Shown here in pieces: positions 1 through 64,000 of a stretch of DNA of 64,000 nucleotides (position 1 is its first letter; every line of letters begins with the position of its first letter). The translations under genes were made by a program, and so were the position numbers. Origin of the DNA: Adlercreutzia sp. ZJ141 (lineage in GTDB: Bacteria > Actinomycetota > Coriobacteriia > Coriobacteriales > Eggerthellaceae); assembly GCF_011038965.1 (NCBI RefSeq), contig NZ_JAAKEB010000008.1, positions 1 through 64,000 on the forward strand, read 5' to 3'. Under the pieces are notes generated by a model. That model was not told the DNA's origin. It saw nothing but the letters and a program-made list of their open reading frames with translations, and made no database searches.

Positions 1-34
1 TAAACTGACGGTATTGCAATGCGCCGCCAGTTTA
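1..34. repeat. Short inverted repeat, possible IS end hairpin
   Basis: TAAACTG at 1-7 is complementary to CAGTTTA at 28-34. It lies about 70 bp beyond the broken transposase fragment at 105-209 and could be the end hairpin of that IS200/IS605-like element. The window edge prevents checking the flank. Confidence 0.3.
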
Positions 35-104
35 GGTTTATGTGAAGTATCAAGGGACAAACAGACAGGTTGATCGATTCTATGGGCTATTACTTCGCAT
101 AAAC

Positions 105-209
105 TCACGCTTCGCATATGATGACTTTACGCCTATACTTCGGTGTGAACACGATGTGGTACTTGCACATCCACTTCGTGTGCGACAGGCTGTGTGCCTT
201 GTTTGCCAA
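105..209 (-). pseudogene. tnpA: IS200/IS605-type TnpA transposase, N-terminal fragment
   Basis: A minus-strand reading from TTG at 209 gives 34 residues beginning LANKAHSLSHTKWMCKYHIV and continuing FTPKYRRKVI, the typical N-terminus of IS200/IS605 Y1 HuH transposases, then a stop at 105-107. The family protein is about 130-150 residues and has its HuH motif and catalytic Tyr further on; both are absent here. An AAGGCGG ribosome-binding-like sequence precedes the TTG. This is a dead remnant whose 3' part has been replaced by unrelated sequence. Confidence 0.7.
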
Positions 210-213
210 AACG

Positions 214-270
214 GCCGCCTTTCCGGGCTGATACGACTTGAACACTTGTATCTTAGCCCCGGTAGGCGGC
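214..270 (-). repeat. Long imperfect stem-loop upstream of the TnpA fragment
   Basis: Arms at 214-234 and 248-270 pair over GCCGCC, CCGGGCT and GATAC blocks. The AAGGCGG likely ribosome-binding site of the tnpA fragment lies within the stem. IS200 elements are known to hide the tnpA ribosome-binding site in such a 5' hairpin, so this probably is that structure or the left-end hairpin. Confidence 0.5.
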
Positions 271-368
271 GTTTTGACGCAAGGGCAAAGCCTTCGATGC
301 GCACCCGCATAGCGGGTGGTTTATTGCCCGCCGCGCTGCGTGCGCCGTGCAGGCTCACGAGCCTGAAC

Positions 369-414
369 AAAAACGTCACGCCCGCAGCTCATGTACTGCG
401 GGCGTGGCGTTTTT
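369..414 (-). terminator. Bidirectional-looking intrinsic terminator after the DUF1292 gene
   Basis: ACGCCCGCAG and CTGCGGGCGT form a strong GC stem around an 8-nt loop, with A-runs on one side and TTTTT on the other. It sits directly after the stop of the minus-strand gene ending at 419 and can terminate the secDF-DUF1292 transcript. Confidence 0.85.
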
Positions 415-418
415 CGTC

Positions 419-748
419 CTATTCGAAATCGTAGAGGTCCTTGGTGGCAACCTTAAAGTCCTCAAACACTTCGGCGGCAATGCTCACGTCGTCCACCAGT
501 TCGAAAGCCGCCGGCTGACCCTCGTCGTCAAGCTCGGTCACCTCAAGGATAATCACTTCCCCGCTGCCAGTCCCCACCTCATCAGCTTCCTCAAACGGGA
601 AAAAGAAACCGTAGCTGCGATCGTTGTGCAGGATGATCCCCAGAAACTCAAGATCAATACAATCACCCTTCTCGTCTTCAAACGTCAGCGTCATGCCCTC
701 CTGAACGGGCGGGCAGTAGTTGGGGGCACTTCCTTCACGCATGGGCAT
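419..748 (-). CDS. DUF1292-type small acidic protein
   Basis: 109 residues, acidic, without membrane segments. The central part (FEDEKGDCIDLEFLGIILHN, then YGFFFPFEEADE and VIILEVTELDDEGQ) has the alternating beta pattern of DUF1292 (YrzB-like) proteins, a family of unknown function common in Firmicutes and related bacteria. It begins 11 bp after the secDF stop, so it is probably co-transcribed as the last gene before a strong terminator. The cysteine in the first 15 residues and a Pro-rich N-terminus are the only distinctive points. No function can be assigned from sequence. Confidence 0.75.
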   Translation of the reverse strand: MPMREGSAPNYCPPVQEGMTLTFEDEKGDCIDLEFLGIILHNDRSYGFFFPFEEADEVGTGSGEVIILEVTELDDEGQPAAFELVDDVSIAAEVFEDFKVATKDLYDFE

Positions 749-759
749 GAGCTCCTTCC

Positions 760-3357
760 CTATCGCTTTGCAGAGCGCTTGGATTTCTTCTTCGCCTTGG
801 AAGACGACTGCTTACTGCTCTGCTCTTTACCATCTGTGGCATCTGCGTCAGACGCGAGTTCGGCAGAAGCCTGATCGATAGGCTGCGGGTTACCGAACGC
901 GAATATGCCAACATTCGTGCCGTAGCGACGGACCAGCTTTGCGTAGCGGGGCTCGCGTGTCTTCCACATGGCATAGAGCGGCGAGGCAACAGCAATAGAC
1001 GAGTACACGCCCACAGCAAGACCCACCGACATGGCAAGCGCGAAATCTTTCAGCGTCTCGCCGCCGAACAGTAGCATGGCGACCACCGGCACAAGCGATG
1101 TGATAGACGTGTTAATGGAGCGCACGAACACCTGGTTCACCGAATGGTTCGCCATAGTCATGAACGTACACTTGATGTCGCCTGACTGCATGTTGTCGTT
1201 GATGCGATGGAACACCACCACCGTGTCGTATAGCGAGTAACCCAAGATGGTGAGCAACGCCGCAATGGTGTTCGGCGTAACCTCGCGCCCCACCAGCGCG
1301 TACACGCCAATGACAATGATCAGGTCATGCAGCAGCGTTACCACGGCCACAATACCCATCTTGTAATCCCTAAAGCGAATGCCAATGTAGGCAATAATAA
1401 GCAGCAGCGACACAACAAACGCAATGAGCGACGAGCGTACCACACTCGCACCCCAGTCAGGACCAATGGTGGACACCTGGAAGTTCTCCGTCGGAACACC
1501 CAGCTGCTCGGCAGCGTCGGTCGCGTGTGCCGTCGCTTCTTCGGCATCGGTGGTTGAGGTGCGAACGAGGAAGCCGTTTTCGCCATTCGTCTGCGTCGTT
1601 TGAATGACAGCATCGGGCTCGCCAGCCTGTGCCATGGCATCACGCATCTGATCGATGGTAATGTCGCCCGTCTGCGTGAACGTCACCGATGTACCACCCA
1701 CGAACTCAATACCGAAGTTAAGTCCGCGCACGCCCATAAACGCAATCGACAGCGCCACGAGTACCGCCGATACACTCAAGAGCACCTTGCGCACACCGAG
1801 GAAGTTGATATCAAGTTTAATGAAGCGACCTTTGAGCTTGCGCGCGGCTTCAACGGTAAACGATTTCGTGGTGCATGAACCCGGCGTATCCCCCGCCTCG
1901 CGCACGGCTTCCTGCACGGCCGCCGCTGCATCCTGGCTCGCCTTGATGTTCCAGAACTTCGTGTGCTTACGCATAACATGCGGCGCAAGCACACGAATCA
2001 GTGGCGCCTTAAACAGCAGCATCATAATAATGTCACACATGATGCCAAGCGCCAAGGTAAGGCCAAAGCCCTTTACGCTCGCACTTGCCAAGAAGAACAG
2101 CGTAAGCGCCGACACCATGGACACAAGGTCAGCGTCAATGGAGGTCAGAATCGCATGGCGCACGCCTGTCATAGATGCCGCACGAACGCTTCTGCCCATG
2201 CGTATTTCCTCACAGAAACGCTCAAGCGTAAGGATGGATGAGTCAGCCGCCATACCAATAGTTAACACGATACCTGCCACACCCGCAAGCGACAGACTAA
2301 ACAGATCAAAGTGCGAAAGCAACGCCAGAATACCTAAATAGATTACTGCGAACACCACCATGGCCGCCGCTGCGATAAGACCAAGGCCGTTGTAAAAGAA
2401 CAGCAAATACACTAACACCAGTAAAAGGCCGATGCCAGCAACAACAACACCGCTGCGCAACGCATCCTGACCAAGCGTAGGACCAACCGACTGGCTTTGT
2501 TCGTATTCGAAGCTCACCGGCAGCGAACCGCTCTCGAGCACAGCCTGCAGAGCCTGCGCGTCCTCAAGGTCGTAACCACCCGTGATGGACACCTCACCGT
2601 TGGGAATCTCGCTCTGTACGGCAGGTGCCGAATGTACCTCACCGTCAAGAATGATAACGATCTTGCCTTTGGTGGGTGCGAGCTCCGCCGTGGCGTCGGC
2701 AAACGCCTTTGTGCCCTCAGCATCAAGGCGCAGCGCCACCGCATAGTAGGCCGACGTGTCGGATTCCTTCTCCACGGTCACACGCTCGATGTTCTCACCA
2801 GTGATAAGCGGAGTGTAGGTGCCCTCTTCGACCTCCATATACTCGACCGCCGAATCAGTGGCGAAGGTATTACCGAAATCGTCGGTCACCGTTCCACCGG
2901 TTACGTAACCGCCCCTGTCAATGGTGGAACGAACAGTCTCATCGGTGAATGAGTCGAGTCGCGCGAACTCGAGCTTGCCTGTACGCCCGATTGCCTCAAG
3001 TGCCGCTTCAGTGTCGGATAAACCAGGAATTTGCACGAGAATCTGGTTGTCGCCCTGCACCTGCACTACCGCCTCGGACGCACCAAGCGCGTCCACGCGG
3101 CTTTCTATGATAGAGCGGCTGCTTTCCATCTGCTCGTCGGTGATGGCACTACCGTCGGTGCTCTCCGCCGACAATACAACCGACAAGCCGCCTTGGATGT
3201 CGAGGCCCTGGTTGATCTTTTCCTGCGGAGGCATGAAGAGCGCCACCGACGCCACTAGCAAGAGCGCGGTTGCCACCAGCAGCCACACATTGCGGCGATC
3301 AGTGCCGCCGTCGAGCTTCTTTTTTCCCCGGCTTTTTTGCTTACCCAGCTCAGGCAT
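760..3357 (-). CDS. secDF: Protein translocase subunit SecDF (fused SecD and SecF)
   Basis: 865 residues. The membrane RND-type subunit pair uses the proton gradient to help SecYEG complete protein export. The SecD half has one N-terminal membrane segment, then NQGLDIQGGLSVVLSAE (the family GLDLxGG motif), an extracellular P1 region and five membrane segments. The SecF half starts near residue 525 (LDINFLGVRK, then GLNFGIEFVGGTSV) and has its own six-segment pattern, ending in a Lys/Ser-rich cytoplasmic tail. I chose ATG at 3357 because AAGGAG lies eight bases upstream; an in-frame start at 3432 has no such site. It lies downstream of tgt in the usual order, but no yajC is present between them. 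Confidence 0.95.
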   Translation of the reverse strand: MPELGKQKSRGKKKLDGGTDRRNVWLLVATALLLVASVALFMPPQEKINQGLDIQGGLSVVLSAESTDGSAITDEQMESSRSIIESRVDALGASEAVVQVQGDNQILVQIPGLSDTEAALEAIGRTGKLEFARLDSFTDETVRSTIDRGGYVTGGTVTDDFGNTFATDSAVEYMEVEEGTYTPLITGENIERVTVEKESDTSAYYAVALRLDAEGTKAFADATAELAPTKGKIVIILDGEVHSAPAVQSEIPNGEVSITGGYDLEDAQALQAVLESGSLPVSFEYEQSQSVGPTLGQDALRSGVVVAGIGLLLVLVYLLFFYNGLGLIAAAAMVVFAVIYLGILALLSHFDLFSLSLAGVAGIVLTIGMAADSSILTLERFCEEIRMGRSVRAASMTGVRHAILTSIDADLVSMVSALTLFFLASASVKGFGLTLALGIMCDIIMMLLFKAPLIRVLAPHVMRKHTKFWNIKASQDAAAAVQEAVREAGDTPGSCTTKSFTVEAARKLKGRFIKLDINFLGVRKVLLSVSAVLVALSIAFMGVRGLNFGIEFVGGTSVTFTQTGDITIDQMRDAMAQAGEPDAVIQTTQTNGENGFLVRTSTTDAEEATAHATDAAEQLGVPTENFQVSTIGPDWGASVVRSSLIAFVVSLLLIIAYIGIRFRDYKMGIVAVVTLLHDLIIVIGVYALVGREVTPNTIAALLTILGYSLYDTVVVFHRINDNMQSGDIKCTFMTMANHSVNQVFVRSINTSITSLVPVVAMLLFGGETLKDFALAMSVGLAVGVYSSIAVASPLYAMWKTREPRYAKLVRRYGTNVGIFAFGNPQPIDQASAELASDADATDGKEQSSKQSSSKAKKKSKRSAKR

Positions 3358-3471
3358 AACGCTTGCTCCTTGACGCGCATCGGGCGCCCCGCATTTGTGT
3401 ATCATGCGGAGTGCCCCTTCATCATTTCTCAAACTTGTTTATTATGCCACAACAGTCTGTGAAACGGGTAC

Positions 3472-4620
<1,149 letters not shown>

Positions 4621-5532
4621 CTACGCCTCCTGCCCGGCCGCATCAGCAACCCACGACGCGCCCGTCCGCGGCGTGTACGAAGCAGCAAACGCCGCCATGA
4701 CGCGCTGCTCGTCTTCAACAGCAAGCCGGTAGTTCGCTGCAAGTGCAACCTGCGTGTCGGCGGGTGTCACTGCAGCGGGATTGATACCCACAGCGGGATT
4801 TACGCACACGGGCAGCGCCTCGGCCCACACAGCGAAATCGGCACGCGTGCCGTGCTTCACGGTTTCGAGCGGGAAAGAAACCGGATCGAGCAGATTGTCG
4901 GTAACGATGTACATGTCGCAGCCAAGACCCGCAAATGACATGTCCTCGAGCGTGTTATTGCCCACCATGAGTACGTCTTTACCGGAAAGACCACACGCAG
5001 CAAGATTCTCGGCGCAGTAGGCGGGTTTGGGCTTTACCGACGTCGAGTTGTCGTAGGTGGTAATGCGCACGAAATCGTTCGCATCGAGCCCTGCCCATTG
5101 CAGGCGCCACACAACAGCACGTGGCGGAAACAGCGGCATCGTGGCAACTATCAGCGGGTAGCCCTTATTCACAAGCGCTCGTACCGCACGGGCAACATTG
5201 GGATCGTTTCCACAGGTCGCGCCCAGCTTGCCGAACTCGGTTTCGTAATAATGATCCAAAAGCGCAGCCCAGTTGGCAGCATCGCGATCGACAAACGAGA
5301 AGAACGTTTCCCAAAACGCCTGGTCATTCGTTTGATCCGACGGACTTTTTATCATCGCCTTGACACCAGCAGACACCGCCGCCGAAAACGTTTGAGCATC
5401 AAACCCGCGAGCAGCCACGAAAGCAGCAAGCGACGTAAAGTACCCTTTAAGGAATTCCTCAATCTCCATCGGCAACAATGTGCCATCTAAATCAAAGAAG
5501 ATGGCGCGATAGGCGCGTTCGGTTGTTTCCAT
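4621..5532 (-). CDS. HAD-superfamily hydrolase
   Basis: 303 residues. Motif I is FFDLDGTLLP near residue 14, with a helical cap domain after it. Motif II is in LIVATMPLFP, motif III Lys in TSVKPKPAYC, and motif IV in VLMVGNNTLEDMSFAG, although GNN replaces the commoner GDS/GDx. These mark a soluble phosphatase-like HAD enzyme; the substrate is not evident. AAGGAG precedes ATG at 5532. It is the first gene of the leftward HAD-tgt-secDF-DUF1292 run and is divergent from the QueH-ApbE gene, with only 53 bp between the two starts. Confidence 0.85.
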   Translation of the reverse strand: METTERAYRAIFFDLDGTLLPMEIEEFLKGYFTSLAAFVAARGFDAQTFSAAVSAGVKAMIKSPSDQTNDQAFWETFFSFVDRDAANWAALLDHYYETEFGKLGATCGNDPNVARAVRALVNKGYPLIVATMPLFPPRAVVWRLQWAGLDANDFVRITTYDNSTSVKPKPAYCAENLAACGLSGKDVLMVGNNTLEDMSFAGLGCDMYIVTDNLLDPVSFPLETVKHGTRADFAVWAEALPVCVNPAVGINPAAVTPADTQVALAANYRLAVEDEQRVMAAFAASYTPRTGASWVADAAGQEA

Positions 5533-5585
5533 GCAAGCTCCTTTGCGAGCGCGTCGTGCATTAGCATCATGTTAGTATAGGAAAC

Positions 5586-7604
5586 ATGCGTAAACCCATG
5601 GAAAACACTACGGAAAAACCCTGCACGGAACGCGTGCTGTTGCATGCATGCTGTGGCCCATGCTCGACCGAGCCAACCCGGCTTTTGCGAACGCGCGGCA
5701 TCGAGCCGACCATCTTTTTCGCCAATTCAAACATCCACCCAAAAAATGAGTACGAACGCCGCTTAGATACCATTCGCACCTTTGCTGAAGATGAGGGAAT
5801 CAGCCTGATCGAAGGTTCCTACGACGCGTCAGCTTGGGAGCGCACCGCGGGGCGTGTAGGTGACGCAGCACATGAACGCTTTGGGCTCATCGCCGATGAA
5901 CACGCCGCCGAATTCGCCCGAACCAAAGACACCGAACGGGCCCACATGAGCAATGTGGCCGTCTCGCGCGACGAGAGCAGCTCGCACGCTAAGGGGCACG
6001 ATGGAAGACACACTGAGGAGCGTGACGCAACCATCGCAGATTGCTCACGCGCAACGGAAGGCGCAGACGATGTCGGTGGCGCTAACGTGCCCGACATATT
6101 CCCCAACCCGCTTGACGACGTGCCAAACGTAGGCGCAACCTCAAGCAGCGCCCGGGAAGCGCGTGCGGCGCGATGCCGAGCGTGCTACCGGATGCGCTTC
6201 GAGGAAGCGGCGCACTACGCTGCAGCGCACGGATTCGACGCGCTGGGAACTACGCTATCGGTAAGCCCCTACCAGCACACGCAGATCATCCGCGAAGAGC
6301 TTGAACGTGCCGCATCGAGCGCTGGCATACGGGCACTGTTTGAGGACTACCGCCCAAGCTATGATGACACCGTGCGTCGCAGCAAGGACGCGGGCATGTA
6401 CCGGCAGAACTACTGCGGCTGCCGCTTTTCCGAGGAGGAAGCCCGCGCCGAGCGCACCTACCGCAAGGTCGAGCGGAAAGCGCACCGTATTGCGGAAAAG
6501 CTCGCCGAAGCCGAGCAGAAGGCGGCATGTGCAAACGAGCCCTACGTTGATCCTGCCTCCCCCAACGGCGCCTTCGTAGCTGACCCCCTGCCCGCGGAAA
6601 GCCTTCCGCGCATACAGATGGAAGCTTCTAACGGAGCGCGTCGCTGCAACTTCAAAGCCTTCGATACCGTAATCGAGCTTATTACCTACGGCAACGCCGC
6701 CACGTGCGAACACGCGTTTTTCGATGCAGTTGACGCATGCCGAGCCTTCGAACGACGGCTTTCCCCGTATCTTCCACATTCTGACATTGCACGCCTGAAC
6801 AAAAGTGCCGGTGAACCGTGTACCATTCACGAACAAACAGCTGAACTGCTGCTCGCGTCAAAGCGCTATTGTGCGAAAAGCAACGGCACGTTCGATATCA
6901 CCATGGGGCCGGTTATCAGCCTGTGGGATTTTCACACTGGCCTCGTTGCTGACGAGCGTGCGTGCGCACGTGCGCTCGAGCATGTGAACTGGCGCAAACT
7001 AAACGTGTTTCGCCTTGGCGGGCAATGGTTTGCCCACCTGGCCGATCCGCATGCATCGGTAAACCTAGGCGGCATCGCGAAAGGCTGGATAGCCGACCGC
7101 CTGGCCGACATCATGATGCGAGAAACAGAAGATGTGCAGGGCATAAGCGTGAACCTCGGCGGCAACGTGCTCGTGCGCGGAGACAAACCTGACGGCAGCG
7201 CGTGGCGCATCGGTATCCGCGACCCACGCGATACGCGCCGCCTGATAGGCGCTGTGCCCGTGCGCAACATGTCGCTCGTAACCAGCGGCACCTATGAGCG
7301 CTGCTTTAAGCGCGATGGCGTGCTGTATCATCACATTTTAAGTACAGAAGACGGCAAGCCCGTGGCCACCGACATCGCTGGAGCAACCGTGGTGGCGCGC
7401 GACTCCATAGACGCCGAAGGGTTTTCCACCACGCTCTTAGCACTGGGGTCTGAACGCGCGTCCCAGTTTGCTCAACGCGAGCCTGCAATTATCGCCGCGT
7501 TCCTGGTAGGCTTCGACGGCTCTGTCATCTCCATCGAAAAAGACGCGCTTGTTCCAAGCGCGCACCCCACCCCACGTACCGAAAAGGACCCCTTGCGAGC
7601 ATGA
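5586..7604 (+). CDS. queH: QueH-type epoxyqueuosine reductase fused to ApbE-type FMN transferase
   Basis: 672 residues. Residues 16-300 are QueH (DUF208): LLHACCGPCSTEP with C22, C23 and C26, then C197 and C200 in RCRACYRMRFEEAAHYAA, and C277 and C279 in QNYCGCRFS. QueH reduces epoxyqueuosine to queuosine in tRNA. A hydrophilic insert lacking family similarity fills about residues 115-195. Residues 356-650 are ApbE-like: FDITMGPVISLW, NLGGIAKGWIADR near 495 and ISVNLGGN, the flavin-transferase signature; no lipobox is present. The two domains are joined in one frame with no stop. The gene overlaps queA by ATGA. ApbE normally attaches FMN to Thr of membrane redox proteins, so its tie to tRNA modification is unexplained. 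Starts at 5586 or 5598 are both possible. Confidence 0.9.
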   Translation: MRKPMENTTEKPCTERVLLHACCGPCSTEPTRLLRTRGIEPTIFFANSNIHPKNEYERRLDTIRTFAEDEGISLIEGSYDASAWERTAGRVGDAAHERFGLIADEHAAEFARTKDTERAHMSNVAVSRDESSSHAKGHDGRHTEERDATIADCSRATEGADDVGGANVPDIFPNPLDDVPNVGATSSSAREARAARCRACYRMRFEEAAHYAAAHGFDALGTTLSVSPYQHTQIIREELERAASSAGIRALFEDYRPSYDDTVRRSKDAGMYRQNYCGCRFSEEEARAERTYRKVERKAHRIAEKLAEAEQKAACANEPYVDPASPNGAFVADPLPAESLPRIQMEASNGARRCNFKAFDTVIELITYGNAATCEHAFFDAVDACRAFERRLSPYLPHSDIARLNKSAGEPCTIHEQTAELLLASKRYCAKSNGTFDITMGPVISLWDFHTGLVADERACARALEHVNWRKLNVFRLGGQWFAHLADPHASVNLGGIAKGWIADRLADIMMRETEDVQGISVNLGGNVLVRGDKPDGSAWRIGIRDPRDTRRLIGAVPVRNMSLVTSGTYERCFKRDGVLYHHILSTEDGKPVATDIAGATVVARDSIDAEGFSTTLLALGSERASQFAQREPAIIAAFLVGFDGSVISIEKDALVPSAHPTPRTEKDPLRA

Positions 7605-8773
7605 AAACCGAAGACTTCAACTATAACCTGCCCGAAGAGCTGATCGCCCAAGAGCCTACGTCCGTGCGCGACCTGTGCCGCATGCTGGTTATGGATCGCA
7701 AAACCGGTGCGCTTAAAGACCACATCTTCCGCGACATCGCAGACTACCTACGCCCTGGTGACCTGCTTGTTGCGAACGAAACCCGCGTCATGCCCGCCCG
7801 CTTGCTGGGTACAAAACGCGGCACGGGAGGAGCAGCTGAGGTGTTTCTCTTGCGTCAGCTGTTCGGAGCACAGGCAGCTCACTACGACCCTTCCGCCGAC
7901 ACAAGCGCGGCCGGTTCGAACCAAACCGCCATCTGGGAGGTACTCGTTCGGCCTGGCAAGCGTTTAAAGCCGGGAAGCGGCGCGGTGGTCGACTTTATGA
8001 GCGACACAGGAGTCGTGGTGCTGTCGGCAGAGGTGATCGATTGGGCAGCCGGTGCGCAGCGCGGCGAGCGCGTGGCGCGCCTGAGTACACCACTTCCCTC
8101 GCTTGACGAAGCTCTACACGCGGTCGGACACACGCCACTGCCGCCCTATATTAAAAACTACGCCGGTGACGAAGAGCTCTACCAAACCGTTTACTCGCGC
8201 CGCGAGAGCAGCGCCGCCGCGCCAACTGCCGGATTGCATTTCACACCCGAGCTCATTGATCAGCTGCAGAGAAACGGCGTGCGCTGGGAAACCGTAGAGC
8301 TGGAAGTGGGCCTTGACACGTTTCGTGTCATTGACGAGGACGATCCTGAACAGCACGTCATCCACACCGAGTTTTTCCACGTACCACAGCGCACCGTGGA
8401 CGCCATTGCTGAAACACGCTCGCGCGGCGGACGCGTCGTAGCAGTGGGCACCACCAGCGTACGTAGCTTAGAAAGCGCCTGGGATGCCACTGCGGCCCCG
8501 AACGGCACAGCGCGCCCTGCAAGCGTTGCAGCCCGCACAGGATGCGGTGCTGTAACAGCGCGCGAACGCGAGGCAACGAGCCTCTATATTCTGCCCGGGT
8601 TTGAATTCAACGTGGTCGACGCTCTCATCACGAACTTCCACGTGCCGAAGAGCACACTCATGATGCTGGTAAGCGCTTTCAGTAGCCGGGAAAACCTGCT
8701 TGCCGCCTACGAACACGCCGTGCGCGAGCGATACCGCCTGCTGTCGTTCGGCGACGCCATGTTCATCTGTTAG
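7601..8773 (+). CDS. queA: S-adenosylmethionine:tRNA ribosyltransferase-isomerase
   Basis: 390 residues. QueA transfers and isomerises the ribosyl group of SAM onto preQ1-34 tRNA to give epoxyqueuosine, the substrate of QueH. Signatures: the N-terminal YNLPEELIAQEPTSVRDLCR, LVANETRVMPARLLG, LPPYIKNY, then AAPTAGLHFTPELI and VGTTSVRSLESA, and FITNFHVPKS-like NFHVPKSTLMMLVSAF near the end. It is somewhat longer than usual because of a short insert around residues 290-325 (TARPASVAARTG). The start overlaps the stop of the QueH-ApbE gene by 4 bp, so translation is probably coupled. Confidence 0.97.
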   Translation: MKTEDFNYNLPEELIAQEPTSVRDLCRMLVMDRKTGALKDHIFRDIADYLRPGDLLVANETRVMPARLLGTKRGTGGAAEVFLLRQLFGAQAAHYDPSADTSAAGSNQTAIWEVLVRPGKRLKPGSGAVVDFMSDTGVVVLSAEVIDWAAGAQRGERVARLSTPLPSLDEALHAVGHTPLPPYIKNYAGDEELYQTVYSRRESSAAAPTAGLHFTPELIDQLQRNGVRWETVELEVGLDTFRVIDEDDPEQHVIHTEFFHVPQRTVDAIAETRSRGGRVVAVGTTSVRSLESAWDATAAPNGTARPASVAARTGCGAVTAREREATSLYILPGFEFNVVDALITNFHVPKSTLMMLVSAFSSRENLLAAYEHAVRERYRLLSFGDAMFIC

Positions 8774-8853
8774 CGGCAGCTTGAACACGCCGAACACCCG
8801 AGCACGCCGAGCACATCGCATACCCGAGCACGACTCTTTCAAGGAGTGCATTC

Positions 8854-11598
8854 ATGAGCACCGAAACGAATATCGACCACGTTGCCTCCGCCATAAGCGC
8901 CTTGGCCGACGCCACCACACATACCCCCGACGAAGAGGTCAGCGTGGCAAACGACACCGATCCCTTTGCTCCCGGATCGCTCGGCATGCTGGCCCCCAGC
9001 TGGTGGGAGGACGCTGAGGGCACCGTGTCCGGCGAGGCCAGCGCACCCGATGACTCACAGGCGGCGAGTGCGAACAGACCTTCCCCACTCGATGCGACCG
9101 ATCCGTGGCTTACCCTCGACGAGGCGCTCGAGCGCTTCCTCGATTGGGTATCCCAGCGCGAAATCGAGCTGTGGCCCCATCAGGAAGACGCGTTGATGAA
9201 CCTAGCGGTGGGCGACCACGTGATCTTAGGAACGCCAACCGGGTCGGGCAAATCGCTCGTCGCGCAGGGGCTGTGCTTTATCGGCATGGCGACAGGCCGG
9301 CGTACCTATTACACCGCCCCTATCAAGGCACTCGTTAGCGAGAAGTTCTTCGACATGGTTGACATCTTCGGCCGCGACAACGTGGGCATGATCACAGGCG
9401 ACTCTACTATTAACACGCAAGCGCCCATTATCTGCTGCACTGCCGAAATCTTAGCGAACCAGGCGCTACGTGAAGGAGAAACGGCTGATGTGGGCTGCGT
9501 AGTGATGGACGAGTTTCACTACTATGGCGAACCCGACCGCGGCTGGGCGTGGCAAGTGCCGCTGCTTGCCCTGCCGCGCGCGCAGTTTTTACTGATGAGC
9601 GCAACGCTGGGCGACGTGAGCACCATCGCAGCATCGCTTGAGACACGAACAATGCGCCCCGTGGATGTGGTAGCCGACGCGCCACGACCCGTACCACTTT
9701 CTTACGAGTACTCACTCACGCCGCTCGAAGGTGCTGTTGAACTCGCACTTCGGCGCGGTGATGCCCCCATCTACGTTGTTCACTTCTCGCAAGATGCCGC
9801 CGTAGCAAGCGCGCAGTCGCTCGCCAGCTACGGCGTGGCCACCAAGGAACAGCGCGAGGCGGCGAAAGCCGCCATGAAGGGAACGGCGTTTACCACGGCG
9901 TTCGGCAAAATCCTGCGCCGACTCCTGGAATGCGGCGTGGGCGTACACCATGCTGGCATGCTGCCCCGCTACCGCCTGCTGGTGGAAAAACTGGCACAAC
10001 AGGGGCTGCTTCCCGTTATCTGCGGGACCGACACGCTGGGTGTGGGTATCAACGTGCCCATTCACACGGTGTTGCTCACGCAGCTGACGAAGTACGACGG
10101 CTACAAAATGCGCCGACTGCGCGCACGCGAGTTCCATCAGATTGCCGGACGCGCCGGACGCAGCGGATTCGACACCGAGGGCCTGGTAATCGCCGAAGCA
10201 CCTGAACATGAGATAGAAAACGCCAAGTTGGTGGCAAAGGCCGCAGGCGATCCGAAAAAGCTGCGCAAGATAAAGAAGAAGAAACCACCCGAGGGTTTCG
10301 TGGCCTGGAACGAGCAAACGTTCACTCGCCTGCGCGAGTCATCTCCTGAAAAGCTAACACCGCGCATGCGTATCACCCATTCCATAGTACTGGCCGTGAT
10401 ATCACGTGGAGGCGACGCACACGCCAACGTTTGCGAGCTTATCGAGCTCTCCGCCCAAACCGACGAGCAGAAAGTGAAGTTGCTCGCGCGCACCGATGAG
10501 ATTTTCACCACACTCATCGACACCGGCGTGGTGGAGCGCATGGTGGACGAAAACGGTGCTGTTGAATACGTAACCACGGTCGATGTGCCAGATGACTTTG
10601 CACTCGATCAACCACTGTCGCCCTTCATGCTGGCAGCCTTGGAGCTGCTCGACCCCGAAAGCGAAACCTATGCGCTCGACGTAATATCGCTCGCAGAGGC
10701 CACACTGGAAAACCCCCGTCAGGTGCTGCGTGCCCAAGAGCGCGCTGCCCGGGAGGCAGCCATGGCCGAGATGAAAGCCGACGGCATCGAATACGAAGAA
10801 CGGATGGAGCGACTGGCCGAAATAACCTATCCCCGTCCGCTCGAAGAGCTCTTGAACGCAGCATTTGCGGAATACTGCCGTGCCGTGCCATGGGCACGCG
10901 ATCACGAACTAGCGCCGAAGAGCGTGCTTCGCGACATGCTGGAAACCGCATCGGACTTCAAAACCTACGTGGGCCGCTATAACATCGCGCGCTCGGAAGG
11001 CACGTTGCTCCGCTATTTGTCGGACGCCTACCGCGTACTCGACCGAACCATCCCACCAAGCGCACGCGACGAGCGCCTGCAAGACGTGATCGCATGGCTG
11101 CGCTTCATCGTGCACACCACCGATTCGAGCTTGGTAGACGAATGGGAATCGGCCGGCATGCAGCTGCCATCGGATGCATGCGTGCCGCAATTGGCCGACG
11201 AAGTGGTTGCCGACCGTCATGGCCTTACCGTGCTGGTGAGAAATGCGCTGTTCGCGCGCATTCGGCTCGCAGCAGCGGATCGCGCGGACAGGCTCGGCGA
11301 GCTCGATGGCGAATGGGGATTCGGAGCGCGCTTGTGGCGTGAAGCGCTCGATGCGTACTACAGCGAACACGAAGACGTACTACTCGATGCCAATGCTCGA
11401 TCGTCGAAGTTTTTCGTGCTCGACGAATCGCCTGAGAAGAGCGAGCACACTTGGCTTGTTCGGCAGATATTTTGCGACCCTGAAGGCGACTGCGATTTCG
11501 CCATAGCGGCCCGCGTCGACCTAGACGCAACACAGGAGCAAGGCGAAGTAGTGTTCTCGCGCTACCGCGTAGGGTTCGCGGAAGACCTCGCCGAATAG
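8854..11598 (+). CDS. DEAD/DEAH-box (Ski2/Mtr4-like) RNA helicase with C-terminal DUF3516-like region
   Basis: 914 residues. After an acidic N-terminus, motif I is GTPTGSGKS, motif II MDEFHYYG (DEFH in place of DEAD), motif III LMSATLGD, and motif VI QIAGRAGRSG. The combination and the long C-terminal all-helical region fit the actinobacterial Ski2-like helicase group carrying DUF3516. Such proteins unwind RNA or act in RNA turnover; the actual substrate is not known here. AAGGAG lies eight bases before the ATG. It follows queA by 80 bp and may be read from the same transcript. Confidence 0.9.
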   Translation: MSTETNIDHVASAISALADATTHTPDEEVSVANDTDPFAPGSLGMLAPSWWEDAEGTVSGEASAPDDSQAASANRPSPLDATDPWLTLDEALERFLDWVSQREIELWPHQEDALMNLAVGDHVILGTPTGSGKSLVAQGLCFIGMATGRRTYYTAPIKALVSEKFFDMVDIFGRDNVGMITGDSTINTQAPIICCTAEILANQALREGETADVGCVVMDEFHYYGEPDRGWAWQVPLLALPRAQFLLMSATLGDVSTIAASLETRTMRPVDVVADAPRPVPLSYEYSLTPLEGAVELALRRGDAPIYVVHFSQDAAVASAQSLASYGVATKEQREAAKAAMKGTAFTTAFGKILRRLLECGVGVHHAGMLPRYRLLVEKLAQQGLLPVICGTDTLGVGINVPIHTVLLTQLTKYDGYKMRRLRAREFHQIAGRAGRSGFDTEGLVIAEAPEHEIENAKLVAKAAGDPKKLRKIKKKKPPEGFVAWNEQTFTRLRESSPEKLTPRMRITHSIVLAVISRGGDAHANVCELIELSAQTDEQKVKLLARTDEIFTTLIDTGVVERMVDENGAVEYVTTVDVPDDFALDQPLSPFMLAALELLDPESETYALDVISLAEATLENPRQVLRAQERAAREAAMAEMKADGIEYEERMERLAEITYPRPLEELLNAAFAEYCRAVPWARDHELAPKSVLRDMLETASDFKTYVGRYNIARSEGTLLRYLSDAYRVLDRTIPPSARDERLQDVIAWLRFIVHTTDSSLVDEWESAGMQLPSDACVPQLADEVVADRHGLTVLVRNALFARIRLAAADRADRLGELDGEWGFGARLWREALDAYYSEHEDVLLDANARSSKFFVLDESPEKSEHTWLVRQIFCDPEGDCDFAIAARVDLDATQEQGEVVFSRYRVGFAEDLAE

Positions 11599-11682
11599 GT
11601 GGCGCGAAACAACAGGTCAACGCCAATCGCACAACCACGCTATAGGCGCAGATCGCTCGGTGCGCCCGCACCATACCCAATG

Positions 11683-11715
11683 AAGAAAGCGGCTTCCGCC
11701 TTGTGCGGAAGCCGC
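11683..11715 (-). terminator. Intrinsic terminator after cspA
   Basis: GCGGCTTCCGC at 11689-11699 pairs with GCGGAAGCCGC at 11705-11715. Read on the minus strand the stem is followed by TTTCTT, so it terminates cspA; it may also stop read-through from the helicase gene. Confidence 0.8.
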
Positions 11716-11740
11716 TCTGCGTGTGTGCGATAAAAACCGC

Positions 11741-11944
11741 TTACAGCTTCGTTACGTTGCTCGCCTGAAGCTTGCCGTTCTGCCCCTCAGTCACATCAAA
11801 GGAAACGGCCTGACCCTCGTCGAGCGTCCTAAAACCATCCATCTTGATCTCGCTGAAGTGGACGAACAGATCCTCGCCGTCTTTCTGGGAGATGAATCCG
11901 TAGCCTTTTTCGGGGTTAAACCACTTGACAGTACCTTCCGCCAT
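11741..11944 (-). CDS. cspA: Cold-shock protein, CspA family
   Basis: 67 residues, a single OB-fold cold-shock domain that binds single-stranded RNA and DNA. RNP1 is KGYGFI and RNP2 is DLFVHFS, with the usual [17 protein letters not shown] start. ATG at 11944 has AGAGGA six bases upstream and gives the standard family length; an in-frame upstream start would add an unlikely Cys- and Arg-rich leader. The long leader before the gene (about 125 bp of AT-rich sequence) is typical of cold-inducible csp genes, but no specific element was identified. Confidence 0.95.
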
Positions 11945-12168
11945 TTCAAATCCTCTTTCCTCTCCCCAGCGACCCGGGGAGGTATTGCTGCGTGCTGCAT
12001 GGCGACAGCACTCACCCTCACCTCGAGGGTACGCATTCACTATACGCTATTCCATCCCAAAAACCATTTGGAAAAAACCAGAATGCCTTCTTTGGCTGTG
12101 CCCCACACAGAAAGCCCTTGAGAAATGTGTGCATTTGGTTGACGGCCTCTGCTCCTGCAGATCAACGA

Positions 12169-12570
12169 CTACTCTTCGGCACCACATACTTCGTCAATCA
12201 GCTTGTTAACGCTACTCTCGCCAAGCTCGAACCCGTACGCTTCCGCAATCGCATACGCCTGCCCCGACCGCACAGCGGCAAGCGCGTGATCTCCAGCCTC
12301 ACACAAGTAACGGGCCTCAAGCAAAAGTCCACGCGCCACATAGCCTGTCACCTGCGGATCAACCCCCGACACCTTCATGACCGCCGCAATCGACTCGGGA
12401 GCAAGCGACAGCAGAACCGCAGCGTCGATGTCGGTCGCTTCACCAATGGCAGTCTCAAGCGATTCGGCAGCCCGCTTCGGATCGCGCTCGTCAGTCGACA
12501 CGCGCATGCTGCGGGCTATCGCCGCAAAGAACTGCGTGATCAAACGCATCAGGTAATCTTGCTCGAACAT
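12169..12570 (-). CDS. DUF6483-like hypothetical protein
   Basis: 133 residues, mostly helical. It begins MFEQDYLMRLITQFFAAIAR, the characteristic opening of a small uncharacterised family (DUF6483) found in Firmicutes and Coriobacteria. The rest has a tetratricopeptide-like helical look (ARYLCEAGDHALAAVRSGQA). GGGGAG precedes ATG at 12570, immediately after the ruvB stop, so it is translationally close to ruvB and ends the ruvCAB operon. Function unknown. Confidence 0.7.
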   Translation of the reverse strand: MFEQDYLMRLITQFFAAIARSMRVSTDERDPKRAAESLETAIGEATDIDAAVLLSLAPESIAAVMKVSGVDPQVTGYVARGLLLEARYLCEAGDHALAAVRSGQAYAIAEAYGFELGESSVNKLIDEVCGAEE

Positions 12571-12571
12571 A

Positions 12572-13687
12572 CTACTCCCCCTGCCGCGCAATTCCCAAAT
12601 GGTCGTAGGCTCGATCCGTAGCCTGACGGCCCTTCGGCGTGCGGATCATCAGACCCTGCTGCATGAGATACGGCTCGTATACATCCTCCAGCGTGTCGGT
12701 ACTTTCCGACAGTGCTGAAGCTAGCGTGGTTAGGCCAACTGGCCTCCCTCCGAACTGCACGCACAAGAGCTCGAGCACGCGATTGTCCATGGCGTCAAGC
12801 CCTAACGAGTCAACTTCGAAAAAGCTTAAGGCTAAAGCGGCCACATCTTCGTCAATAACACCGTCACCACGAACCTGCGCCCAATCGCGTACGCGCTTCA
12901 GCAGGCGATTTGCTAAACGCGGCGTCCCGCGACTTCTGCGTGCAATCTCAAGTGCACCGCTTTCACAAATGGGCACATCAAGAATAGAGGCAGAACGCAG
13001 CACGATGTCGGCCAACTCTTCGGGTTCGTAGTACTGCAAGCGAAACACAATGCCAAAACGATCGCGTAACGGCCCGGTGAGCAAACCCGTACGCGTGGTT
13101 GCTCCAATCAGCGTAAACCGAGGAAGGTCGATTCTGATAGAACGGGCAGCGGGCCCCTTGCCCACTACGATGTCGAGTGCGAAGTCCTCAAGTGCGGGAT
13201 ACAGCACCTCTTCCACCATGCGGTTCATACGGTGTATTTCGTCGATGAACAGCACATCGCCCTCTTCGAGGTTTGTGAGTATCGCAGCAAGATCACCCGT
13301 ACGTTCAATAGCAGGGCCGCTGGTGGTGCGAATGTTTGACCCCATTTCGTTGGCGACAACGGTGGCAAGCGTGGTTTTGCCCAACCCCGGAGGTCCGGAG
13401 AACAGGATATGGTCGGCTACATCACCGCGCTCCTTTGCAGCTTCGATAAGGATAGACAGCGACTCCTTGATCTTCGTCTGTCCCAAATAGTCGCCCAAGC
13501 GCTTCGGGCGCAAACTGCGATCAAACGCCAGATCGTTTTCCTGTAATTCGGCCGACACGATACGCGAGCAGGCGGCAGTTGCGTTGTCCTGCACCCCACC
13601 GCCGATGGGCGCGCAAGCGCTTTGCGCCTCGAACACCATGCCTTCTATCTCAACGCCATGCTCTGTCATAGCCTCAACTTCTAACAT
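12572..13687 (-). CDS. ruvB: Holliday junction branch migration ATPase RuvB
   Basis: About 371 residues from ATG 13687. Hexameric AAA+ motor that drives RuvA-bound Holliday junctions. Walker [10 protein letters not shown], Walker B VLFIDEIH, sensor GATTRTG and arginine finger region GPLRDRFG are visible, followed by the winged-helix domain ([12 protein letters not shown], then [17 protein letters not shown]). The first 45 residues are poorly conserved and the start is uncertain: 13687, 13669 and 13639 are all in frame and none has a strong ribosome-binding site. It is separated from ruvA by 130 bp. Confidence 0.95.
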
Positions 13688-13820
13688 CAACCGAACCGAT
13701 TACAGCCAATTATGCACCGCACTACCTTACCCGCACGCTATTCCATGAGGAACCCAGAGGATGTGCGCAGCACAGCACATGTACCACTTCGGATGCGCGC
13801 AGCGCACCACAATACACCTA

Positions 13821-14423
13821 CTACTTCGAGCCGAGTCGCTTAAGCGCGTACCGCACAAGCGCACCCTCGTCTGCATCGTGCGGTGCGCCTTTGAGCGCAA
13901 GCTCGGCTTCTGCCGAACTGAAGCCCATTGACAACAGCGCCTCACCTGCCGAACGCATCGAGACATCAGCATCATCCGAGCCATCCGCAGCATCGGATTC
14001 GCCAAACAGACTCTCTTCTACCTGATCAAACGAGCCTTTCAACTCCAAGATAATGCGAGATGCCGTTTTTTTGCCCACGCCGGGAATGCGTTGCACAGCG
14101 GCAACATCCTGCGCCGATATAGCCCTTGCCAGCTGGGCGGGAGAGTAGAGCGACAATGCGGCGAGCGCCATTTTCGGCCCAATACCAGAAACGCTGATAA
14201 GCTTGCCAAAGAGTGCCTTTTCCTCAAGCGACAAAAAACCAAACAATGACGCGCCATCATCGCGCACCTGCAAATGCGTATGAATCAAGATGGCATTCCC
14301 CTTATCGGGAAGCTTCGCAAGCGCCGACTGACTCATGTTTACCTCGTAGCCAACGCCGGCAACGTCGATATAGGCGCACGTTGAACCTTTCCCCGCCACC
14401 ATACCGTTCAGAAACGCAATCAT
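13821..14423 (-). CDS. ruvA: Holliday junction binding protein RuvA
   Basis: 200 residues. N-terminal OB fold (MIAFLNGMVAGKGSTCAYID, then VGYEVNMS), two helix-hairpin-helix motifs (LISVSGIGPKMALAAL and VQRIPGVGKKTASRIILELK) and a C-terminal RuvB-binding domain ending DEGALVRYALKRL. It tetramerises on four-way junctions and loads RuvB. It begins 6 bp after the ruvC stop, so ruvC and ruvA are co-transcribed. Confidence 0.97.
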   Translation of the reverse strand: MIAFLNGMVAGKGSTCAYIDVAGVGYEVNMSQSALAKLPDKGNAILIHTHLQVRDDGASLFGFLSLEEKALFGKLISVSGIGPKMALAALSLYSPAQLARAISAQDVAAVQRIPGVGKKTASRIILELKGSFDQVEESLFGESDAADGSDDADVSMRSAGEALLSMGFSSAEAELALKGAPHDADEGALVRYALKRLGSK

Positions 14424-14429
14424 TGTTTG

Positions 14430-15026
14430 CTATGCACCTTTCCAACTTGAATACTGTTCCTGCCTCACATGATCGCGCGCAAGTGCCCGAGCAACAGCAG
14501 CATCGAAGCCAGCCGCCGACCCTTCATCGCACGGCTCGCATACGCCCGCATGCGTCGTGTAGCAGATGGCTGCCGCCAACGCGTCGGCCGCATGATCGGG
14601 CCGGGGTACGCCATCCAAGCCGAGCAACTGTCGAACCATGTATTGCACCTGTTCCTTCTCGGCTGAACCCGTGCCCACTACGGCCAGTTTGATCTGCCGC
14701 GGCGTGAACTCTCCCACGTCGATGCCCCCTTCAGCACACGCCACCAACGCCGCACCGCGTGCCTGACCAGTAGCAAACGCAGCCGTAATGTTCTGGCCGA
14801 ACCACACCGTTTCTATCCCCACACATGACGGGGAAAAGCGATCGATAACGGCACCCACTTGCTCGTGGATCTTTTGTAAGCGGCGCGCAAGCGGCATGCC
14901 CGCATCAGTTGACACGCACCCGTAAGCAACGCACGACAGCCGCGGCCCTTCTTGGCGCACGACACCCCACCCCGTATTTGCCAAGCCGGGATCAATACCG
15001 AGCACCGTTCGTAGCGCTTGAGCCAT
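14430..15026 (-). CDS. ruvC: Crossover junction endonuclease RuvC
   Basis: 198 residues from ATG 15026, chosen because AAAGGA lies just upstream; an in-frame ATG at 15044 lacks a ribosome-binding site. RuvC resolves Holliday junctions. Acidic catalytic residues are visible in VLGIDPGLANTGWG, VGIETVWFGQN and PRPDHAADALAAAIC. The C-terminus extends about 25 residues beyond the usual end. First gene of ruvC-ruvA-ruvB-DUF6483. Confidence 0.96.
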   Translation of the reverse strand: MAQALRTVLGIDPGLANTGWGVVRQEGPRLSCVAYGCVSTDAGMPLARRLQKIHEQVGAVIDRFSPSCVGIETVWFGQNITAAFATGQARGAALVACAEGGIDVGEFTPRQIKLAVVGTGSAEKEQVQYMVRQLLGLDGVPRPDHAADALAAAICYTTHAGVCEPCDEGSAAGFDAAVARALARDHVRQEQYSSWKGA

Positions 15027-15150
15027 GCCATCCTTTCCGTGCACTGAAACGCAATGTGTTATTCATTTTACAAACGTTTGTTCGCTTATGATAACACACT
15101 TTGCCCGATCAGAACGAAAACCTACCGATCCTTTCTCGCTTATCCTGCCC

Positions 15151-16302
15151 TTACCCCGCGCAAGCAACGGCGCCAGCGAGCACCAGGCCTTCTTCGTCGT
15201 AGAGTACGACCGCCTGACCGTAAGCACATGCTCGCTGTGGCTTATCGAACACGACCCGCAGCATATCACCCGTCACTTCAGCAATCGCCGGCTGAGGTTC
15301 TTGTCGATAGCTTGTCTTACACATCACCCGAACCGCACCGTCAAAATGTGGCACGGCAACGTAGTTCACGTCGCACGCCGTTACCGTACGAGAAAGCAGC
15401 TCATCGGAAAAGCCAATGATCAGCTGGTTCTTTTCGACACTCTTACCAATCACGTAATACGGCTCGCTCGCTGCGATGCCAATACCCTTGCGTTGGCCGA
15501 TCGTGTAGCGCAGCAAGCCTGCATGTCGACCACGCACAACTCCCTGCGTATCAACAATGTCGCCCACATCGCAGCACGAGCCCCGTTGCCGTTCGATGAA
15601 GCCTACGTAATCACCATCTGCGACAAAGCAGATGTCTTGACTCTCGGCCTTTTCCGCTGTTGCAAACCCAGCCTGTTCAGCAACAGCTCTCACAGTCGCT
15701 TTGTCCAGGTCACCTAAGGGAAATAGCATGTGCGCTAGCTGGTCTTGCGTGACGTTAGCCAACACGTAGCTTTGGTCTTTGCTCGTGTCACATGCCCGCC
15801 GAAGCGCGAACCGACCCGTTTCGGCGCAGAACTCGCGACGGACGTAGTGACCTGTGGCAACGTAGTCGAACCCGAGCTCGCGCCGACGCTGCTGCAATGC
15901 CTCGAACTTCAGGTACCGGTTGCAGTCGATGCAGGGATTCGGCGTGCATCCCGACAAGTAGCCATCACAGAAACGGTCAATCACCTGACTACGGAATCGG
16001 GCACAGTAATTGAATGTGTGATGTGGAATTCCCAAACGGCGGCATACCTGCTTGGCATCCTGCACGTCGTCAAGCGAGCAGCAGCTCACCTCGGAGTCTG
16101 CATCCAAGCCCGCCATACCTTCCCCATCAAACAGGCGCATGGTAACGCCTGCTGCTTCGTACCCCGCGTCACACACGAGCTTTGCCGCAACAGAGCTGTC
16201 AACCCCACCGCTCATGGCAACCATCACCTTGCCCAACCCTGAGTCGCCTAAGCTGCCCGGAGTACCCGTGGTATCCAAAGCACCGCATCCATCCAACTGC
16301 AT
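15151..16302 (-). CDS. mnmA: tRNA-specific 2-thiouridylase MnmA
   Basis: 383 residues. Adds sulfur to U34 of Lys, Glu and Gln tRNAs. The PP-loop SGGVDSS lies near residue 32. The catalytic cysteine pair is in GCTPNPCIDCNRYLKF and AESQDICFVADGDY, and GHYVRRE and DQSYVLANV follow the family order. ATG 16302 is preferred because GGGGAGG sits eight bases upstream. The N-terminus carries a roughly 25-residue extension before the PP-loop strand that is longer than in most homologues. Confidence 0.97.
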   Translation of the reverse strand: MQLDGCGALDTTGTPGSLGDSGLGKVMVAMSGGVDSSVAAKLVCDAGYEAAGVTMRLFDGEGMAGLDADSEVSCCSLDDVQDAKQVCRRLGIPHHTFNYCARFRSQVIDRFCDGYLSGCTPNPCIDCNRYLKFEALQQRRRELGFDYVATGHYVRREFCAETGRFALRRACDTSKDQSYVLANVTQDQLAHMLFPLGDLDKATVRAVAEQAGFATAEKAESQDICFVADGDYVGFIERQRGSCCDVGDIVDTQGVVRGRHAGLLRYTIGQRKGIGIAASEPYYVIGKSVEKNQLIIGFSDELLSRTVTACDVNYVAVPHFDGAVRVMCKTSYRQEPQPAIAEVTGDMLRVVFDKPQRACAYGQAVVLYDEEGLVLAGAVACAG

Positions 16303-16379
16303 TACCGTCACCTCCCCTGCTTTTTCCTTGAGTCAGCCACCGCAACAGCCGCGGCCACCGCAACAGCCGAGCACGAAAG

Positions 16380-16409
16380 AAGGCTGCAGCCCTGTAAAGC
16401 CACAGCCTT
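16380..16409 (-). terminator. Weak terminator-like hairpin after the yebC-type gene
   Basis: AAGGCTG and CAGCCTT pair around a 16-nt loop; on the minus strand the stem is followed by CTTTC. It is the only such structure between the YebC-type gene and mnmA. The short stem and long loop make it uncertain. Confidence 0.4.
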
Positions 16410-16437
16410 CCGATACGTACGCATTTAAACCGCGCGC

Positions 16438-17238
16438 TTACTCGTCAAGCGCAGCAGCAATCTCATCGGTGATATCCATGGTGTGATACACGTTCTGTAG
16501 ATCTTCAAGCTCTTCCAGCTTGTCAATCAGGCGGAACACTTTCTTCGCCTCATCAACGGAAACCACCGTAGGCGTGGTCGCCTCCATGGTGAGCTCAGCG
16601 CCCTTTACCTCAACGCCCTGCTCTTCAAGACCCTTCTTCACCGCCATCAGATCGGCAGGCGCGGTGTAGACCACCCATTCATCCTCGGCGTCATCGTAGT
16701 CGTCGCCGCCAGCCTCGGCGACCGCCATCATGAACTCTTCTTCATCGGCAGCGGCACCGTTCGGTTTCATCGGGTTCTTCTTATCGCCCGTTTCAACCTC
16801 TTTGGCGACTACCACCTGACCCTTGCGCTCGAACATGTACGACACCGAGCCAGACGTACCCAGATTGCCGCCATGATGGTTAAATGCAGCGCGCACGTCG
16901 GCGGCAGTGCGGTTGCGGTTGTCGGTTAGCGCCTCACAATACACAGCAATGCCGCAAGGGCCGTAGCCCTCGTAGACGACCGTTTCGTAATTGGCGGCAT
17001 CCTTGCCCGACCCGAACGCCTTGTCAATGGCCGTTTTAATCTTGTCCTTGGGCATGGACTGAGCCTTTGCCTTTTCGATAGCCGCGGCAAGGGAAGCGTT
17101 GTTTTCGGGATTCGGGTCGCCGCCCTCTTTCGCAGCTACGGTGATGTTGCGAGCCAGCTTAGAGAACAAGGCCGAACGCTTAGCGTCCTGAGCAGCCTTG
17201 CGATGCTTCGTGGTTGCCCACTTAGAATGTCCAGACAT
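16438..17238 (-). CDS. YebC/PmpR family protein
   Basis: 266 residues. It opens MSGHSKWATTKHRKAAQDAK and contains KDKIKTAIDKAFG, YEGYGPCGIAVYCEALTDNR and FNHHGGNLGTSGSVSYMFER, the full YebC/TACO1 signature. Family members bind DNA as regulators or help ribosomes through proline stretches; sequence alone does not decide. There is an acidic insert (about residues 175-200, DEEEFMMAVAEAGGDDYDDA) making it slightly longer than usual. AAGGGA lies eight bases before ATG 17238. An upstream in-frame extension is unlikely to be translated. Confidence 0.95.
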   Translation of the reverse strand: MSGHSKWATTKHRKAAQDAKRSALFSKLARNITVAAKEGGDPNPENNASLAAAIEKAKAQSMPKDKIKTAIDKAFGSGKDAANYETVVYEGYGPCGIAVYCEALTDNRNRTAADVRAAFNHHGGNLGTSGSVSYMFERKGQVVVAKEVETGDKKNPMKPNGAAADEEEFMMAVAEAGGDDYDDAEDEWVVYTAPADLMAVKKGLEEQGVEVKGAELTMEATTPTVVSVDEAKKVFRLIDKLEELEDLQNVYHTMDITDEIAAALDE

Positions 17239-17457
17239 GTACGACGTCCCTTCAGAATTACTGTAATACCAGCCGAGCATGATACCACAGACAGAAAAAC
17301 TCCCTGTTGGCATTCGTAGAGTCTTCATCAAACACGGTTCCAAACGCAACCCCGCGCGTCCGATAAGTCACCACGAAACAACTCGGCAACCCATAAATTC
17401 ATAAGGTACGCTAGACTTGCTCAACGAGGGAGGAACCCGTGCAGAAGTGCGCGGTAC

Positions 17458-18417
17458 ATGGGAAAGGATCGGTGGCAGCTTATGCCAGAAGGGTTCGCAA
17501 GTATTATCCAACAGATGGCCGTACTGTTCTCGATCATTGCCGTTGGCTACATCGCGAACAAGACGGGGCTTATGGGGCGCGAATTCGATAAGCACATATC
17601 GAAGCTGGTGTTAAACGTATCGCTTCCCGCTATGATTTTGGCTTCAGTGCTCGATGTTAGCGAGATTCCTTCCCGATCCGACATTCTGACCACCGTCGTC
17701 CTAGCGTTTTTCGCATACCTCGTGCTTATCGCCATTGCGTTTATCTTCTGCTTTGTTGCGCGTTGTCGCAAGGGGATGCGTGGCGTATATCGTTTCATGC
17801 TCGTGTTCGGCAACACGGGCTTTCTAGGGTTTCCCGTGGTGGCTGCTATCTTCGGCAACGAGGCGATCATTTATGCCTCTATTTGCAACCTGCCCTTCAA
17901 TCTGCTGGTATTTACCATAGGAGCTTGGTTCATCTCGTCGGACAGCGAAGAAGCGACGCCGGTTCGTGTGAGCGTGCGCACGTTTGCCACGCCCGCTCTC
18001 ATCGCGTGTCTTGCCACCATCGCATTCGCACTCGCAGGCGTGTGTGCCGTGCCCTTCGCAGGCCCCGCTTTGAGCACGCTTGGTAGTTTCACCACACCCG
18101 CCGCCATGCTCATCGTGGGATCAGCTATGGCAAACATGCCCGTGCGTGACCTGCTCGGTAACCCCCGGCTATTCGCTATGGCCGTCGTGCGACTGCTGGT
18201 TACCCCGGCCATCATTTATCTGACGCTCCATGCCTTTGTGAGCAATGCCGTGTTGCTAGGCGTTTTGGTGGTGACATGCGGCATGCCAGTGGCAACCAAC
18301 GGCACTATGCTCTGCTACGAATACGGTGGCAACAGCAAGGTTATGGCGCAGGGAACGTTCATCACCACAGTGGCGTCGCTCGTTAGCGTACCGCTGCTAG
18401 TGTTGCTTTTGGGGTAG
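17458..18417 (+). CDS. AEC-family transporter (auxin efflux carrier type)
   Basis: 319 residues from ATG 17458, or 311 from ATG 17482, which has a GGTGG sequence upstream. About ten hydrophobic segments in two five-segment halves. Signature stretches are GYIANKTGLMGREFDKHISK, FGNTGFLGFPV in the first half and TCGMPVATNGTMLCYEYGG in the second. AEC proteins export or import organic anions such as malate; the substrate is not predictable. It is divergent from the yebC-type gene and stands alone. Confidence 0.88.
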   Translation: MGKDRWQLMPEGFASIIQQMAVLFSIIAVGYIANKTGLMGREFDKHISKLVLNVSLPAMILASVLDVSEIPSRSDILTTVVLAFFAYLVLIAIAFIFCFVARCRKGMRGVYRFMLVFGNTGFLGFPVVAAIFGNEAIIYASICNLPFNLLVFTIGAWFISSDSEEATPVRVSVRTFATPALIACLATIAFALAGVCAVPFAGPALSTLGSFTTPAAMLIVGSAMANMPVRDLLGNPRLFAMAVVRLLVTPAIIYLTLHAFVSNAVLLGVLVVTCGMPVATNGTMLCYEYGGNSKVMAQGTFITTVASLVSVPLLVLLLG

Positions 18418-18474
18418 GGAAAGAAGACGCCAGGTCCGACGTATCGTGCGGCAAGAACACTGCGGCAAGCGCGC

Positions 18475-18520
18475 TACGGCAAAAGTGTTACGGCAAAAGC
18501 CCCTTACGGCAAAAGCCCCA
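18475..18520. repeat. Three short direct repeats at the 3' end of uppP
   Basis: TACGGCAAAAG occurs at 18475, 18489 and 18505, the last spanning the uppP stop codon; a fourth degenerate GCGGCAAG series lies just upstream. It looks like slippage duplication of the gene's final codons into the downstream sequence. Confidence 0.6.
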
Positions 18521-19478
18521 TGGTTTCCAGTACGAAGTAACCAAGCACAAGCGCGCCTACCACAATACGATACCAACCAAACACCGTGAAGTCGTTCTTT
18601 TTGATGTAACCCATAAGGAACTTAATCGACACCACCGACATCACGAAAGCGGTGACAACACCCACCACCAACACGACGACTTCCGTAGTGGTCATGGCGA
18701 TTCCCGCCAGCACGAACTTGACAGCCTTCAGGCATCCCCACCCAAACATAACAGGAATAGCCAAGAAGAACGTGAACTCGGCCGCCGCCGTGCGCGAGCA
18801 GCCACACAACATGCCACCGATGATGGTGGAGCCGCTGCGGCTGGTTCCAGGGATAATGGCGAGCACTTGAAAAAGACCAATCTTGAGTGCGGTCTTCCAA
18901 TCGATGTCATCGACAGTGGCAACCTTGAACAGCTGCCGCTCGGCCGCCGCTTCAAGTTCGACGTCCGACATTACTACAGGATCACCGATGCGTGCATGCT
19001 TGCCGCGCGGACGCGTCATGCTTTGGGCTTCGGCGAAAAGCATCGACTTTGCCTCGTTTAAGCGACGGCGATTGCGGCGCTCAAGCACAATGAAGACAAC
19101 ACCGTACAGCACAAGCATAGCCGCCACAGTCACCTTGTTGTAGAAATGCTCGTTCACCCAATCGTCCAGCGCGAAACCAAAAACGGCGGCAGGAATACAG
19201 CCAACCACCACCATGCCCCACAGCCGCCAGGTACTGCGACGCTCATCAGGCGTCTTACGCGGACTAAACGGGTTGAGCTTATGGAAGTACAAAATGAGTA
19301 CCGCCATAATGGCACCCAACTGGATAACCACCAGAAACAGCGCCAGAAACTCATCAGACACCTGCAGCTTCACGAACTCGTCAACCAAGATCATATGCCC
19401 GGTCGATGAAATGGGAAGCCACTCGGTAATACCCTCAACAATGCCGATGAGCATCGATTTCAATGCTTCGATAATCAT
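18504..19478 (-). CDS. uppP: Undecaprenyl-diphosphatase
   Basis: 324 residues, about 50 more than typical. Integral membrane enzyme (BacA type) that recycles undecaprenyl pyrophosphate, the lipid carrier for peptidoglycan. The catalytic motifs are GIVEGITEWLPISSTGHMIL near the N-terminus and IPGTSRSGSTIIGGMLCG near residue 210. The extra length is a hydrophilic cytoplasmic insert at about residues 133-185 (RRRLNEAKSMLF to VATVDDIDWKTA) between the two conserved halves. AAAGG lies upstream of ATG 19478. Confidence 0.95.
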   Translation of the reverse strand: MIIEALKSMLIGIVEGITEWLPISSTGHMILVDEFVKLQVSDEFLALFLVVIQLGAIMAVLILYFHKLNPFSPRKTPDERRSTWRLWGMVVVGCIPAAVFGFALDDWVNEHFYNKVTVAAMLVLYGVVFIVLERRNRRRLNEAKSMLFAEAQSMTRPRGKHARIGDPVVMSDVELEAAAERQLFKVATVDDIDWKTALKIGLFQVLAIIPGTSRSGSTIIGGMLCGCSRTAAAEFTFFLAIPVMFGWGCLKAVKFVLAGIAMTTTEVVVLVVGVVTAFVMSVVSIKFLMGYIKKNDFTVFGWYRIVVGALVLGYFVLETMGLLP

Positions 19479-19587
19479 AGTCGCGCACCTTTGCGATCGG
19501 TTTTAAGCGAAAACACTCACGCAGTATACCAATGCTCGCTTACAAGCCGCCGCCCATGCGAGCGAAACGCTGCGTTTATCCGCATTC

Positions 19588-19731
19588 CTTGCGTATTCTT
19601 CTTTCCCTGGCTCTTCCTCTGCCACCTTCCTTCTCTGGTCATTTCTCTTCCTCCGGATCATCCCCTTTTCCCTTGACTTTTCCCTTCTTCCCCTCCCCTT
19701 CTTTTCCCTTCTCGTTTACTCCCCGTGCATT
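19588..19731. other. Polypyrimidine tract between uppP and the MFS gene
   Basis: The plus strand is very largely C and T for about 140 bp, with CTTCC, TTTCCC and CCCCTCCC-like blocks and few purines. It lies between divergently transcribed genes and encodes nothing recognisable. No terminator or promoter consensus was seen inside it. Confidence 0.7.
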
Positions 19732-19838
19732 TTCAAAATGACGAATTCTCATGCGCCATTTCGTGCGCAGACGGCGAAGTGCGCGGTATTATGCGCTGCA
19801 ACAGGTAACTCCGATTAAGAAAGCGACGTGAAACCGGC

Positions 19839-21077
19839 ATGGAAAACGCGATCCGTGCAACCAACAACAGCCGTGCAGGATTCGCCGTAGCGACCATAAC
19901 CTTCGTGGTTGCTTTCGTGAGCAGCAACGTTCCCGTACCCCTGTACGCAACCATTCAGGCGGCCAACCCCTCCATCACCGACGCGCACGTGTCGCTAACT
20001 ATGTTCACCTATCTTCTGGGCGTGACAGTGATGCTACTGTTCTCGGGCAGACTGTCCGATGCCATCGGCCGAAAAGCGCCCACCGTGGCCTGCATGCTGT
20101 TCGGAGCTATCGGCTGCGCAATGTTCCTGCGCATCGATGGGGCCGTATCGCTACTGACAGCTCGACTGATGCAAGGCATCGCCTGCGGGCTTGCCATGGG
20201 ACCGGTAAGCGCGCTGATTATCGACTTAGCTGACGAACGACACGAGGCATTGGCGCGCACCATCGTCGGCACGTTCGCCATGCTGGGCGTATCAATCGGC
20301 TCGGTAAGCATCGGACTGTGGAACTTGGTGGTGACTGACTACGCTCCTGTACTGATTGCCGTCATCGTGCTGCAGGTTATCTGTGCGGCAGCCGTGCTCG
20401 TGGTACCCGAGACAGTGCCAAAAGACGAGCGGATCCCCTTGGCAAGCGTCGTGCGCGCTCCTATTTCTATCCCCAAGAACGTACGATCGGTGTTTCCCGT
20501 AGCCGCCATCGCATACGTGTCGGCATGGGGCATGGGAACCTATTACCAGGCGTTTAGCTCACTAGTCGCAGCTGACACATTCGGTAATATGAGCACATTG
20601 CTCGCGGCGATAGTCCTGTCGCTTGCCATGTGCCCAAGCTGCTTGGGTGGCCCTCTTGAAGCCCGTCTGCCGAAGGGAGTATCGCTTCGGGTTGGCATGT
20701 GGCTGTTTTTGGCATCGACCATTGCCATGTGCGTTTTCATGAGCACGACAATGCTCGTGCCGTTTTTGGCGTCGGTAGGCGTGTTCAGCTTGTCAATGGG
20801 AATCTCTCTGTCAGGCAGCTTGCGCATCCTGTTCGCCGCCGATCCTCATACGGGCAGCGCGTCGATCATATCGTCCATCAACTTGGCGGCATACGTGGGG
20901 TGCAGCGTGCTTAACGCCGGCATGAGCGCGATCGTGAACGACATCGGACTCTTCGGCACGCTGCTCGCAGTGTCGGCGCTCTGTGTAGCAAGCGTGTTTA
21001 TGTGCGTGTTCTTGAGTAAGCGGATGGAGAAGCGCGAGCAGCAAGTGGCGGCAAGCGTCAGCGGGCATGCGGCGTAG
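19839..21077 (+). CDS. MFS transporter (drug/metabolite exporter type)
   Basis: 412 residues, about twelve membrane segments. The loop between segments 2 and 3 has the MFS motif A variant FSGRLSDAIGRKAP; VSALIIDLADERHEALARTIVG follows in segment 5. The short N-terminus and overall size match the DHA-type exporters; substrate unknown. It is preceded by the pyrimidine tract and has no clear operon partner. Confidence 0.88.
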   Translation: MENAIRATNNSRAGFAVATITFVVAFVSSNVPVPLYATIQAANPSITDAHVSLTMFTYLLGVTVMLLFSGRLSDAIGRKAPTVACMLFGAIGCAMFLRIDGAVSLLTARLMQGIACGLAMGPVSALIIDLADERHEALARTIVGTFAMLGVSIGSVSIGLWNLVVTDYAPVLIAVIVLQVICAAAVLVVPETVPKDERIPLASVVRAPISIPKNVRSVFPVAAIAYVSAWGMGTYYQAFSSLVAADTFGNMSTLLAAIVLSLAMCPSCLGGPLEARLPKGVSLRVGMWLFLASTIAMCVFMSTTMLVPFLASVGVFSLSMGISLSGSLRILFAADPHTGSASIISSINLAAYVGCSVLNAGMSAIVNDIGLFGTLLAVSALCVASVFMCVFLSKRMEKREQQVAASVSGHAA

Positions 21078-21311
21078 CGAAAGCCGCAGGCGAGCATGCT
21101 GGTTGCGGCAGGCGACCGCGAGCGCGCAGGTTATGGCAACAGGAACTGTGAGCGTGCGGCAAGCGCTAGCGAGTAAACCTGACGTCACACACCGACAGAT
21201 GGTCTGCGCATTTCCGTGCCTTCCCGTATATTTCCGCGCCCTCTTTTCCGTATTTGTGTAAGATGGTCACGTTTGAATTATCTTGTTCCGCAGCAACCGA
21301 AGGAGCATTTC

Positions 21312-22949
21312 GTGGCCAGCACAGCACCCGATCAGAAAGTACTCGTTTTCGACTTCGGAGCCCAATACGGACAGCTCATCGCGCGGCGCGTGCGCGATCT
21401 GGGCGTATACTCGGAAATCGTTGCGTGCGACACCACCGCCGACGAAGTGCGCGCGGCGGCACCAGCGGCTATCATCTTAAGCGGCGGCCCGGCGAGCGTG
21501 TACGCCGAAGACGCCCCGCAAATCGACCCCGACGTGCTGGCACTCGGCATACCCGTGCTGGGATTTTGCTACGGACAACAGATTATGGCCGCGACGCTCG
21601 GCGGCAAAGTAGGCAAAACCGAGAAGGGCGAGTACGGCCCCGCGCCACTGTTCCGCTGCGCGGGTTCAGCGCTCTACGAAGGCACACCCGAGAAGCAGAC
21701 AGTATGGATGAGCCATCGCGACGCCGTAACCGAAGCACCTGCAGGCTTCGTAGTAACAGCTACGACCGATGTGTGTCCGGTGGCTTCAATGGAATGCGCT
21801 GAGCGCAAGCTGTACGCCACACAGTTCCACCCCGAAGTGCGCCATACGCCGCATGGTAACAAGCTGCTGGAGAATTTCCTCTTCGGCATCTGCGGTCTTG
21901 AGCGAAACTGGAGCATGGATTCCATCATCGAGGACAGCGTAACAGCCATCCACGAGCGCGTGGGAGAAGGCCGCGTGATTCTAGGGCTTTCGGGCGGTGT
22001 TGATTCAAGTGTGGTAGCCGCGCTGTGTGCCCGCGCCATTGGCAAGCAGTTGACCTGCGTGTTCGTAAATCACGGACTGTTGCGCAAGAACGAGCCCGAA
22101 GAGGTTGAAGCGGTGTTTACCGAGCAATTCGACGTGGATTTCGTACACGTGCACGCCGAAGAGCGCTACACACAGCTGCTGGCGGGCGTATGCGATCCGG
22201 AAGAAAAACGCCGGATCATTGGTACGCAGTTTTGGAACGAGTTCTTCGCCGTAGCAAAGAACCTTGCTGAAGACGGCAGGCCGGTGAAGTTTTTGGCGCA
22301 AGGCACTATCTACCCCGACATCATCGAAAGCGGCGCGCGCAAGACCGGCGGCAAAGCGTCTACTATCAAGAGTCACCACAACCTGATCCCGTTCCCCGAG
22401 GGTGTTCATTTCGATCTCATTGAACCGCTAGACCACTTCTTTAAAGACGAGGTGCGCGCACTCGGCACAGCGCTTGGGCTTCCCGATCACATCGTGCAGC
22501 GTCAGCCGTTCCCTGGCCCGGGTTTGGCCATCCGCATCATTGGCGAGGTGACGCCCGAAAAGCTGGAAATCTTGAAGAGCGCCGATGCTATTGTGCGTGA
22601 AGAACTGGACGCATACAATAAACAGCTGTTTGCCCAGATGGGCGCGCGTGGTGGCGAGGTGAGGCGCGAAGCGGCGGGCGGCCCCGAAGTGGAGCGCCCC
22701 GTATGGCAGTATTTCGCCGTGCTGCCCGATATTCGCAGCGTCGGCGTGATGGGTGACGAGCGCACGTACGCGCGCCCCATTATTTTGCGTGCGGTAGAGA
22801 GCACCGATGCCATGACCGCCGACTGGGCACGCCTGCCCTACGACGTGCTCGCGCGCGTGAGTTCGCGTATTGTGGCGGAAGTGCCCGGTGTGAACCGCGT
22901 AGTGTACGATATAACGTCGAAACCGCCAAGCACGATCGAGTGGGAATAA
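21312..22949 (+). CDS. guaA: GMP synthase (glutamine-hydrolysing)
   Basis: 545 residues from GTG 21312, which has GAAGGAGC five bases upstream. Converts XMP to GMP. The class I amidotransferase domain has VLGFCYGQQ with the nucleophilic Cys, and QFHPEV with His and Glu. The ATP-pyrophosphatase domain has [15 protein letters not shown]. The C-terminal dimerisation domain ends KPPSTIEWE, the family's normal end. The last codons form one copy of a 17-bp direct repeat, so the gene's 3' end is the integration site for the island that follows. Confidence 0.98.
22932..22948 (+). repeat. attL-like direct repeat at the guaA 3' end
   Basis: ACGATCGAGTGGGAATA lies within the last 18 bp of guaA and is repeated exactly at 29174-29190, 6.2 kb away. 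The guaA 3' end is a known target of site-specific integrases of genomic islands. The intervening DNA has accessory cargo and different base composition. Confidence 0.8.
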
Positions 22950-23257
22950 TCTACTAGCAAAAAGCACCCCGCCTGAACTGGCGTTTCCGCCCGCTGACCT
23001 GGGCAATCCTTACAATATATGATAGTCGCGCAGGTCAGGAGAGTGGTGTCATTGCCACCGGGTTGCCACCGTTTTTTGATAAAAATAATAATTTTGCACC
23101 GCGCAAGGCGGGCTGGTTGTCAATACCATCTATGTGGAATTTGCGCGCGGTTAGGCACATAAATTAGAGCTTGCGGAATGTCATGCCAATGACCTGATGG
23201 CTAGATTAGTTATAAGGTCTATGGAGTAGAATATGTTCGCATAGTGATTGGAGCTGT
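22950..23257. other. Gene-free left end of the guaA island
   Basis: About 300 bp without a supported gene. It contains an A/T-rich stretch (TTTTTTGATAAAAATAATAATTTTG region, 23070-23095) and repeated TTGCCACCG words at about 23051 and 23063. Integrases often lie next to such an end, but no integrase reading frame or fragment is recognisable here. Confidence 0.5.
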
Positions 23258-23404
23258 ATGGCTAACGACAGCAAAATGCTCACGAAGTCAAAGAGCAAGA
23301 TAAACAACGATGAGTTTTATACTCTGTTTGAAGACATAGCGGCTGAACTGCCGAACTATAAGGAGTACCTGAGTGGCAAGCGACTACCCTTCCCATCCTC
23401 CTAG
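23258..23404 (+). CDS. Small hypothetical protein upstream of the XRE gene
   Basis: 48 residues starting MANDSKMLTKSKSKINNDEF, charged, no membrane segment. GGAGC lies three bases before the ATG. Its 3' end overlaps the probable GTG start of the XRE regulator by 32 bp, and the AAGGAG that would serve the regulator is inside it, which suggests translational coupling. No family recognised. Confidence 0.45.
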   Translation: MANDSKMLTKSKSKINNDEFYTLFEDIAAELPNYKEYLSGKRLPFPSS

Positions 23405-23836
23405 GCTGGGAGAGCTCGTGAAAAGGCTCAGGAAGGCCTCGGGAATCACCCAGGAAGAACTTGCCGACGCTGCCGGCGTAAGCGTTTTCTCCGTGAGGAG
23501 CTACGAGCAGGGAAAACGCACGCCAACGATGAGCAGCGCGTAGCTATCGCCAAAGCGCTTGGCGTGCCGCCAGAAGTTCTGATCGATTTCGGCATCACCA
23601 ATCCCAACGAGGCGTTTCATTATCTGATGGAACTTGCGCATATCTATTACATGGCGCCTCAGATGCGCAGCATCGGACCCGTTATTGCGATGGATGAGAA
23701 TTTGATTGCTATCGGCCTTCCTAAGAGGTCCGACCTAACCAAGCTGCTAGGCGATTGGCACGTTGCCTGGATTGAGTTCCAGGAGACCGGTGACGCCGCA
23801 GCTTATCAATATTGGCAGGATCATTACGAGGGATAA
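23373..23836 (+). pseudogene. XRE-family helix-turn-helix regulator, frameshifted
   Basis: From GTG 23373 (AAGGAG seven bases upstream) the frame reads LGELVKRLRKASGITQEELA, DAAGVSVFSVRSYEQGKRTPT and then hits TAG at 23541. The next frame, from about 23528, continues DEQRVAIAKALGVPPEVLID and runs to 23836. Together they make a normal XRE protein of about 155 residues, so a single base has been lost near 23527. It sits directly before the OLD-like nuclease gene (11 bp gap) and was probably its regulator. Either real inactivation or a sequencing error would give this picture. Confidence 0.8.
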
Positions 23837-23847
23837 GGAGAATCGAA

Positions 23848-25062
23848 GTGAGAAAAGTGACTTCTGAAGAAACTGCGAACGGAAGCATCCGCATAGTTAT
23901 AGGGCCTAATGGATATGGAAAGACAACTTACCTCAACGAGGAAAAAGCGAGACGCGAAGAAGCTGGCGAGACCATATTTTTCATTCCATCGGAAATAAAA
24001 CTTTTGGATGAGGTAAAAGATACCGTTGATTCTTCGCAAACAATGGAGTTTTTGCTTACGGAGCTTCTTGAGACGCCAGAATATCTAGCAAAAAGGGATG
24101 CATTGTTTGAGGAAGCCGACAGGATAATCGAGGGCAATGTCTGTCGGATGAATTTGTTGCTTGAAGAGATCCTTCTGCTGAACGGGTCAACTAGGTCAAA
24201 AGACTTTATTGCCCCAAACTCAAAACGGGTCGTAAAAAACTTGATTTCCATAGGACAGGATGATGTCAAGAAAAAGATGGGCAGTGGCCAACGGATGCAT
24301 CTTCTGCTAAAGCTGGCGTCGCAAAGCTGCAGAGATTACATATTTCTAGATGAACCAGAGAAATATTCCCATCCGTCTCTGTTGAACATAACCGCATCCC
24401 TCATCAATGATCTCGTGAATAAGGGTAAGCATGTCTATTTAGCAACTCATTCTCCCAAACTCATTTCAATGCTGACTTTTGATTATGCTGATTTGCGTTT
24501 GATTAACGATGACACCCATGCTTTGAAGGAAATTCCTTTCGACAGTGCCGTCGAGGAAGCCTCGGTGCATTTCAACGTTGGGGCAATGGAAAAGAAGTTC
24601 AAGCGCTATTATACAAGCGGCGCATCCCTAAAAGAGAGTATAGCGAGAAGGCACAACCGGTATTTTATTGAAGCATTGTTTTCAAAACGTATCTATCTCT
24701 GCGAAGGCGCAAATGATGAGCTATTAGTCAATGCCGCGCTGCAGAAATTCGGTGGCTACTACGGCGACTATAGCGTGTTTAAGGTGTGGGGTAAAACGAA
24801 CCTTCCAGTGTTCGCGCAGCTATTTCAGGATTTAGGGATTGACCTGATATGTCTCTTTGATGTCGATGATGAAGCAAAACCTCGGCACAAAGAGGCGAAT
24901 GCTGCTATTAGAGCAACTGTCCCAGCAGGAAAGATTATTGAAATGACTCCAAATCTCGAGGCCGAAACAGGCTACGTCGGGGAAAAAGCAGACGCTCTTG
25001 CTTTGATGGACCATCTTGAGGAGATAGAGCTTGATCATAAGTTCAACCTCTCCGAGATCTAG
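23848..25062 (+). CDS. OLD-like ATPase with C-terminal TOPRIM nuclease domain
   Basis: 404 residues from GTG 23848 (AAGGAG seven bases upstream). ABC-type ATPase: Walker A VIGPNGYGKTTYL, signature-like KMGSGQRMHLLLKL, Walker B YIFLDEPEKYSHP, and switch His in LATHSPKLIS. After residue 290 a TOPRIM domain follows: RIYLCEGANDELLV with the conserved Glu, and LICLFDVDDEAK with the DxD. This order is that of OLD-family nucleases, several of which act in phage defence (for example Gabija GajA and PARIS-type proteins). No UvrD-type partner is present. It lies on the guaA island next to a regulator and an Abi_2 gene. Confidence 0.85.
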   Translation: MRKVTSEETANGSIRIVIGPNGYGKTTYLNEEKARREEAGETIFFIPSEIKLLDEVKDTVDSSQTMEFLLTELLETPEYLAKRDALFEEADRIIEGNVCRMNLLLEEILLLNGSTRSKDFIAPNSKRVVKNLISIGQDDVKKKMGSGQRMHLLLKLASQSCRDYIFLDEPEKYSHPSLLNITASLINDLVNKGKHVYLATHSPKLISMLTFDYADLRLINDDTHALKEIPFDSAVEEASVHFNVGAMEKKFKRYYTSGASLKESIARRHNRYFIEALFSKRIYLCEGANDELLVNAALQKFGGYYGDYSVFKVWGKTNLPVFAQLFQDLGIDLICLFDVDDEAKPRHKEANAAIRATVPAGKIIEMTPNLEAETGYVGEKADALALMDHLEEIELDHKFNLSEI

Positions 25063-25226
25063 AGACGAAAAAAGCAATGGGATGAAAGCTGGAATCGTTG
25101 GGTGGGATTGCAGCATGATTACCATTTGTGAAATACCAAAGAAAAGCATTCACATTGCAGCGCTGCTGGTTTAAACTGGCTTCAGTGAAACAGTCCCCGT
25201 GGACTCTAAGTGAGGCGGGGACAAAG

Positions 25227-25262
25227 AAGGGTCGTTAGCTTGCTGGCGGCCCTTTGATTTTC
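25227..25262 (+). terminator. Terminator or attenuator hairpin before the Abi_2 gene
   Basis: AAGGGTCG at 25227-25234 pairs with CGGCCCTT at 25247-25254, one G-T pair, followed by TGATTTTC. It closes the OLD gene transcript or attenuates transcription into the Abi_2 gene that starts 15 bp later. Confidence 0.6.
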
Positions 25263-25276
25263 ATTAGGAGGATGAG

Positions 25277-26185
25277 TTGAAGGGTTTCAAGACAATTGAG
25301 GAGCAGATCGCTCTTCTCGAATCCAGGGGCATGATCGTCGGCAGCGATGCGGCAACAATCCTTCTTCGCGAAAACTACTACGCCGTCATCAACGGTTACA
25401 AAGACCCGTTTCTCGACAAAGCAGCAATGCAGTCAAGCGCCGATGACGTGTACCTTGCCGGAACCCGATTCGACTGGCTTTACGGTCTTTTCAAGCTCGA
25501 CCGAGAACTTCGCCAAATCACCTTCAGCTACCTCATTCAGGCCGAAGCGGCGCTCAAGACAGCCACCGTCTACGCCTTCTGCGACAAGAACCGAGGTATC
25601 TCCGATTATCTGGACGAAAGCTCTTTCTGCGAGCCGAAAGACATCCTTGTCCCCAAGGCTTTCAGGAAAAACAAGGTCGCTTTGCATAAAGGAAACCTGC
25701 AGCGATTGATGGGAGTCCTCAAGGGCAAACTGGACCCCGATAAACCGCACAGGCCGTTCACAGAGCACTACCTTCAAGCTTACGGAGAGGTTCCGTTGTG
25801 GGTGCTCTCTAATGATTTGACCTTCGGCAACATGTCCCACTTCTATCAGCTGATGAAGAGGGGTGAGCAGAACGCTGTTTGCAAGCATCTGTCCGAAACG
25901 ACGCTTCGAGGGACAAAAGATAAGAGGGTGACGCCCCATGACGTCTTGAGGGCGTACGAGGTTCTGGTTCATTTCAGGAACCTTTGCGCCCACGATGAAC
26001 GTCTTTACTGCGCTATGAAAGACAACGATACTTACGCAACGATGCTTCGAGTCCTTGAAATCGCTCTTCCGAAAACCACCATTGAGACTATGAAGGGCGA
26101 ATTACACGACCTTCTTGAGAAATATCAGGATCAGCTGCATGTGATTACGGTGTCTGATTTGCAAACTCAGCTTAGCTTGGATTAG
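25277..26185 (+). CDS. Abi_2-family abortive infection protein (AbiD/F-like, HEPN)
   Basis: 302 residues from TTG 25277, with AGGAGG five bases upstream. The family signature is present: KTIEEQIALLESRGMI, ENYYAVINGYKDPF, FDWLYGLFKLDRELRQITF, and the C-terminal HEPN motif RNLCAHDERLY, whose Arg and His (RNxxxH) are the presumed RNase residues. Abi_2 proteins are distantly related to the HEPN domains of Cas13 and act in abortive phage infection. It is an intact, separately terminated gene on the guaA island. Confidence 0.88.
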   Translation: MKGFKTIEEQIALLESRGMIVGSDAATILLRENYYAVINGYKDPFLDKAAMQSSADDVYLAGTRFDWLYGLFKLDRELRQITFSYLIQAEAALKTATVYAFCDKNRGISDYLDESSFCEPKDILVPKAFRKNKVALHKGNLQRLMGVLKGKLDPDKPHRPFTEHYLQAYGEVPLWVLSNDLTFGNMSHFYQLMKRGEQNAVCKHLSETTLRGTKDKRVTPHDVLRAYEVLVHFRNLCAHDERLYCAMKDNDTYATMLRVLEIALPKTTIETMKGELHDLLEKYQDQLHVITVSDLQTQLSLD

Positions 26186-26395
26186 CTTATCTGGGCTAGC
26201 TTCCATTTAGTTCCCAAGCACCATAAAGTCGGTAACGCTTGGGGGAAATTGTGCATACTTCGTTTGACTGGTGTAAACATAAGATTCAGCTTATCGCAGT
26301 AGAATAGAAGTAGCTTGTGCTTACGCAGCGAGCAATCCTCCACATGCAAACTCGTATAGAAAGTTGCCATTGTAAAACGTCAAGAAGGGCAGAAT

Positions 26396-26566
26396 ATGAC
26401 AGATCGGCAATGGAAAGAACTTGCGAAGTGGTGTTTGGACAACGGACAACGAAAATTAACCAAAGATGAAAAGGAAATAATAAAAGCTGCAATTGATCAA
26501 GCGGACAGTTTGGAAGAAATGGCACAAATAGCCTCCCTTAGCTTGATTATTGATTCAAATAGGTAA
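26396..26566 (+). CDS. Small hypothetical protein
   Basis: 56 residues, MTDRQWKELAKWCLDNGQRK and then a charged amphipathic helix (LTKDEKEIIKAAIDQADSLE). AAGGGC lies five bases before the ATG. AT-rich relative to the chromosome, like the neighbouring Abi_2 and OLD genes. No family recognised; helical composition suggests a small regulator or antitoxin-like protein, but that is a guess. Confidence 0.5.
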   Translation: MTDRQWKELAKWCLDNGQRKLTKDEKEIIKAAIDQADSLEEMAQIASLSLIIDSNR

Positions 26567-26719
26567 ACGTTTTGATTATTCGCGCTGATTGCTCTCACTG
26601 ATTTCATATTTGTGCTCACCCATTTGCACCAGTGTGCGCACCCCGCCTAATAATCCGTTTTCACCAATGTGTTTGCTTCCTAGACTTGTTTAGTTTCGCC
26701 ATCTAGATAAGGAAAGGAA

Positions 26720-27235
26720 GTGATTTGTATGGCAAAGAAGATAGACGCCAGGCTCGTCCTGGAGCTACTCGGCAAGGGTATGTCGGGAAGGGAGATATCC
26801 CGAACCCGACACATCGCACCACAGAGGCGTACGGTATCTCCCGAGAGGACGTTCTGGGAAAAGGCGACCATCTTGCACAAGGAGACATTCCGCACAAACG
26901 GCAGGTTCCCTTCCAGGTATTCCCGTCACTACTACGACCTCTACAGGCTGGCGCATTCCAGTGTCAAAGAGAGGGCGCTAAGTGATACGGGGCTCCTTAA
27001 GAGCGTAGTTGATTTCAAGATGACGTTTTGTCGGTCGAACGCCGCTCGATATGATCTATGCGCTCCTGGAACGTTGAGGCTTGTACCTCCGGAAATTGCC
27101 ATGCCTCTGGTTGAGCAAGACTATGCATCCATGCAAAACATGATATTTGGCAGTGCTCCTGATTTCAGTGAACTGATGTCGGGCATTTCGGAGCTTGAAT
27201 CAGAGATCAATGACCTTGCGTCTGCAGAGGATTAG
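26720..27235 (+). pseudogene. Chimeric ORF: IS21-type transposase N-terminus joined to AbiEii C-terminus
   Basis: The first 30 residues (MAKKIDARLVLELLGKGMSG, then REISRTRHIA) resemble the N-terminal helix-turn-helix of IS21-family IstA. From about residue 41 the text becomes the C-terminal part of AbiEii nucleotidyltransferase toxins: SPERTFWEKATILHKE, YSRHYYDLYRLAHS, APGTLRLVPP, then DYASMQNMIFG. The nucleotidyltransferase motifs that belong at the AbiEii N-terminus are missing. The frame is continuous across the join. It is therefore a recombination product between an IS21 copy and an abiEii gene, not a functional toxin. Confidence 0.7.
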
Positions 27236-27260
27236 TTTTATGCGTATATCCGATGCCGAT

Positions 27261-27342
27261 GTTAATTCCTAAGCGCTGTTTCGCAATGTATTGAGCGGTA
27301 TGGAGTTAATCCTTGAGCACGGGTACGTCAATTCCTGGGCAC
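27261..27342. repeat. Three direct repeats resembling IS21-family terminal repeats
   Basis: GTTAATTCCTAAGCGC (27261), GTTAATCCTTGAGCAC (27305) and GTCAATTCCTGGGCAC (27327) are variants of one 16-bp word. IS21 elements carry such multiple subterminal repeats where transposase binds. They lie just past the IstA/AbiEii chimera, which supports an IS21 origin. A short open stretch after them (27361-27457) is not recognised. Confidence 0.5.
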
Positions 27343-27515
27343 TCTCATGATCATCCTGCATGGTAAAGACGACCGTGCTTGAGGCCGTACACGTGGGACG
27401 CCTCGTGCGCATTGCGCCGAAGAGCTACGAGGACCCGCTCGTAAGACGCGGCGCCTGAGGGTGCGAAGGGGCCTGCGAAAGCGTGCAGCCCTCATTTTCT
27501 CGAAGAATCACCAGG

Positions 27516-27552
27516 TCAGACTAACGGTGCCAATTTGGCACCGTTAGTCTGA
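27516..27552. repeat. Perfect palindrome upstream of abiE1
   Basis: 18-bp arms (left arm TCAGACTAACGGTGCCAA, 27516-27533; right arm 27535-27552) around a single T. It ends 74 bp before the AbiEi start. Its core recurs, with symmetric substitutions, at 28750-28776 on the other side of the module. Candidate operator or recombination site. Confidence 0.85.
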
Positions 27553-27626
27553 ACAGTCAGTTTCAACTTGTCGGCGCCATCACGTGAGCATTGCCAACTT
27601 GTATACATTTTTGCTAACATTCTGAC

Positions 27627-28151
27627 ATGACTCATTTTGATGACATATACGAGATCGCGGCGGACAACTACGGCCTTGTCACCACGGCGCAGGCCGAGGA
27701 GGTCGGAGCTACGAGGTCGGAGCTCGCTCGCTGGGCGAGGCTCGGGAAGCTCGATCGGCGGGGGCGCGGGCTGTACCGCATCTTGCAATGGGTTCCGACA
27801 GAGTACGACCGCTACGCCGAGGCGGTAGCCCTTGTTGGCGAGGAGGCCTTCCTTGTTGGCGACGCCGTGCTCTCGATGCACGGGCTTGCGCTCGTGAACC
27901 CCGCCAAGATCACGGTCGCAACACCTAACCGCACAAGGAAGGCCCTGCCCGAATGGGTGAGCGTCGTCCCAGCAAAGGACGCAGAACAGACGATATATGA
28001 GGGTATACCGAGTCAAAGCGTTTATGATGCTCTGGTGGCTTGCAAAGGGCGCGTGATGCCCGAGCGCCTGCTCGACGCCGCGCGCGACGCGAAAGAGCGG
28101 GGGCTTGTCAGAGACGACGAGTACAGACGGTTGAGAAAGGAGCTAGCTTGA
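27627..28151 (+). CDS. abiEi: AbiEi-family antitoxin (abiE module 1)
   Basis: 174 residues. N-terminal winged-helix (DIYEIAADNYGLVTTAQAEE then ATRSELARWARLGKLDRRGR, GLYRI) followed by the AbiEi C-terminal domain (AFLVGDAVLSMHGLA, KITVATPNRTRKAL). AbiEi is the antitoxin and autorepressor of a type IV toxin-antitoxin system and binds inverted repeats upstream of its gene. Its partner AbiEii gene, which overlaps it by 4 bp, is broken, so this antitoxin is probably orphaned. A strong ribosome-binding site is not obvious. Confidence 0.88.
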   Translation: MTHFDDIYEIAADNYGLVTTAQAEEVGATRSELARWARLGKLDRRGRGLYRILQWVPTEYDRYAEAVALVGEEAFLVGDAVLSMHGLALVNPAKITVATPNRTRKALPEWVSVVPAKDAEQTIYEGIPSQSVYDALVACKGRVMPERLLDAARDAKERGLVRDDEYRRLRKELA

Positions 28152-28698
28152 GCAGGCCAAACAGCCGGAGAAACCTGGACATTGCCATCGAGCGCATCGC
28201 CGACGAGGGCGATGCCGTGCGGCTGCGCCGGTCGATGGCAAACGCCATAGTCGCCCAGATGCTCCCAGAGGGCGCGGTCAAGGGCGGAAGCGCGCTCAAG
28301 CTCAGGTTCGGGTCTTCCGCAACCAGGTTCTCGAAAGACCTCGACGCCGCGCGGTTGGCGGATATCAAGCAGTACGCGAAGGCGCTGGCGAATTCGCTGG
28401 AGGTCGGGTGGAACGGCTTCACGGGGTGACGGAAGAAGGCTCGTCGCGGGCGCACGACCTCGTCGACCTCCAGGTGCAGATCGCCGAGGGTGAGGTCAAC
28501 TTAGCGGAGACGAGGGTGATCTGCGAAAGGCTCTTCAACTATCGAAAACTTCAAAGCTGGCCGCCCGTTGTGACTAGGGGTGAAGATTGGGAGAGCCTCT
28601 ATGCTGATGCGGCTTTGGGGCTTCAAGTGCTTCCGACCGTGGATGAGGCGATAGACTGGGCGAATAGGCTCATTGAGAGCATCGATGCGGCGAAGTAG
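28148..28698 (+). pseudogene. abiEii: AbiEii nucleotidyltransferase toxin, internal deletion and frameshift (module 1)
   Basis: Part one (TTG 28148 to about 28429) has RRLRRSMANAIVAQML-like helices, the nucleotidyltransferase motif VKGGSALKLRFG, and RFSKDLDAARL, ending SLEVGWNGFTG and a stop. Part two, in another frame (about 28430-28698), has the family C-terminus: HDLVDLQVQIAEG, ETRVICERLFNYRKLQSWPP and the terminal helix. Roughly 100 residues that belong between them are gone. The result is about 185 of the usual 290 residues, so no active toxin is expected. TTG overlaps the abiEi stop. Confidence 0.8.
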
Positions 28699-28749
28699 CA
28701 TACGTAGCTTTTTGTTGTTCACTGTTTACGGGAATATGCCCTGCTCGGA

Positions 28750-28776
28750 GCTACGGTACCAATTTGGTACCGTAGC
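28750..28776. repeat. Perfect palindrome downstream of abiE1
   Basis: 13-bp arms GCTACGGTACCAA (28750-28762) and its complement (28764-28776) around T. Shares ACGGT-N-CCAA with the palindrome at 27516; where one arm differs (G to A) the other arm differs in the matching way (C to T), so symmetry is kept. Starts 52 bp after the abiEii remnant. Confidence 0.85.
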
Positions 28777-29173
28777 CTTTTCGGACAAGCGGGTGTCATC
28801 ACGAGCGAACCACTTGATGCTATCCGATTGCTATGACATTGGGCGTGAACTCAATCTGAACTCAGCATTTCGCGTTTGTGCTGGTCAGTGTTTTACTCCG
28901 CTATGCGGAATTTACTCCTTAGATATTCCAGGGGAGTAAATCTCCGGGAAACGGAAGCCCTCCTTCTGAGCTGTGAACTCAGTTAACGCGAAAGCATAGT
29001 AAAATACCAGCTCATGGGGCTGGTATTGATGCTTGGAATTTATTCCGGTGTCGTGCGTCTTGTTAGCTGTTTTGGGTGAGTTCACAACGATACTGTAACA
29101 TCTGAACACGCATAGGAACGTGCGACACGAGATAGACGAAGTTATACGCATAGCACGGAAATCAAATACCGCG

Positions 29174-29190
29174 ACGATCGAGTGGGAATA
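29174..29190 (+). repeat. attR-like direct repeat
   Basis: Exact copy of the 17 bp ending guaA (22932-22948). The reading frame leading into it spells TATIEWE and a stop, which matches the GuaA C-terminus only over the shared core. It marks the right end of a 6.2-kb inserted segment. Confidence 0.78.
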
Positions 29191-29354
29191 GGCGAACACT
29201 CATCTGTGAGCTTCTCACCCGATTTACTCCCGAGACGTCGGCTTTTCTCGTTCACGAAGGTGACTAAAATCTGCAAGCCACCGGTAAAATATGTCATTTT
29301 GAGTAAGCCCTCCGAAAGCCCGGAGTGCTTACGTTTTCCCAGGTAGGATGCCTA

Positions 29355-29426
29355 GAGCACTGCTTTTTCCCGCCAGAATAATGTTTCTGGAACAGCTGAC
29401 GTGCGACAGGAAAAAGCGGTGCGCTC
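29355..29426. repeat. Long imperfect stem with an internal hairpin
   Basis: GAGCACTGCTTTTTCC (29355-29370) pairs imperfectly with the complement at 29409-29426, and inside it CCAGAA and TTCTGG form a small hairpin. Either a folded RNA or a relic of an inverted duplication. No neighbouring gene explains it. Confidence 0.5.
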
Positions 29427-29747
29427 CGTGCGCTCGGTGAAGCCACCAGAAACCATCAACTGAGAATGTGAAAACGACTGAGTTCACGAAACAGTATCAC
29501 TTTGAACTCACCCCTTTTTCGGGGGTCTGAAAACTGTGTTTCCCCAGGAAAACGGTAGGGAGTAATTTTTTTGGCGATACTGCGATTTTAAGGGGTTCCA
29601 AGACCGATTTTGTGTGGTCTGCCACTCGGTTTTACAGTATCGGCTGCCGCGCACGAGCTGCCGAAAAGGCGTCACCTTCGTCTCCACGGCTCTAAGCCTC
29701 GGAAACTCCCACACTGGATACGTCGTTGCTTGCCCGCTGTCCAACCT

Positions 29748-29857
29748 TACTCTGACCTACTCTAACCTGCTCTGCCCGCAGGTTAGAGTCCCCATCTGCG
29801 GAAACGAAGCGGCAGCAGCTTGTTGCGTCATTTTACTCTAACCTACTCTGACCTACC
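29748..29857. repeat. 10-bp repeats and a perfect hairpin 3' of the AlbA_2-type remnant
   Basis: TTACTCTGAC, CTACTCTAAC and CTGCTCTGCC follow one another from about 29748, and a similar set lies at 29833-29857. Within the first set ACTCTAACCTGC (29759-29770) pairs perfectly with 29778-29789 across a 7-nt loop. A similar 10-bp array (TTACTCCGCC) lies at the 3' end of the paralogous remnant at 33342. Confidence 0.65.
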
Positions 29858-30650
29858 GGAGGGTGTAGTACTGTGACGGGTCGTTGGTGCTCGTACCGTG
29901 CCAAACAAGCAGACCCTTGTCCACCAGCGACTTGAGCGTTTTGCGTGCTACTTTCACGCTGCGCCCCATGTGGTTCGCCAAACCGGCCACGTTGGCACGA
30001 CCCCTGCCAAAAACGTACTGCAGCGCCTCGCGCTCATACTCGCTGAGCGTCCCGTAGAGGTCATTACTCACACGATCCCTCAGGTTTTCTTTTTGCCGCT
30101 TTGCGCGCGTTTCTATGTTGTTCTTCAAGGTGAGCATGACTGATGCGTTGTTCGGCTCCGTGAATTCCGGCGGATCCAGAAACAAGTCGCGTATCTCGTC
30201 GTAAATACGGCCGACGCCCTCATTCAGCTCGCGCACCCAGCCAAACTCGATGAGCGTACGGGCAATGACGGGGTTTCTCGACCAGCGTGTATGTCGCATG
30301 TTCTCCACTGTCACCAGGTTGGGAAGCTTGCCGGGACTCTGTATCCCCATGCGGTCGTCGAAGATGGATATGCGGATGTAGTCACCGCTGTATCCGTAAT
30401 TACGGTACGTTATCGCGTTGAACATCCCTTCGAACCAGCTGAACTCGGGGTATTCGGGGACTTCCTTGAACAGGCCGTCTTCGCCGAGGAACTGGAAGTC
30501 GCGCAGCTGCTCGGAGATCATAGCCTTGGCGCCGTCTACCACCTTCGGTATCGGGCCGTCGAATGTGCGGTCCTTCACGATGTTTAGTCTGCGCCCGGTC
30601 TCGCGCTTAACGCCGTCGTAGCGCAGCACTCGCACGCGGGCCCACGGCAT
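29853..30650 (-). pseudogene. Schlafen AlbA_2-type ATP-binding protein, lacking the N-terminal domain
   Basis: 265 residues, while family proteins are about 430-480. It starts in mid-protein (MPWARVRVLRYDGVKRETGR) without a ribosome-binding site. The rest covers the GHKL-like HATPase_c_4 region: FEGMFNAITYRNYGYSGDYI, RIQSPGKLP-like GIQSPGKLPNLVTVENMRHT, GWVRELNEGVGRIYDE, and a C-terminal winged helix ending DPSQYYTL. These proteins are usually DNA-binding accessory or defence-linked regulators. The AlbA_2 domain is missing, so I treat it as a truncated gene. A paralogue lies at 33342-33897. Confidence 0.75.
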
Positions 30651-30735
30651 GAACTGATGGATTATGAAACGGCGTACCGACTCACCGTGAAATCACACAC
30701 CGATTGGCATGTAATACTCAACTTACGAGGAATTC

Positions 30736-30870
30736 ATGACCGTGCTCGATGGCATTGGCTTGGATTTCACCAGCGCGGTGCGCTCCTTCATCAAGCAGAC
30801 CGCAAAGGAGCAGAGTCTCCCCTTCAGGCCCTGCCTCGCTGCAACACAGGACGAACCTGAGGACAAATAG
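30736..30870 (+). pseudogene. DinJ/RelB-type antitoxin C-terminal fragment
   Basis: 44 residues: MTVLDGIGLDFTSAVRSFIK followed by QTAKEQSLPFRP. This is the ribbon-helix-helix half of DinJ/RelB antitoxins, normally preceded by some 20 residues including the first beta strand. GAGG lies five bases before the ATG, so a short peptide could still be made. No YafQ-type toxin gene follows; a terminator does. Confidence 0.6.
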
Positions 30871-30908
30871 CTATATTCGCTAGAGCGTGACATCTTGATG
30901 CAAAATCG

Positions 30909-30950
30909 AATCGACTCATTGGGATGATTTCCCGATGAGTCGATTTTCGT
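30909..30950 (+). terminator. Intrinsic terminator after the DinJ fragment
   Basis: 16-bp arms at 30909-30924 and 30930-30945 (AATCGACTCAT and ATGAGTCGATT ends), one mismatch, followed by TTTTCG on the plus strand; the minus side also has an A/T-rich flank, so it may work both ways. Confidence 0.8.
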
Positions 30951-30981
30951 ATGCGGTCCCTGTCTACACAAATGCGAGACA

Positions 30982-31314
30982 CTAATGATTCAGCGCGGCT
31001 CTTTTGACAGTCTTCACCCCCCTATCGCGCTTCTCTTTTTGCTTCATCGCGTTTACCCACGCTGTATAGATATCTTCGAAATCCCCCGAGGCCGCCTTGC
31101 GGCAGAATCCTCGATTGATTTCCAGAATCAAAGGGCCATGACAATCTCTTGCCCTAAGCCCCGAGCCGCATTCGCATGCAAGATGCCCCCTGTATTTGAG
31201 ATTTCCCGTAGCTTAGGCTAGCAATCTTATTGCAGCCAAGGAGTCATTAACATCAAACAGTTCGCGGTATGCTTCTAAAATACCAAGAGTCCAATGGCTC
31301 CTGTCGCCCGAAGA
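30982..31314 (-). pseudogene. SEC-C motif protein remnant with in-frame stop
   Basis: A minus-strand frame reads HWTLGILEAYRELFDVNDSL, a TAA at 31213-31215, then NLKYRGHLACECGSGLRARD and CHGPLILEINRGFCRK, to a stop at 30982. CxCGSGxxxxxCHG is the SEC-C zinc-binding motif. No start codon precedes it: its frame runs into the 3' part of the truncated S-4TM gene in another frame. It is a decayed gene joined by deletion to its neighbour. Confidence 0.6.
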
Positions 31315-31543
31315 TCGCCGCCCCGCACATCATCAGGGCTTCCGTAACCAGGAACACCGCGATATCTGCGGTGATGACGCCTGCAATTTGAAGAAAAGTA
31401 ACCGCGACAGGGGGAACGACCGAAAGGGCTATTTGCAAATACTTGAAGATCTTGGCTTTGGAGTACAGGCGTCTTTGTGCCGCCAGCAACCTGATGTTGG
31501 ATTCCTGCTCTTGTCTTGTAATAATCGCCTTACCGTCGTTCAA
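31253..31543 (-). pseudogene. S-4TM family putative pore-forming effector, truncated
   Basis: About 96 residues. RLNDGKAIITRQEQESNIRL, LAAQRRLYSKAKIFKYLQIA and two hydrophobic segments (LSVVPPVAVTFLQIAGVITA, IAVFLVTEALMMCGAAIF) match the N-terminal third of S-4TM proteins, membrane effectors with four segments often found beside nucleotide-signal defence genes. The end (residues after GRQEPL) is out-of-frame sequence. TTG starts at 31543 or 31549 are possible, with AAGGG upstream. It begins a few bases after the relE stop, on the same strand. Confidence 0.6.
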
Positions 31544-31555
31544 ACGCAATCCCTT

Positions 31556-31819
31556 CTAGCTATAAATATCCCGCCTGTGGCCAATTTCGATAGCGAGCAC
31601 CACAAGCTCCTCATCCCTGATCTCGCAGAGCACGCGATAGTCTCCCACGCGGTAGCGCCATTTTCCGGACCTGTTAGCGGTTAGCCCCTTGCCGTGAGCG
31701 CGGGGGTCTGAGCAACCATCAATGTTCTTCAGCAGCCAGGCGACGATTACACGCCTGACCCCGGGATCCATCTTCGACAGCTGTTTGTCGGCTTTCTTGG
31801 AAAACTCCAGGCGCCACAT
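31556..31819 (-). CDS. relE: RelE/ParE-family toxin
   Basis: 87 residues: FSKKADKQLSKMDPGVRRVI, then NRSGKWRYRVGDYRVLCEIR and LVVLAIEIGHRRDIY. The RxG-(x)YR core and terminal His-Arg match RelE/YoeB-like mRNA interferases that cleave translated mRNA. Starts 1 bp after the antitoxin stop, the usual relBE arrangement. Confidence 0.9.
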   Translation of the reverse strand: MWRLEFSKKADKQLSKMDPGVRRVIVAWLLKNIDGCSDPRAHGKGLTANRSGKWRYRVGDYRVLCEIRDEELVVLAIEIGHRRDIYS

Positions 31820-31820
31820 G

Positions 31821-32045
31821 CTAGAGGTACTTCTTTGCTATCTCGGCTGCAGAGATGGTTACCGGGTCAGAGTCGAACTCAGCCTTGGCCTCTTCCCAAG
31901 CCTTAAGGTCAAGCTCGTCTTCGATTCGCTCCAGCGCAACCTTGCGCATGAACTCGGAAACGGATGTTCCGAACGCAGCAGCGTAATCGGAAATGAGAGC
32001 TTTCTCCTCGCTCTCCAGCCTAATTGTCATTGTTGCACTCGCCAT
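31821..32045 (-). CDS. relB: RelB-like ribbon-helix-helix antitoxin
   Basis: 74 residues from ATG 32045, which has AAGGAGG five bases upstream. N-terminal ribbon-helix-helix (MASATMTIRLESEEKALISD then AAFGTSVSEFMRKVALERIE) and a charged C-terminus that would wrap the toxin. It should repress its own operon and neutralise the RelE-type toxin that follows. Confidence 0.88.
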   Translation of the reverse strand: MASATMTIRLESEEKALISDYAAAFGTSVSEFMRKVALERIEDELDLKAWEEAKAEFDSDPVTISAAEIAKKYL

Positions 32046-32235
32046 CTTAGCCTCCTTAATACATGTAAGACATTGTAGCACAACACCTCGCTGGCAACAA
32101 GGATCTCACCCTGACGTAAGTCCAAGAGCCCATCAATAAGACGTAGGGATGGAGGGATGTGACCCAGACAGTTCACTCACATCCCCAACTCCTTTCAAAG
32201 GTACTCGGTAGCGCGGCCGAGCACCGCCATATAAT

Positions 32236-32391
32236 CTAATTGAGCTTGATTGGTCTCTCGGGCTTCTTCCTGCCAGAGTAGTATGGACAATAGTCAGGTT
32301 TTGCCTTCACGCGATTTCTCACAGTCATCTCGTAAACATGCCCACACTTATCTTTCCACCAGACCTTCTTGATGCTCTTCCTATCTACTAG
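32236..32391 (-). pseudogene. Zinc-ribbon (DUF4379-like) fragment
   Basis: Minus-strand frame: VDRKSIKKVWWKDKCGHVYE, MTVRNRVKAKPDYCPYYSGR, ending PIKLN. The W-x-C-GH-x-W, NR, CPYCSGRK pattern is that of DUF4379 treble-clef repeats, here with the second CxxC damaged (CPYY). No start codon; a stop precedes it. It is the only content of the 350 bp between relB and the next remnant. Confidence 0.5.
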
Positions 32392-32434
32392 TGGTCAGTT
32401 AAGCATTAGCTCCCTATCCATGTAGCCGACCACG

Positions 32435-32965
32435 GTGGCACTTGTGTGCACGTGCACTATCTATTGCAGCTCCTCGCTATGTGGCGTGGGCGCTCGGGTT
32501 CGCCGACAGGGTGCCCGCCGTCCTCTACGCAGCATTCGAGAAGGCTCCGGCAACCGCTCTAGAGGGGGTGCATGTCAGCACCTACTGTCCCAACGTGCCA
32601 ACCGTCTCGGCGAAGGGGCTCACCTCGCTTTCCCCGGAAAGCATCGTCGTGCACATGGCGTAGGGCCCGAGCGTGGTGAGATCGTGACAGGGGGTCGCCG
32701 AGTGGCTCCCAGACGTCGCCTACGAACTATAGACGCCGCGACTGTGCTCGTGGAACTAGAGGGAAGACCACGCTCAGCCGCCGCCCGGACCGGGTACCTC
32801 CTTCAGGGCATGCGACCGGACGTCGCCGACGCCATCATAGAGAAGAGCCCTCCTCACTCGAAGGCGCGTTTCGGTACAGGCACGGCGAAGAGGAACGACG
32901 AGAGATGGCAGGTGTCCGACGCTGCCCTGCCCTTCGATCCCCGCGAGATGGAAAGGGTCCTATGA
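32435..32965 (+). pseudogene. Unrecognised mobile-element-like remnants
   Basis: Two open plus-strand stretches in different frames. The first (to TAG near 32663) reads YVAWALGFADRVPAVLYAAF, EKAPATALEGVHVST and on to SPESIVVHMA. The second ends QGMRPDVADAIIEKSPPHSK, RFGTGTAKRNDERW, DAALPFDPREMERVL. Both look like protein-coding pieces but neither begins with a start supported by a ribosome-binding site, and I do not recognise the families. The position beside an IS66-type fragment suggests transposon debris. Confidence 0.35.
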
Positions 32966-33166
32966 CCAGAGAATATGACATCTGTCTTCGATGTTATGGG
33001 AGCCACCGAAGAGCTCCGGCTCCCGGTCAGCGAAATTGCCGATCCACTTGAACATGGATGACTCGGATAGCCTGTTCACGCGACACCACTCGGCCACGCT
33101 CATGTCGGACGCGAGGTAACGTTCCACCTGCGTCCGCCACTGATCCCTGCTGAATCTATTTGCCAT
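32960..33166 (-). pseudogene. IS66-type TnpA N-terminal fragment
   Basis: 68 residues starting MANRFSRDQWRTQVERYLAS and then MSVAEWCRVNRLSESSMFKW, a helix-turn-helix typical of IS66-family TnpA accessory proteins. After about residue 50 the similarity ends and the frame runs into other debris. No TnpB or TnpC follows. Confidence 0.6.
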
Positions 33167-33313
33167 TCGCTTGCTCCAATCTCAATCGATCGGAATATCG
33201 CCTAAGGCGGATACTGGTTCCAGACGCTAATCAATTACCGCTAACGATTAACCAGCGCAGTAGGCGCAGCAACGAAACGCAATAGCGGCTGTTTTGCGCT
33301 ATCGCTGCCGCCG

Positions 33314-33340
33314 TTACTCCGCCTTACTCCGCCTTACTCC
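33314..33340. repeat. Tandem 10-bp repeats 3' of the second AlbA_2-type remnant
   Basis: TTACTCCGCC twice and TTACTCC once, immediately before TCATTTTAC and the stop of the remnant at 33342. The same TCATTTTAC plus 10-bp repeat arrangement lies 3' of the paralogue at 29853. Confidence 0.75.
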
Positions 33341-33341
33341 G

Positions 33342-33897
33342 TCATTTTACGAGTGTATAGTGTTGAGAGGGATCGTTTGGTGCCGTCCCGTGCCAGACGA
33401 GGATCTGCTTGTCGACAAGCCCTCGCAAGGTTCTGGTGAAGAGTTTGCTACCCTTACCGGTCCGCTCGGCGAGTCCCTTCGTCGTGACGCGCCCGTGCGC
33501 CATGGCAAGCTGCACTGCGGCGATTTCGTACTCGTTGAGTGTCTCAAGCGCATCAACGCCCACGACTTCCTCTAAGCTGCCGCCTCGCCAGAGCATGCGG
33601 GACGAGATGCTGTTCTCCAGCGTCAGCATCACCGAGGCGTTATTCGGTTCCGAAAACGTCGGAGGGTTCAACAGGTAGGCATCCATATCCTCGTAGATGC
33701 GCTCGACGCCCTCGTTGAGCTCCCTCACCCAGACAAGCTCCACGAGCGTCCTTGCGATGACGGGGTTTCGCGACCAGCGCGTGTGGCGGAGGTTCTCCAA
33801 GGTAACCAGGTTCGGAAGCTTGCCCGGGCTCTGTATCTCCATGCGGTCGTCGAAGATCGACACACGGATGTAATCGCCGCTGTACCCGTAATTGCGG
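33342..33897 (-). pseudogene. Schlafen AlbA_2-type ATP-binding protein, C-terminal remnant
   Basis: About 185 residues. Reading in from 33897 the frame gives HRNYGYSGDYIRVSIFDDRM, then EIQSPGKLPNLVTLENLRHT, WVRELNEGVERIYEDMDAYL and a winged-helix end (KGLAERTGKGSKLFTRTLRG) to DPSQHYTL. It is collinear with the C-terminal two thirds of the gene at 29853-30650, sharing long identical blocks. Sequence upstream of 33898 is unrelated. No start codon is supported. Confidence 0.75.
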
Positions 33898-34066
33898 TGT
33901 GAACCTGCTTCCAGAAATGGTTACTTTTACAAAAATCTCCGGAGGCGTAGCGGCCAATATTCGATAAGTGCCAACTGCTGTTTTGGCAGCACGTGGTCCA
34001 ACACACTCATTGAGAGGCGATACAAGCTGAATGTAGAGTGTAAGCTCACGACAATACGAAACTAAT

Positions 34067-34105
34067 GATGCAATTATGTTAAAGTTGCTTTAATATAATT
34101 GCATC
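34067..34105. promoter_or_regulatory. Palindrome abutting the abiEi2 start codon
   Basis: 18-bp arms (GATGCAATTATGTTAAAG at 34067-34084 and its near complement at 34088-34105) around TTG, with one mismatch. The right arm ends at the base before the ATG. It would lie over the promoter or leader, as expected for an AbiEi autorepressor operator, and would also fold in the mRNA. Confidence 0.75.
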
Positions 34106-34675
34106 ATGGAAGTGATAACCGACATAGAAAAGCTCCGTGAGGTCGCCCTCGACCAGCATGGATTCGTCACCTCTTCCCAGGCCGAGGAGGTGGGGGTATC
34201 CCGTCCGTCGCTCAGTTACCTTGTCAAGCATGGACGTATAGAACGTCTCGAGCGCGGGATCTACCGCATCCCCCAGGTACACGCCACAGAAAACGATATC
34301 TACCAACTGGCGCTCCTTTGGGCGGGTAAGAGCGCGTTCTTGAGCCATGACACAGCGCTTGCCTCCTGGGACATCTGTGACATCAACCCGACCGTGATCC
34401 ATGTGACCGTTCCGAAGAGAAAGCGCATCCAGAAGCAAGGGCGCGGGAACGTGGTTCTCCATAGAGACGATGTTTCTGCGGGCGATCTCAGGTGGTGGGA
34501 CGGGATGAGGGTAGCCTCTCCTTCCCTTGCCGTCCGACAATCAATCGAAAGGGGCGTCTCCTCCCACATCATCGTGCAGGCAATCGAACAAGGACGTACA
34601 CGTGGGCTGATAGATAAAAAGCAAGCGGCCGAGCTCGAAGCGGAATTGGAGGCGCGTGGAGTTGCAGGAAAATGA
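34106..34675 (+). CDS. abiEi: AbiEi-family antitoxin (abiE module 2)
   Basis: 189 residues. N-terminal winged helix (EKLREVALDQHGFVTSSQAE then GVSRPSLSYLVKHGRIERLE, RGIYRI) and AbiEi C-terminal domain (SAFLSHDTALASWDICDINP, HVTVPKRKRIQ). Antitoxin and likely repressor of the downstream toxin; the two genes overlap by 20 bp. No ribosome-binding site is visible, because a palindrome reaches the start codon, so it may be leaderless or translation may be controlled by that structure. Confidence 0.9.
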   Translation: MEVITDIEKLREVALDQHGFVTSSQAEEVGVSRPSLSYLVKHGRIERLERGIYRIPQVHATENDIYQLALLWAGKSAFLSHDTALASWDICDINPTVIHVTVPKRKRIQKQGRGNVVLHRDDVSAGDLRWWDGMRVASPSLAVRQSIERGVSSHIIVQAIEQGRTRGLIDKKQAAELEAELEARGVAGK

Positions 34676-35606
34676 TTATTCGAAGAGACTTGATAGCCTC
34701 AAACCAAAGGATAAAGAGCCAAGAAGCCGCAGCGTCCTCGAGTCGTGGATAGCGAAGGCGGAACAAGAGATAGACCCAGCGAGATCGGGTAGGCTCGCCT
34801 GGCTGATCGCCACCACGGTATGCTCCGCCAAGCTGCAAAGCGTGCTAGACGCACAGGGCAATAGCCGCTTCGCTTTGAAGGGCGGGACGCTTATGCAGCA
34901 CAGACTCGGCCTCGCCGCCCGTGCCACCAAGGACCTTGACGGAATGATAAAGGGTGACATCGACGACTTCATGGATGCTTTCGACTCCTCACTTGACGAG
35001 GACTGGGGTCCTGTCAGCTTCCAGAGATCCGAGGTCGAGGTCATCCGGACTCCCGCTAAGGCGGTGAAGCCGCGTAGATTCGACCTACATCTCGTCATCA
35101 AGGGTCAGACCTGGAGGAAGGTACAGATAGAGGTATCGCCGTCAGAGGGCCACGCTGGCGAGTTCTTCGACTTGCTACCCGCGCCAAAACTTGACGCCTT
35201 CGGTATACCGACGCCGGACCATTTGGTCGGACTCGCCCTGAGCTATCAAATCGCCCAGAAAGTGCACGGTGCGACTGATCCCCACGACCCGCCAACCTTC
35301 GTAAATAGAAGAGCTAGGGATGTCGTCGACCTGCTGCTTCTCAAAGAGCTTACTGAAAGCACTGGTGACCCTAGCAGAGATGAGATCAGGGCTGCCATAG
35401 TAGACGTCTTCGAGTCGCGAGCCGACGAGGCGAAGCTGCTCGGTCGGCCAGTGAGGTTGCTTCCTACGAGGGTCACAGCTTACTCGCATTGGGTGGTCGA
35501 CTACGCTGAGGCCGCAGATGGAGCTTCCATCAAGATCCCAATGGAAGAGGCGATTAGCGAGGTCAACGGCTGGCTTTGCAAGCTGGGTGTCGGCGAGAGC
35601 CGATGA
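34656..35606 (+). CDS. abiEii: AbiEii-family nucleotidyltransferase toxin (abiE module 2)
   Basis: 316 residues, full length. Motifs: FALKGGTLMQHRLG (the GG-T/S nucleotidyltransferase motif), RATKDLDGMIKG (the DxD-like site), then RRFDLHLVIKGQTWRKVQIE and FGIPTPDHLVGLALSYQIAQ KVHG. AbiEii uses GTP or other NTPs to modify a cellular target, probably tRNA, and arrests growth. All motifs missing from the module-1 copy are present here. It follows the antitoxin with overlap and is ended by the hairpin at 35738. Confidence 0.9.
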   Translation: MELQENDYSKRLDSLKPKDKEPRSRSVLESWIAKAEQEIDPARSGRLAWLIATTVCSAKLQSVLDAQGNSRFALKGGTLMQHRLGLAARATKDLDGMIKGDIDDFMDAFDSSLDEDWGPVSFQRSEVEVIRTPAKAVKPRRFDLHLVIKGQTWRKVQIEVSPSEGHAGEFFDLLPAPKLDAFGIPTPDHLVGLALSYQIAQKVHGATDPHDPPTFVNRRARDVVDLLLLKELTESTGDPSRDEIRAAIVDVFESRADEAKLLGRPVRLLPTRVTAYSHWVVDYAEAADGASIKIPMEEAISEVNGWLCKLGVGESR

Positions 35607-35737
35607 TGCCTTTCGAGGGTAGCGGACTCTCCAAGGGCGTCTTGTAATTAGGGGCACTTGTTGCTCTTGCCGCCAAAGAAGTCATGTACGTCAAGGAGCG
35701 ATCCAGTAGTCTTCATACCCGCGCCCCAGGCACAAAG

Positions 35738-35780
35738 AAAGCGCCGGAGGTAGGTGTATTACACACCGTTCGGGCGCTTT
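35738..35780. terminator. Nested hairpin terminator between abiE2 and the nuclease gene
   Basis: AAAGCGCC (35738-35745) pairs with GGCGCTTT (35773-35780), with GGTGT/ACACC hairpin inside. On the minus strand it is followed by CTTTG; on the plus strand by GC. It lies between convergent genes. Confidence 0.65.
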
Positions 35781-35803
35781 GCTAACTGTATAGTACCCGA
35801 TTC

Positions 35804-36201
35804 CTACTTGATGTCAATCACTTCGGCGCGACGGTTCACAAAAAGCAGATGCCGCATGCTGTGCAGTACGGCAGTACGGCCGAGCTTTTGCGCAGCTCGC
35901 GCTCCACCTGGGCGTCAGAAACCTTCTTCATCCGCCGCGAGTCGAACACCACACACTTCGCCTGATGCAGCGCCTTGCGCACGTTCTTGTCTACAGCGGA
36001 CGCCTTGTCCGAGGTCGGTGCCTTGAATTCCCACAGCTCACCGTTGATAAGCACATCGGCGGAGTGTACGCGCTTCTGCTCACTGCGTCGCACAAACTCC
36101 ACGACATAGCCAGCTATAGACAGCGCCTCTGCCGTCTTCAACTCGTGGGGCCAGACGTTTGCTCCCGACCCTATGATAACTTTACCCTTGCTCTTGTTCA
36201 T
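35804..36201 (-). pseudogene. CdiA-CT-like tRNA nuclease homologue, frameshifted by an 8-bp duplication
   Basis: From ATG 36201: MNKSKGKVIIGSGANVWPHE, then AEALSIAGYVVEFVRRSEQK, SADVLINGELWEFKAPTSDK, VVFDSRRMKKVSDAQVEREL. This matches stand-alone relatives of a CdiA C-terminal tRNase fold (WPHE, WEFKxP, RRxK). The frame then ends early (CTACGICFL). Another frame gives HLLFVNRRAEVIDIK to 35804, the family's usual end. The bases CAGTACGG are duplicated in tandem at 35864-35879; removing one copy restores the frame. The final strand is therefore lost unless the repeat reverts. The ribosome-binding site is weak. Confidence 0.75.
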
Positions 36202-36389
36202 GGCGACCAGTATACAAGCTCTAACCTTCCATTGGGCTTGTGTTTTGGTGTTGCATACAGATCCCAGGCCTGTATTATTGCCCGTCTCACTGCTTGCAGG
36301 TGCATCGCCAATCGAGCGTGCACTAGTCAAGCTCCTTTCGGATGGCTGAGAGAGCTTTACGGATCAGCTCGTAGAGATGCCCAAAGCGT

Positions 36390-37145
36390 CTACTCGTCAG
36401 AACCAGAGCGCCACTGCATACAAATTTCGTCGAGCCAGCCTTCGTCCTTGACTCCGCTAACTCCTTTGTAGGGCACCGAGCGCGCCGGACCCATCTTGTA
36501 GTTCTTGCACGACAGCGGCCCGTAGCAGAAGGACTCGAAGCGCTTCCGCTCGACGTTGCGGTCGAAGTCGTACTGAATGGTGACATTGGCCATTGCGGCC
36601 CAGACACATCGGAAGCACTTGCCTTTCCAGCACGGCTTCGCGAGCATCCGGGCGCCCCGCCACGAGTAGACCTCGAGCGGAGGCGTGGCCACAGCCCAGG
36701 GCGGGCCGGGATAGTCGCATGAGCGCACGCGCGGAATGGGCGTGCCGTCGTAGAGCGGATCGCCGTCGGTTGACACGGGCATCTCGGGGACATCGCCAAT
36801 GCGTTCGATCGCCTTGAGCGCGCCCGCGCGGTATAGATCGGCGAATTCGCATTTGGGATAAAGTGGCGTCCAGGCAGTGCCGCTGGCCTTATCACCGATG
36901 CGGAACCTGAGCTTCTCCTGCTGCTTCTCAGACACGGCAACGCAGAAGTCGTACGCTTCGCCACCGCGCCCGGAAAACTTGAACGCGGCGCTCGTGCCGG
37001 ATACATGCGCCTCGCCCCTCACAAACACATTGTAGCCGACCTCCCTGTGGGTCCGATTGTCGACGAGGTAGCGCCACACCGTGCTTCTCGGCTGAACCGA
37101 CACGACCTCGCCCTCCCACACGACCTTCACCTGCGAAGCATCCAT
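36390..37145 (-). CDS. Conserved hypothetical protein, cysteine-rich C-terminal half
   Basis: 251 residues, no signal peptide or membrane segment. The N-terminal half is beta-rich (VVWEGEVVSVQPRSTVWRYL, GYNVFVRGEAHVSGTSAAFK). The C-terminal half carries spaced cysteines in KPCWKGKCFRCVWAAMANVT and FESFCYGPLSCKNYKMGPAR, which could bind a metal. ATG 37145 is preceded by a GGGAGG. I do not recognise the family. It lies on the minus strand 188 bp upstream of the broken nuclease gene and downstream of mazEF, in a zone of toxin genes; a partner role is possible but unsupported. Confidence 0.6.
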   Translation of the reverse strand: MDASQVKVVWEGEVVSVQPRSTVWRYLVDNRTHREVGYNVFVRGEAHVSGTSAAFKFSGRGGEAYDFCVAVSEKQQEKLRFRIGDKASGTAWTPLYPKCEFADLYRAGALKAIERIGDVPEMPVSTDGDPLYDGTPIPRVRSCDYPGPPWAVATPPLEVYSWRGARMLAKPCWKGKCFRCVWAAMANVTIQYDFDRNVERKRFESFCYGPLSCKNYKMGPARSVPYKGVSGVKDEGWLDEICMQWRSGSDE

Positions 37146-37375
37146 TCGAGCCTCCCGCGTTAGTTATACATGCTTGCTTGCAATTCATAACAGGTAATGA
37201 ACCTGTTTCATCGGTTTCAGAACCATCGCCAACTCCACTGAAAACGCTGTCGGACAGCCAGGTATCGTACAGATCTTTGCCTCCATTAGTCGGCCTGTTG
37301 TCGTCAGACAGAGGGACAATCTGAGTCCGCACGATGCGTTGGCGCCTTCCTGATTCTCCTACATATCGTACGCCA

Positions 37376-37705
37376 TCATATGAACGAGTGGATGAGTTCA
37401 TCGACATCGCGCATGAATGATCCGTGCGGGTCGACGTTCTCGACAAACCTCGGATGCCGGGCGTCCAGGTCGAAGGCGCGCAATTGCTCGACAGCCACGA
37501 CGCCGTATGTTTCCAATCCAGCAGGCAACTCCAGGTGAAGAGGGAAGGGATTCGCACGCGTGGTGATGAGACATACGAGTGTCATGCTGGTGGAGATGTT
37601 GAACTTGTCGCGGCTCACAACGAGCGCGGATCGCCGGCCTGTCGGCTCGTGGCAAGCTGATGGGCTGAAGTCGAACTCAACTATGTCCCCCTTGCAAAAG
37701 ATCAT
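37376..37705 (-). CDS. mazF: MazF/PemK-family toxin
   Basis: 109 residues: FCKGDIVEFDFSPSACHEPT, GRRSALVVSRDKFN, LVCLITTRANPFPLHLELPA, YGVVAVEQLRAFDL. The GDI-(x)-F.P..G.E..G.RP/R.ALVVS and T-motifs are those of MazF-type mRNA interferases. It begins 3 bp after the mazE stop. Confidence 0.9.
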   Translation of the reverse strand: MIFCKGDIVEFDFSPSACHEPTGRRSALVVSRDKFNISTSMTLVCLITTRANPFPLHLELPAGLETYGVVAVEQLRAFDLDARHPRFVENVDPHGSFMRDVDELIHSFI

Positions 37706-37708
37706 GGT

Positions 37709-37945
37709 CTACCACATCTCCTTGCCCATGGGTGCGCCCCAGTCGTACTCGCCAGGCATGGGCCCATCATAGTCCTTCATGAGCGCGTCGAGTGTGCAGG
37801 CGCGCTGCGGGCGCACGGTGAGCGCGCCCTTACCCTCGTCGAGCTCGACCGCATCGCCGACCGCGATGCCGAGCCGCTCGCATATGTCGCGGGGTATGAC
37901 AATCCCCTGCGAGTTTCCCCATTTCCGTAACGTTGCGGTCGCCAT
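37709..37945 (-). CDS. mazE: MazE-like (AbrB-type) antitoxin
   Basis: 78 residues from ATG 37945, with TGGAGG six bases upstream. N-terminal swapped-hairpin DNA-binding fold: TATLRKWGNSQGIVIPRDIC, ERLGIAVGDAVELDEGKG. The acidic C-terminus (DYDGPMPGEYDWGAP) would bind the toxin. Expected to repress the mazEF operon. Confidence 0.9.
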   Translation of the reverse strand: MATATLRKWGNSQGIVIPRDICERLGIAVGDAVELDEGKGALTVRPQRACTLDALMKDYDGPMPGEYDWGAPMGKEMW

Positions 37946-37984
37946 GATTCGCCTCCATTGTTGGTTATACATGTCTAATTTCAT

Positions 37985-38630
37985 TCTAGACCAGCCATGT
38001 CCTCAGGTCAAGGGGCTTGGTGTGAAAGCAGACATGCATTCGAGTCGGTAGGGGCTACAACCTCGCCATGCCCACGAAAGCTACTTGGATCACGACTAGA
38101 GCCGCCCTGCTGGCGACCAACAGATTACAGCCCAGGGATCTGAGCTCGCTTATCCGCCCAGGAACGGCAAACATTGGTATTATCGGGAGGAGCAGCTCGC
38201 CCAGTCCGACCCCCGCGATCGAGCCTTGGCGATCAGGCTTCTACAGGAGCTTCCTGGGGGAAGGCTCGATGGGGAACCCTCTACTGACGGGTGCAAACAA
38301 TGCATCGGCAGAAAGCCGAGAACTCCGCAATACGATTAATTGTTTCTAGTGCCTAAGGGAAACATAACCCACCCATGAGAAACGTGCGCATGCTCGACGC
38401 ACACAACTAGGCGGAACCGTTCCTGGTACAGACAGTATTCCACGAATCACAGACGCACCGAGTACGGCCCGACGTTAGATTGGTTACCCGTCCATCAGTA
38501 AACCGAAGGACAGTAACTTAGGTTGCGTATTGTGGGAGATTTTAGAGTTTATTATCTTGCGCATTACGGGATTACTTGGAATAATGAATACTGCGCAATG
38601 CGGATCACACCTAGACGCTTGAGGTGCCTT
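37985..38630. other. Intergenic stretch with an unrecognised open fragment
   Basis: About 640 bp between mazE and the ATPase gene. A plus-strand frame at about 38145-38338 reads SELAYPPRNGKHWYYREEQL, AQSDPRDRALAIRLLQELPG and ends CIGRKPRTPQYD; it lacks a start and a known family. The last 110 bp hold TTGCGTATT (38523), TTGCGCATT (38557) and an inverted TGCGCAA (38592), possibly regulatory for the gene at 38631. Confidence 0.4.
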
Positions 38631-40001
38631 ATGGAATTACAACGGAAGATATACGCCAAAATCCAGAGATGGAAAGAGGAATCCCAGGGGTCTCGCGCTC
38701 TTCTAATAGAAGGCGCCCGGCGCGTGGGGAAATCAACCATAGCTGAACGTTTCGCGCAAGAGCAATATCGCTCATACATCCTCGTTGATTTCAACAAGGC
38801 TCCTAAGAGCATGCGTGACAACTTCGAAAACATCGACCAGCTTGATATTTTCTTCCAAAACCTCTCATTGCACTACAACACCCGTCTCTATCCTCGGGAA
38901 TCCCTCGTCATTTTCGATGAGATCCAGCGTTTCCCTAAAGCCCGAGAGGCCATAAAGTACCTGGTAGCTGACGGCCGGTTCGATTTCCTTGCAACAGGAT
39001 CCCTTATCTCCATTCGCGAGAACGTCGAGGGAATCACGGTGCCCTCAGAGGAGCGTAAGATCAAGATGCACCCGTTGGATTTCGAGGAGTTCGCCCATGC
39101 GCTCGGTGAGGAGATGCTTATCGAGCACATCCGTGGCTGCTGGGAGAAGCGCACGCCGCTCGCCCGACCGCTTCACGAGCGCGCGATGCGACTGTTCAAG
39201 GAATACCTCCTTGTAGGTGGCATGCCGAGAAGTGTTGTCGCGTACGTGGAGGGTAATCGCGATTTCTATGCCGCAGATGTCGAGAAACGGGATATCCTCG
39301 AACTGTATCGGGACGACATCAAGAAGGCGGCGAGACGGTACAGCTCCCGCGTTTCAGGGCTCTTCGATCAGATTCCGGGGTACCTCTCGGCCCACGACAA
39401 GAAGGTGGTTCTGAGCGCCATCAATTCTGACGGGCGCTTCAGTGAATACGATGACCCTCTGTTCTGGCTGGGCGATTCAATGATATGCAACCTGTGCTAC
39501 CGGACGACCGACCCCAATGTGGGGTTTGCTCTCACTGCGGACGCCTCCTCCGTGAAATGCTACCTTGGCGACACCGGCCTTCTGGTCAGCCATGCGTTCA
39601 GCGAGAACGAAATCACTGAGTCGCAGCTTTACCGCGAGATCATGGAGGGGAGGCTCGCGTTGAACAAAGGCATGCTCTACGAGAATATGATCGCCCAGAT
39701 GCTCACCGCTATCGGGAAGAAGCTGTACTACTACTCCCGCTACAGCAAGGAGAAACACCGTAACGACGTGGAGATAGACTTCCTCCTCTCGAACGGGAGC
39801 AAGACAGGGTTCAAGGTGTTCCCAGTCGAGGTGAAGTCGTCGAAGAACTACAGCGTAGTCTCGCTTGGAAAGTTCAGGGAACTTTACCCGAAGCGGATAG
39901 CCGAATCGTTCATTGTTCACCCGAAACCGTTGTTACGGGAGGAGGGGCTAACCAGGATTCCCCCATACATGGTGTTCTGTGCGTTCGATCAACCGCAGTA
40001 G
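38631..40001 (+). CDS. AAA_14 / DUF4143 ATPase
   Basis: 456 residues from ATG 38631 (GAGGT upstream). N-terminal AAA domain: ALLIEGARRVGKSTIAERFA (Walker A), SLVIFDEIQRFPKAREAIKY (Walker B), FDFLATGSLISI (sensor). The middle has HPLDFEEFAHALGE and EYLLVGGMPRSVVAYVE, and the C-terminal DUF4143 region resembles a nuclease fold (DVEIDFLLSNG, then FPVEVKSSKNY: D and E-x-K). These ATPases are widespread, of unknown function, and often occur alone on the chromosome. Two are present in this window (see 50543). Confidence 0.9.
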   Translation: MELQRKIYAKIQRWKEESQGSRALLIEGARRVGKSTIAERFAQEQYRSYILVDFNKAPKSMRDNFENIDQLDIFFQNLSLHYNTRLYPRESLVIFDEIQRFPKAREAIKYLVADGRFDFLATGSLISIRENVEGITVPSEERKIKMHPLDFEEFAHALGEEMLIEHIRGCWEKRTPLARPLHERAMRLFKEYLLVGGMPRSVVAYVEGNRDFYAADVEKRDILELYRDDIKKAARRYSSRVSGLFDQIPGYLSAHDKKVVLSAINSDGRFSEYDDPLFWLGDSMICNLCYRTTDPNVGFALTADASSVKCYLGDTGLLVSHAFSENEITESQLYREIMEGRLALNKGMLYENMIAQMLTAIGKKLYYYSRYSKEKHRNDVEIDFLLSNGSKTGFKVFPVEVKSSKNYSVVSLGKFRELYPKRIAESFIVHPKPLLREEGLTRIPPYMVFCAFDQPQ

Positions 40002-40039
40002 TTGTTTCTGTCAAGGCCGGCTTACGTGCGTTCTGATCT

Positions 40040-40213
40040 TTATCGTTTGCTGTTGAAGGGGTTCGCGACGTCGGGTTCGAGTGTGCCGGTAAGTGGCGCG
40101 TAGTTGCGGTTGGGGTGCTTGGCCTGCGCGATGCCAACGAGCGCGCGGTAGAGGCGGGCAGTTGCGGGGTCGTGCGCATCGAGCGCACGCAGGTGCCCTT
40201 ATGCGCACGGCGA
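40040..40213 (-). pseudogene. Unrecognised C-terminal gene fragment
   Basis: A minus-strand frame reads HLRALDAHDPATARLYRALV, GIAQAKHPNRNYAPLTGTLE, PDVANPFNSKR and a stop at 40040. Upstream, another frame gives DYVLALAVRI, suggesting one frameshift. GC-rich and codon-like, but with no start. It occupies most of the gap between the two ATPase genes. Family not recognised. Confidence 0.35.
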
Positions 40214-40370
40214 GCGCGAGCACATAGTCGCTTCAGAAACCCCTTTACAGCTCGATGACGTGTGGCTCGACGTCGGGATCGTGATTGGCGAGCGATTCGA
40301 CACACAGGGGAGATGACCCTCTGCTCTCTCCCGCGTGCGCTGTGCGGCGAAAAAGGAGACTACTTTTGTT

Positions 40371-41471
40371 TTACAAGTAGCTTTCCAGATACTCCGGCAG
40401 ATAGGATCGAAGCATAGGGAGTGCGAAATCGAAGCGGTTGCGCCCCGTTTCGACGATAACGCCCTGTTCCAGCAGTCGTCTTCGATAGGTGGAGACATGA
40501 GCGCTGCCCTTGCCGAGCACGTGCGCGATCTGGGATGAGCTAGAGGCGCCACTCTGCTCAAGCATCGCCTGCAAAAACGCTAAATCGGCGTTGGAAAGCT
40601 CGTCGAGTGTTGCCTTAAGCACGCGGGTGCGCATATCCTGCGCGGCAAGCAGGGTGCCACGTGCAACCGCATCGTTCGCGATCTCGGAGGATTGCCCTGT
40701 CGCTTGGCATGAGCGATAACCGACAAGCTGCAGCATGTAGGGGAAGCCATTGATAGCAGTCACCGCTTCCCGAAGCGCAGAGCCGTCGATTTCTTTGCCC
40801 GACGCATCGACGGTGGCGCGGAACGCCGTTTCTACGTCAGCATCAGAAATGCGCTCGAGATGGCATTGCGCCGACCGTCTGAGAAACGAGACGGATTTAT
40901 TTCCTAGAAGAGTGGAGACCTGATGAGGCAGTCCTGCCATGAGGAGCGCTATCTTTCGTCCATCGCCCGCAAGAAGCTGGTAGACCGATGCCAGCTGTAT
41001 CATCTCGTCAAGGGTGGGATCAATCTCATCAATCGTGATGAGAAGCCCCAGATCGTGCTCAGCAAGCGCCTCGAGTATATCCGTCATGCGGCTGCGCCAG
41101 TTCGGTTGGCTGCCGCTCGTGTATTCCCATTCGACACCGAACACTGATGCGACGTTTATGCTCTTGAAACGCACGCCTTCTTTCTTTTCAAGAAACGAAG
41201 CCCCCTTTCGCGTTGTCTGCTGGATGATATCTTCCAGCAGACCTGAAAGGCACGCCGTGTTCACGCTGATCCATCCGCGCTGATCGGCTATGTTGGATAT
41301 CGTTCTGAGCAGAGCCGTCTTCCCTGTTCCGCGCGCACCGATCAGGATGGTCGTTTGGTTGGGATCTCCGGGCGTGTTGTCGAGGGCTCGCGTAATGTCT
41401 TCAATGACATCCACGCGTCCTGCAAGATAATAGGGAATTTGTCCGAAATTCGGAGTAAAGAGATTCTTCAC
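40371..41471 (-). CDS. AAA-family ATPase (STAND-like) with C-terminal winged helix
   Basis: 366 residues. PYYLAGRVDVIEDITRALDN then TILIGARGTGKTALLRTISN (Walker A), LGLLITIDEIDPTLDEMIQL (Walker B), a helical lid, then NADLAFLQAMLEQSGASSSS and HVSTYRRRLLEQGVIVETGR, a winged-helix DNA-binding end. The architecture resembles regulatory or mobile-element ATPases of the Orc/STAND type. Partner unknown. Four copies of a 19-bp repeat lie just upstream of its start and may be its own binding sites. Confidence 0.85.
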   Translation of the reverse strand: MKNLFTPNFGQIPYYLAGRVDVIEDITRALDNTPGDPNQTTILIGARGTGKTALLRTISNIADQRGWISVNTACLSGLLEDIIQQTTRKGASFLEKKEGVRFKSINVASVFGVEWEYTSGSQPNWRSRMTDILEALAEHDLGLLITIDEIDPTLDEMIQLASVYQLLAGDGRKIALLMAGLPHQVSTLLGNKSVSFLRRSAQCHLERISDADVETAFRATVDASGKEIDGSALREAVTAINGFPYMLQLVGYRSCQATGQSSEIANDAVARGTLLAAQDMRTRVLKATLDELSNADLAFLQAMLEQSGASSSSQIAHVLGKGSAHVSTYRRRLLEQGVIVETGRNRFDFALPMLRSYLPEYLESYL

Positions 41472-41527
41472 GGGCGCTCGTCCTTTTCTGCGATAGGCAT
41501 GTAGACGTGTTTTGCTCCAGTATAAAC

Positions 41528-41596
41528 GCTTTAGTACTTTTAGGTCGCTTTAATACTTTTAGCTTGCTTTAAATCTTTTAGCATTCTTTAACTTCT
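41528..41596. repeat. Four 19-bp direct repeats upstream of the AAA ATPase gene
   Basis: GCTTTAGTACTTTTAG at 41528, GCTTTAATACTTTTAG at 41547, GCTTTAAATCTTTTAG at 41566 and a shorter TCTTTAACT at 41585 recur with exact 19-bp spacing. AT-rich, lying 57 bp upstream of the minus-strand start at 41471. Iteron-like. Confidence 0.75.
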
Positions 41597-41740
41597 CGTG
41601 GAAAAGCACCCAAGGGAGCGTGACGCGAGATTATATGATCTGAGTTGCACTACATCAGAGTTACGAGTCGTTTGCCCATGTCGTAAGCGGCCTGTAGGTC
41701 TATTATGGTGCAAATAGCAGAGCCGAGACTAGCTCGCCTT

Positions 41741-43168
41741 TCATGCTCTATCGACAATCAGGAAGCAGTCCTTCCCTTTTCGTTTGGCCTCGTATAAGGC
41801 TGCGTCCGTCTGTCGGTACAGTTCGCTCTCTACGGTCTTCTCCGAGATAAAGGACGCGCCTGCGCTGACGGACAATCCCTCACCGGGATATTCTGCCTCG
41901 AAGGCCTCCCGCACCCGATCGGTAAACTTACGCAGCATCCCCTCCGCTGCGGCGGCGCTAAGAGGACGGCTTACGAATACGGCAAACTCGTCTCCACCAA
42001 GCCGGGCTGTAATGTCGCCGCTGCGGTTGAAAAATTCATCCAGCTGCCGCGCAAAGCTCATCAGAGCAATATCCCCCTCCGGGTGACCAAACTTGTCATT
42101 GATCTGCTTAAAGTTGTCCAAATCCATGATAATCAGCAGACCCTGTCCGGGGTGTGCGGCCGTCGCCTGCTTCACCGCCTGCTGAAATCCCGAGCGGTTG
42201 TGCAGACCGGTGAGGCTGTCAGTTCTTTCCCGGATACCCATGAGCGCAATCTGCTTGGCCGAGCGGAAAGTGACCAGCACCAGAAGCAAGCAGGCTACCA
42301 GGGATACCCCCGCCATAATAGCCATGATTCGATCCAGATTTCGTAGAGCGTCTCCACTGCTCATGCAGGTAACGAAATACCAGTCCATCGCTTCAATGTA
42401 GATGATGTTGGTAATGTAGCTGCCGTCTTCCCCCTGGACTTCCTGCTGACCGGTCCGGTCTTGCGCAATCAGATGGTCAACGTTTTGATACAGCAGGGTA
42501 TTTTCCTCGCCGCTCAACGGCTGTCCCACCATAGAGGCGTCCGAATTGGCCAGGATAATCCGACTCTGGCCAGTAACAAAGAAAGCATAGCTGATATTGT
42601 CCCCCGTGATATCGGCAACCACCTTGGAGGCGTAGTCCAGGTAGACGTCCGCCGCTACCACGCTTTCCACCGGACCGTTGTTAACCCGCGCGGAAGCGCT
42701 GACGCACACCTCTCCTGTCATCACATCCACATAGGGCTCCCCGAAGCCGAAGTGATCCCGCGTCAGTCCCTCCCGATACCAATTCCGCTGTGCTGGAACA
42801 TAGTCTGCATCCGGAACCCATCCGGAAGAGTCAAAGTAGTTTCCCTGCAAGTCTCCCCAGTACAAGCCATAGGGGTAGGCCTCATGACTGGGGTAGGAAG
42901 TTCCCATCAGCTCGAAGACCTTGGGATCGTCCATCCCCACCTGCTCAATCATATCTTTATAGATGTCTAGCTCACCGAGAATTTGCTCAGCCCATACGCC
43001 CACCGCTTCCGCGCCGCTCTGAGACTGAAGGGCCAACTTCTCTTTGGAAAGATCCATAACCTCCTGCTGGACCAGCAGGAAAAGCGTAGTAAGCAACGGA
43101 ATTACGATGATCATAACGGAACAAATCAGCCTGAAGCCAACGCCGGAAATCTTCGCTTTCTTTTCCAT
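41741..43168 (-). CDS. Diguanylate cyclase with extracellular dCache-type sensor
   Basis: 475 residues from ATG 43168 (weak GAGAAG upstream; 43222 also possible). A membrane segment at residues 10-30, a periplasmic-side sensor of about 250 residues (LYWGDLQGNYFDSSGWVP, RNWYREGLTRDHFGFGEPYV, typical dCache_1), a second segment near 290-310, then a GGDEF domain: DSLTGLHNRSGFQQAVKQAT, LLIIMDLDNFKQINDKFGHP, ITARLGGDEFAVFVSRPL. It should make cyclic di-GMP in response to an outside ligand. Its codon use and lower GC differ from the neighbouring core genes, suggesting acquisition from a Clostridia-like donor. Confidence 0.92.
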   Translation of the reverse strand: MEKKAKISGVGFRLICSVMIIVIPLLTTLFLLVQQEVMDLSKEKLALQSQSGAEAVGVWAEQILGELDIYKDMIEQVGMDDPKVFELMGTSYPSHEAYPYGLYWGDLQGNYFDSSGWVPDADYVPAQRNWYREGLTRDHFGFGEPYVDVMTGEVCVSASARVNNGPVESVVAADVYLDYASKVVADITGDNISYAFFVTGQSRIILANSDASMVGQPLSGEENTLLYQNVDHLIAQDRTGQQEVQGEDGSYITNIIYIEAMDWYFVTCMSSGDALRNLDRIMAIMAGVSLVACLLLVLVTFRSAKQIALMGIRERTDSLTGLHNRSGFQQAVKQATAAHPGQGLLIIMDLDNFKQINDKFGHPEGDIALMSFARQLDEFFNRSGDITARLGGDEFAVFVSRPLSAAAAEGMLRKFTDRVREAFEAEYPGEGLSVSAGASFISEKTVESELYRQTDAALYEAKRKGKDCFLIVDRA

Positions 43169-43587
43169 ATGCAGCAGCTTCTCTTTCCCGTTCAGACATC
43201 TCTTAGAAAACCACTGTTCCATTATATATAAATCTATCAGAGGGCTGACAAATAGAATTAGTCTCTTGCGGAATAACGGGCCCATATACGAGCATTCCGC
43301 GTTCCTTGCAAAAAGTAGCCGCAACTTACCGTTGCGACGGTTTATCCCCCTTTTCTACGTTTTCCCAACCGGATATTCACAGGTACCCGAAAAGGGTTCA
43401 GGGGCTTTTTCGCACTTGCTAGGATGAGCTTCAATTTGAAACGACGCGAACGATCGGGCGAAAGCCACAAACGGCAACACAACCTGTTAACGCAACCTGT
43501 TGTCAGGCAGAAAGACAACCCGCCCGACATGCGGCGCGTTGTTTCGAAGCGGATACGAGCAAATTGACACCTATCAGGAGGTACACC
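43169..43587. other. Divergent intergenic region
   Basis: 420 bp between the cyclase and the ferritin-like gene. Holds two close ACAACCTGTT/GCAACCTGTT direct repeats at about 43479-43500 with an inverted CAACA/TGTTG relation, and a TTGACA at 43563. No gene or RNA recognised. Confidence 0.4.
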
Positions 43588-44838
43588 ATGAATCCGTTCA
43601 ACGAAAAACCCAGCAAGTCGATACTCGAGATGGTCCCCACTTTAAAAGAGCTCTCTCCCAAACCCTACAACAAGTTAGAGACAGACCCCTATACGAAAGC
43701 TCGCGTCATCCTGATGAACGGCATTGAGGTAGAGGCCGCGCTTTTCGGACACAATTTCCATCGCCACTGCGTCGACAATGACCTTCGACGCGAGATAGCG
43801 CTGTGCCGCCGCATGGAGCAAAAGCAGCAGAAGAGCATCAATTGGCTCAGCCCGCCTGACGAAACGCCGCTTGAAACCACAATTAGCTACGAACAGCTAG
43901 CCGTTGACCTAACAGCATGGCTGGCCATGCACGAGCCCGACCCTTACGCCAAAGCGTGCATGGACTTCGCCCTTCTTGAAGACTTCGATCACCTATACCG
44001 CTACGCCAACCTGCTGAAAGCCGACGAGGACATTCCTACCCACAAGCTGACACTCGACACGATCGAAATCACACCGGGGCGCCCCACCATCGCGCATCAC
44101 CGTCACCCGTCCGACACGGTACGTCGCGCTGCCAACGCGAAGGTTGCCGACATCCGCACGCTGATCAACACCATGACCCTAACCGCCGGCGAGCAGCAAA
44201 CCATGAACTTCTACATGAACATCGGAAACACCGCTCCCGAGGGAGTCTCTCGTGACCTCTTCCTGGAGATAGGCATGGTGGAGGAACAGCACGTAACCCA
44301 GTACGGCGCGCTTCTTGACCCCACCATGACATGGTTGGAAAACCTGCTGTTGCATGAGTATGTTGAAAGCTATCTCTACTATTCCTTCTCCCAATTCGAG
44401 ACGGACCCCTCTATCAAGAAGATTTGGGAAAACTGCTTCGAGCAAGAGGTGGCACACCTTCACAAGGCCTGCGAACTGCTGTTCAAGTACGAGGGGAAGG
44501 AGTGGCAGCAGGTACTTCCCACCGGCGAGTACCCCGATCTCCTTGATCTTAAGCCCACAAAAGAGTACGTACGCGAGGTGCTGGCGAAAACGGTAGCCAA
44601 CACGGCAGACAAAGAAGACTTCGTCGATGTGAGCAATCTTCCCGAGAATCACGAGTTCTTCGTCTGGAACGATCAGGTGAACGGTCGGGTGCAAGATGTC
44701 CCGAGCCATATCGTTATCCGCGAACAAATTGACCAGAACAGCGAAGACTATCGCTACGAAGACGCCGAAAGTGCCGTTTTTGCGCTACGCGACCGCACAA
44801 AGGACAACACCTCCCTCGGCCGCAAGCAGGAGAAATAG
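43588..44838 (+). CDS. Ferritin-like di-iron domain protein
   Basis: 416 residues; AGGAGG lies before ATG 43588. Predominantly helical, soluble. Candidate di-iron ligands are in LEIGMVEEQHVTQYGALLDP (E-xx-H), NLLLHEYVESYLYYSFSQFE, and ENCFEQEVAHLHKACELLFK (E-xx-H). This paired E/ExxH pattern is that of the ferritin-like superfamily. I recognise no named member; homologues appear to be long (over 400 residues) proteins of anaerobes. It has its own terminator and no operon partner. A role in oxygen or peroxide handling is an inference only. Confidence 0.75.
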   Translation: MNPFNEKPSKSILEMVPTLKELSPKPYNKLETDPYTKARVILMNGIEVEAALFGHNFHRHCVDNDLRREIALCRRMEQKQQKSINWLSPPDETPLETTISYEQLAVDLTAWLAMHEPDPYAKACMDFALLEDFDHLYRYANLLKADEDIPTHKLTLDTIEITPGRPTIAHHRHPSDTVRRAANAKVADIRTLINTMTLTAGEQQTMNFYMNIGNTAPEGVSRDLFLEIGMVEEQHVTQYGALLDPTMTWLENLLLHEYVESYLYYSFSQFETDPSIKKIWENCFEQEVAHLHKACELLFKYEGKEWQQVLPTGEYPDLLDLKPTKEYVREVLAKTVANTADKEDFVDVSNLPENHEFFVWNDQVNGRVQDVPSHIVIREQIDQNSEDYRYEDAESAVFALRDRTKDNTSLGRKQEK

Positions 44839-44902
44839 TGTGCGCCTTGCTGCCAACCTAACGACAGCAACGAAACAGACGTGGAACTTAGGCACGCATT
44901 AT

Positions 44903-44927
44903 GGGGGCCGTAAAACGCCCCCTTTTT
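44903..44927 (+). terminator. Intrinsic terminator of the ferritin-like gene
   Basis: GGGGGC at 44903-44908 pairs with GCCCCC at 44917-44922, followed by TTTTT. Confidence 0.9.
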
Positions 44928-45019
44928 GCCGCTTGAATAGGATGCCGAATGCATCGAAAAGCGTCGTTTCGAAAGCATAAGCGAAAGCAGAACCGTAAAC
45001 TACGATGTCCCTGTGGTCT

Positions 45020-46378
45020 TTAGTGCCATACAACACAGCTTGGAGATGGACATTTGAAGTCGTTGACCCATTCGAGCGTTCCATTCTTGCCTATTGCGAA
45101 GATAACCACGTTGCTCGTCAGTTGGTTGGCGACGGCCATGAAAGCGCCATCGGGGCTTATGGCAAAGTGCCTCGGTTCGGCTCCACCGGTCCAGTAACAC
45201 TCAATGCGCTCTAAGCGGCAGTTCTCTGCATCGAAGCGAAATGCGGTTATGGTGTCCACTCCCCGAGTGGATGCATACAAATACGAACCATCAGGTGTGA
45301 ACTGAAGATGCGCAGCAAGGCTTGGAACAGTGCTTGTTTCATGCGCGCCTTCAACGGCGTCTTGCGCCCCAGTGATCAGGTCGTATACGACAACAGCGTC
45401 CCATGTCCTCTTGTCGGTGCCAATGCGGTACAGAATAACTTCGCAAGACAGCTCACAAATCACGGCGGCAAACGGCTTTGTTGGGTGATACGCAAGAATG
45501 CGCGGTCCCGATCCTAAGGGTGCTTCAACTATCGCACTCGGCACTGTTTCGAACAGCGCCGTCGTCGATTCGGCGTCTTCTTGATTGGTGTTTTCTTGAA
45601 CTGCTTCGCATCCATACGCACGAGATGTCTGAAAGTCGCTCGGATGGCTTGCATGATACCTGCTGTCGATCCAACGACTCACCATCGGCTCGCCCTTACT
45701 GCTGGTAATCTCCCCGTTTTCGCCAAGTTCGTATATGACTATACAGTCAAGCCCTAAATCGACGGCTGCAAGCAATTCGGTTCCCGGCACAAAGCTCAGG
45801 CTGTGTACATGTGCCGCGAGTTGTCTGTCGAAATTGGGTTCGTCGAAGTCGCGCCGTTGCCCATGACCATAATGCTTGACCACGGGAAGGGCCTTATCCA
45901 ACGATCCATCCGGCCTGATACGGCAACTCATAAGGGAACCCGACTGATAGTTGGCACCATAAAGGCAGCCCCTGGTCGGATGCTTCAGCACATAACAGGT
46001 CGCTTCTTCGCCATCAACCTCGGCCGTGTTGATAAGACTAATGGAAACGACAGGGGTCTTTCCCTCTTCGCCAGCATTATCTTGCTCGATAATGTATGCA
46101 GCCAGTCGTCCGCATTCAGAACTCTCACTGGCTGCATACACGTACGGCTTTTCGATTATCGAAAAGGATGGGCTCTGAACACCGGCAAGTGAGCCTCTGC
46201 TTTCGATTGTTCTTCCGCCGTCACGCACCCGGAATAGATGCATGCCGGGCGAATCTGGCATGTCAGAATAACCGCTCACAAGAAGCCCGTACCCCTTCTT
46301 GTCTATGCTACGGGCAGCATCGCTTCTTTTCGGCACGCTCTTTGCAGCGGGGGTTACAGTTCCATCATCGCGCCCCAT
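45020..46378 (-). CDS. Lactonase-family beta-propeller protein
   Basis: 452 residues. Repeated propeller blades with lactonase (6-phosphogluconolactonase YbhE/Pgl-type) signatures: GCLYGANYQSGSLMSCRIRP, AHVHSLSFVPGTELLAAVDL, HLQFTPDGSYLYASTRGVDT, AEPRHFAISPDGAFMAVANQ. Hydrolyses a sugar lactone to the acid. The middle of the protein has an insert (FDEPNFDRQ to ENTNQEDAESTTALFETVPS) making it longer than the 330-390 usual. It starts 12 bp after the YczE-type gene, and the SDR dehydrogenase is upstream, so the three form an operon that could oxidise a sugar. Confidence 0.85.
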   Translation of the reverse strand: MGRDDGTVTPAAKSVPKRSDAARSIDKKGYGLLVSGYSDMPDSPGMHLFRVRDGGRTIESRGSLAGVQSPSFSIIEKPYVYAASESSECGRLAAYIIEQDNAGEEGKTPVVSISLINTAEVDGEEATCYVLKHPTRGCLYGANYQSGSLMSCRIRPDGSLDKALPVVKHYGHGQRRDFDEPNFDRQLAAHVHSLSFVPGTELLAAVDLGLDCIVIYELGENGEITSSKGEPMVSRWIDSRYHASHPSDFQTSRAYGCEAVQENTNQEDAESTTALFETVPSAIVEAPLGSGPRILAYHPTKPFAAVICELSCEVILYRIGTDKRTWDAVVVYDLITGAQDAVEGAHETSTVPSLAAHLQFTPDGSYLYASTRGVDTITAFRFDAENCRLERIECYWTGGAEPRHFAISPDGAFMAVANQLTSNVVIFAIGKNGTLEWVNDFKCPSPSCVVWH

Positions 46379-46390
46379 GAGCGTGCCTTA

Positions 46391-47128
46391 TTACGAAAAC
46401 TCTCGCGCAATTTCAAGCTCGTCGAGCACACGCAACTTGGTGTAGACGGGCTTGCTGAATATCTTGTCCCACATCGCGATAAGGGGGCCTGCGCAGAAAG
46501 CAGCTATCAGCGTGAAAAGACCCAGCGGTCCGCCTGCAATCCAAGCAAGAATAAGGAACAAGACATCTTGCCCTATGCGCACGTAGGCGTATTTCACCTG
46601 CGGAAGGAGCCTGCTGCGGATAGCGGGCGCTATAGCGTCGTAGGGAGAAACGCCCATACCTGTACGCAAATAGCTGCTGATACCAAGCGTGAACAGCAGC
46701 GTCCCTGCAACAAGGTAGATGCCCATAACAATAATATTGCCATCGGGCGCGGGTAATACCGATAGCGGCACTTTAAAAAAGTCGATGAGATACCCCACGG
46801 CAACCATATTAATAATCGTTCCAAGGCCGATCAGCCACTTGTCCATGAAGAATATGGCTACAAGGATAACTGCGTTAACAATAAGCTGAAACGTTCCGAA
46901 ATTCACGCCGAGGCTTCCCGAGAATCCCATGTTCATTGCAGTGAAAGGATCGACACCAACGCTACCCATTTGGCATACCGCAATACCCAGCGACAAGAAT
47001 ACGATACCCACGCAGGAGAATAGCAGCTTCCGCGGCAAGTTGTATGTGTTGCGCAAATCCATCCACTTACCCTTGTCGCTGGGCAAATGCGATGTGTTGG
47101 ACGAATGCAATGTGTCAGTCGTCGCCAT
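46391..47128 (-). CDS. YczE/YitT-type integral membrane protein
   Basis: 245 residues from ATG 47128 (GTG 47137 also in frame). A charged N-terminus of about 35 residues, then five to six membrane segments: LLFSCVGIVFLSLGIAVCQM, SVGVDPFTAMNMGFSGSLGV, FGTFQLIVNAVILVAIFFMD, and a YxxxxGMGVSPYDAIAPAIR motif characteristic of the YczE/YitT family. Function of the family is not established; candidate transporter for a substrate of the neighbouring dehydrogenase. The SDR stop and this start are adjacent. Confidence 0.82.
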   Translation of the reverse strand: MATTDTLHSSNTSHLPSDKGKWMDLRNTYNLPRKLLFSCVGIVFLSLGIAVCQMGSVGVDPFTAMNMGFSGSLGVNFGTFQLIVNAVILVAIFFMDKWLIGLGTIINMVAVGYLIDFFKVPLSVLPAPDGNIIVMGIYLVAGTLLFTLGISSYLRTGMGVSPYDAIAPAIRSRLLPQVKYAYVRIGQDVLFLILAWIAGGPLGLFTLIAAFCAGPLIAMWDKIFSKPVYTKLRVLDELEIAREFS

Positions 47129-47137
47129 TTCAGTCAC

Positions 47138-48025
47138 CTACCCTTCTCCCCGCGAGAAACAGCTTCCGTATCCTAGTCCCCCATCGATATTGATGGAGGT
47201 TCCTGTGATGTATCCGCTCGCTTCGTTGCTTGCCAGAAATGCTGCAATGCTTGCAACTTCCGCAACTCCCCCCACCCGTCCAATCGGAATCATAGACACG
47301 GTATTCTCGTATAGATCCTTGTTTGCGAAACGCTGCTCGTTAATCGGCGTGTTAATAGCGCCAGGAGAAATAGCGTTAACGCGAATGACCTGCTCACCGT
47401 TAGAATCGGCAGAAACATACCCGTATTCACTCCCGAGCGTCTGTACCAGTGCAGTTGCCGCAAACTTGGAGCAAGTATATGCAGCATACGTACCCCACGG
47501 AATGTGGTCATGACAGCTTGACATAACGATTACGTTCATCGACCGGTCGTTTTCTATCGCGTAATTGATCATATCACGGGCCCCAATGAAAACACCGGTA
47601 AGGTTGACGCTTATCTGCTTGTTCCAGTCGTCAAGCGTGACCTTATGCGTGGGGGATTGGATTTCAATACCTGCATTGCATACCCAAACATCAACCCCAC
47701 CAAAATGGTCGATAGCGGCATCGAGAAGCTTTTTGTTTCCTTCTTCGGTGCAAATGTCTGCTTGGACAACGATGGCCCGAATTCCCTCTCCTTCTTTTTC
47801 TGCGGTTTCGTTGAAAGCGTCGGACGTGTCCTGCCCGTCATCACAACCAAATCCGATTGCAGCATCGTTGTACTTCGCTGCGAGGTTGCAGGCCTCTCCA
47901 ATATGCGAATGGTAGTTGATGACAACGTTCATCCCTTCATCCAGAAATCTTTTGGCGATTCCTTGTCCAAGCCCCGTTGCTGCTCCGGTGATTACAGCAG
48001 TCTTGCCTTTAAGATCGGAATACAT
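47138..48025 (-). CDS. SDR-family dehydrogenase (glucose 1-dehydrogenase-like)
   Basis: 295 residues. NAD(P)-binding TGAATGLGQGIA near the N-terminus, CNAGIEIQ, catalytic Ser in IVMSSCHD, YAAYTCSKFA with Tyr and Lys, and NAISPGAINTP. The C-terminus GTSINIDGGLGYG is typical of glucose/ribitol dehydrogenase members. There is a short insert (CDDGQDTSDAFNETAEKEGE) after the first strands. AAGGAT lies before ATG 48025. First gene of the operon SDR, YczE-type, lactonase. Confidence 0.9.
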   Translation of the reverse strand: MYSDLKGKTAVITGAATGLGQGIAKRFLDEGMNVVINYHSHIGEACNLAAKYNDAAIGFGCDDGQDTSDAFNETAEKEGEGIRAIVVQADICTEEGNKKLLDAAIDHFGGVDVWVCNAGIEIQSPTHKVTLDDWNKQISVNLTGVFIGARDMINYAIENDRSMNVIVMSSCHDHIPWGTYAAYTCSKFAATALVQTLGSEYGYVSADSNGEQVIRVNAISPGAINTPINEQRFANKDLYENTVSMIPIGRVGGVAEVASIAAFLASNEASGYITGTSINIDGGLGYGSCFSRGEG

Positions 48026-48296
48026 CGCGGTATCCTTCCTCTACTTGACGCTTAAGGATAGGCTGATTAAAGACAAACCTCCAAAATGTGAGGCCTACCA
48101 GCCCGCTGCGCCATTTCCTTCCGACAGAATAAAGGCAAGGCAGGGAATTGGGAATCTGAGAGACACACCTTTGATACACAGTTATTCTATTGTTGCGATT
48201 TCGCTACGTTTCACCGTGCTTATATGCGGAAGGAAAGCCCGACAAAACCGCGTCAAGAATATCTTGACGGCTGGAAAACAGCTGACTTGGTCAACG

Positions 48297-49022
48297 CTAC
48301 AACTCGCGACTTTCGTAGAGCTTAAGCGATACAAATGCGGAAACGCTTAGGGCAATAGCGGAAAGAACAACGAGTACAGCGCAGATAACGGTCACACCCG
48401 CAGACGTATTCAAAAGCTCCAGAATCGAAGTGATAGCGTCGAGTCCAGGAATTCCGTTATCGAACAAACCACTATTGGCAAGGAAAATCACCGGCAAAAT
48501 GAACAGCAAAACAATAACAGTGGGAAGATATTGCGTCGCTTTGGTCTGACCGAGCTTGAAGTAAACAGGCGCAACAACAGAAGCAACCGTTGCGCCGATA
48601 AACATACAAAGTGCTGTGGAAAATGCCATGCCGTACGTAGCCTCGCTGTCGAGCACAAGCTTAGCTGCAAGATTATTCGGCAACACCCCCATCGCGGCAA
48701 GTCCACTCACAAGAAACGCAGCCGCAAGCCCTATAACCATACCGCTTAGACCAAGGACAACAATAGCGCCGTAACGGCCAAGCACCACGTCGCGCCGCGA
48801 AAGTGGCATCGTAAGCCGGAATCGCCCCCAGTCGTTCTGCTCGTCGTAGGCCGCCGCCGCCATTACACCCATCATAAAGAACATCGTAGTGATAACCGAT
48901 GGTGCAACAAGCACAGTCTGCATACCTACGCCAACAAGAACGGAAACAAGAAGACCAAGGCCCAAAAGCTGAATTCCATAATCGCGGAAAATGGTAAGTT
49001 CAATAAGGAATGCGCGCTTCAT
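48297..49022 (-). CDS. ABC transporter permease (ABC-2 type)
   Basis: 241 residues, six membrane segments, with YDEQNDWGRFRLTMPLSRRD VVLGRY between segments 2 and 3, a hallmark of ABC-2-type exporter permeases. Directly follows its ATPase gene (start and stop abut). Likely a GntR-controlled efflux or stress transporter of unknown substrate. Confidence 0.85.
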   Translation of the reverse strand: MKRAFLIELTIFRDYGIQLLGLGLLVSVLVGVGMQTVLVAPSVITTMFFMMGVMAAAAYDEQNDWGRFRLTMPLSRRDVVLGRYGAIVVLGLSGMVIGLAAAFLVSGLAAMGVLPNNLAAKLVLDSEATYGMAFSTALCMFIGATVASVVAPVYFKLGQTKATQYLPTVIVLLFILPVIFLANSGLFDNGIPGLDAITSILELLNTSAGVTVICAVLVVLSAIALSVSAFVSLKLYESREL

Positions 49023-49928
49023 TTATCGCACACCACCTTTCAGAGTGAATGCCATATAGTCGTCGATAGTCATGCGGTCAACCGGTATTTCGGGGAAGCT
49101 CTTAGCAAAAGCGAAACGGTCGGGCACCAAAAGATCGATGCCATACTCGTGATGTAGGCAGCGCAGATCGGAGCTTAAAACAACGCCTGATGCTGCCACA
49201 CGTTCGAAATCCGCTTTTCGACAACGCGCAATGCCCGCCTCGTCAGTAATCTCGTCTTTTGGCTTATCAAAAACAATGCGCCCGTCGTCGATACACACAA
49301 TACGGTCGGCAATGCGCTCAAGGTCTGAGGTAATGTGGCTACTCATAAGGATGGCGCGCCCGGGTTCAGCCATAAAGTCTCGCAGACGGTCTAAGGCTTC
49401 ATCGCGCGCCATAGGGTCAAGCCCCGCTGTGGCCTCATCTAAGATAAGCACCTGCGGGTGATGTGCGAGTGCACAGGCTAAAGAGAGCTTCATGCCCATG
49501 CCACGCGAAAGGTCCTTCACGCGTTTGTCCACAGAAAGCCCCAGGTCGGCAATGAGTTTCGAGAAATATTGCGCATCCCACGTGGTATAGGCGTGCGCGT
49601 GGATACGTTCCACATCTGCGATCTTTACATGTCCGGGAAGCGACATCGCATCAAACACCACACCAATGCGTTCCTTAGTTGCAGCACCAGAAGGCCGTGT
49701 GAGTTTGTCGCTTAAAGTGCCGAGTATGCTTGCCTCGCCGCCATCAATTCCAATAACGCCGAGAAGCGCCTTGATGGTGGTTGACTTGCCAGCGCCGTTT
49801 TGTCCGACAAAGCCCACAACCTCGCCCTCGCCGACACTGAGATTAACCTCCTTCAGAGAGAATCCGTCGTAGTGCTTGGTAAGCCCGCGGGCCTCAATGA
49901 GGGGGCCACTAGAGATTACGTTTGCCAT
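49023..49928 (-). CDS. ABC transporter ATP-binding protein
   Basis: 301 residues. Walker A FVGQNGAGKSTTIKALLG, signature LSRGMGMKLSLACALAHHPQ, Walker B VLILDEATAGLDPMARDE and switch His in LMSSHITSDLERIAD. C-terminal extension of about 70 residues after the ATPase core. AAAGGGAAAACC precedes ATG 49928. Partner of the permease at 48297. Confidence 0.93.
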   Translation of the reverse strand: MANVISSGPLIEARGLTKHYDGFSLKEVNLSVGEGEVVGFVGQNGAGKSTTIKALLGVIGIDGGEASILGTLSDKLTRPSGAATKERIGVVFDAMSLPGHVKIADVERIHAHAYTTWDAQYFSKLIADLGLSVDKRVKDLSRGMGMKLSLACALAHHPQVLILDEATAGLDPMARDEALDRLRDFMAEPGRAILMSSHITSDLERIADRIVCIDDGRIVFDKPKDEITDEAGIARCRKADFERVAASGVVLSSDLRCLHHEYGIDLLVPDRFAFAKSFPEIPVDRMTIDDYMAFTLKGGVR

Positions 49929-49962
49929 GGTTTTCCCTTTCGCGTGCGCTCCTTCGAACGCG

Positions 49963-50331
49963 TTATTCCAGTACTAAGTTAAACATCTCGCACAGCTCAT
50001 CGTTAGAAAGGCCTATTGCGCGGCCGCGCTCAACCGCGCGCGCAAGAAACCCCTCAACTTCGCGCAGCTGCTCCTCTCGAATAAGTTCGGCGTTGCCACC
50101 TGCAACGTAGCTGCCCTTACCCTGCACGGTCTCGATGAGACCATCGCGCTCAAGGTCGGTATAGGCACGTTTGGTGGTAATAGCGCTCACGCGCAGGCTA
50201 TTGGCTAGTGTTCGAATTGAGGGGAGCTGCTCGCCCTCAGCAAGCTGGCCGTTAAGGATCGCAGCTTTTATTTGATCCTCGATCTGCTCATATATTGGCT
50301 TGCTACTCGCGTTGGAGATGATGATGTCCAA
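49963..50331 (-). CDS. GntR-family (YtrA-type) repressor
   Basis: 122 residues from TTG 50331, preceded by GGAAGGA. Begins LDIIISNASSKPIYEQIEDQ and has the winged helix AEGEQLPSIRTLANSLRVSA ITTKRAYTDLERDGL; the effector domain is the short YtrA type. Such regulators repress ABC exporter operons like the two genes after it. A GTATATAC repeat in front of the gene is its probable operator. Confidence 0.88.
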   Translation of the reverse strand: MDIIISNASSKPIYEQIEDQIKAAILNGQLAEGEQLPSIRTLANSLRVSAITTKRAYTDLERDGLIETVQGKGSYVAGGNAELIREEQLREVEGFLARAVERGRAIGLSNDELCEMFNLVLE

Positions 50332-50449
50332 GTTTCGTATCCTTCCTGCCCGCCCTCGGGCGTCCCCGCAAGGGCCTGCCACCTTCGGGGCGTCCCCCTT
50401 GGCGGCTCTGGGAGAGCACGAACGTCTTCGCCTCCACCAGCCGGATATA

Positions 50450-50481
50450 CCGTATATACCCGTTAACTACAGTATATACTC
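50450..50481. promoter_or_regulatory. GTATATAC repeats upstream of the GntR gene
   Basis: CCGTATATACC at 50450-50460 and CAGTATATACTC at 50470-50481, 20 bp apart, each symmetric, in the leader region of the GntR-ABC operon. They fit an autoregulator's operator and overlap sequence resembling a -10 box. Confidence 0.6.
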
Positions 50482-50542
50482 ACCTATACACATTGCAAGA
50501 GGTTATTTGTCATTTTGTAAGATGCACGAAGTCACATCAGCT

Positions 50543-51910
50543 TTAGTCTTCGATACCCGTTTGGGTAATACAAAACGCAGCATAAAGAGGAAGACTCCGC
50601 AGAAGTGCGCCCGACTCGCCCACGGGCTCGATGCCAAAGTTGGCTTCCGATAGCCGAATCGCATAAGGAGCATGTCCTTCTTCCATAAACTTGCGCAGGC
50701 TTTTCGCCTTGACATTTCGTGCCGACTTCACTTCAACGGGAATAATCTGCGCACGGCGATTCTGAAATACAAAATCTATCTCCCCATTCCCTACTTTACC
50801 GGACGGCATCCAATAGAACGTCTTCACCTCGTTGGCTGTTAGCGCTTGCATAACGTAGTTCTCCGCCAATGCCCCCCGAAAATCGGAGGCCAGCGTCGAG
50901 CGCAACTCATCATCAAGAAATAGCGCGGCGTCGATACCGAACTTAAAGAACATGAGACCCGTGTCTGCGACGTACACCTTAAAATAGCTTCCTTCCTCAT
51001 CGTTGAAAGGCGCAAGGGGAGCCCGATCATCACGAGTCAGATCGTTGATTGTCACAATTCCTGCGGCATTAAGCCACTCCAGAGGCTCAAGCAAACGCTC
51101 TCGGCGGCCGCCACGCACAACTTCAGCATATTTAAACTTCTTCGTTGACGCCCGTAAAAGCTGTTTGGGCAGGCTATCCCAGATTCGCTTAGCCGATATA
51201 CCACTGATACCGTTATCCGGATCGGTCATATCGGCAGTATAGGTTCCGTTTATTTCTGCCTGGATTTCGACAGCTGAGACAAAGGTCATATCCTGACGAT
51301 AGACATCTAAAACCTTCGGCATACCGCCCAGCACCAAGTATCGACGATACAACTCAAGGGCTCGATCATGTCGCACATAGGGTCTCCCCGTAACCGCATG
51401 AGCCCGAATATCACTGGCCATAGCGTGTTCTCCGAGCGCCCAAAGGTACTCCTCAAAATCGAGAGGTTGGAGCTCAAGCTGAACCACATCCGAAGGGAAC
51501 GGTAGGTGTCGACGCTTCGTAGTAACCCCCAGCAAGCTGCCTGTCGCAAGCACACGCCACGACGATCCGGCAAAGAAGCGGAGTGAATTAAGAGCCTGCT
51601 CGCAAAGCTGTATTTCATCCAGAATAATAAGCGTTGTTTCGGGTCGAATTGCAGTGCCCTTGTATTCGGAAATGCGCGCGACTAGTCCGTCAACATCGTC
51701 AGTAGGCCAATCGAACAGCGCGCTCGCACGTACCAAGTCCGTTTGGAAATCGAGTTTGACAAATCCATCCTCAAACAGCTCGCGTCCCATATATTCCGCG
51801 AGAACCGTTTTTCCAACTCTTCGGGCACCCTGAATAAGCAGTGGGCGTGAGCCGGTATTTTGAGCCCACCTGCGCACTGCACCTTCAAGCTTGCGCTTCA
51901 TATAATTCAT
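50543..51910 (-). CDS. AAA_14 / DUF4143 ATPase beside a 62-bp palindrome
   Basis: 455 residues; GGAGG lies six bases before ATG 51910. Walker A PLLIQGARRVGKTVLAEYMG, Walker B TTLIILDEIQLCEQALNSLR, sensor WRVLATGSLLGV, then LQPLDFEEYLWALGE, YLVLGGMPKVLDVYRQ, and a C-terminal nuclease-like fold (GNGEIDFVFQNR, IIPVEVKSARN with D and E-x-K). Same family as 38631-40001. It is the only gene downstream of the palindrome at 51963-52024 on its strand, 53 bp before its start, so the palindrome is a likely part of its promoter or its own target. Confidence 0.9.
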   Translation of the reverse strand: MNYMKRKLEGAVRRWAQNTGSRPLLIQGARRVGKTVLAEYMGRELFEDGFVKLDFQTDLVRASALFDWPTDDVDGLVARISEYKGTAIRPETTLIILDEIQLCEQALNSLRFFAGSSWRVLATGSLLGVTTKRRHLPFPSDVVQLELQPLDFEEYLWALGEHAMASDIRAHAVTGRPYVRHDRALELYRRYLVLGGMPKVLDVYRQDMTFVSAVEIQAEINGTYTADMTDPDNGISGISAKRIWDSLPKQLLRASTKKFKYAEVVRGGRRERLLEPLEWLNAAGIVTINDLTRDDRAPLAPFNDEEGSYFKVYVADTGLMFFKFGIDAALFLDDELRSTLASDFRGALAENYVMQALTANEVKTFYWMPSGKVGNGEIDFVFQNRRAQIIPVEVKSARNVKAKSLRKFMEEGHAPYAIRLSEANFGIEPVGESGALLRSLPLYAAFCITQTGIED

Positions 51911-51962
51911 CGGGCACCTCCACCACCGCGAACTCTTTTACCCCATTATACCCGTGCTAGCA

Positions 51963-52024
51963 AATTTCGTGTACAAGCTGTACACGAAATTCCGGAATTT
52001 CGTGTACAGCTTGTACACGAAATT
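51963..52024. repeat. Perfect 62-bp palindrome built of four AATTTCGTGTACA units
   Basis: AATTTCGTGTACA (51963-51975), AGC, its complement (51979-51991), CCGG, AATTTCGTGTACA (51996-52008), GCT, its complement (52012-52024). Both halves are themselves palindromes with a 3-nt centre, and the whole is self-complementary without a mismatch. Adjacent to the DUF4143 ATPase gene and also between it and the tetR gene. Confidence 0.95.
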
Positions 52025-52145
52025 GTATTTTCGAGGGATAACGCATCGAAATCTATGGTGTTCAGTAGACGCCGGGGAAATTGGCTGGAGTTAGATATTT
52101 CCTAAAAAGGACAAGGGGTGTTGCCACATCATACAAGCTTGCAGG

Positions 52146-52757
52146 CTACAGATCCCCACAATCACAGCCATCGTGCCTCTTCTCGTTTCGCAGAAGTTTC
52201 ATGAGCGCATCTGCATCCCAAGATTCTCCAAACACAGCCACATTGAAACCAAGTCCCACCGCTAGCGATTCAACAAGCTGCGCCGTAGCGGCAACACTAT
52301 CTGTGGGAATACGACAATAAACGACGGCTTCCTCGATGCTTTTCAACCACACCTTCAGCATCTCGGAATAGCGCTCACGTACGTTGTCGTTTCTCATCGC
52401 AAGCGCGGCCATATTAAGGTCGGCAACCATCGCAGCACGCCCTGTCGCTGCCTCCAGCGTAACAGTGGTAATAAATGCCGCCAAATTGCCTACCGTCATT
52501 CCTTGTGCTTCTTCGAGCGGCAATTCCTTCAAAGCGTCCAAGAACGCATCTCCTTTGAGAAACGGAGAGGCCTCGCAATATGCCAGCAGGAAATCCTCCT
52601 TACTGCCAAAGTAGGTATACAAGGCACTGTACGACACCCCCGCTTCTTCTGCGATAGCACGGGTAGTGATAGATTCGTAGGTTTTCTTTTGCATGAGCCC
52701 CGAAAATGCGTCGAACAGCTTCGCGCGCATTTGCTCTGGCGGAGTGTGTTTAGTCAT
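52146..52757 (-). CDS. TetR-family transcriptional regulator
   Basis: 203 residues from ATG 52757 (AAGGA five bases upstream). Helix-turn-helix ITTRAIAEEAGVSYSALYTYFGSK, then a C-terminal ligand-binding domain of helices. It is divergent from the molybdopterin oxidoreductase operon, with a 119-bp space that holds that operon's promoter, so it probably represses it. Confidence 0.88.
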   Translation of the reverse strand: MTKHTPPEQMRAKLFDAFSGLMQKKTYESITTRAIAEEAGVSYSALYTYFGSKEDFLLAYCEASPFLKGDAFLDALKELPLEEAQGMTVGNLAAFITTVTLEAATGRAAMVADLNMAALAMRNDNVRERYSEMLKVWLKSIEEAVVYCRIPTDSVAATAQLVESLAVGLGFNVAVFGESWDADALMKLLRNEKRHDGCDCGDL

Positions 52758-52798
52758 TAGCATCCTTAAAAAAGTTTTGACTTATCAAATTCGAAACA

Positions 52799-52827
52799 TT
52801 GACAAACGCAAGTTTACCGTTTATAAA
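52799..52827 (+). promoter_or_regulatory. Sigma-70-type promoter of the molybdopterin operon
   Basis: TTGACA at 52799-52804 and TATAAA at 52822-52827 with a 17-bp spacer, about 50 bp before GTG 52877. Overlapping symmetric sequence on the opposite strand (TTGTCA, CAAATTCGAAACATTG) could be the TetR-family operator and the tetR promoter. Confidence 0.7.
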
Positions 52828-52876
52828 CAATCCACACAAAGATATCAAATGATATTTTTACAGATTGGAGGAACTT

Positions 52877-55312
52877 GTGGATAATCCCGTCCCCTACCAG
52901 CCCAGCCTATCGCGTCGCAGCTTTCTAAAAACAGCCTGCGCCGTTGGCGCAACGGGCGTTGCTGCAGGAGGCCTTCCTTTGGCATCACAATGCTTGGCCC
53001 CTGTAAGCGCACACGCAGAAAGCGAAGAGCACATTGCATGCACGTTACATCAAACCCACTGCGCAGGTTCTTGTTCGCTGCAATGCACTGTTCGCGATGG
53101 CCGACTCGTAAAGATCGAGCCAAACGAACACACCCCCGAGCGCTATTCGGTCGCCTGCCTTCGAGGTATTTCCGAAGTACAACGTATCTATGGCGATGGG
53201 CGCATTCAGACACCTTTAAAGCGCGTCGGAGAACGCGGAGAAGGCGCATTTGAAGCCGTATCGTGGGACGAAGCACTCGATGACATCTGCAATCAAATCA
53301 AGGAAATTCAACGTGAGTACGGAACAGATGCAGTACTCGTGTCGCAATCGGGTGAGCCGGGTGTCGATTTTCATTTCATGAGCTCGATTTTGAATTCCGC
53401 AACCACTGGTGCACAAAACCAGGGCATCGACGTGGGTATCGGCAACGGCTTCGACCCGACGCTCGGCGGCGTTGGCGGTGGGTTCGCCATGGTCACGTCC
53501 GAGCCTCGCGACTGGGTTCACTCGAAGCTGGTTCTCACAGTGGGAAGCAACTTCTGCGAGTCAAGTCTCGTTTCTTGTCGCGAATTCTTCGAGGCAAAAG
53601 AAGCCGGCGCGAAGATGATAACGATCGACCCCCACTATTCAACCACCGCATCGAAGTCAACCGAATGGGTTCCCATTGAACCAGGTACCGACGCGGCGTT
53701 CTATCTGGGAATGATCAGTCACATCGTAGAGAACAACCTTATCGACACGGAATTCATTCAAAAACATACCTCGCTGCCATTTCTCGTGGATCAAGCGACC
53801 GGCAAAATGGTACGCGCCCACGAACCGGTAGAGGTTATCGATGCCGAAACGGATAAACCCCGCGCGGAAACCGGCGAAGAGAATCCGTTTTTTGTCATCG
53901 ACCCCACTACGGGCGAAGCCATCGAGTACAACCGGTGCGAAAACCCCCAGCTTGAGGGCAATGTGAACGTGAACGGCACAAGCGCTACCACCGCCTACAG
54001 TCTCATGAAGAAGAATCAGGAAAGCTACAGCACTGTATGGGCCGAAAGCATCACCGGCATTCCCGCAGCAAAGATTGAAGAGATTGCCGAACTATACGCC
54101 GAAGGCCCCGCCGCCATCGCGTTTGGATGGGGCGGCGGCGACAAGATGAGCAACGCCGACATTGCCGGACACGCCATCGGGCTGATCACAAGCCTCACGG
54201 GCAACATAGGAAAGCACGGAGCGGGCTCGGGCGTGTGGTTGGGAGCGGCTTACAGCAGTCACCACGCAACTCTTGGTGCCTGGCCACTTCCCGAGAACAT
54301 GATTCCAGGCAGCGGCGCATACGATCTTCGGTATGTTCGTGATTCGGGCGAGGCTCCCAAAGCCATGATATGCATTGGCGACAACCCCGCGCAGTACGGC
54401 GCAACGGCTGGAAAAACCTGGAACTGGCTTAACAAGATCGATCTTATTGTCATGATCGACCCCTACCACCGCGAAACCGAGAAATACGCCGACTACGTTT
54501 TACCAACCACCACACGCTTTGAGCGAGACGACGAGTGCGGCACCATTGTGAGCGGCTTCAACCAGATTGTCATGCAGCAGAAGGTTATCGACCCGCTTTT
54601 CGAGGCAAAAACCGGACTCTGGATAGAGCGCGAGTTTGCAAAGCGGTTCGACTGCGAAGATGCGCTTCCCAAAGACGGGCGCGAATACTGCGAAGCACTG
54701 CTCGCGAATTCGGAAGACCCTTACTACAACCAGCTAACCGTTGACGATATCATGAACAACGGTGGCGTGTGGCCCATGGAAAATGTCGAAGAGCCACGAC
54801 TTGCCAACTTCGATCTGGTATTCGCCACGCCATCTACGCGACTCGAACCCTACTACGAAAACAGGATCGATGTCGACCAAGCCCTTCCTACTTGGGTTCC
54901 TTGCAACGAAGCAACGGCAGACAACCCTCTGCGCGAGAAGTACCCTTTGCAGCTATCCAACGTGAGGTCGAGGTTTTATATCCACAACCAAATGTATTCG
55001 AACAAGTGGCTCCAGGCCTACAATGAGCCACATATCGAGCTTAACCCGGCTGATATGGATACCAGAGAACTAAGCAACGGCGACGCCGTCAACATCTTCA
55101 ACGATCGCGGCTCTTTTAGCGTGCCAGTACTTGCTAACTCGGCCGTACGGCCAGGGTCTGCGCGTATTATCGAAGGCGTGACCAGCGATTACAGTATTAA
55201 AGGCAACCTTCAAGACATAACCAACGACAAACTGGAAGAGCGTGGCGCATCCCTTTTGTGCGGACCTGTTGTCCCGTTCTCAGACACACTCGTTGAAGTG
55301 ACGAAAGCATAA
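52877..55312 (+). CDS. Molybdopterin-dependent oxidoreductase, DMSO reductase family (catalytic subunit)
   Basis: 811 residues from GTG 52877, with GGAGG five bases upstream. Tat signal SRRSFLKTACAVGATGVAAG and likely cleavage after SAHA, so it is exported folded. Fe-S cluster cysteines in HQTHCAGSCSLQC and SVACLRG. Molybdopterin-binding signatures include IGNGFDPTLGGVGGG, TIDPHYSTTASKSTEWVPIE PGTDAAFYLGM, FGWGGGDKMSNADIAGHAIG and the C-terminal NVRSRFYIHNQM, then LNPADMDTRELSNGDAVNIF. Oxygen-atom or similar reductase; the substrate is not predictable. Forms an operon with the Fe-S and NrfD subunits. Confidence 0.93.
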   Translation: MDNPVPYQPSLSRRSFLKTACAVGATGVAAGGLPLASQCLAPVSAHAESEEHIACTLHQTHCAGSCSLQCTVRDGRLVKIEPNEHTPERYSVACLRGISEVQRIYGDGRIQTPLKRVGERGEGAFEAVSWDEALDDICNQIKEIQREYGTDAVLVSQSGEPGVDFHFMSSILNSATTGAQNQGIDVGIGNGFDPTLGGVGGGFAMVTSEPRDWVHSKLVLTVGSNFCESSLVSCREFFEAKEAGAKMITIDPHYSTTASKSTEWVPIEPGTDAAFYLGMISHIVENNLIDTEFIQKHTSLPFLVDQATGKMVRAHEPVEVIDAETDKPRAETGEENPFFVIDPTTGEAIEYNRCENPQLEGNVNVNGTSATTAYSLMKKNQESYSTVWAESITGIPAAKIEEIAELYAEGPAAIAFGWGGGDKMSNADIAGHAIGLITSLTGNIGKHGAGSGVWLGAAYSSHHATLGAWPLPENMIPGSGAYDLRYVRDSGEAPKAMICIGDNPAQYGATAGKTWNWLNKIDLIVMIDPYHRETEKYADYVLPTTTRFERDDECGTIVSGFNQIVMQQKVIDPLFEAKTGLWIEREFAKRFDCEDALPKDGREYCEALLANSEDPYYNQLTVDDIMNNGGVWPMENVEEPRLANFDLVFATPSTRLEPYYENRIDVDQALPTWVPCNEATADNPLREKYPLQLSNVRSRFYIHNQMYSNKWLQAYNEPHIELNPADMDTRELSNGDAVNIFNDRGSFSVPVLANSAVRPGSARIIEGVTSDYSIKGNLQDITNDKLEERGASLLCGPVVPFSDTLVEVTKA

Positions 55313-55330
55313 GGGAAGGGGGAACCACAA

Positions 55331-55948
55331 ATGACCAAACTGGCGATAGCAATTAATAAGGATCGTTGCGTAGGCTGCCAGACATGCTCTGTTGCCTGCA
55401 AGATGAACAACAACGTGCCCGACGGAATGCTATGGAACCGCGTGCTCACCGAGGGTTGTGACGTTGCTGACGGAGCCGTCGGCACCTATCCAAACCTCAG
55501 CCGCGACTACCTTCCTATTGCCTGTCAGCACTGCGAGGATGCAGCGTGTCAGAAAGTGTGCCCGACAGGAGCCACCTACAAGGACGAAAAAGGTAGGGTA
55601 GAAATAAACTACGACAAATGCATCGGATGCCGCATGTGTATGGCGGCATGCCCCTACAACGCCCGCGTCTTTAACTGGGACGAGCCAACACGAGTAACCG
55701 CTGCCGACTACGGTGACGCCCGCGTCCCCGCGCGGCGCAAAGGTGTTGCCGAAAAGTGCACGCTATGCAAGGAGCGAACGGATAACGGCGACATGCCGAT
55801 GTGCGTACGCGTCTGCCCTGCGCACGCTCGCACGTTCGGTGACCTCGATGATCCGAATTCCGAAATATCACAGCTAAAACGCAACGGAAGCGCCCATGTT
55901 CTCCTTGAAGAGAAGGGCACTCATCCGCAAGTTTTCTATCTCCACTAA
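55331..55948 (+). CDS. 4Fe-4S electron-transfer subunit (DmsB-like)
   Basis: 205 residues with four cysteine clusters: CVGCQTCSVACKMN, CQHCEDAACQKVCPTG, CIGCRMCMAACPYN, and CTLCKERTDNGDMPMCVRVC. This is the canonical DmsB/NrfC-type four-cluster ferredoxin that carries electrons from the membrane subunit to the catalytic subunit. It follows the catalytic gene by 18 bp, with AAGGGGG upstream. Confidence 0.95.
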   Translation: MTKLAIAINKDRCVGCQTCSVACKMNNNVPDGMLWNRVLTEGCDVADGAVGTYPNLSRDYLPIACQHCEDAACQKVCPTGATYKDEKGRVEINYDKCIGCRMCMAACPYNARVFNWDEPTRVTAADYGDARVPARRKGVAEKCTLCKERTDNGDMPMCVRVCPAHARTFGDLDDPNSEISQLKRNGSAHVLLEEKGTHPQVFYLH

Positions 55949-55960
55949 GGATGTGCGGCC

Positions 55961-57121
55961 ATGAATACAGCTAAAAACAGAAAGCTCACGTATGGAATCC
56001 TTGGCGTATTGACGGCTATAGGCGTTGTGTGCTGGATTTACCAGCTTGTGGCAGGCCTTGGCGTTACTGGAATGAACAACGCCAATTCGTGGGGCACCTA
56101 CATTATTATGTTCATGTTCTTCGTAGGACTGTCCGCCGGCGGCCTTATCGTGGCAAGCTCGGCGCATGTGTTTCACATCGAGAAGTTCAAGAAGGTGTCG
56201 AAACCTGCGGTTATCGTGTCGACGGTTTGCATCTGCATGGCAGGCATGTTCATACTTATCGACCTAGGCGGATTCACAAACGTGTGGCGCATCTTAGTCG
56301 GGCCAAACCCCACCTCGCCTCTTCTGTGGGACATGTGCGTGATCACCATCTACCTTATCATCAATATCTTGGACCTGTTCTGGATGCACAAGGGCGACGA
56401 GCATAAGGTTGACGTCTTGTCACGCTTTGCTCTTCCCGTTGCTATACTGGTACATTCCGTCACGGCGTGGATCTTCGGCCTTCAGATTGCGAAAGCCTGG
56501 TATACCGCCATCATGGCTCCTATTTTCGTGGCGTCCGCCATGGACTCAGGCCTGTCTCTTCTGCTGCTTTCGTTGCTGGCGCTTGAAAAGATGGAAAAGA
56601 TTAAAATCGGCTCGTCCCTCATGGGATTCCTTGCCGGCCTGCTTGCAACCTGCATTGCTGTAGATGCCTACTTTATCGGCTGCGAGGTGCTGACGATGGC
56701 CTACCCCGGAGCCCACGAAGCCGTTGCTCTGTCACACATGCTCACGGGTGCCACCGCGCCGTTCTTCTGGTTTGAGGTGATAGGCGGGCTTGTTGTTCCG
56801 TTCTGTATCTTGGTGTTTGCGAAGAACAGGCAGCGGAAAGGGCTCGTCATTGTTGCGTCTATGCTTGTTATCGCAGGCGTACTCTGCAAGCGCATCTGGC
56901 TTCTGCTGACGAGTTTTATTACGCCCAACATCGAGGGTGCAGCAGGAATTACTCTTGGAAACCAGGGTGTTATCGAAAGCGCAGGTTCAATGTGGGCTCT
57001 CAGTGGAGCCTATATGCCCACAGCCATAGAGATTATTATCGTCATCGGCGTTCTGTCTTTGGGAGTATTGGCGTTCCTGGTGCTTTCGGACATATTCATC
57101 ACCCCCAGCAAGAACGACTAA
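55961..57121 (+). CDS. NrfD/PsrC-type membrane anchor subunit
   Basis: 386 residues, eight to ten membrane segments. Features: NANSWGTYIIMFMFFVGLSA GGLIVASSAH, NPTSPLLWDM and KAWYTAIMAPIFVASAMDSGLS, LTGATAPFFWFEVIGGLVVP, matching the NrfD family that oxidises quinol and passes electrons to the Fe-S subunit. Last gene of the three-gene operon; a hairpin follows 130 bp later. Confidence 0.93.
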   Translation: MNTAKNRKLTYGILGVLTAIGVVCWIYQLVAGLGVTGMNNANSWGTYIIMFMFFVGLSAGGLIVASSAHVFHIEKFKKVSKPAVIVSTVCICMAGMFILIDLGGFTNVWRILVGPNPTSPLLWDMCVITIYLIINILDLFWMHKGDEHKVDVLSRFALPVAILVHSVTAWIFGLQIAKAWYTAIMAPIFVASAMDSGLSLLLLSLLALEKMEKIKIGSSLMGFLAGLLATCIAVDAYFIGCEVLTMAYPGAHEAVALSHMLTGATAPFFWFEVIGGLVVPFCILVFAKNRQRKGLVIVASMLVIAGVLCKRIWLLLTSFITPNIEGAAGITLGNQGVIESAGSMWALSGAYMPTAIEIIIVIGVLSLGVLAFLVLSDIFITPSKND

Positions 57122-57248
57122 ACCAAAACGGCTCTGTCCTCTGCCTTTTTGTATTGACGAAGGAACTGCTGGAAACAACCGCATCAACGGTGACTACCAT
57201 TAGTACCCGGGAATTCATACAAGCGGCAATAGCGTCAAGAGGGATTTA

Positions 57249-57283
57249 TAGGCTCACCCGAGAAGCAAGCTCGGGTGAGCCTA
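57249..57283. terminator. Perfect 14-bp stem-loop after the reductase operon
   Basis: TAGGCTCACCCGAG (57249-57262) pairs with its complement (57270-57283) across AAGCAAG. No U-run follows on either strand, so termination may be Rho-independent only weakly; alternatively a shared end for the convergent ZIP gene. Confidence 0.6.
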
Positions 57284-57337
57284 CTCATCAAACCCCTAAC
57301 GATATGGGTCAGATGTTTCCCAACCCCAGTTGCCTTT

Positions 57338-58132
57338 CTACCCCAGCGCAACGTCTAGGATCATCATGAGCACAAAGCCGATCGCCACGCCAACAGTACC
57401 GATGTTAGTGTGACAACCCTGCTGGGTTTGCGGAATAAGTTCCTCGGTAACCACGTAGATCATTGCACCGGCGGCAAAAGCCAACAGGTAAGGCAAAACC
57501 GGCAGCGCCAAACCTGCGATAGCCAGCATAAGCAGCGCACCAGCAGGCTCCACTGCACCGCACGCCACACCAAGCGCGAACGCCTTGGGGCGCGACATGC
57601 CACTGGCAACCAACGGCAGCGACACAATGGCGCCTTCCGGCACGTTCTGTACCGCAATACCCACCGAAAGTGCGATAACACCCGACAGTGCCATTCCCGC
57701 ATTCCCCGCAAGAAAGCCTGCAAGCACCACGCCGACCGCCATACCCTCGGGCAGGTTATGGATTGCCAGCGCGAGCATCATCATCGTGGGCTTCTTGAGT
57801 GCGGTGGGCCTGCCCTCCGGCTCGTCGGATCCTATGTGCAAGTGCGGCGTGAAGTGGTCGATGACCAGCAGAAACCCAACACCGCTCAGAAAACCAACTG
57901 TAGCGGGAAGCCAGGCGGGCACACCCGTACCCTCGGCCGCCTCGAGCGAAGGAATAATCAGGCTCCACACGCTAGCCGCAATCATCACGCCCGCCGCAAA
58001 ACCCACGAGCGCCTTCGAGAACCGCTCGGACATGCCGTGGCGCAACAGAAACACAAACGCCGCGCCGAGCGCATTACCCGCAAAAGGCACGACAAGAGCC
58101 ACGGCCATACCAATAAGGGTTGAGCTTTCCAT
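57338..58132 (-). CDS. ZIP-family metal transporter
   Basis: 264 residues, eight membrane segments. The family motifs are clear: MLALAIHNLPEGMAVGVVLA (HNxPEG), AVQNVPEGAIVSLPLVASGM (second NVPEG), and a His-rich loop DHFTPHLHIGSDEPEG. Imports zinc or another divalent metal. ATG 58132 has a GAGG sequence upstream. A strong inverted repeat lies about 40 bp before the start and might control it. Confidence 0.93.
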   Translation of the reverse strand: MESSTLIGMAVALVVPFAGNALGAAFVFLLRHGMSERFSKALVGFAAGVMIAASVWSLIIPSLEAAEGTGVPAWLPATVGFLSGVGFLLVIDHFTPHLHIGSDEPEGRPTALKKPTMMMLALAIHNLPEGMAVGVVLAGFLAGNAGMALSGVIALSVGIAVQNVPEGAIVSLPLVASGMSRPKAFALGVACGAVEPAGALLMLAIAGLALPVLPYLLAFAAGAMIYVVTEELIPQTQQGCHTNIGTVGVAIGFVLMMILDVALG

Positions 58133-58174
58133 AGGGCTATACCTCGCTTCATCTTCGAGTCAACGGGGTTAAGA

Positions 58175-58235
58175 AAACACTGATTAATTCCACCAGCCCT
58201 ATGTTTACGGGACAAGACGGCCTTAATCAGTGTTT
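58175..58235 (-). promoter_or_regulatory. Inverted repeat in the ZIP leader
   Basis: AAACACTGATTAA (58175-58187) and its complement TTAATCAGTGTTT (58223-58235) with a 35-nt loop. On the minus strand the stem is followed by TTTTCTTAAC, so it can act as an attenuator or be a bound operator for a metal regulator. The loop (CCGTAAACATAGGGCTGGTGG) is not a known riboswitch to me. Confidence 0.55.
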
Positions 58236-58610
58236 CCTTGAGCAGAGCACTCGCAGCAGACCCGCAGCATACCTTTCCCAGCTTACCCGAAAACACTCTC
58301 CCCGTTAGGTTGCGTTACCAGCCTCAAGTCAGAACGTCATCGTTTCGTGACACACCCTTCCACTGAGCGCATCGCCAATGCGTTCAAAAAGACTGCACTC
58401 TTAATTCCTTCCGATTGGCGTCGGTAATGGTAACCCACATACGGAAGGGATCGATTTTCGAAAAAGCTCAGATCTGATGAGTCCTCCACCGCGAAACATA
58501 CTACAAAGACCCGCAAGGCCGTCGCTTTCGGAATAGAGGTTTTCTTGCGAATGTGCATATTCCTGACTGCAACCGCACCAGACTGCGAGATCCTGTCTTT
58601 GGGAGGTCAC
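58236..58610. other. Intergenic region before the membrane-protein gene
   Basis: 375 bp. A minus-strand frame of 73 residues (58337-58558) has only a partial ribosome-binding site (AGGAAT immediately before its ATG), is of low complexity in support, and resembles nothing known. Otherwise nothing is recognised. Confidence 0.35.
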
Positions 58611-59066
58611 ATGTTTAAGGTTCAGGGAAAGTACTTACTCACAATAGCTTCTGCGGTTTGGATTCTTGCTGGGCTAAACATCCTTCGCCTGGGTATTCTG
58701 GCATGCCTGGAAGGAAGCACCCCGGTTTGGATTATGGCAGTAGGTATTCCATTTGTCTTTTTGGTCTTCCATATGATGTTTTCGAAGCTTGTCGGTAAGC
58801 ACTCCGATCGCATCCGTAACTACGGCAACGAAAAGATACACGTTTTGAAGTTTTTCGACGCAAAAGGATACGTCATCATGGCTGTCATGATGGGTGGCGG
58901 AATCTCGTTGCGCGCCTTTGGGCTGGTTCCAGTTTGGTTTATCGCCTTCTTCTACACCGGCCTGGGAATCGCCCTCACACTCGCTGGCATCGGATTCCTG
59001 CTCCATTTCGTAAAGCGCGGCGGCAACATCGTCTGCCCCGTCACAAAGAAGACACGACTGGCATAA
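58611..59066 (+). CDS. Small integral membrane protein of unknown function
   Basis: 151 residues from ATG 58611, with GGGAGG a few bases upstream. Four membrane segments: YLLTIASAVWILAGLNILRL, TPVWIMAVGIPFVFLVFHMM, YVIMAVMMGGGISLRAFGLV, and FFYTGLGIALTLAGIGFLLH. No family recognised. Single gene, with the ABC pair starting 225 bp later. Confidence 0.75.
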   Translation: MFKVQGKYLLTIASAVWILAGLNILRLGILACLEGSTPVWIMAVGIPFVFLVFHMMFSKLVGKHSDRIRNYGNEKIHVLKFFDAKGYVIMAVMMGGGISLRAFGLVPVWFIAFFYTGLGIALTLAGIGFLLHFVKRGGNIVCPVTKKTRLA

Positions 59067-59291
59067 GGCAAGGCAGCACATCTTGCGTCTCTGAAGGACA
59101 ACCGACGTTTGGATTGTGGGAAAAATCAGAGCATGGTTTGGCGAATGATAAGTTCTCGGTAAGTTCTCTTAAACAGGCCACTGGTTCAGACAAAGCCACA
59201 GCATACTCATAGTATAGTTGGAGCGGTTCGCTCTTAAGCGCATGTATTGTTCACTACCTTTCTCGCCAAGAACGTAAGGAGGGAGACTCGG

Positions 59292-59975
59292 GTGGCGTTT
59301 TTTGAGATAAGAGAGCTCACGGTGTCGTATCGGCGAAACGGTGTTACATTCGAGCCGTTCAACAGTATCAGTTTCGAGCTTTCGGAGGGACAGATCGCAG
59401 ACCTCATTGGTACTTCGGGGTCGGGCAAGTCGAGTCTGCTCTGCGCCTGCGCGTGTCTTCTTCCTAATACGAGTGGCTCGCTCTTGCTCAAAGAGGTCAG
59501 CTCAAACTCGCTCTCACCAGAAGAATGGCGAAAGCGCGTTTGCTATGTGCCGCAGAAGCCTACCGTCATCCCTGGCACCGTACGCGATAACCTGCTGCTA
59601 CCTTGGAGCTTTCGAGTACGCCGAAACGACACCCCACCAAGCGACACCGAACTCCGCTTGCTCATGGACGAAGCATCCCTTGGCGAAGTGAACCTCGACC
59701 GAGACGCCGCGCAGCTATCCGGCGGCGAGCTTGCCCGAGTCGCGCTCCTGCGCGCTTTCGCCACCAAACCAAACGTCCTTTTGCTTGACGAAGTGGATGC
59801 TGCACTCGATGACGCTTCAGCGAGAGCGGTTTCAAACCTCACGCGAAGGCTCGTTCGCAACGATACGGCTTGCCTGCGCATTCGCCACAGACCTCCCGAT
59901 GGTGCCGCCGACAGAATGTTCAAGCTGGAACACGGCACAATCACGCAGCTCAATTGCACAGATAAGGGGGTCTAA
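59292..59975 (+). CDS. ABC transporter ATP-binding protein (FetA/YbbL-like)
   Basis: 227 residues from GTG 59292, with AAGGAGG nine bases upstream. Walker A IGTSGSGKSSLLCACACLLP, YVPQKPTVIPGTVRDNL, signature LSGGELARVALLRAFATKPN, Walker B VLLLDEVDAALDD. The switch region near the end (CLRIRHRPPDGAADRM) departs from the usual VTHD-type motif, though a His is kept. With the downstream permease it matches the YbbL/YbbM (FetAB) exporter pair linked to iron handling. Confidence 0.88.
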   Translation: MAFFEIRELTVSYRRNGVTFEPFNSISFELSEGQIADLIGTSGSGKSSLLCACACLLPNTSGSLLLKEVSSNSLSPEEWRKRVCYVPQKPTVIPGTVRDNLLLPWSFRVRRNDTPPSDTELRLLMDEASLGEVNLDRDAAQLSGGELARVALLRAFATKPNVLLLDEVDAALDDASARAVSNLTRRLVRNDTACLRIRHRPPDGAADRMFKLEHGTITQLNCTDKGV

Positions 59976-59976
59976 C

Positions 59977-60768
59977 GTGAACGCAGGCGTTATCGACATA
60001 GGGTATCTGGAACTCTTCGGGGCTACAGCCTTCATGCTTGTAGCGGCCATTGTTGCATGGGCGCTCAGACTTAAGCAAACCAAGGCTATTGTGGTTGCAA
60101 CCACTCGCTGCTTCTTGCAACTGCTAGCAATGGGACTGCTGCTTGTCTACCTGTTCAAATACCAGTCGTGGTGGCTCGTTTGTCTCGTACTGGTGGGAAT
60201 GTCGCTTGCCGCCACACAAATTGCCTTAGGCCGCGTGAAGGGCAAAGGACTCAACATTTGGCCGGAAGTGTTTGGGTCAATCTTCTTGTCGTCAATGATC
60301 GTAGCGTTCACGGTGGTCGAGGCTATTGTTCACGCTTCGCCGTGGTATGACGCACGCGTGCTCGTACCGATATCAGGAATGGTTCTTGGCAGCACACTGA
60401 GCGCGACCGCTGTGGCAGTTGACAGACTCTTTTCAGACATGGACACACGCGCGGATGAGATTGCAGCGTATCTAGCACTTGGCGCAACGCCAAAGGAAGC
60501 AGCCCTTCCTTCGATTCGCAAGGCTATCGGCTCGGGTCTTACCCCTGCTCTTGCTACCATGTCGGCAGCGGGCATCGTTCAGATTCCCGGCATGATGTCT
60601 GGGCAAGTACTTGCCGGCGCAGACCCCATGATCGCAGCGAAATACCAGATAGTTGTCTTGCTTATGATCTCTGCAGCAACAACCTTGTCTATTGTCGCAA
60701 TTTGTTTTTCTACCTATCGCAAGCGCTTCACATCGAACGGATGCTTCCTCTCCCCCGCACTACGGTAA
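59977..60768 (+). CDS. ABC transporter permease (FetB/YbbM-like)
   Basis: 263 residues from GTG 59977, with AAGGGGG before it. Six to seven membrane segments with VVATTRCFLQLLAMGLLLVY, LVPISGMVLGSTLSATAVAV, ALGATPKEAALPSIRKAI and TMSAAGIVQIPGMMSGQVLA GADPMIAAKYQI, diagnostic of the YbbM/FetB family. Starts 1 bp after the ATPase stop. Confidence 0.93.
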   Translation: MNAGVIDIGYLELFGATAFMLVAAIVAWALRLKQTKAIVVATTRCFLQLLAMGLLLVYLFKYQSWWLVCLVLVGMSLAATQIALGRVKGKGLNIWPEVFGSIFLSSMIVAFTVVEAIVHASPWYDARVLVPISGMVLGSTLSATAVAVDRLFSDMDTRADEIAAYLALGATPKEAALPSIRKAIGSGLTPALATMSAAGIVQIPGMMSGQVLAGADPMIAAKYQIVVLLMISAATTLSIVAICFSTYRKRFTSNGCFLSPALR

Positions 60769-60927
60769 GTCGAAGCACCCCTTAGCGGCAAGGCAGAATA
60801 CACTATCCCTTGCACTGACAGCTTTCATCGGCACTTTCTTTGCTTCTTATTTCCACATCACTCACGTAGCGGGCAGCTTTTCACTACCCGCTACGACATA
60901 ACTACTCAAACACTCTTACTTAACTTG

Positions 60928-63900
60928 TTACCTGCGTTTTCTTGCTATACGGCGTAAGGCGACAACCACACATGCCGACGTTAGCGCGAGCGCAGCCAAC
61001 GTTGCAGACGAAATGAGTAGCCTGTCTCCCGTAGGAGCGAGCTGATTTTTGCCGCCTGCCTGCGAAGGCGCGGCGGAACCCGCATGAGCGGCGTCACCAT
61101 TGGCCTGACCGTCTCCGCTACCCAGATTGCCACCACCACTTGCAGACCCCGGAGTACCTGAAGTGTTGGGGTTATCAGGAGCAGCTGGCGGAACGTCTGA
61201 CGTGGTTGGCGGCACGTCGGGTGTAATCGGCGGGTCTTCTGGCTTCATCGAAGGATCATCAGGAACAGGATCGTCAACTTCCAACGTCTTCCATCCCGCA
61301 TAGAACGCCTTTTCACCAACAGAGTCGCCGTCTATGGCGAAAACAGAATAACCCGCGCACTCGGGATTGTCGTACCATCCCAAGAACTCATACCCGTCTC
61401 GCTCGAGCGTTGGCAGAACAGCACCCTTGCCGTATACGTATTCGGTAACGTTTACTTGACCCGTTACAAGGGCACCGCCGTTGTATTCGAGTGTAACCCC
61501 ATAAACGCTTGGCTCCCACTTCGCCCAGAAGCTCTTGTTGCCAATGTCGGTCGGCGACACGTGTAATACTGGCGAACCCACGCATTCCGCATTGTCGAAC
61601 CAACCCCGGAAATCATGCCCCTTACGGGTTATTTCATCGGCTTTGGGAAGCACTGCGCCCGCTCCAACATGATAGATCCACGAGCTGGAAACTCCGTCCG
61701 CAAGCACACCTTCATTAACATGCAAGGTTACGCTGTATGAGTTTGGCTTCCACTTGGCCCAAAGCTGCTTGTCTCCCCTGTCGGATGCGGTTATCGAAGA
61801 TATACTAACCCCCGTGCACTCCATGTTGTCGTACCAGCCGTCAAAGACATACCCTTCACGATGTACCTCTTCTGCCTTGGGAAGGTCTATCGATTCGCCT
61901 CCCTCGTAGGCAAAGCGATCATCTACACCTTCTGCAAACGTTCCTCCGTTGGCGTGCAACGTGACATCAAAACAGTTCAACCTCCACTTGGCGTAAAGCG
62001 TTACGTTTGGCTCATCAAGGGCAATGCTCTCAAGAGCCTCGTCGGTATAGTCAGCCTTTTTATACCAGCCCTCAAAAACGTATTTGTCCTTCTTAATGTT
62101 GTCAGCCGTAGGAAGCTCAATGATGCTACCCACCGCAAAGCCATCCTCCACGTGATACACCCTTTGAGGTTCCTGCTCAAAAACCCCGCCTTCTGTCACG
62201 TACGTAATAACATAGACGTCTTTTTCCCATTTCGCGAAGAACTCTTTGTCGCCCGTATCGTCAGCGAGAATTTCCGCAATAGGCACGCCTTCACAAGCTT
62301 CGTTATCGAACCAGCCTTCAAAGGTGTACCCCTCCCATACAAGATCGCTTGCAGTAGGAAGCATAAACGTCTGACCTGGCACATAGCTTGCATATTTCGC
62401 CGTATCAACACCGGCCGCGAAGGCAGGCTTGCCCGCACCGCCGCTACCAAGATGGTACGTTATCTTACATGGCGTGATATCCCACTTTGCGTAGAAGCGC
62501 TTTGCGCCCTGGTCAGATGCGGTTATGCATTCAACCGGGTCGCCCGTAAACGACTCGTTATCATACCAGCCCGCAAATGTGTATCCCTCACGCAACGGCG
62601 AGACCGGAAGTGGGGTTTCAGCCCCGTATCGGTACGACAGCACGTTTTCCTCAGAGCTTTCGAAATAGCCGCCATTAAGAACTAGCTCAACTGGATATTC
62701 TTCGGCACTCCACCGAGCATACAACGCCACAGCGCCAGTTTCTTCTTCCGAAATCTCGAGCAGTGGCTCTCCCGAAAAATCAGCTTGCGCATACCAACCG
62801 ATGAAGCTGTAGCCATTGCGACGCATAGTTTCAGGACCGGGAAGTATCAGCTTTTTCCCCTGCACGTAGTGCGCCGGAACGTTCGCTTCGTTTATCCACT
62901 CGCCTCCGTTCACGTTGAACTCAATAGCAGCACGCACAGCTGATGCATCGTAGTCGCCTACTGTAATAATAACCGGGTTGGAAGCAAACGACTTCTCGTA
63001 GCTTCCCAGGCGCACCGCATACGTCCCCGGCTCGACGTTCGTGGTCGCGCTGGTTATGGCAACCCACTTATCGCGAGGGAATTGCGAGGATGGGATGATA
63101 GTGTGTGAGCCGTCGGCACTCTTGGTTTCATGCTGCAGCAGGTCATCGGGCACACGCTGGTATTCGAACCCTCCAGCGGCACCTTGCAGTGTCGCCACAT
63201 CAATGCTGATAGCGCCCATGCCGCCCGATTCTTCGGCTTCTATCCCTGCTATACTGCCGGCATACGGGTTGTCGAAACGCGGCGGTACCGCAACCGATGC
63301 CTCGTAGACAACAGCTTTACCCGAATCGATCGGGTATTGCTTAAACGTAACTTCGCGCGTTTCGCCGAAAATATCGAACTCGATCGTTTCCGCTAGATCC
63401 ATCTCGTTATCGTTCGTGGCATGGATACTAAACTTATTCCAGTCCGAAAGAAGCGTATCAGTTGGTACATCTATTACTTCCTTATACTCGTTATGATACA
63501 TAGGAAGATTTTTGATATAGGTCTTGTCGGCACTATAGTCAGCACCCGAAAGCAAAATCTTCTCGTTCTTATAATCGACACTGATATCCACGTCGAAGGC
63601 GATCGATGACTCGTCTACTATCCTTAGAACCGGATAGCCCACCGGTATTGTTGTGTCGAAGTCCCACACATCCTCGCTGAATCCCAGGTTGGTGTAGAAC
63701 TCCTTGTTGTTCCGCAGGTCGGGAACATCATAAGTTGGCTTGGGAACCTTCCATGCACGGAAACGGTCACCGGTGTTCACCCAGGTAACCCCACCCGATC
63801 CCGCAAGCGACGCGCCTACGGTGACGTAGCCGTTCTCGAAGCAATTTGAGAATTTCTCCTTTGCTGCCGCTCCAACTGTGGGATTACTCCACGCTAAACG

Positions 63901-64000
63901 CCCGCAAGCGAGATTAACGTTCTTCGCAGGGTTTCCCAATCCGAAGCAACTCGAAATAAGTGTCTCGCCGTATTTTGCACTGTCGCCAATCGATTCGATA
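60928..64000 (-). CDS. Surface protein with seven InlB-type B-repeats and LAPTG anchor (5' truncated by window)
   Basis: At least 1023 residues; the frame stays open to the window edge, so the N-terminus is outside. The C-terminus is LAPTGDRLLISSATLAALAL then a hydrophobic segment and RRIARKRR: a sortase-type signal of the LAxTG kind used in high-GC Gram-positives. Before it lies a Pro-rich linker (DDPSMKPEDPPITPDVPPTT). Seven Listeria-Bacteroides (InlB B) repeats follow one another, each ending in a WxxW-like box (LYARW, FYAKW, FFAKW, LYAKW, LWAKW, FWAKW, FYAGW) and containing a GY-x-F-x-GWYDN block. The far N-terminal visible part has GLUG-like text. Likely adhesin. Confidence 0.9.
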   Translation of the reverse strand, partial: IESIGDSAKYGETLISSCFGLGNPAKNVNLACGRLAWSNPTVGAAAKEKFSNCFENGYVTVGASLAGSGGVTWVNTGDRFRAWKVPKPTYDVPDLRNNKEFYTNLGFSEDVWDFDTTIPVGYPVLRIVDESSIAFDVDISVDYKNEKILLSGADYSADKTYIKNLPMYHNEYKEVIDVPTDTLLSDWNKFSIHATNDNEMDLAETIEFDIFGETREVTFKQYPIDSGKAVVYEASVAVPPRFDNPYAGSIAGIEAEESGGMGAISIDVATLQGAAGGFEYQRVPDDLLQHETKSADGSHTIIPSSQFPRDKWVAITSATTNVEPGTYAVRLGSYEKSFASNPVIITVGDYDASAVRAAIEFNVNGGEWINEANVPAHYVQGKKLILPGPETMRRNGYSFIGWYAQADFSGEPLLEISEEETGAVALYARWSAEEYPVELVLNGGYFESSEENVLSYRYGAETPLPVSPLREGYTFAGWYDNESFTGDPVECITASDQGAKRFYAKWDITPCKITYHLGSGGAGKPAFAAGVDTAKYASYVPGQTFMLPTASDLVWEGYTFEGWFDNEACEGVPIAEILADDTGDKEFFAKWEKDVYVITYVTEGGVFEQEPQRVYHVEDGFAVGSIIELPTADNIKKDKYVFEGWYKKADYTDEALESIALDEPNVTLYAKWRLNCFDVTLHANGGTFAEGVDDRFAYEGGESIDLPKAEEVHREGYVFDGWYDNMECTGVSISSITASDRGDKQLWAKWKPNSYSVTLHVNEGVLADGVSSSWIYHVGAGAVLPKADEITRKGHDFRGWFDNAECVGSPVLHVSPTDIGNKSFWAKWEPSVYGVTLEYNGGALVTGQVNVTEYVYGKGAVLPTLERDGYEFLGWYDNPECAGYSVFAIDGDSVGEKAFYAGWKTLEVDDPVPDDPSMKPEDPPITPDVPPTTSDVPPAAPDNPNTSGTPGSASGGGNLGSGDGQANGDAAHAGSAAPSQAGGKNQLAPTGDRLLISSATLAALALTSACVVVALRRIARKRR

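What the first reader, a model, noticed from the sequence alone, without database searches (positions are those of the whole stretch)
51963..52024. Perfect 62-bp palindrome of four AATTTCGTGTACA units next to a DUF4143 ATPase
Two 29-bp palindromes in inverted order make one larger palindrome with no mismatch. Such symmetry is under selection or freshly made. It is 53 bp upstream of the ATPase start, the family is of unknown function with a nuclease-like C-terminal fold, and long palindromes are normally lost. A protein binding both dyads as a tetramer, or cruciform cutting by the ATPase itself, would explain it.
Basis: partly seen in the sequence, partly recalled or inferred. Interest (0 to 1): 0.78.

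Follow-up and report, generated by a model that had tools for sequence, protein, structure and literature searches.

The report
Self-specific operator repeats before DUF4143 ATPases
The perfect DNA palindrome is one case of a general pattern: many genes for a very common, uncharacterised ATPase-nuclease (a suspected anti-virus protein) carry their own private set of evenly spaced repeats at the promoter, most likely the site where the protein switches its own gene off.

Summary
The 62-bp palindrome is real and exact: two 29-bp dyads, half-sites repeating every 33 bp. It lies at -114 to -53 of an AAA_14/DUF4143 (PADLOC PDC-S01) ATPase gene, just upstream of a TATAAT box. It is not a quirk of this locus. 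Orthologues (91 to about 50% identity; Eggerthellaceae, Atopobiaceae, Chloroflexota) mostly keep related dyads there; the dyads are better conserved than the gene, and DNA similarity to relatives stops at or just past the palindrome's outer edge. A DNA-only pattern scan of 398 Coriobacteriia genomes hit 17 loci besides the window's; 14 abut an orthologue of this ATPase. More distant DUF4143 genes carry different repeats, with a period of 32-33 bp in one protein clade and 23 bp in another; the period splits the protein tree with a single change (0 of 500 shuffles as low). The large palindrome itself is not conserved, the neighbouring TetR gene is not linked, and some clades use direct repeats, which argues against cruciform cutting. 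Best explanation: the ATPase binds its own operator as an oligomer, probably through its winged helix, and represses its own promoter. Binding is inferred, not shown. I found no published description in the open-access library searched.

The parts
51963..52024 (.). 62-bp perfect palindrome: two 29-bp dyads, proposed autogenous operator (-114 to -53)
   Evidence: conserved in orthologues
51996..52024 (.). distal dyad AATTTCGTGTACA-GCT-TGTACACGAAATT
51963..51991 (.). proximal dyad AATTTCGTGTACA-AGC-TGTACACGAAATT; would overlap the -35 region
51945..51950 (-). candidate -10 box TATAAT, 40 bp before the start codon
   Evidence: exact TATAAT match; consensus match only
51917..51921 (-). candidate ribosome-binding site GGAGG
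   Evidence: read from sequence
50543..51910 (-). AAA_14/DUF4143 ATPase-nuclease, 455 aa, PDC-S01 family
   Evidence: Pfam, PADLOC, AlphaFold2 pLDDT 91.9, fold comparison
51443..51847 (-). AAA_14 ATPase domain, residues 22-156 (Walker A G28..T35, Walker B D98 E99)
51065..51127 (-). winged-helix region with putative recognition helix, residues 262-282
   Evidence: secondary structure; covariation hint, not reproduced by a second measure
50726..50863 (-). PD-(D/E)XK-like nuclease residues E350, D379, E393, K395
   Evidence: E350, E393, K395 invariant in 71 homologues, D379 D or E

Best explanation
The palindrome is the autogenous operator of the ATPase gene. The STAND-like ATPase, probably through its winged-helix domain (inferred), binds the four half-sites, two per dyad, with dyads 33 bp (about three helical turns) apart on one DNA face. 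It forms an oligomer over the -35/-10 region and represses its own promoter (inferred). The repeats and the one gene travel as a unit of about 1.5-1.7 kb. Paralogues in one genome have different repeat sequences, so they should not cross-regulate (inferred). The period (33 or 23 bp) is set by the protein clade. The end function is probably anti-phage or anti-plasmid nuclease activity held off until needed (inference from the PDC-S01 label and the intact ATPase and nuclease residues).
For: Shown: dyads at orthologues 91 to about 50% identical; reciprocal DNA-only scan finds orthologues at 14 of 17 non-window loci, reversed control 1 genome; non-coding dyads more conserved than the unit (91 vs 82%, 87 vs 72%, 87 vs 69%) and similarity ends at or within 14 bp of the palindrome edge; no linked gene conserved, TetR excluded; repeat enrichment 51 vs 8% of upstreams; 32-33 bp peak, 24 of 83 vs 4 of 146; 23-bp period in another clade; period splits the protein tree with one change, 0 of 500 shuffles as low; sites abut or straddle the -10 in several relatives; dyad found nowhere else in the own genome; winged-helix-containing STAND-like fold.
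Against: No binding or expression data. About half of sampled homologues show no detectable repeat. Residue-level covariation is not robust. Three orphan dyads without an ATPase remnant show sites can persist, or serve something, without the gene. Activation rather than repression is not excluded.
Confidence: 0.7

Rival explanations
1. The repeats are binding sites of an unlinked host regulator, or of the adjacent TetR protein, not of the ATPase.
For: A TetR gene lies next to the palindrome, and TetR proteins often bind palindromes (own knowledge).
Against: No TetR relative at the 80 homologous loci and no orthologue in the family genomes searched. Repeat sequence and period change with the ATPase clade, and the unit keeps its repeats across phyla; a host factor would have to change in step.
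Confidence: 0.1
2. The repeats are the DNA target of the ATPase-nuclease itself: a site for cutting, self-propagation, homing or exclusion of related copies, with regulation secondary.
For: Intact nuclease residues; the unit is present or absent as a block in one genus; orphan sites exist.
Against: Sites stay intact next to an intact gene; no end repeats or target duplication; within genera the locus is inherited in place; placement around the -10 suits regulation.
Confidence: 0.12
3. The repeats are transcribed as an RNA antitoxin or guide, as in type III toxin-antitoxin arrays.
For: Tandem repeats directly before an effector gene, with family-specific sequence and period; up to five or more units in L195.
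Against: In the window and many relatives the dyads lie upstream of the best -10; most are perfect or near-perfect dyads; the protein fold is an ATPase-nuclease, not a small ribonuclease.
Confidence: 0.05
4. The palindrome is a recent local duplication or neutral accident.
For: The two dyads are nearly identical.
Against: Two or three dyads at the same spacing persist in relatives whose proteins are 50-91% identical, with conservation above that of the gene.
Confidence: 0.02

Closest known systems
PDC-S01 (PADLOC phage defence candidate, single gene; AAA_14/DUF4143)
   Same: The ATPase is a member by HMM; ATPase fused to a PD-(D/E)XK domain as described for PDC-S01 in PMC12988326.
   Different: No upstream iterons are mentioned in the passages read; defence function is untested there and here.
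RptR-controlled defence-island promoter (PMC12255303)
   Same: Three short repeats over the promoter of a defence locus, bound by an autoregulating repressor.
   Different: RptR is a separate 9-kDa protein with a 6-bp palindromic core; here no small regulator is linked, the repeats are longer with a 33- or 23-bp step, and differ between paralogues.
Autogenous toxin-antitoxin operators
   Same: Works like them: repeated dyads over a promoter, product-specific, negative feedback (own knowledge).
   Different: Here the effector itself would have to be the repressor.
Archaeal STAND/MNS ATPases SSO1545 (2fna) and PAB2304 (2qen)
   Same: Closest solved folds for residues 1-325 (Z 14.4 and 16.2).
   Different: The window protein adds a C-terminal nuclease-like domain; whether those genes have upstream repeats was not examined.

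Membership tests
PDC-S01 / AAA_14-DUF4143 ATPase | AAA_14 and DUF4143 domains over the Pfam cut-offs and PADLOC PDC-S01 profile match | tested here: met
   Pfam 68 and 70.9 bits against cut-offs 27 and 28.1; PADLOC E 9e-119
PDC-S01 / AAA_14-DUF4143 ATPase | Walker motifs and PD-(D/E)XK-like residues intact | tested here: met
PDC-S01 / AAA_14-DUF4143 ATPase | Anti-phage activity | not testable with these tools
   candidate label only; [quoted passage not shown]
STAND / NB-ARC-like ATPase | Nucleotide-binding, helical and winged-helix module fold | tested here: met
   residues 1-325 on PAB2304, SSO1545, CED-4 and NLRs, Z 12-16
Autogenous operator | Sites confined to the gene's own promoter and conserved with the gene | tested here: met
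   three orphan sites in other genomes are exceptions
Autogenous operator | Bound by the gene's own product with an effect on expression | not testable with these tools
   needs EMSA and reporter assays
Type III toxin-antitoxin (toxIN-like) | Repeats transcribed ahead of a small ribonuclease toxin | tested here: not met
   dyads lie upstream of the best -10 in the window; protein is an ATPase-nuclease of STAND-like fold; transcript start itself not mapped
Transposon or MITE ends | Inverted repeats at both ends and a target duplication | tested here: not met
   repeats on the promoter side only; occupied/empty site pair L241/L255 shows no target duplication

The most novel reading that the evidence does not exclude
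DUF4143/PDC-S01 proteins are a large family of single-gene, self-recognising ATPase-nucleases in which one protein is sensor, autorepressor and nuclease. The winged helix and a clade-fixed oligomer step (23 or 33 bp) read a private DNA address, and leaving that address (by titration or ATP state) is what activates the nuclease against invaders or rival copies.
Probability: 0.15. Interest if true: 0.85.

Novelty: new variant of a known kind. Interest (0 to 1): 0.64.

Why it matters
PDC-S01 is reported as the fourth most common defence system across prokaryotes, with almost 40,000 copies detected and validation pending (PMC12988326). A private operator with a fixed step before many of these genes gives a concrete DNA ligand for each protein, a regulation hypothesis that any molecular lab can test, and a simple explanation of how a genome can hold 15 paralogues without cross-talk.

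Tried and rejected
TetR operator: rejected, TetR neither linked nor conserved. Cruciform or large-palindrome function: the whole palindrome is not conserved and direct-repeat clades exist. RNA antitoxin array: dyads lie upstream of the -10. Transposon ends: no 3' repeat or target duplication seen. Residue-level covariation: the first measure peaked at residues 262-278 (permutation p about 0.05), but a motif-only measure moved the peak, so it is not counted as proof. Orphan dyads as ATPase relics: no remnant found, unresolved. phmmer against PDB found nothing; the fold comparison did. NCBIfam gave no family. Searches for DUF4143, AAA_14, SSO1545, COG1373/PF13635/PF13173 and PDC-S01 found no paper on upstream repeats, but only an open-access library was searched, and the AAA_14 search was swamped by unrelated text.

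Full report
Observation. The 62-bp palindrome at 51963-52024 is exact, with 31-nt arms and no spacer. It consists of two 29-bp dyads, AATTTCGTGTACA-AGC-TGTACACGAAATT and AATTTCGTGTACA-GCT-TGTACACGAAATT, joined by CCGG. It covers -114 to -53 of a 455-aa gene on the minus strand (50543-51910) that matches AAA_14 and DUF4143 and the PADLOC PDC-S01 models. A TATAAT lies at 51945-51950 and a GGAGG at 51917-51921. In the 2.29-Mb genome the core TTTCGTGTACA occurs seven times, four of them here, and no other full dyad was found.

The dyads belong to the gene. 80 homologous loci were fetched from public genomes. Upstream of orthologues from 91 to about 50% identity lie one to three related dyads, typically with a 33-bp period; a few members (L066, L069-L071) show only weak or single sites. 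This holds in Slackia, Enterorhabdus, Ellagibacter, Thermophilibacter and in Chloroflexota (Flexilinea). DNA similarity between the window and its relatives runs from the gene to the palindrome's outer edge and stops at or just past it (52038 with L058; 52025 with L059 and L060). The non-coding dyads are more conserved than the whole aligned unit: 91 vs 82%, 87 vs 72% and 87 vs 69%. The adjacent TetR gene has no relative at those loci and only distant generic TetR matches in the family genomes searched.

Reciprocal test. A scan of 398 Coriobacteriia genomes with the DNA pattern alone hit 18 genomes (reversed-pattern control: 1). Of 17 loci other than the window, 14 stand immediately before an orthologue of the window's ATPase. 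Three (L024, L025, L225) are orphans; no ATPase remnant lies at them.

Family-wide pattern. The own genome holds 15 DUF4143 matches. Several of these genes have their own, different repeats just upstream: TCCTCGAAAATGAA x3 (L011) and TCCTCGAAAAACACG x3 (L014), 23-bp step; GGTTGGAAAgATCC x4 (L012) and GACTAGCAAAATTG x2 (L016), about 33-bp step. Across 78 homologues, 51% have a repeat score of 12 or more in the 140 bp before the start, against 8% of 146 control genes from the same loci. Direct-repeat offsets pile up at 32-33 bp: 24 of 83 loci against 4 of 146 controls (Fisher p about 1e-8). At least two of those four controls are DUF4143 genes themselves: L104 is the start of another family member, and L136 carries the repeats of the paralogue fetched as L169. 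A third, L124, is a duplicated copy of its ATPase's promoter region. The fourth, L121, looks like the same promoter region read from the other strand (inference). Paralogues from 12 genomes of other lineages show a second period, 23 bp, with multiples. L195 has at least four tandem 23-bp units.

Period follows protein clade. On a tree of 139 proteins, the 38 genes with 33-bp and the 15 with 23-bp repeats separate with a single change, against 13.2 in shuffles (0 of 500 as low). The branch has support 80, it is a quick tree with long branches, and 86 rows without a called period are not counted. A spacing that is inherited with the protein is what one expects if the protein itself reads it.

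Protein. AlphaFold2 gives a confident model (mean pLDDT 91.9). Residues 1-325 align with the archaeal ATPases PAB2304 (Z 16.2, rmsd 4.6, 268 residues) and SSO1545 (Z 14.4, rmsd 4.9, 271 residues), then CED-4 and plant NLRs: a nucleotide-binding, helical and winged-helix module. Walker residues and the nuclease-type E350, E393 and K395 are invariant in 71 homologues, with D379 D or E. A covariation scan between motif similarity and local protein similarity peaked at residues 262-278, the putative recognition helix. Permutation gave p about 0.05, and a motif-only variant did not reproduce it. I treat this as a hint only.

Unit. Four species of one genus carry the ATPase and its dyads at one syntenic site. 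Two relatives, G334 and G376, lack it there as a block of about 1.7 kb. No target duplication or end repeats are visible. Gain and loss cannot be told apart. Between species of that genus a stretch just outside the dyads is not alignable while the dyads are.

Mechanism. Shown: private, conserved, promoter-proximal repeats whose step depends on the protein clade. Inferred: the ATPase binds them, the winged helix makes the contact, the outcome is repression, and release accompanies activation of a DNA-targeting nuclease. The sites abut or straddle the -10 in several relatives, which suits a repressor better than an activator.

What is known. PDC-S01 is reported as the fourth most common defence system across prokaryotes, structurally an ATPase fused to a PD-(D/E)XK member, with experimental validation pending (PMC12988326), and as the most frequent individual locus in rumen genomes (PMC13356809). 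RptR is a recent example of repeats in a defence promoter bound by a separate small repressor (PMC12255303). In the open-access library I found nothing on repeats before DUF4143 genes; closed literature was not searched. The finding is therefore an autogenous-operator architecture in a new carrier: a new variant, not a new category.

Limits. About half of the sampled homologues have no detectable repeat. The homologue sample is biased towards the window's protein, and the 12-genome survey is not an unbiased census. Promoter elements are consensus calls. Start codons of distant homologues were chosen by rule. No binding or expression data exist.

Noticed in passing
window 38637-39983 (+): A second DUF4143 ATPase in the same window (33% identical to the first); no periodic repeat was found before its start.
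   Followed up: partly
L225 around 1465-1525 and 1631-2393 (G065): An orphan pair of the same dyads stands upstream of a RelB-like antitoxin and PIN toxin pair, about 4 kb from that genome's own copy of the ATPase.
   Followed up: partly
L124 4540-4683 (Treponema): The ATPase's repeat-bearing promoter region occurs a second time downstream, in front of an unrelated ORF (4684-5586): a duplicated promoter or a second controlled gene.
   Followed up: partly
L024 1565-1765 and elsewhere in G017: GCCAYATCCTCG occurs 29 times in that genome in small clusters of alternating orientation, like a REP-type dispersed repeat; one cluster lies next to the orphan dyad.
   Followed up: partly
L033, L034, L036: Some orthologues carry one in-frame TAG, so they look like recent pseudogenes or stop-codon readthrough.
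   Followed up: no
L255, L256 versus L241: Occupied and empty versions of one site for the ATPase-plus-dyads unit (about 1.7 kb) within one genus, with no target duplication.
   Followed up: yes
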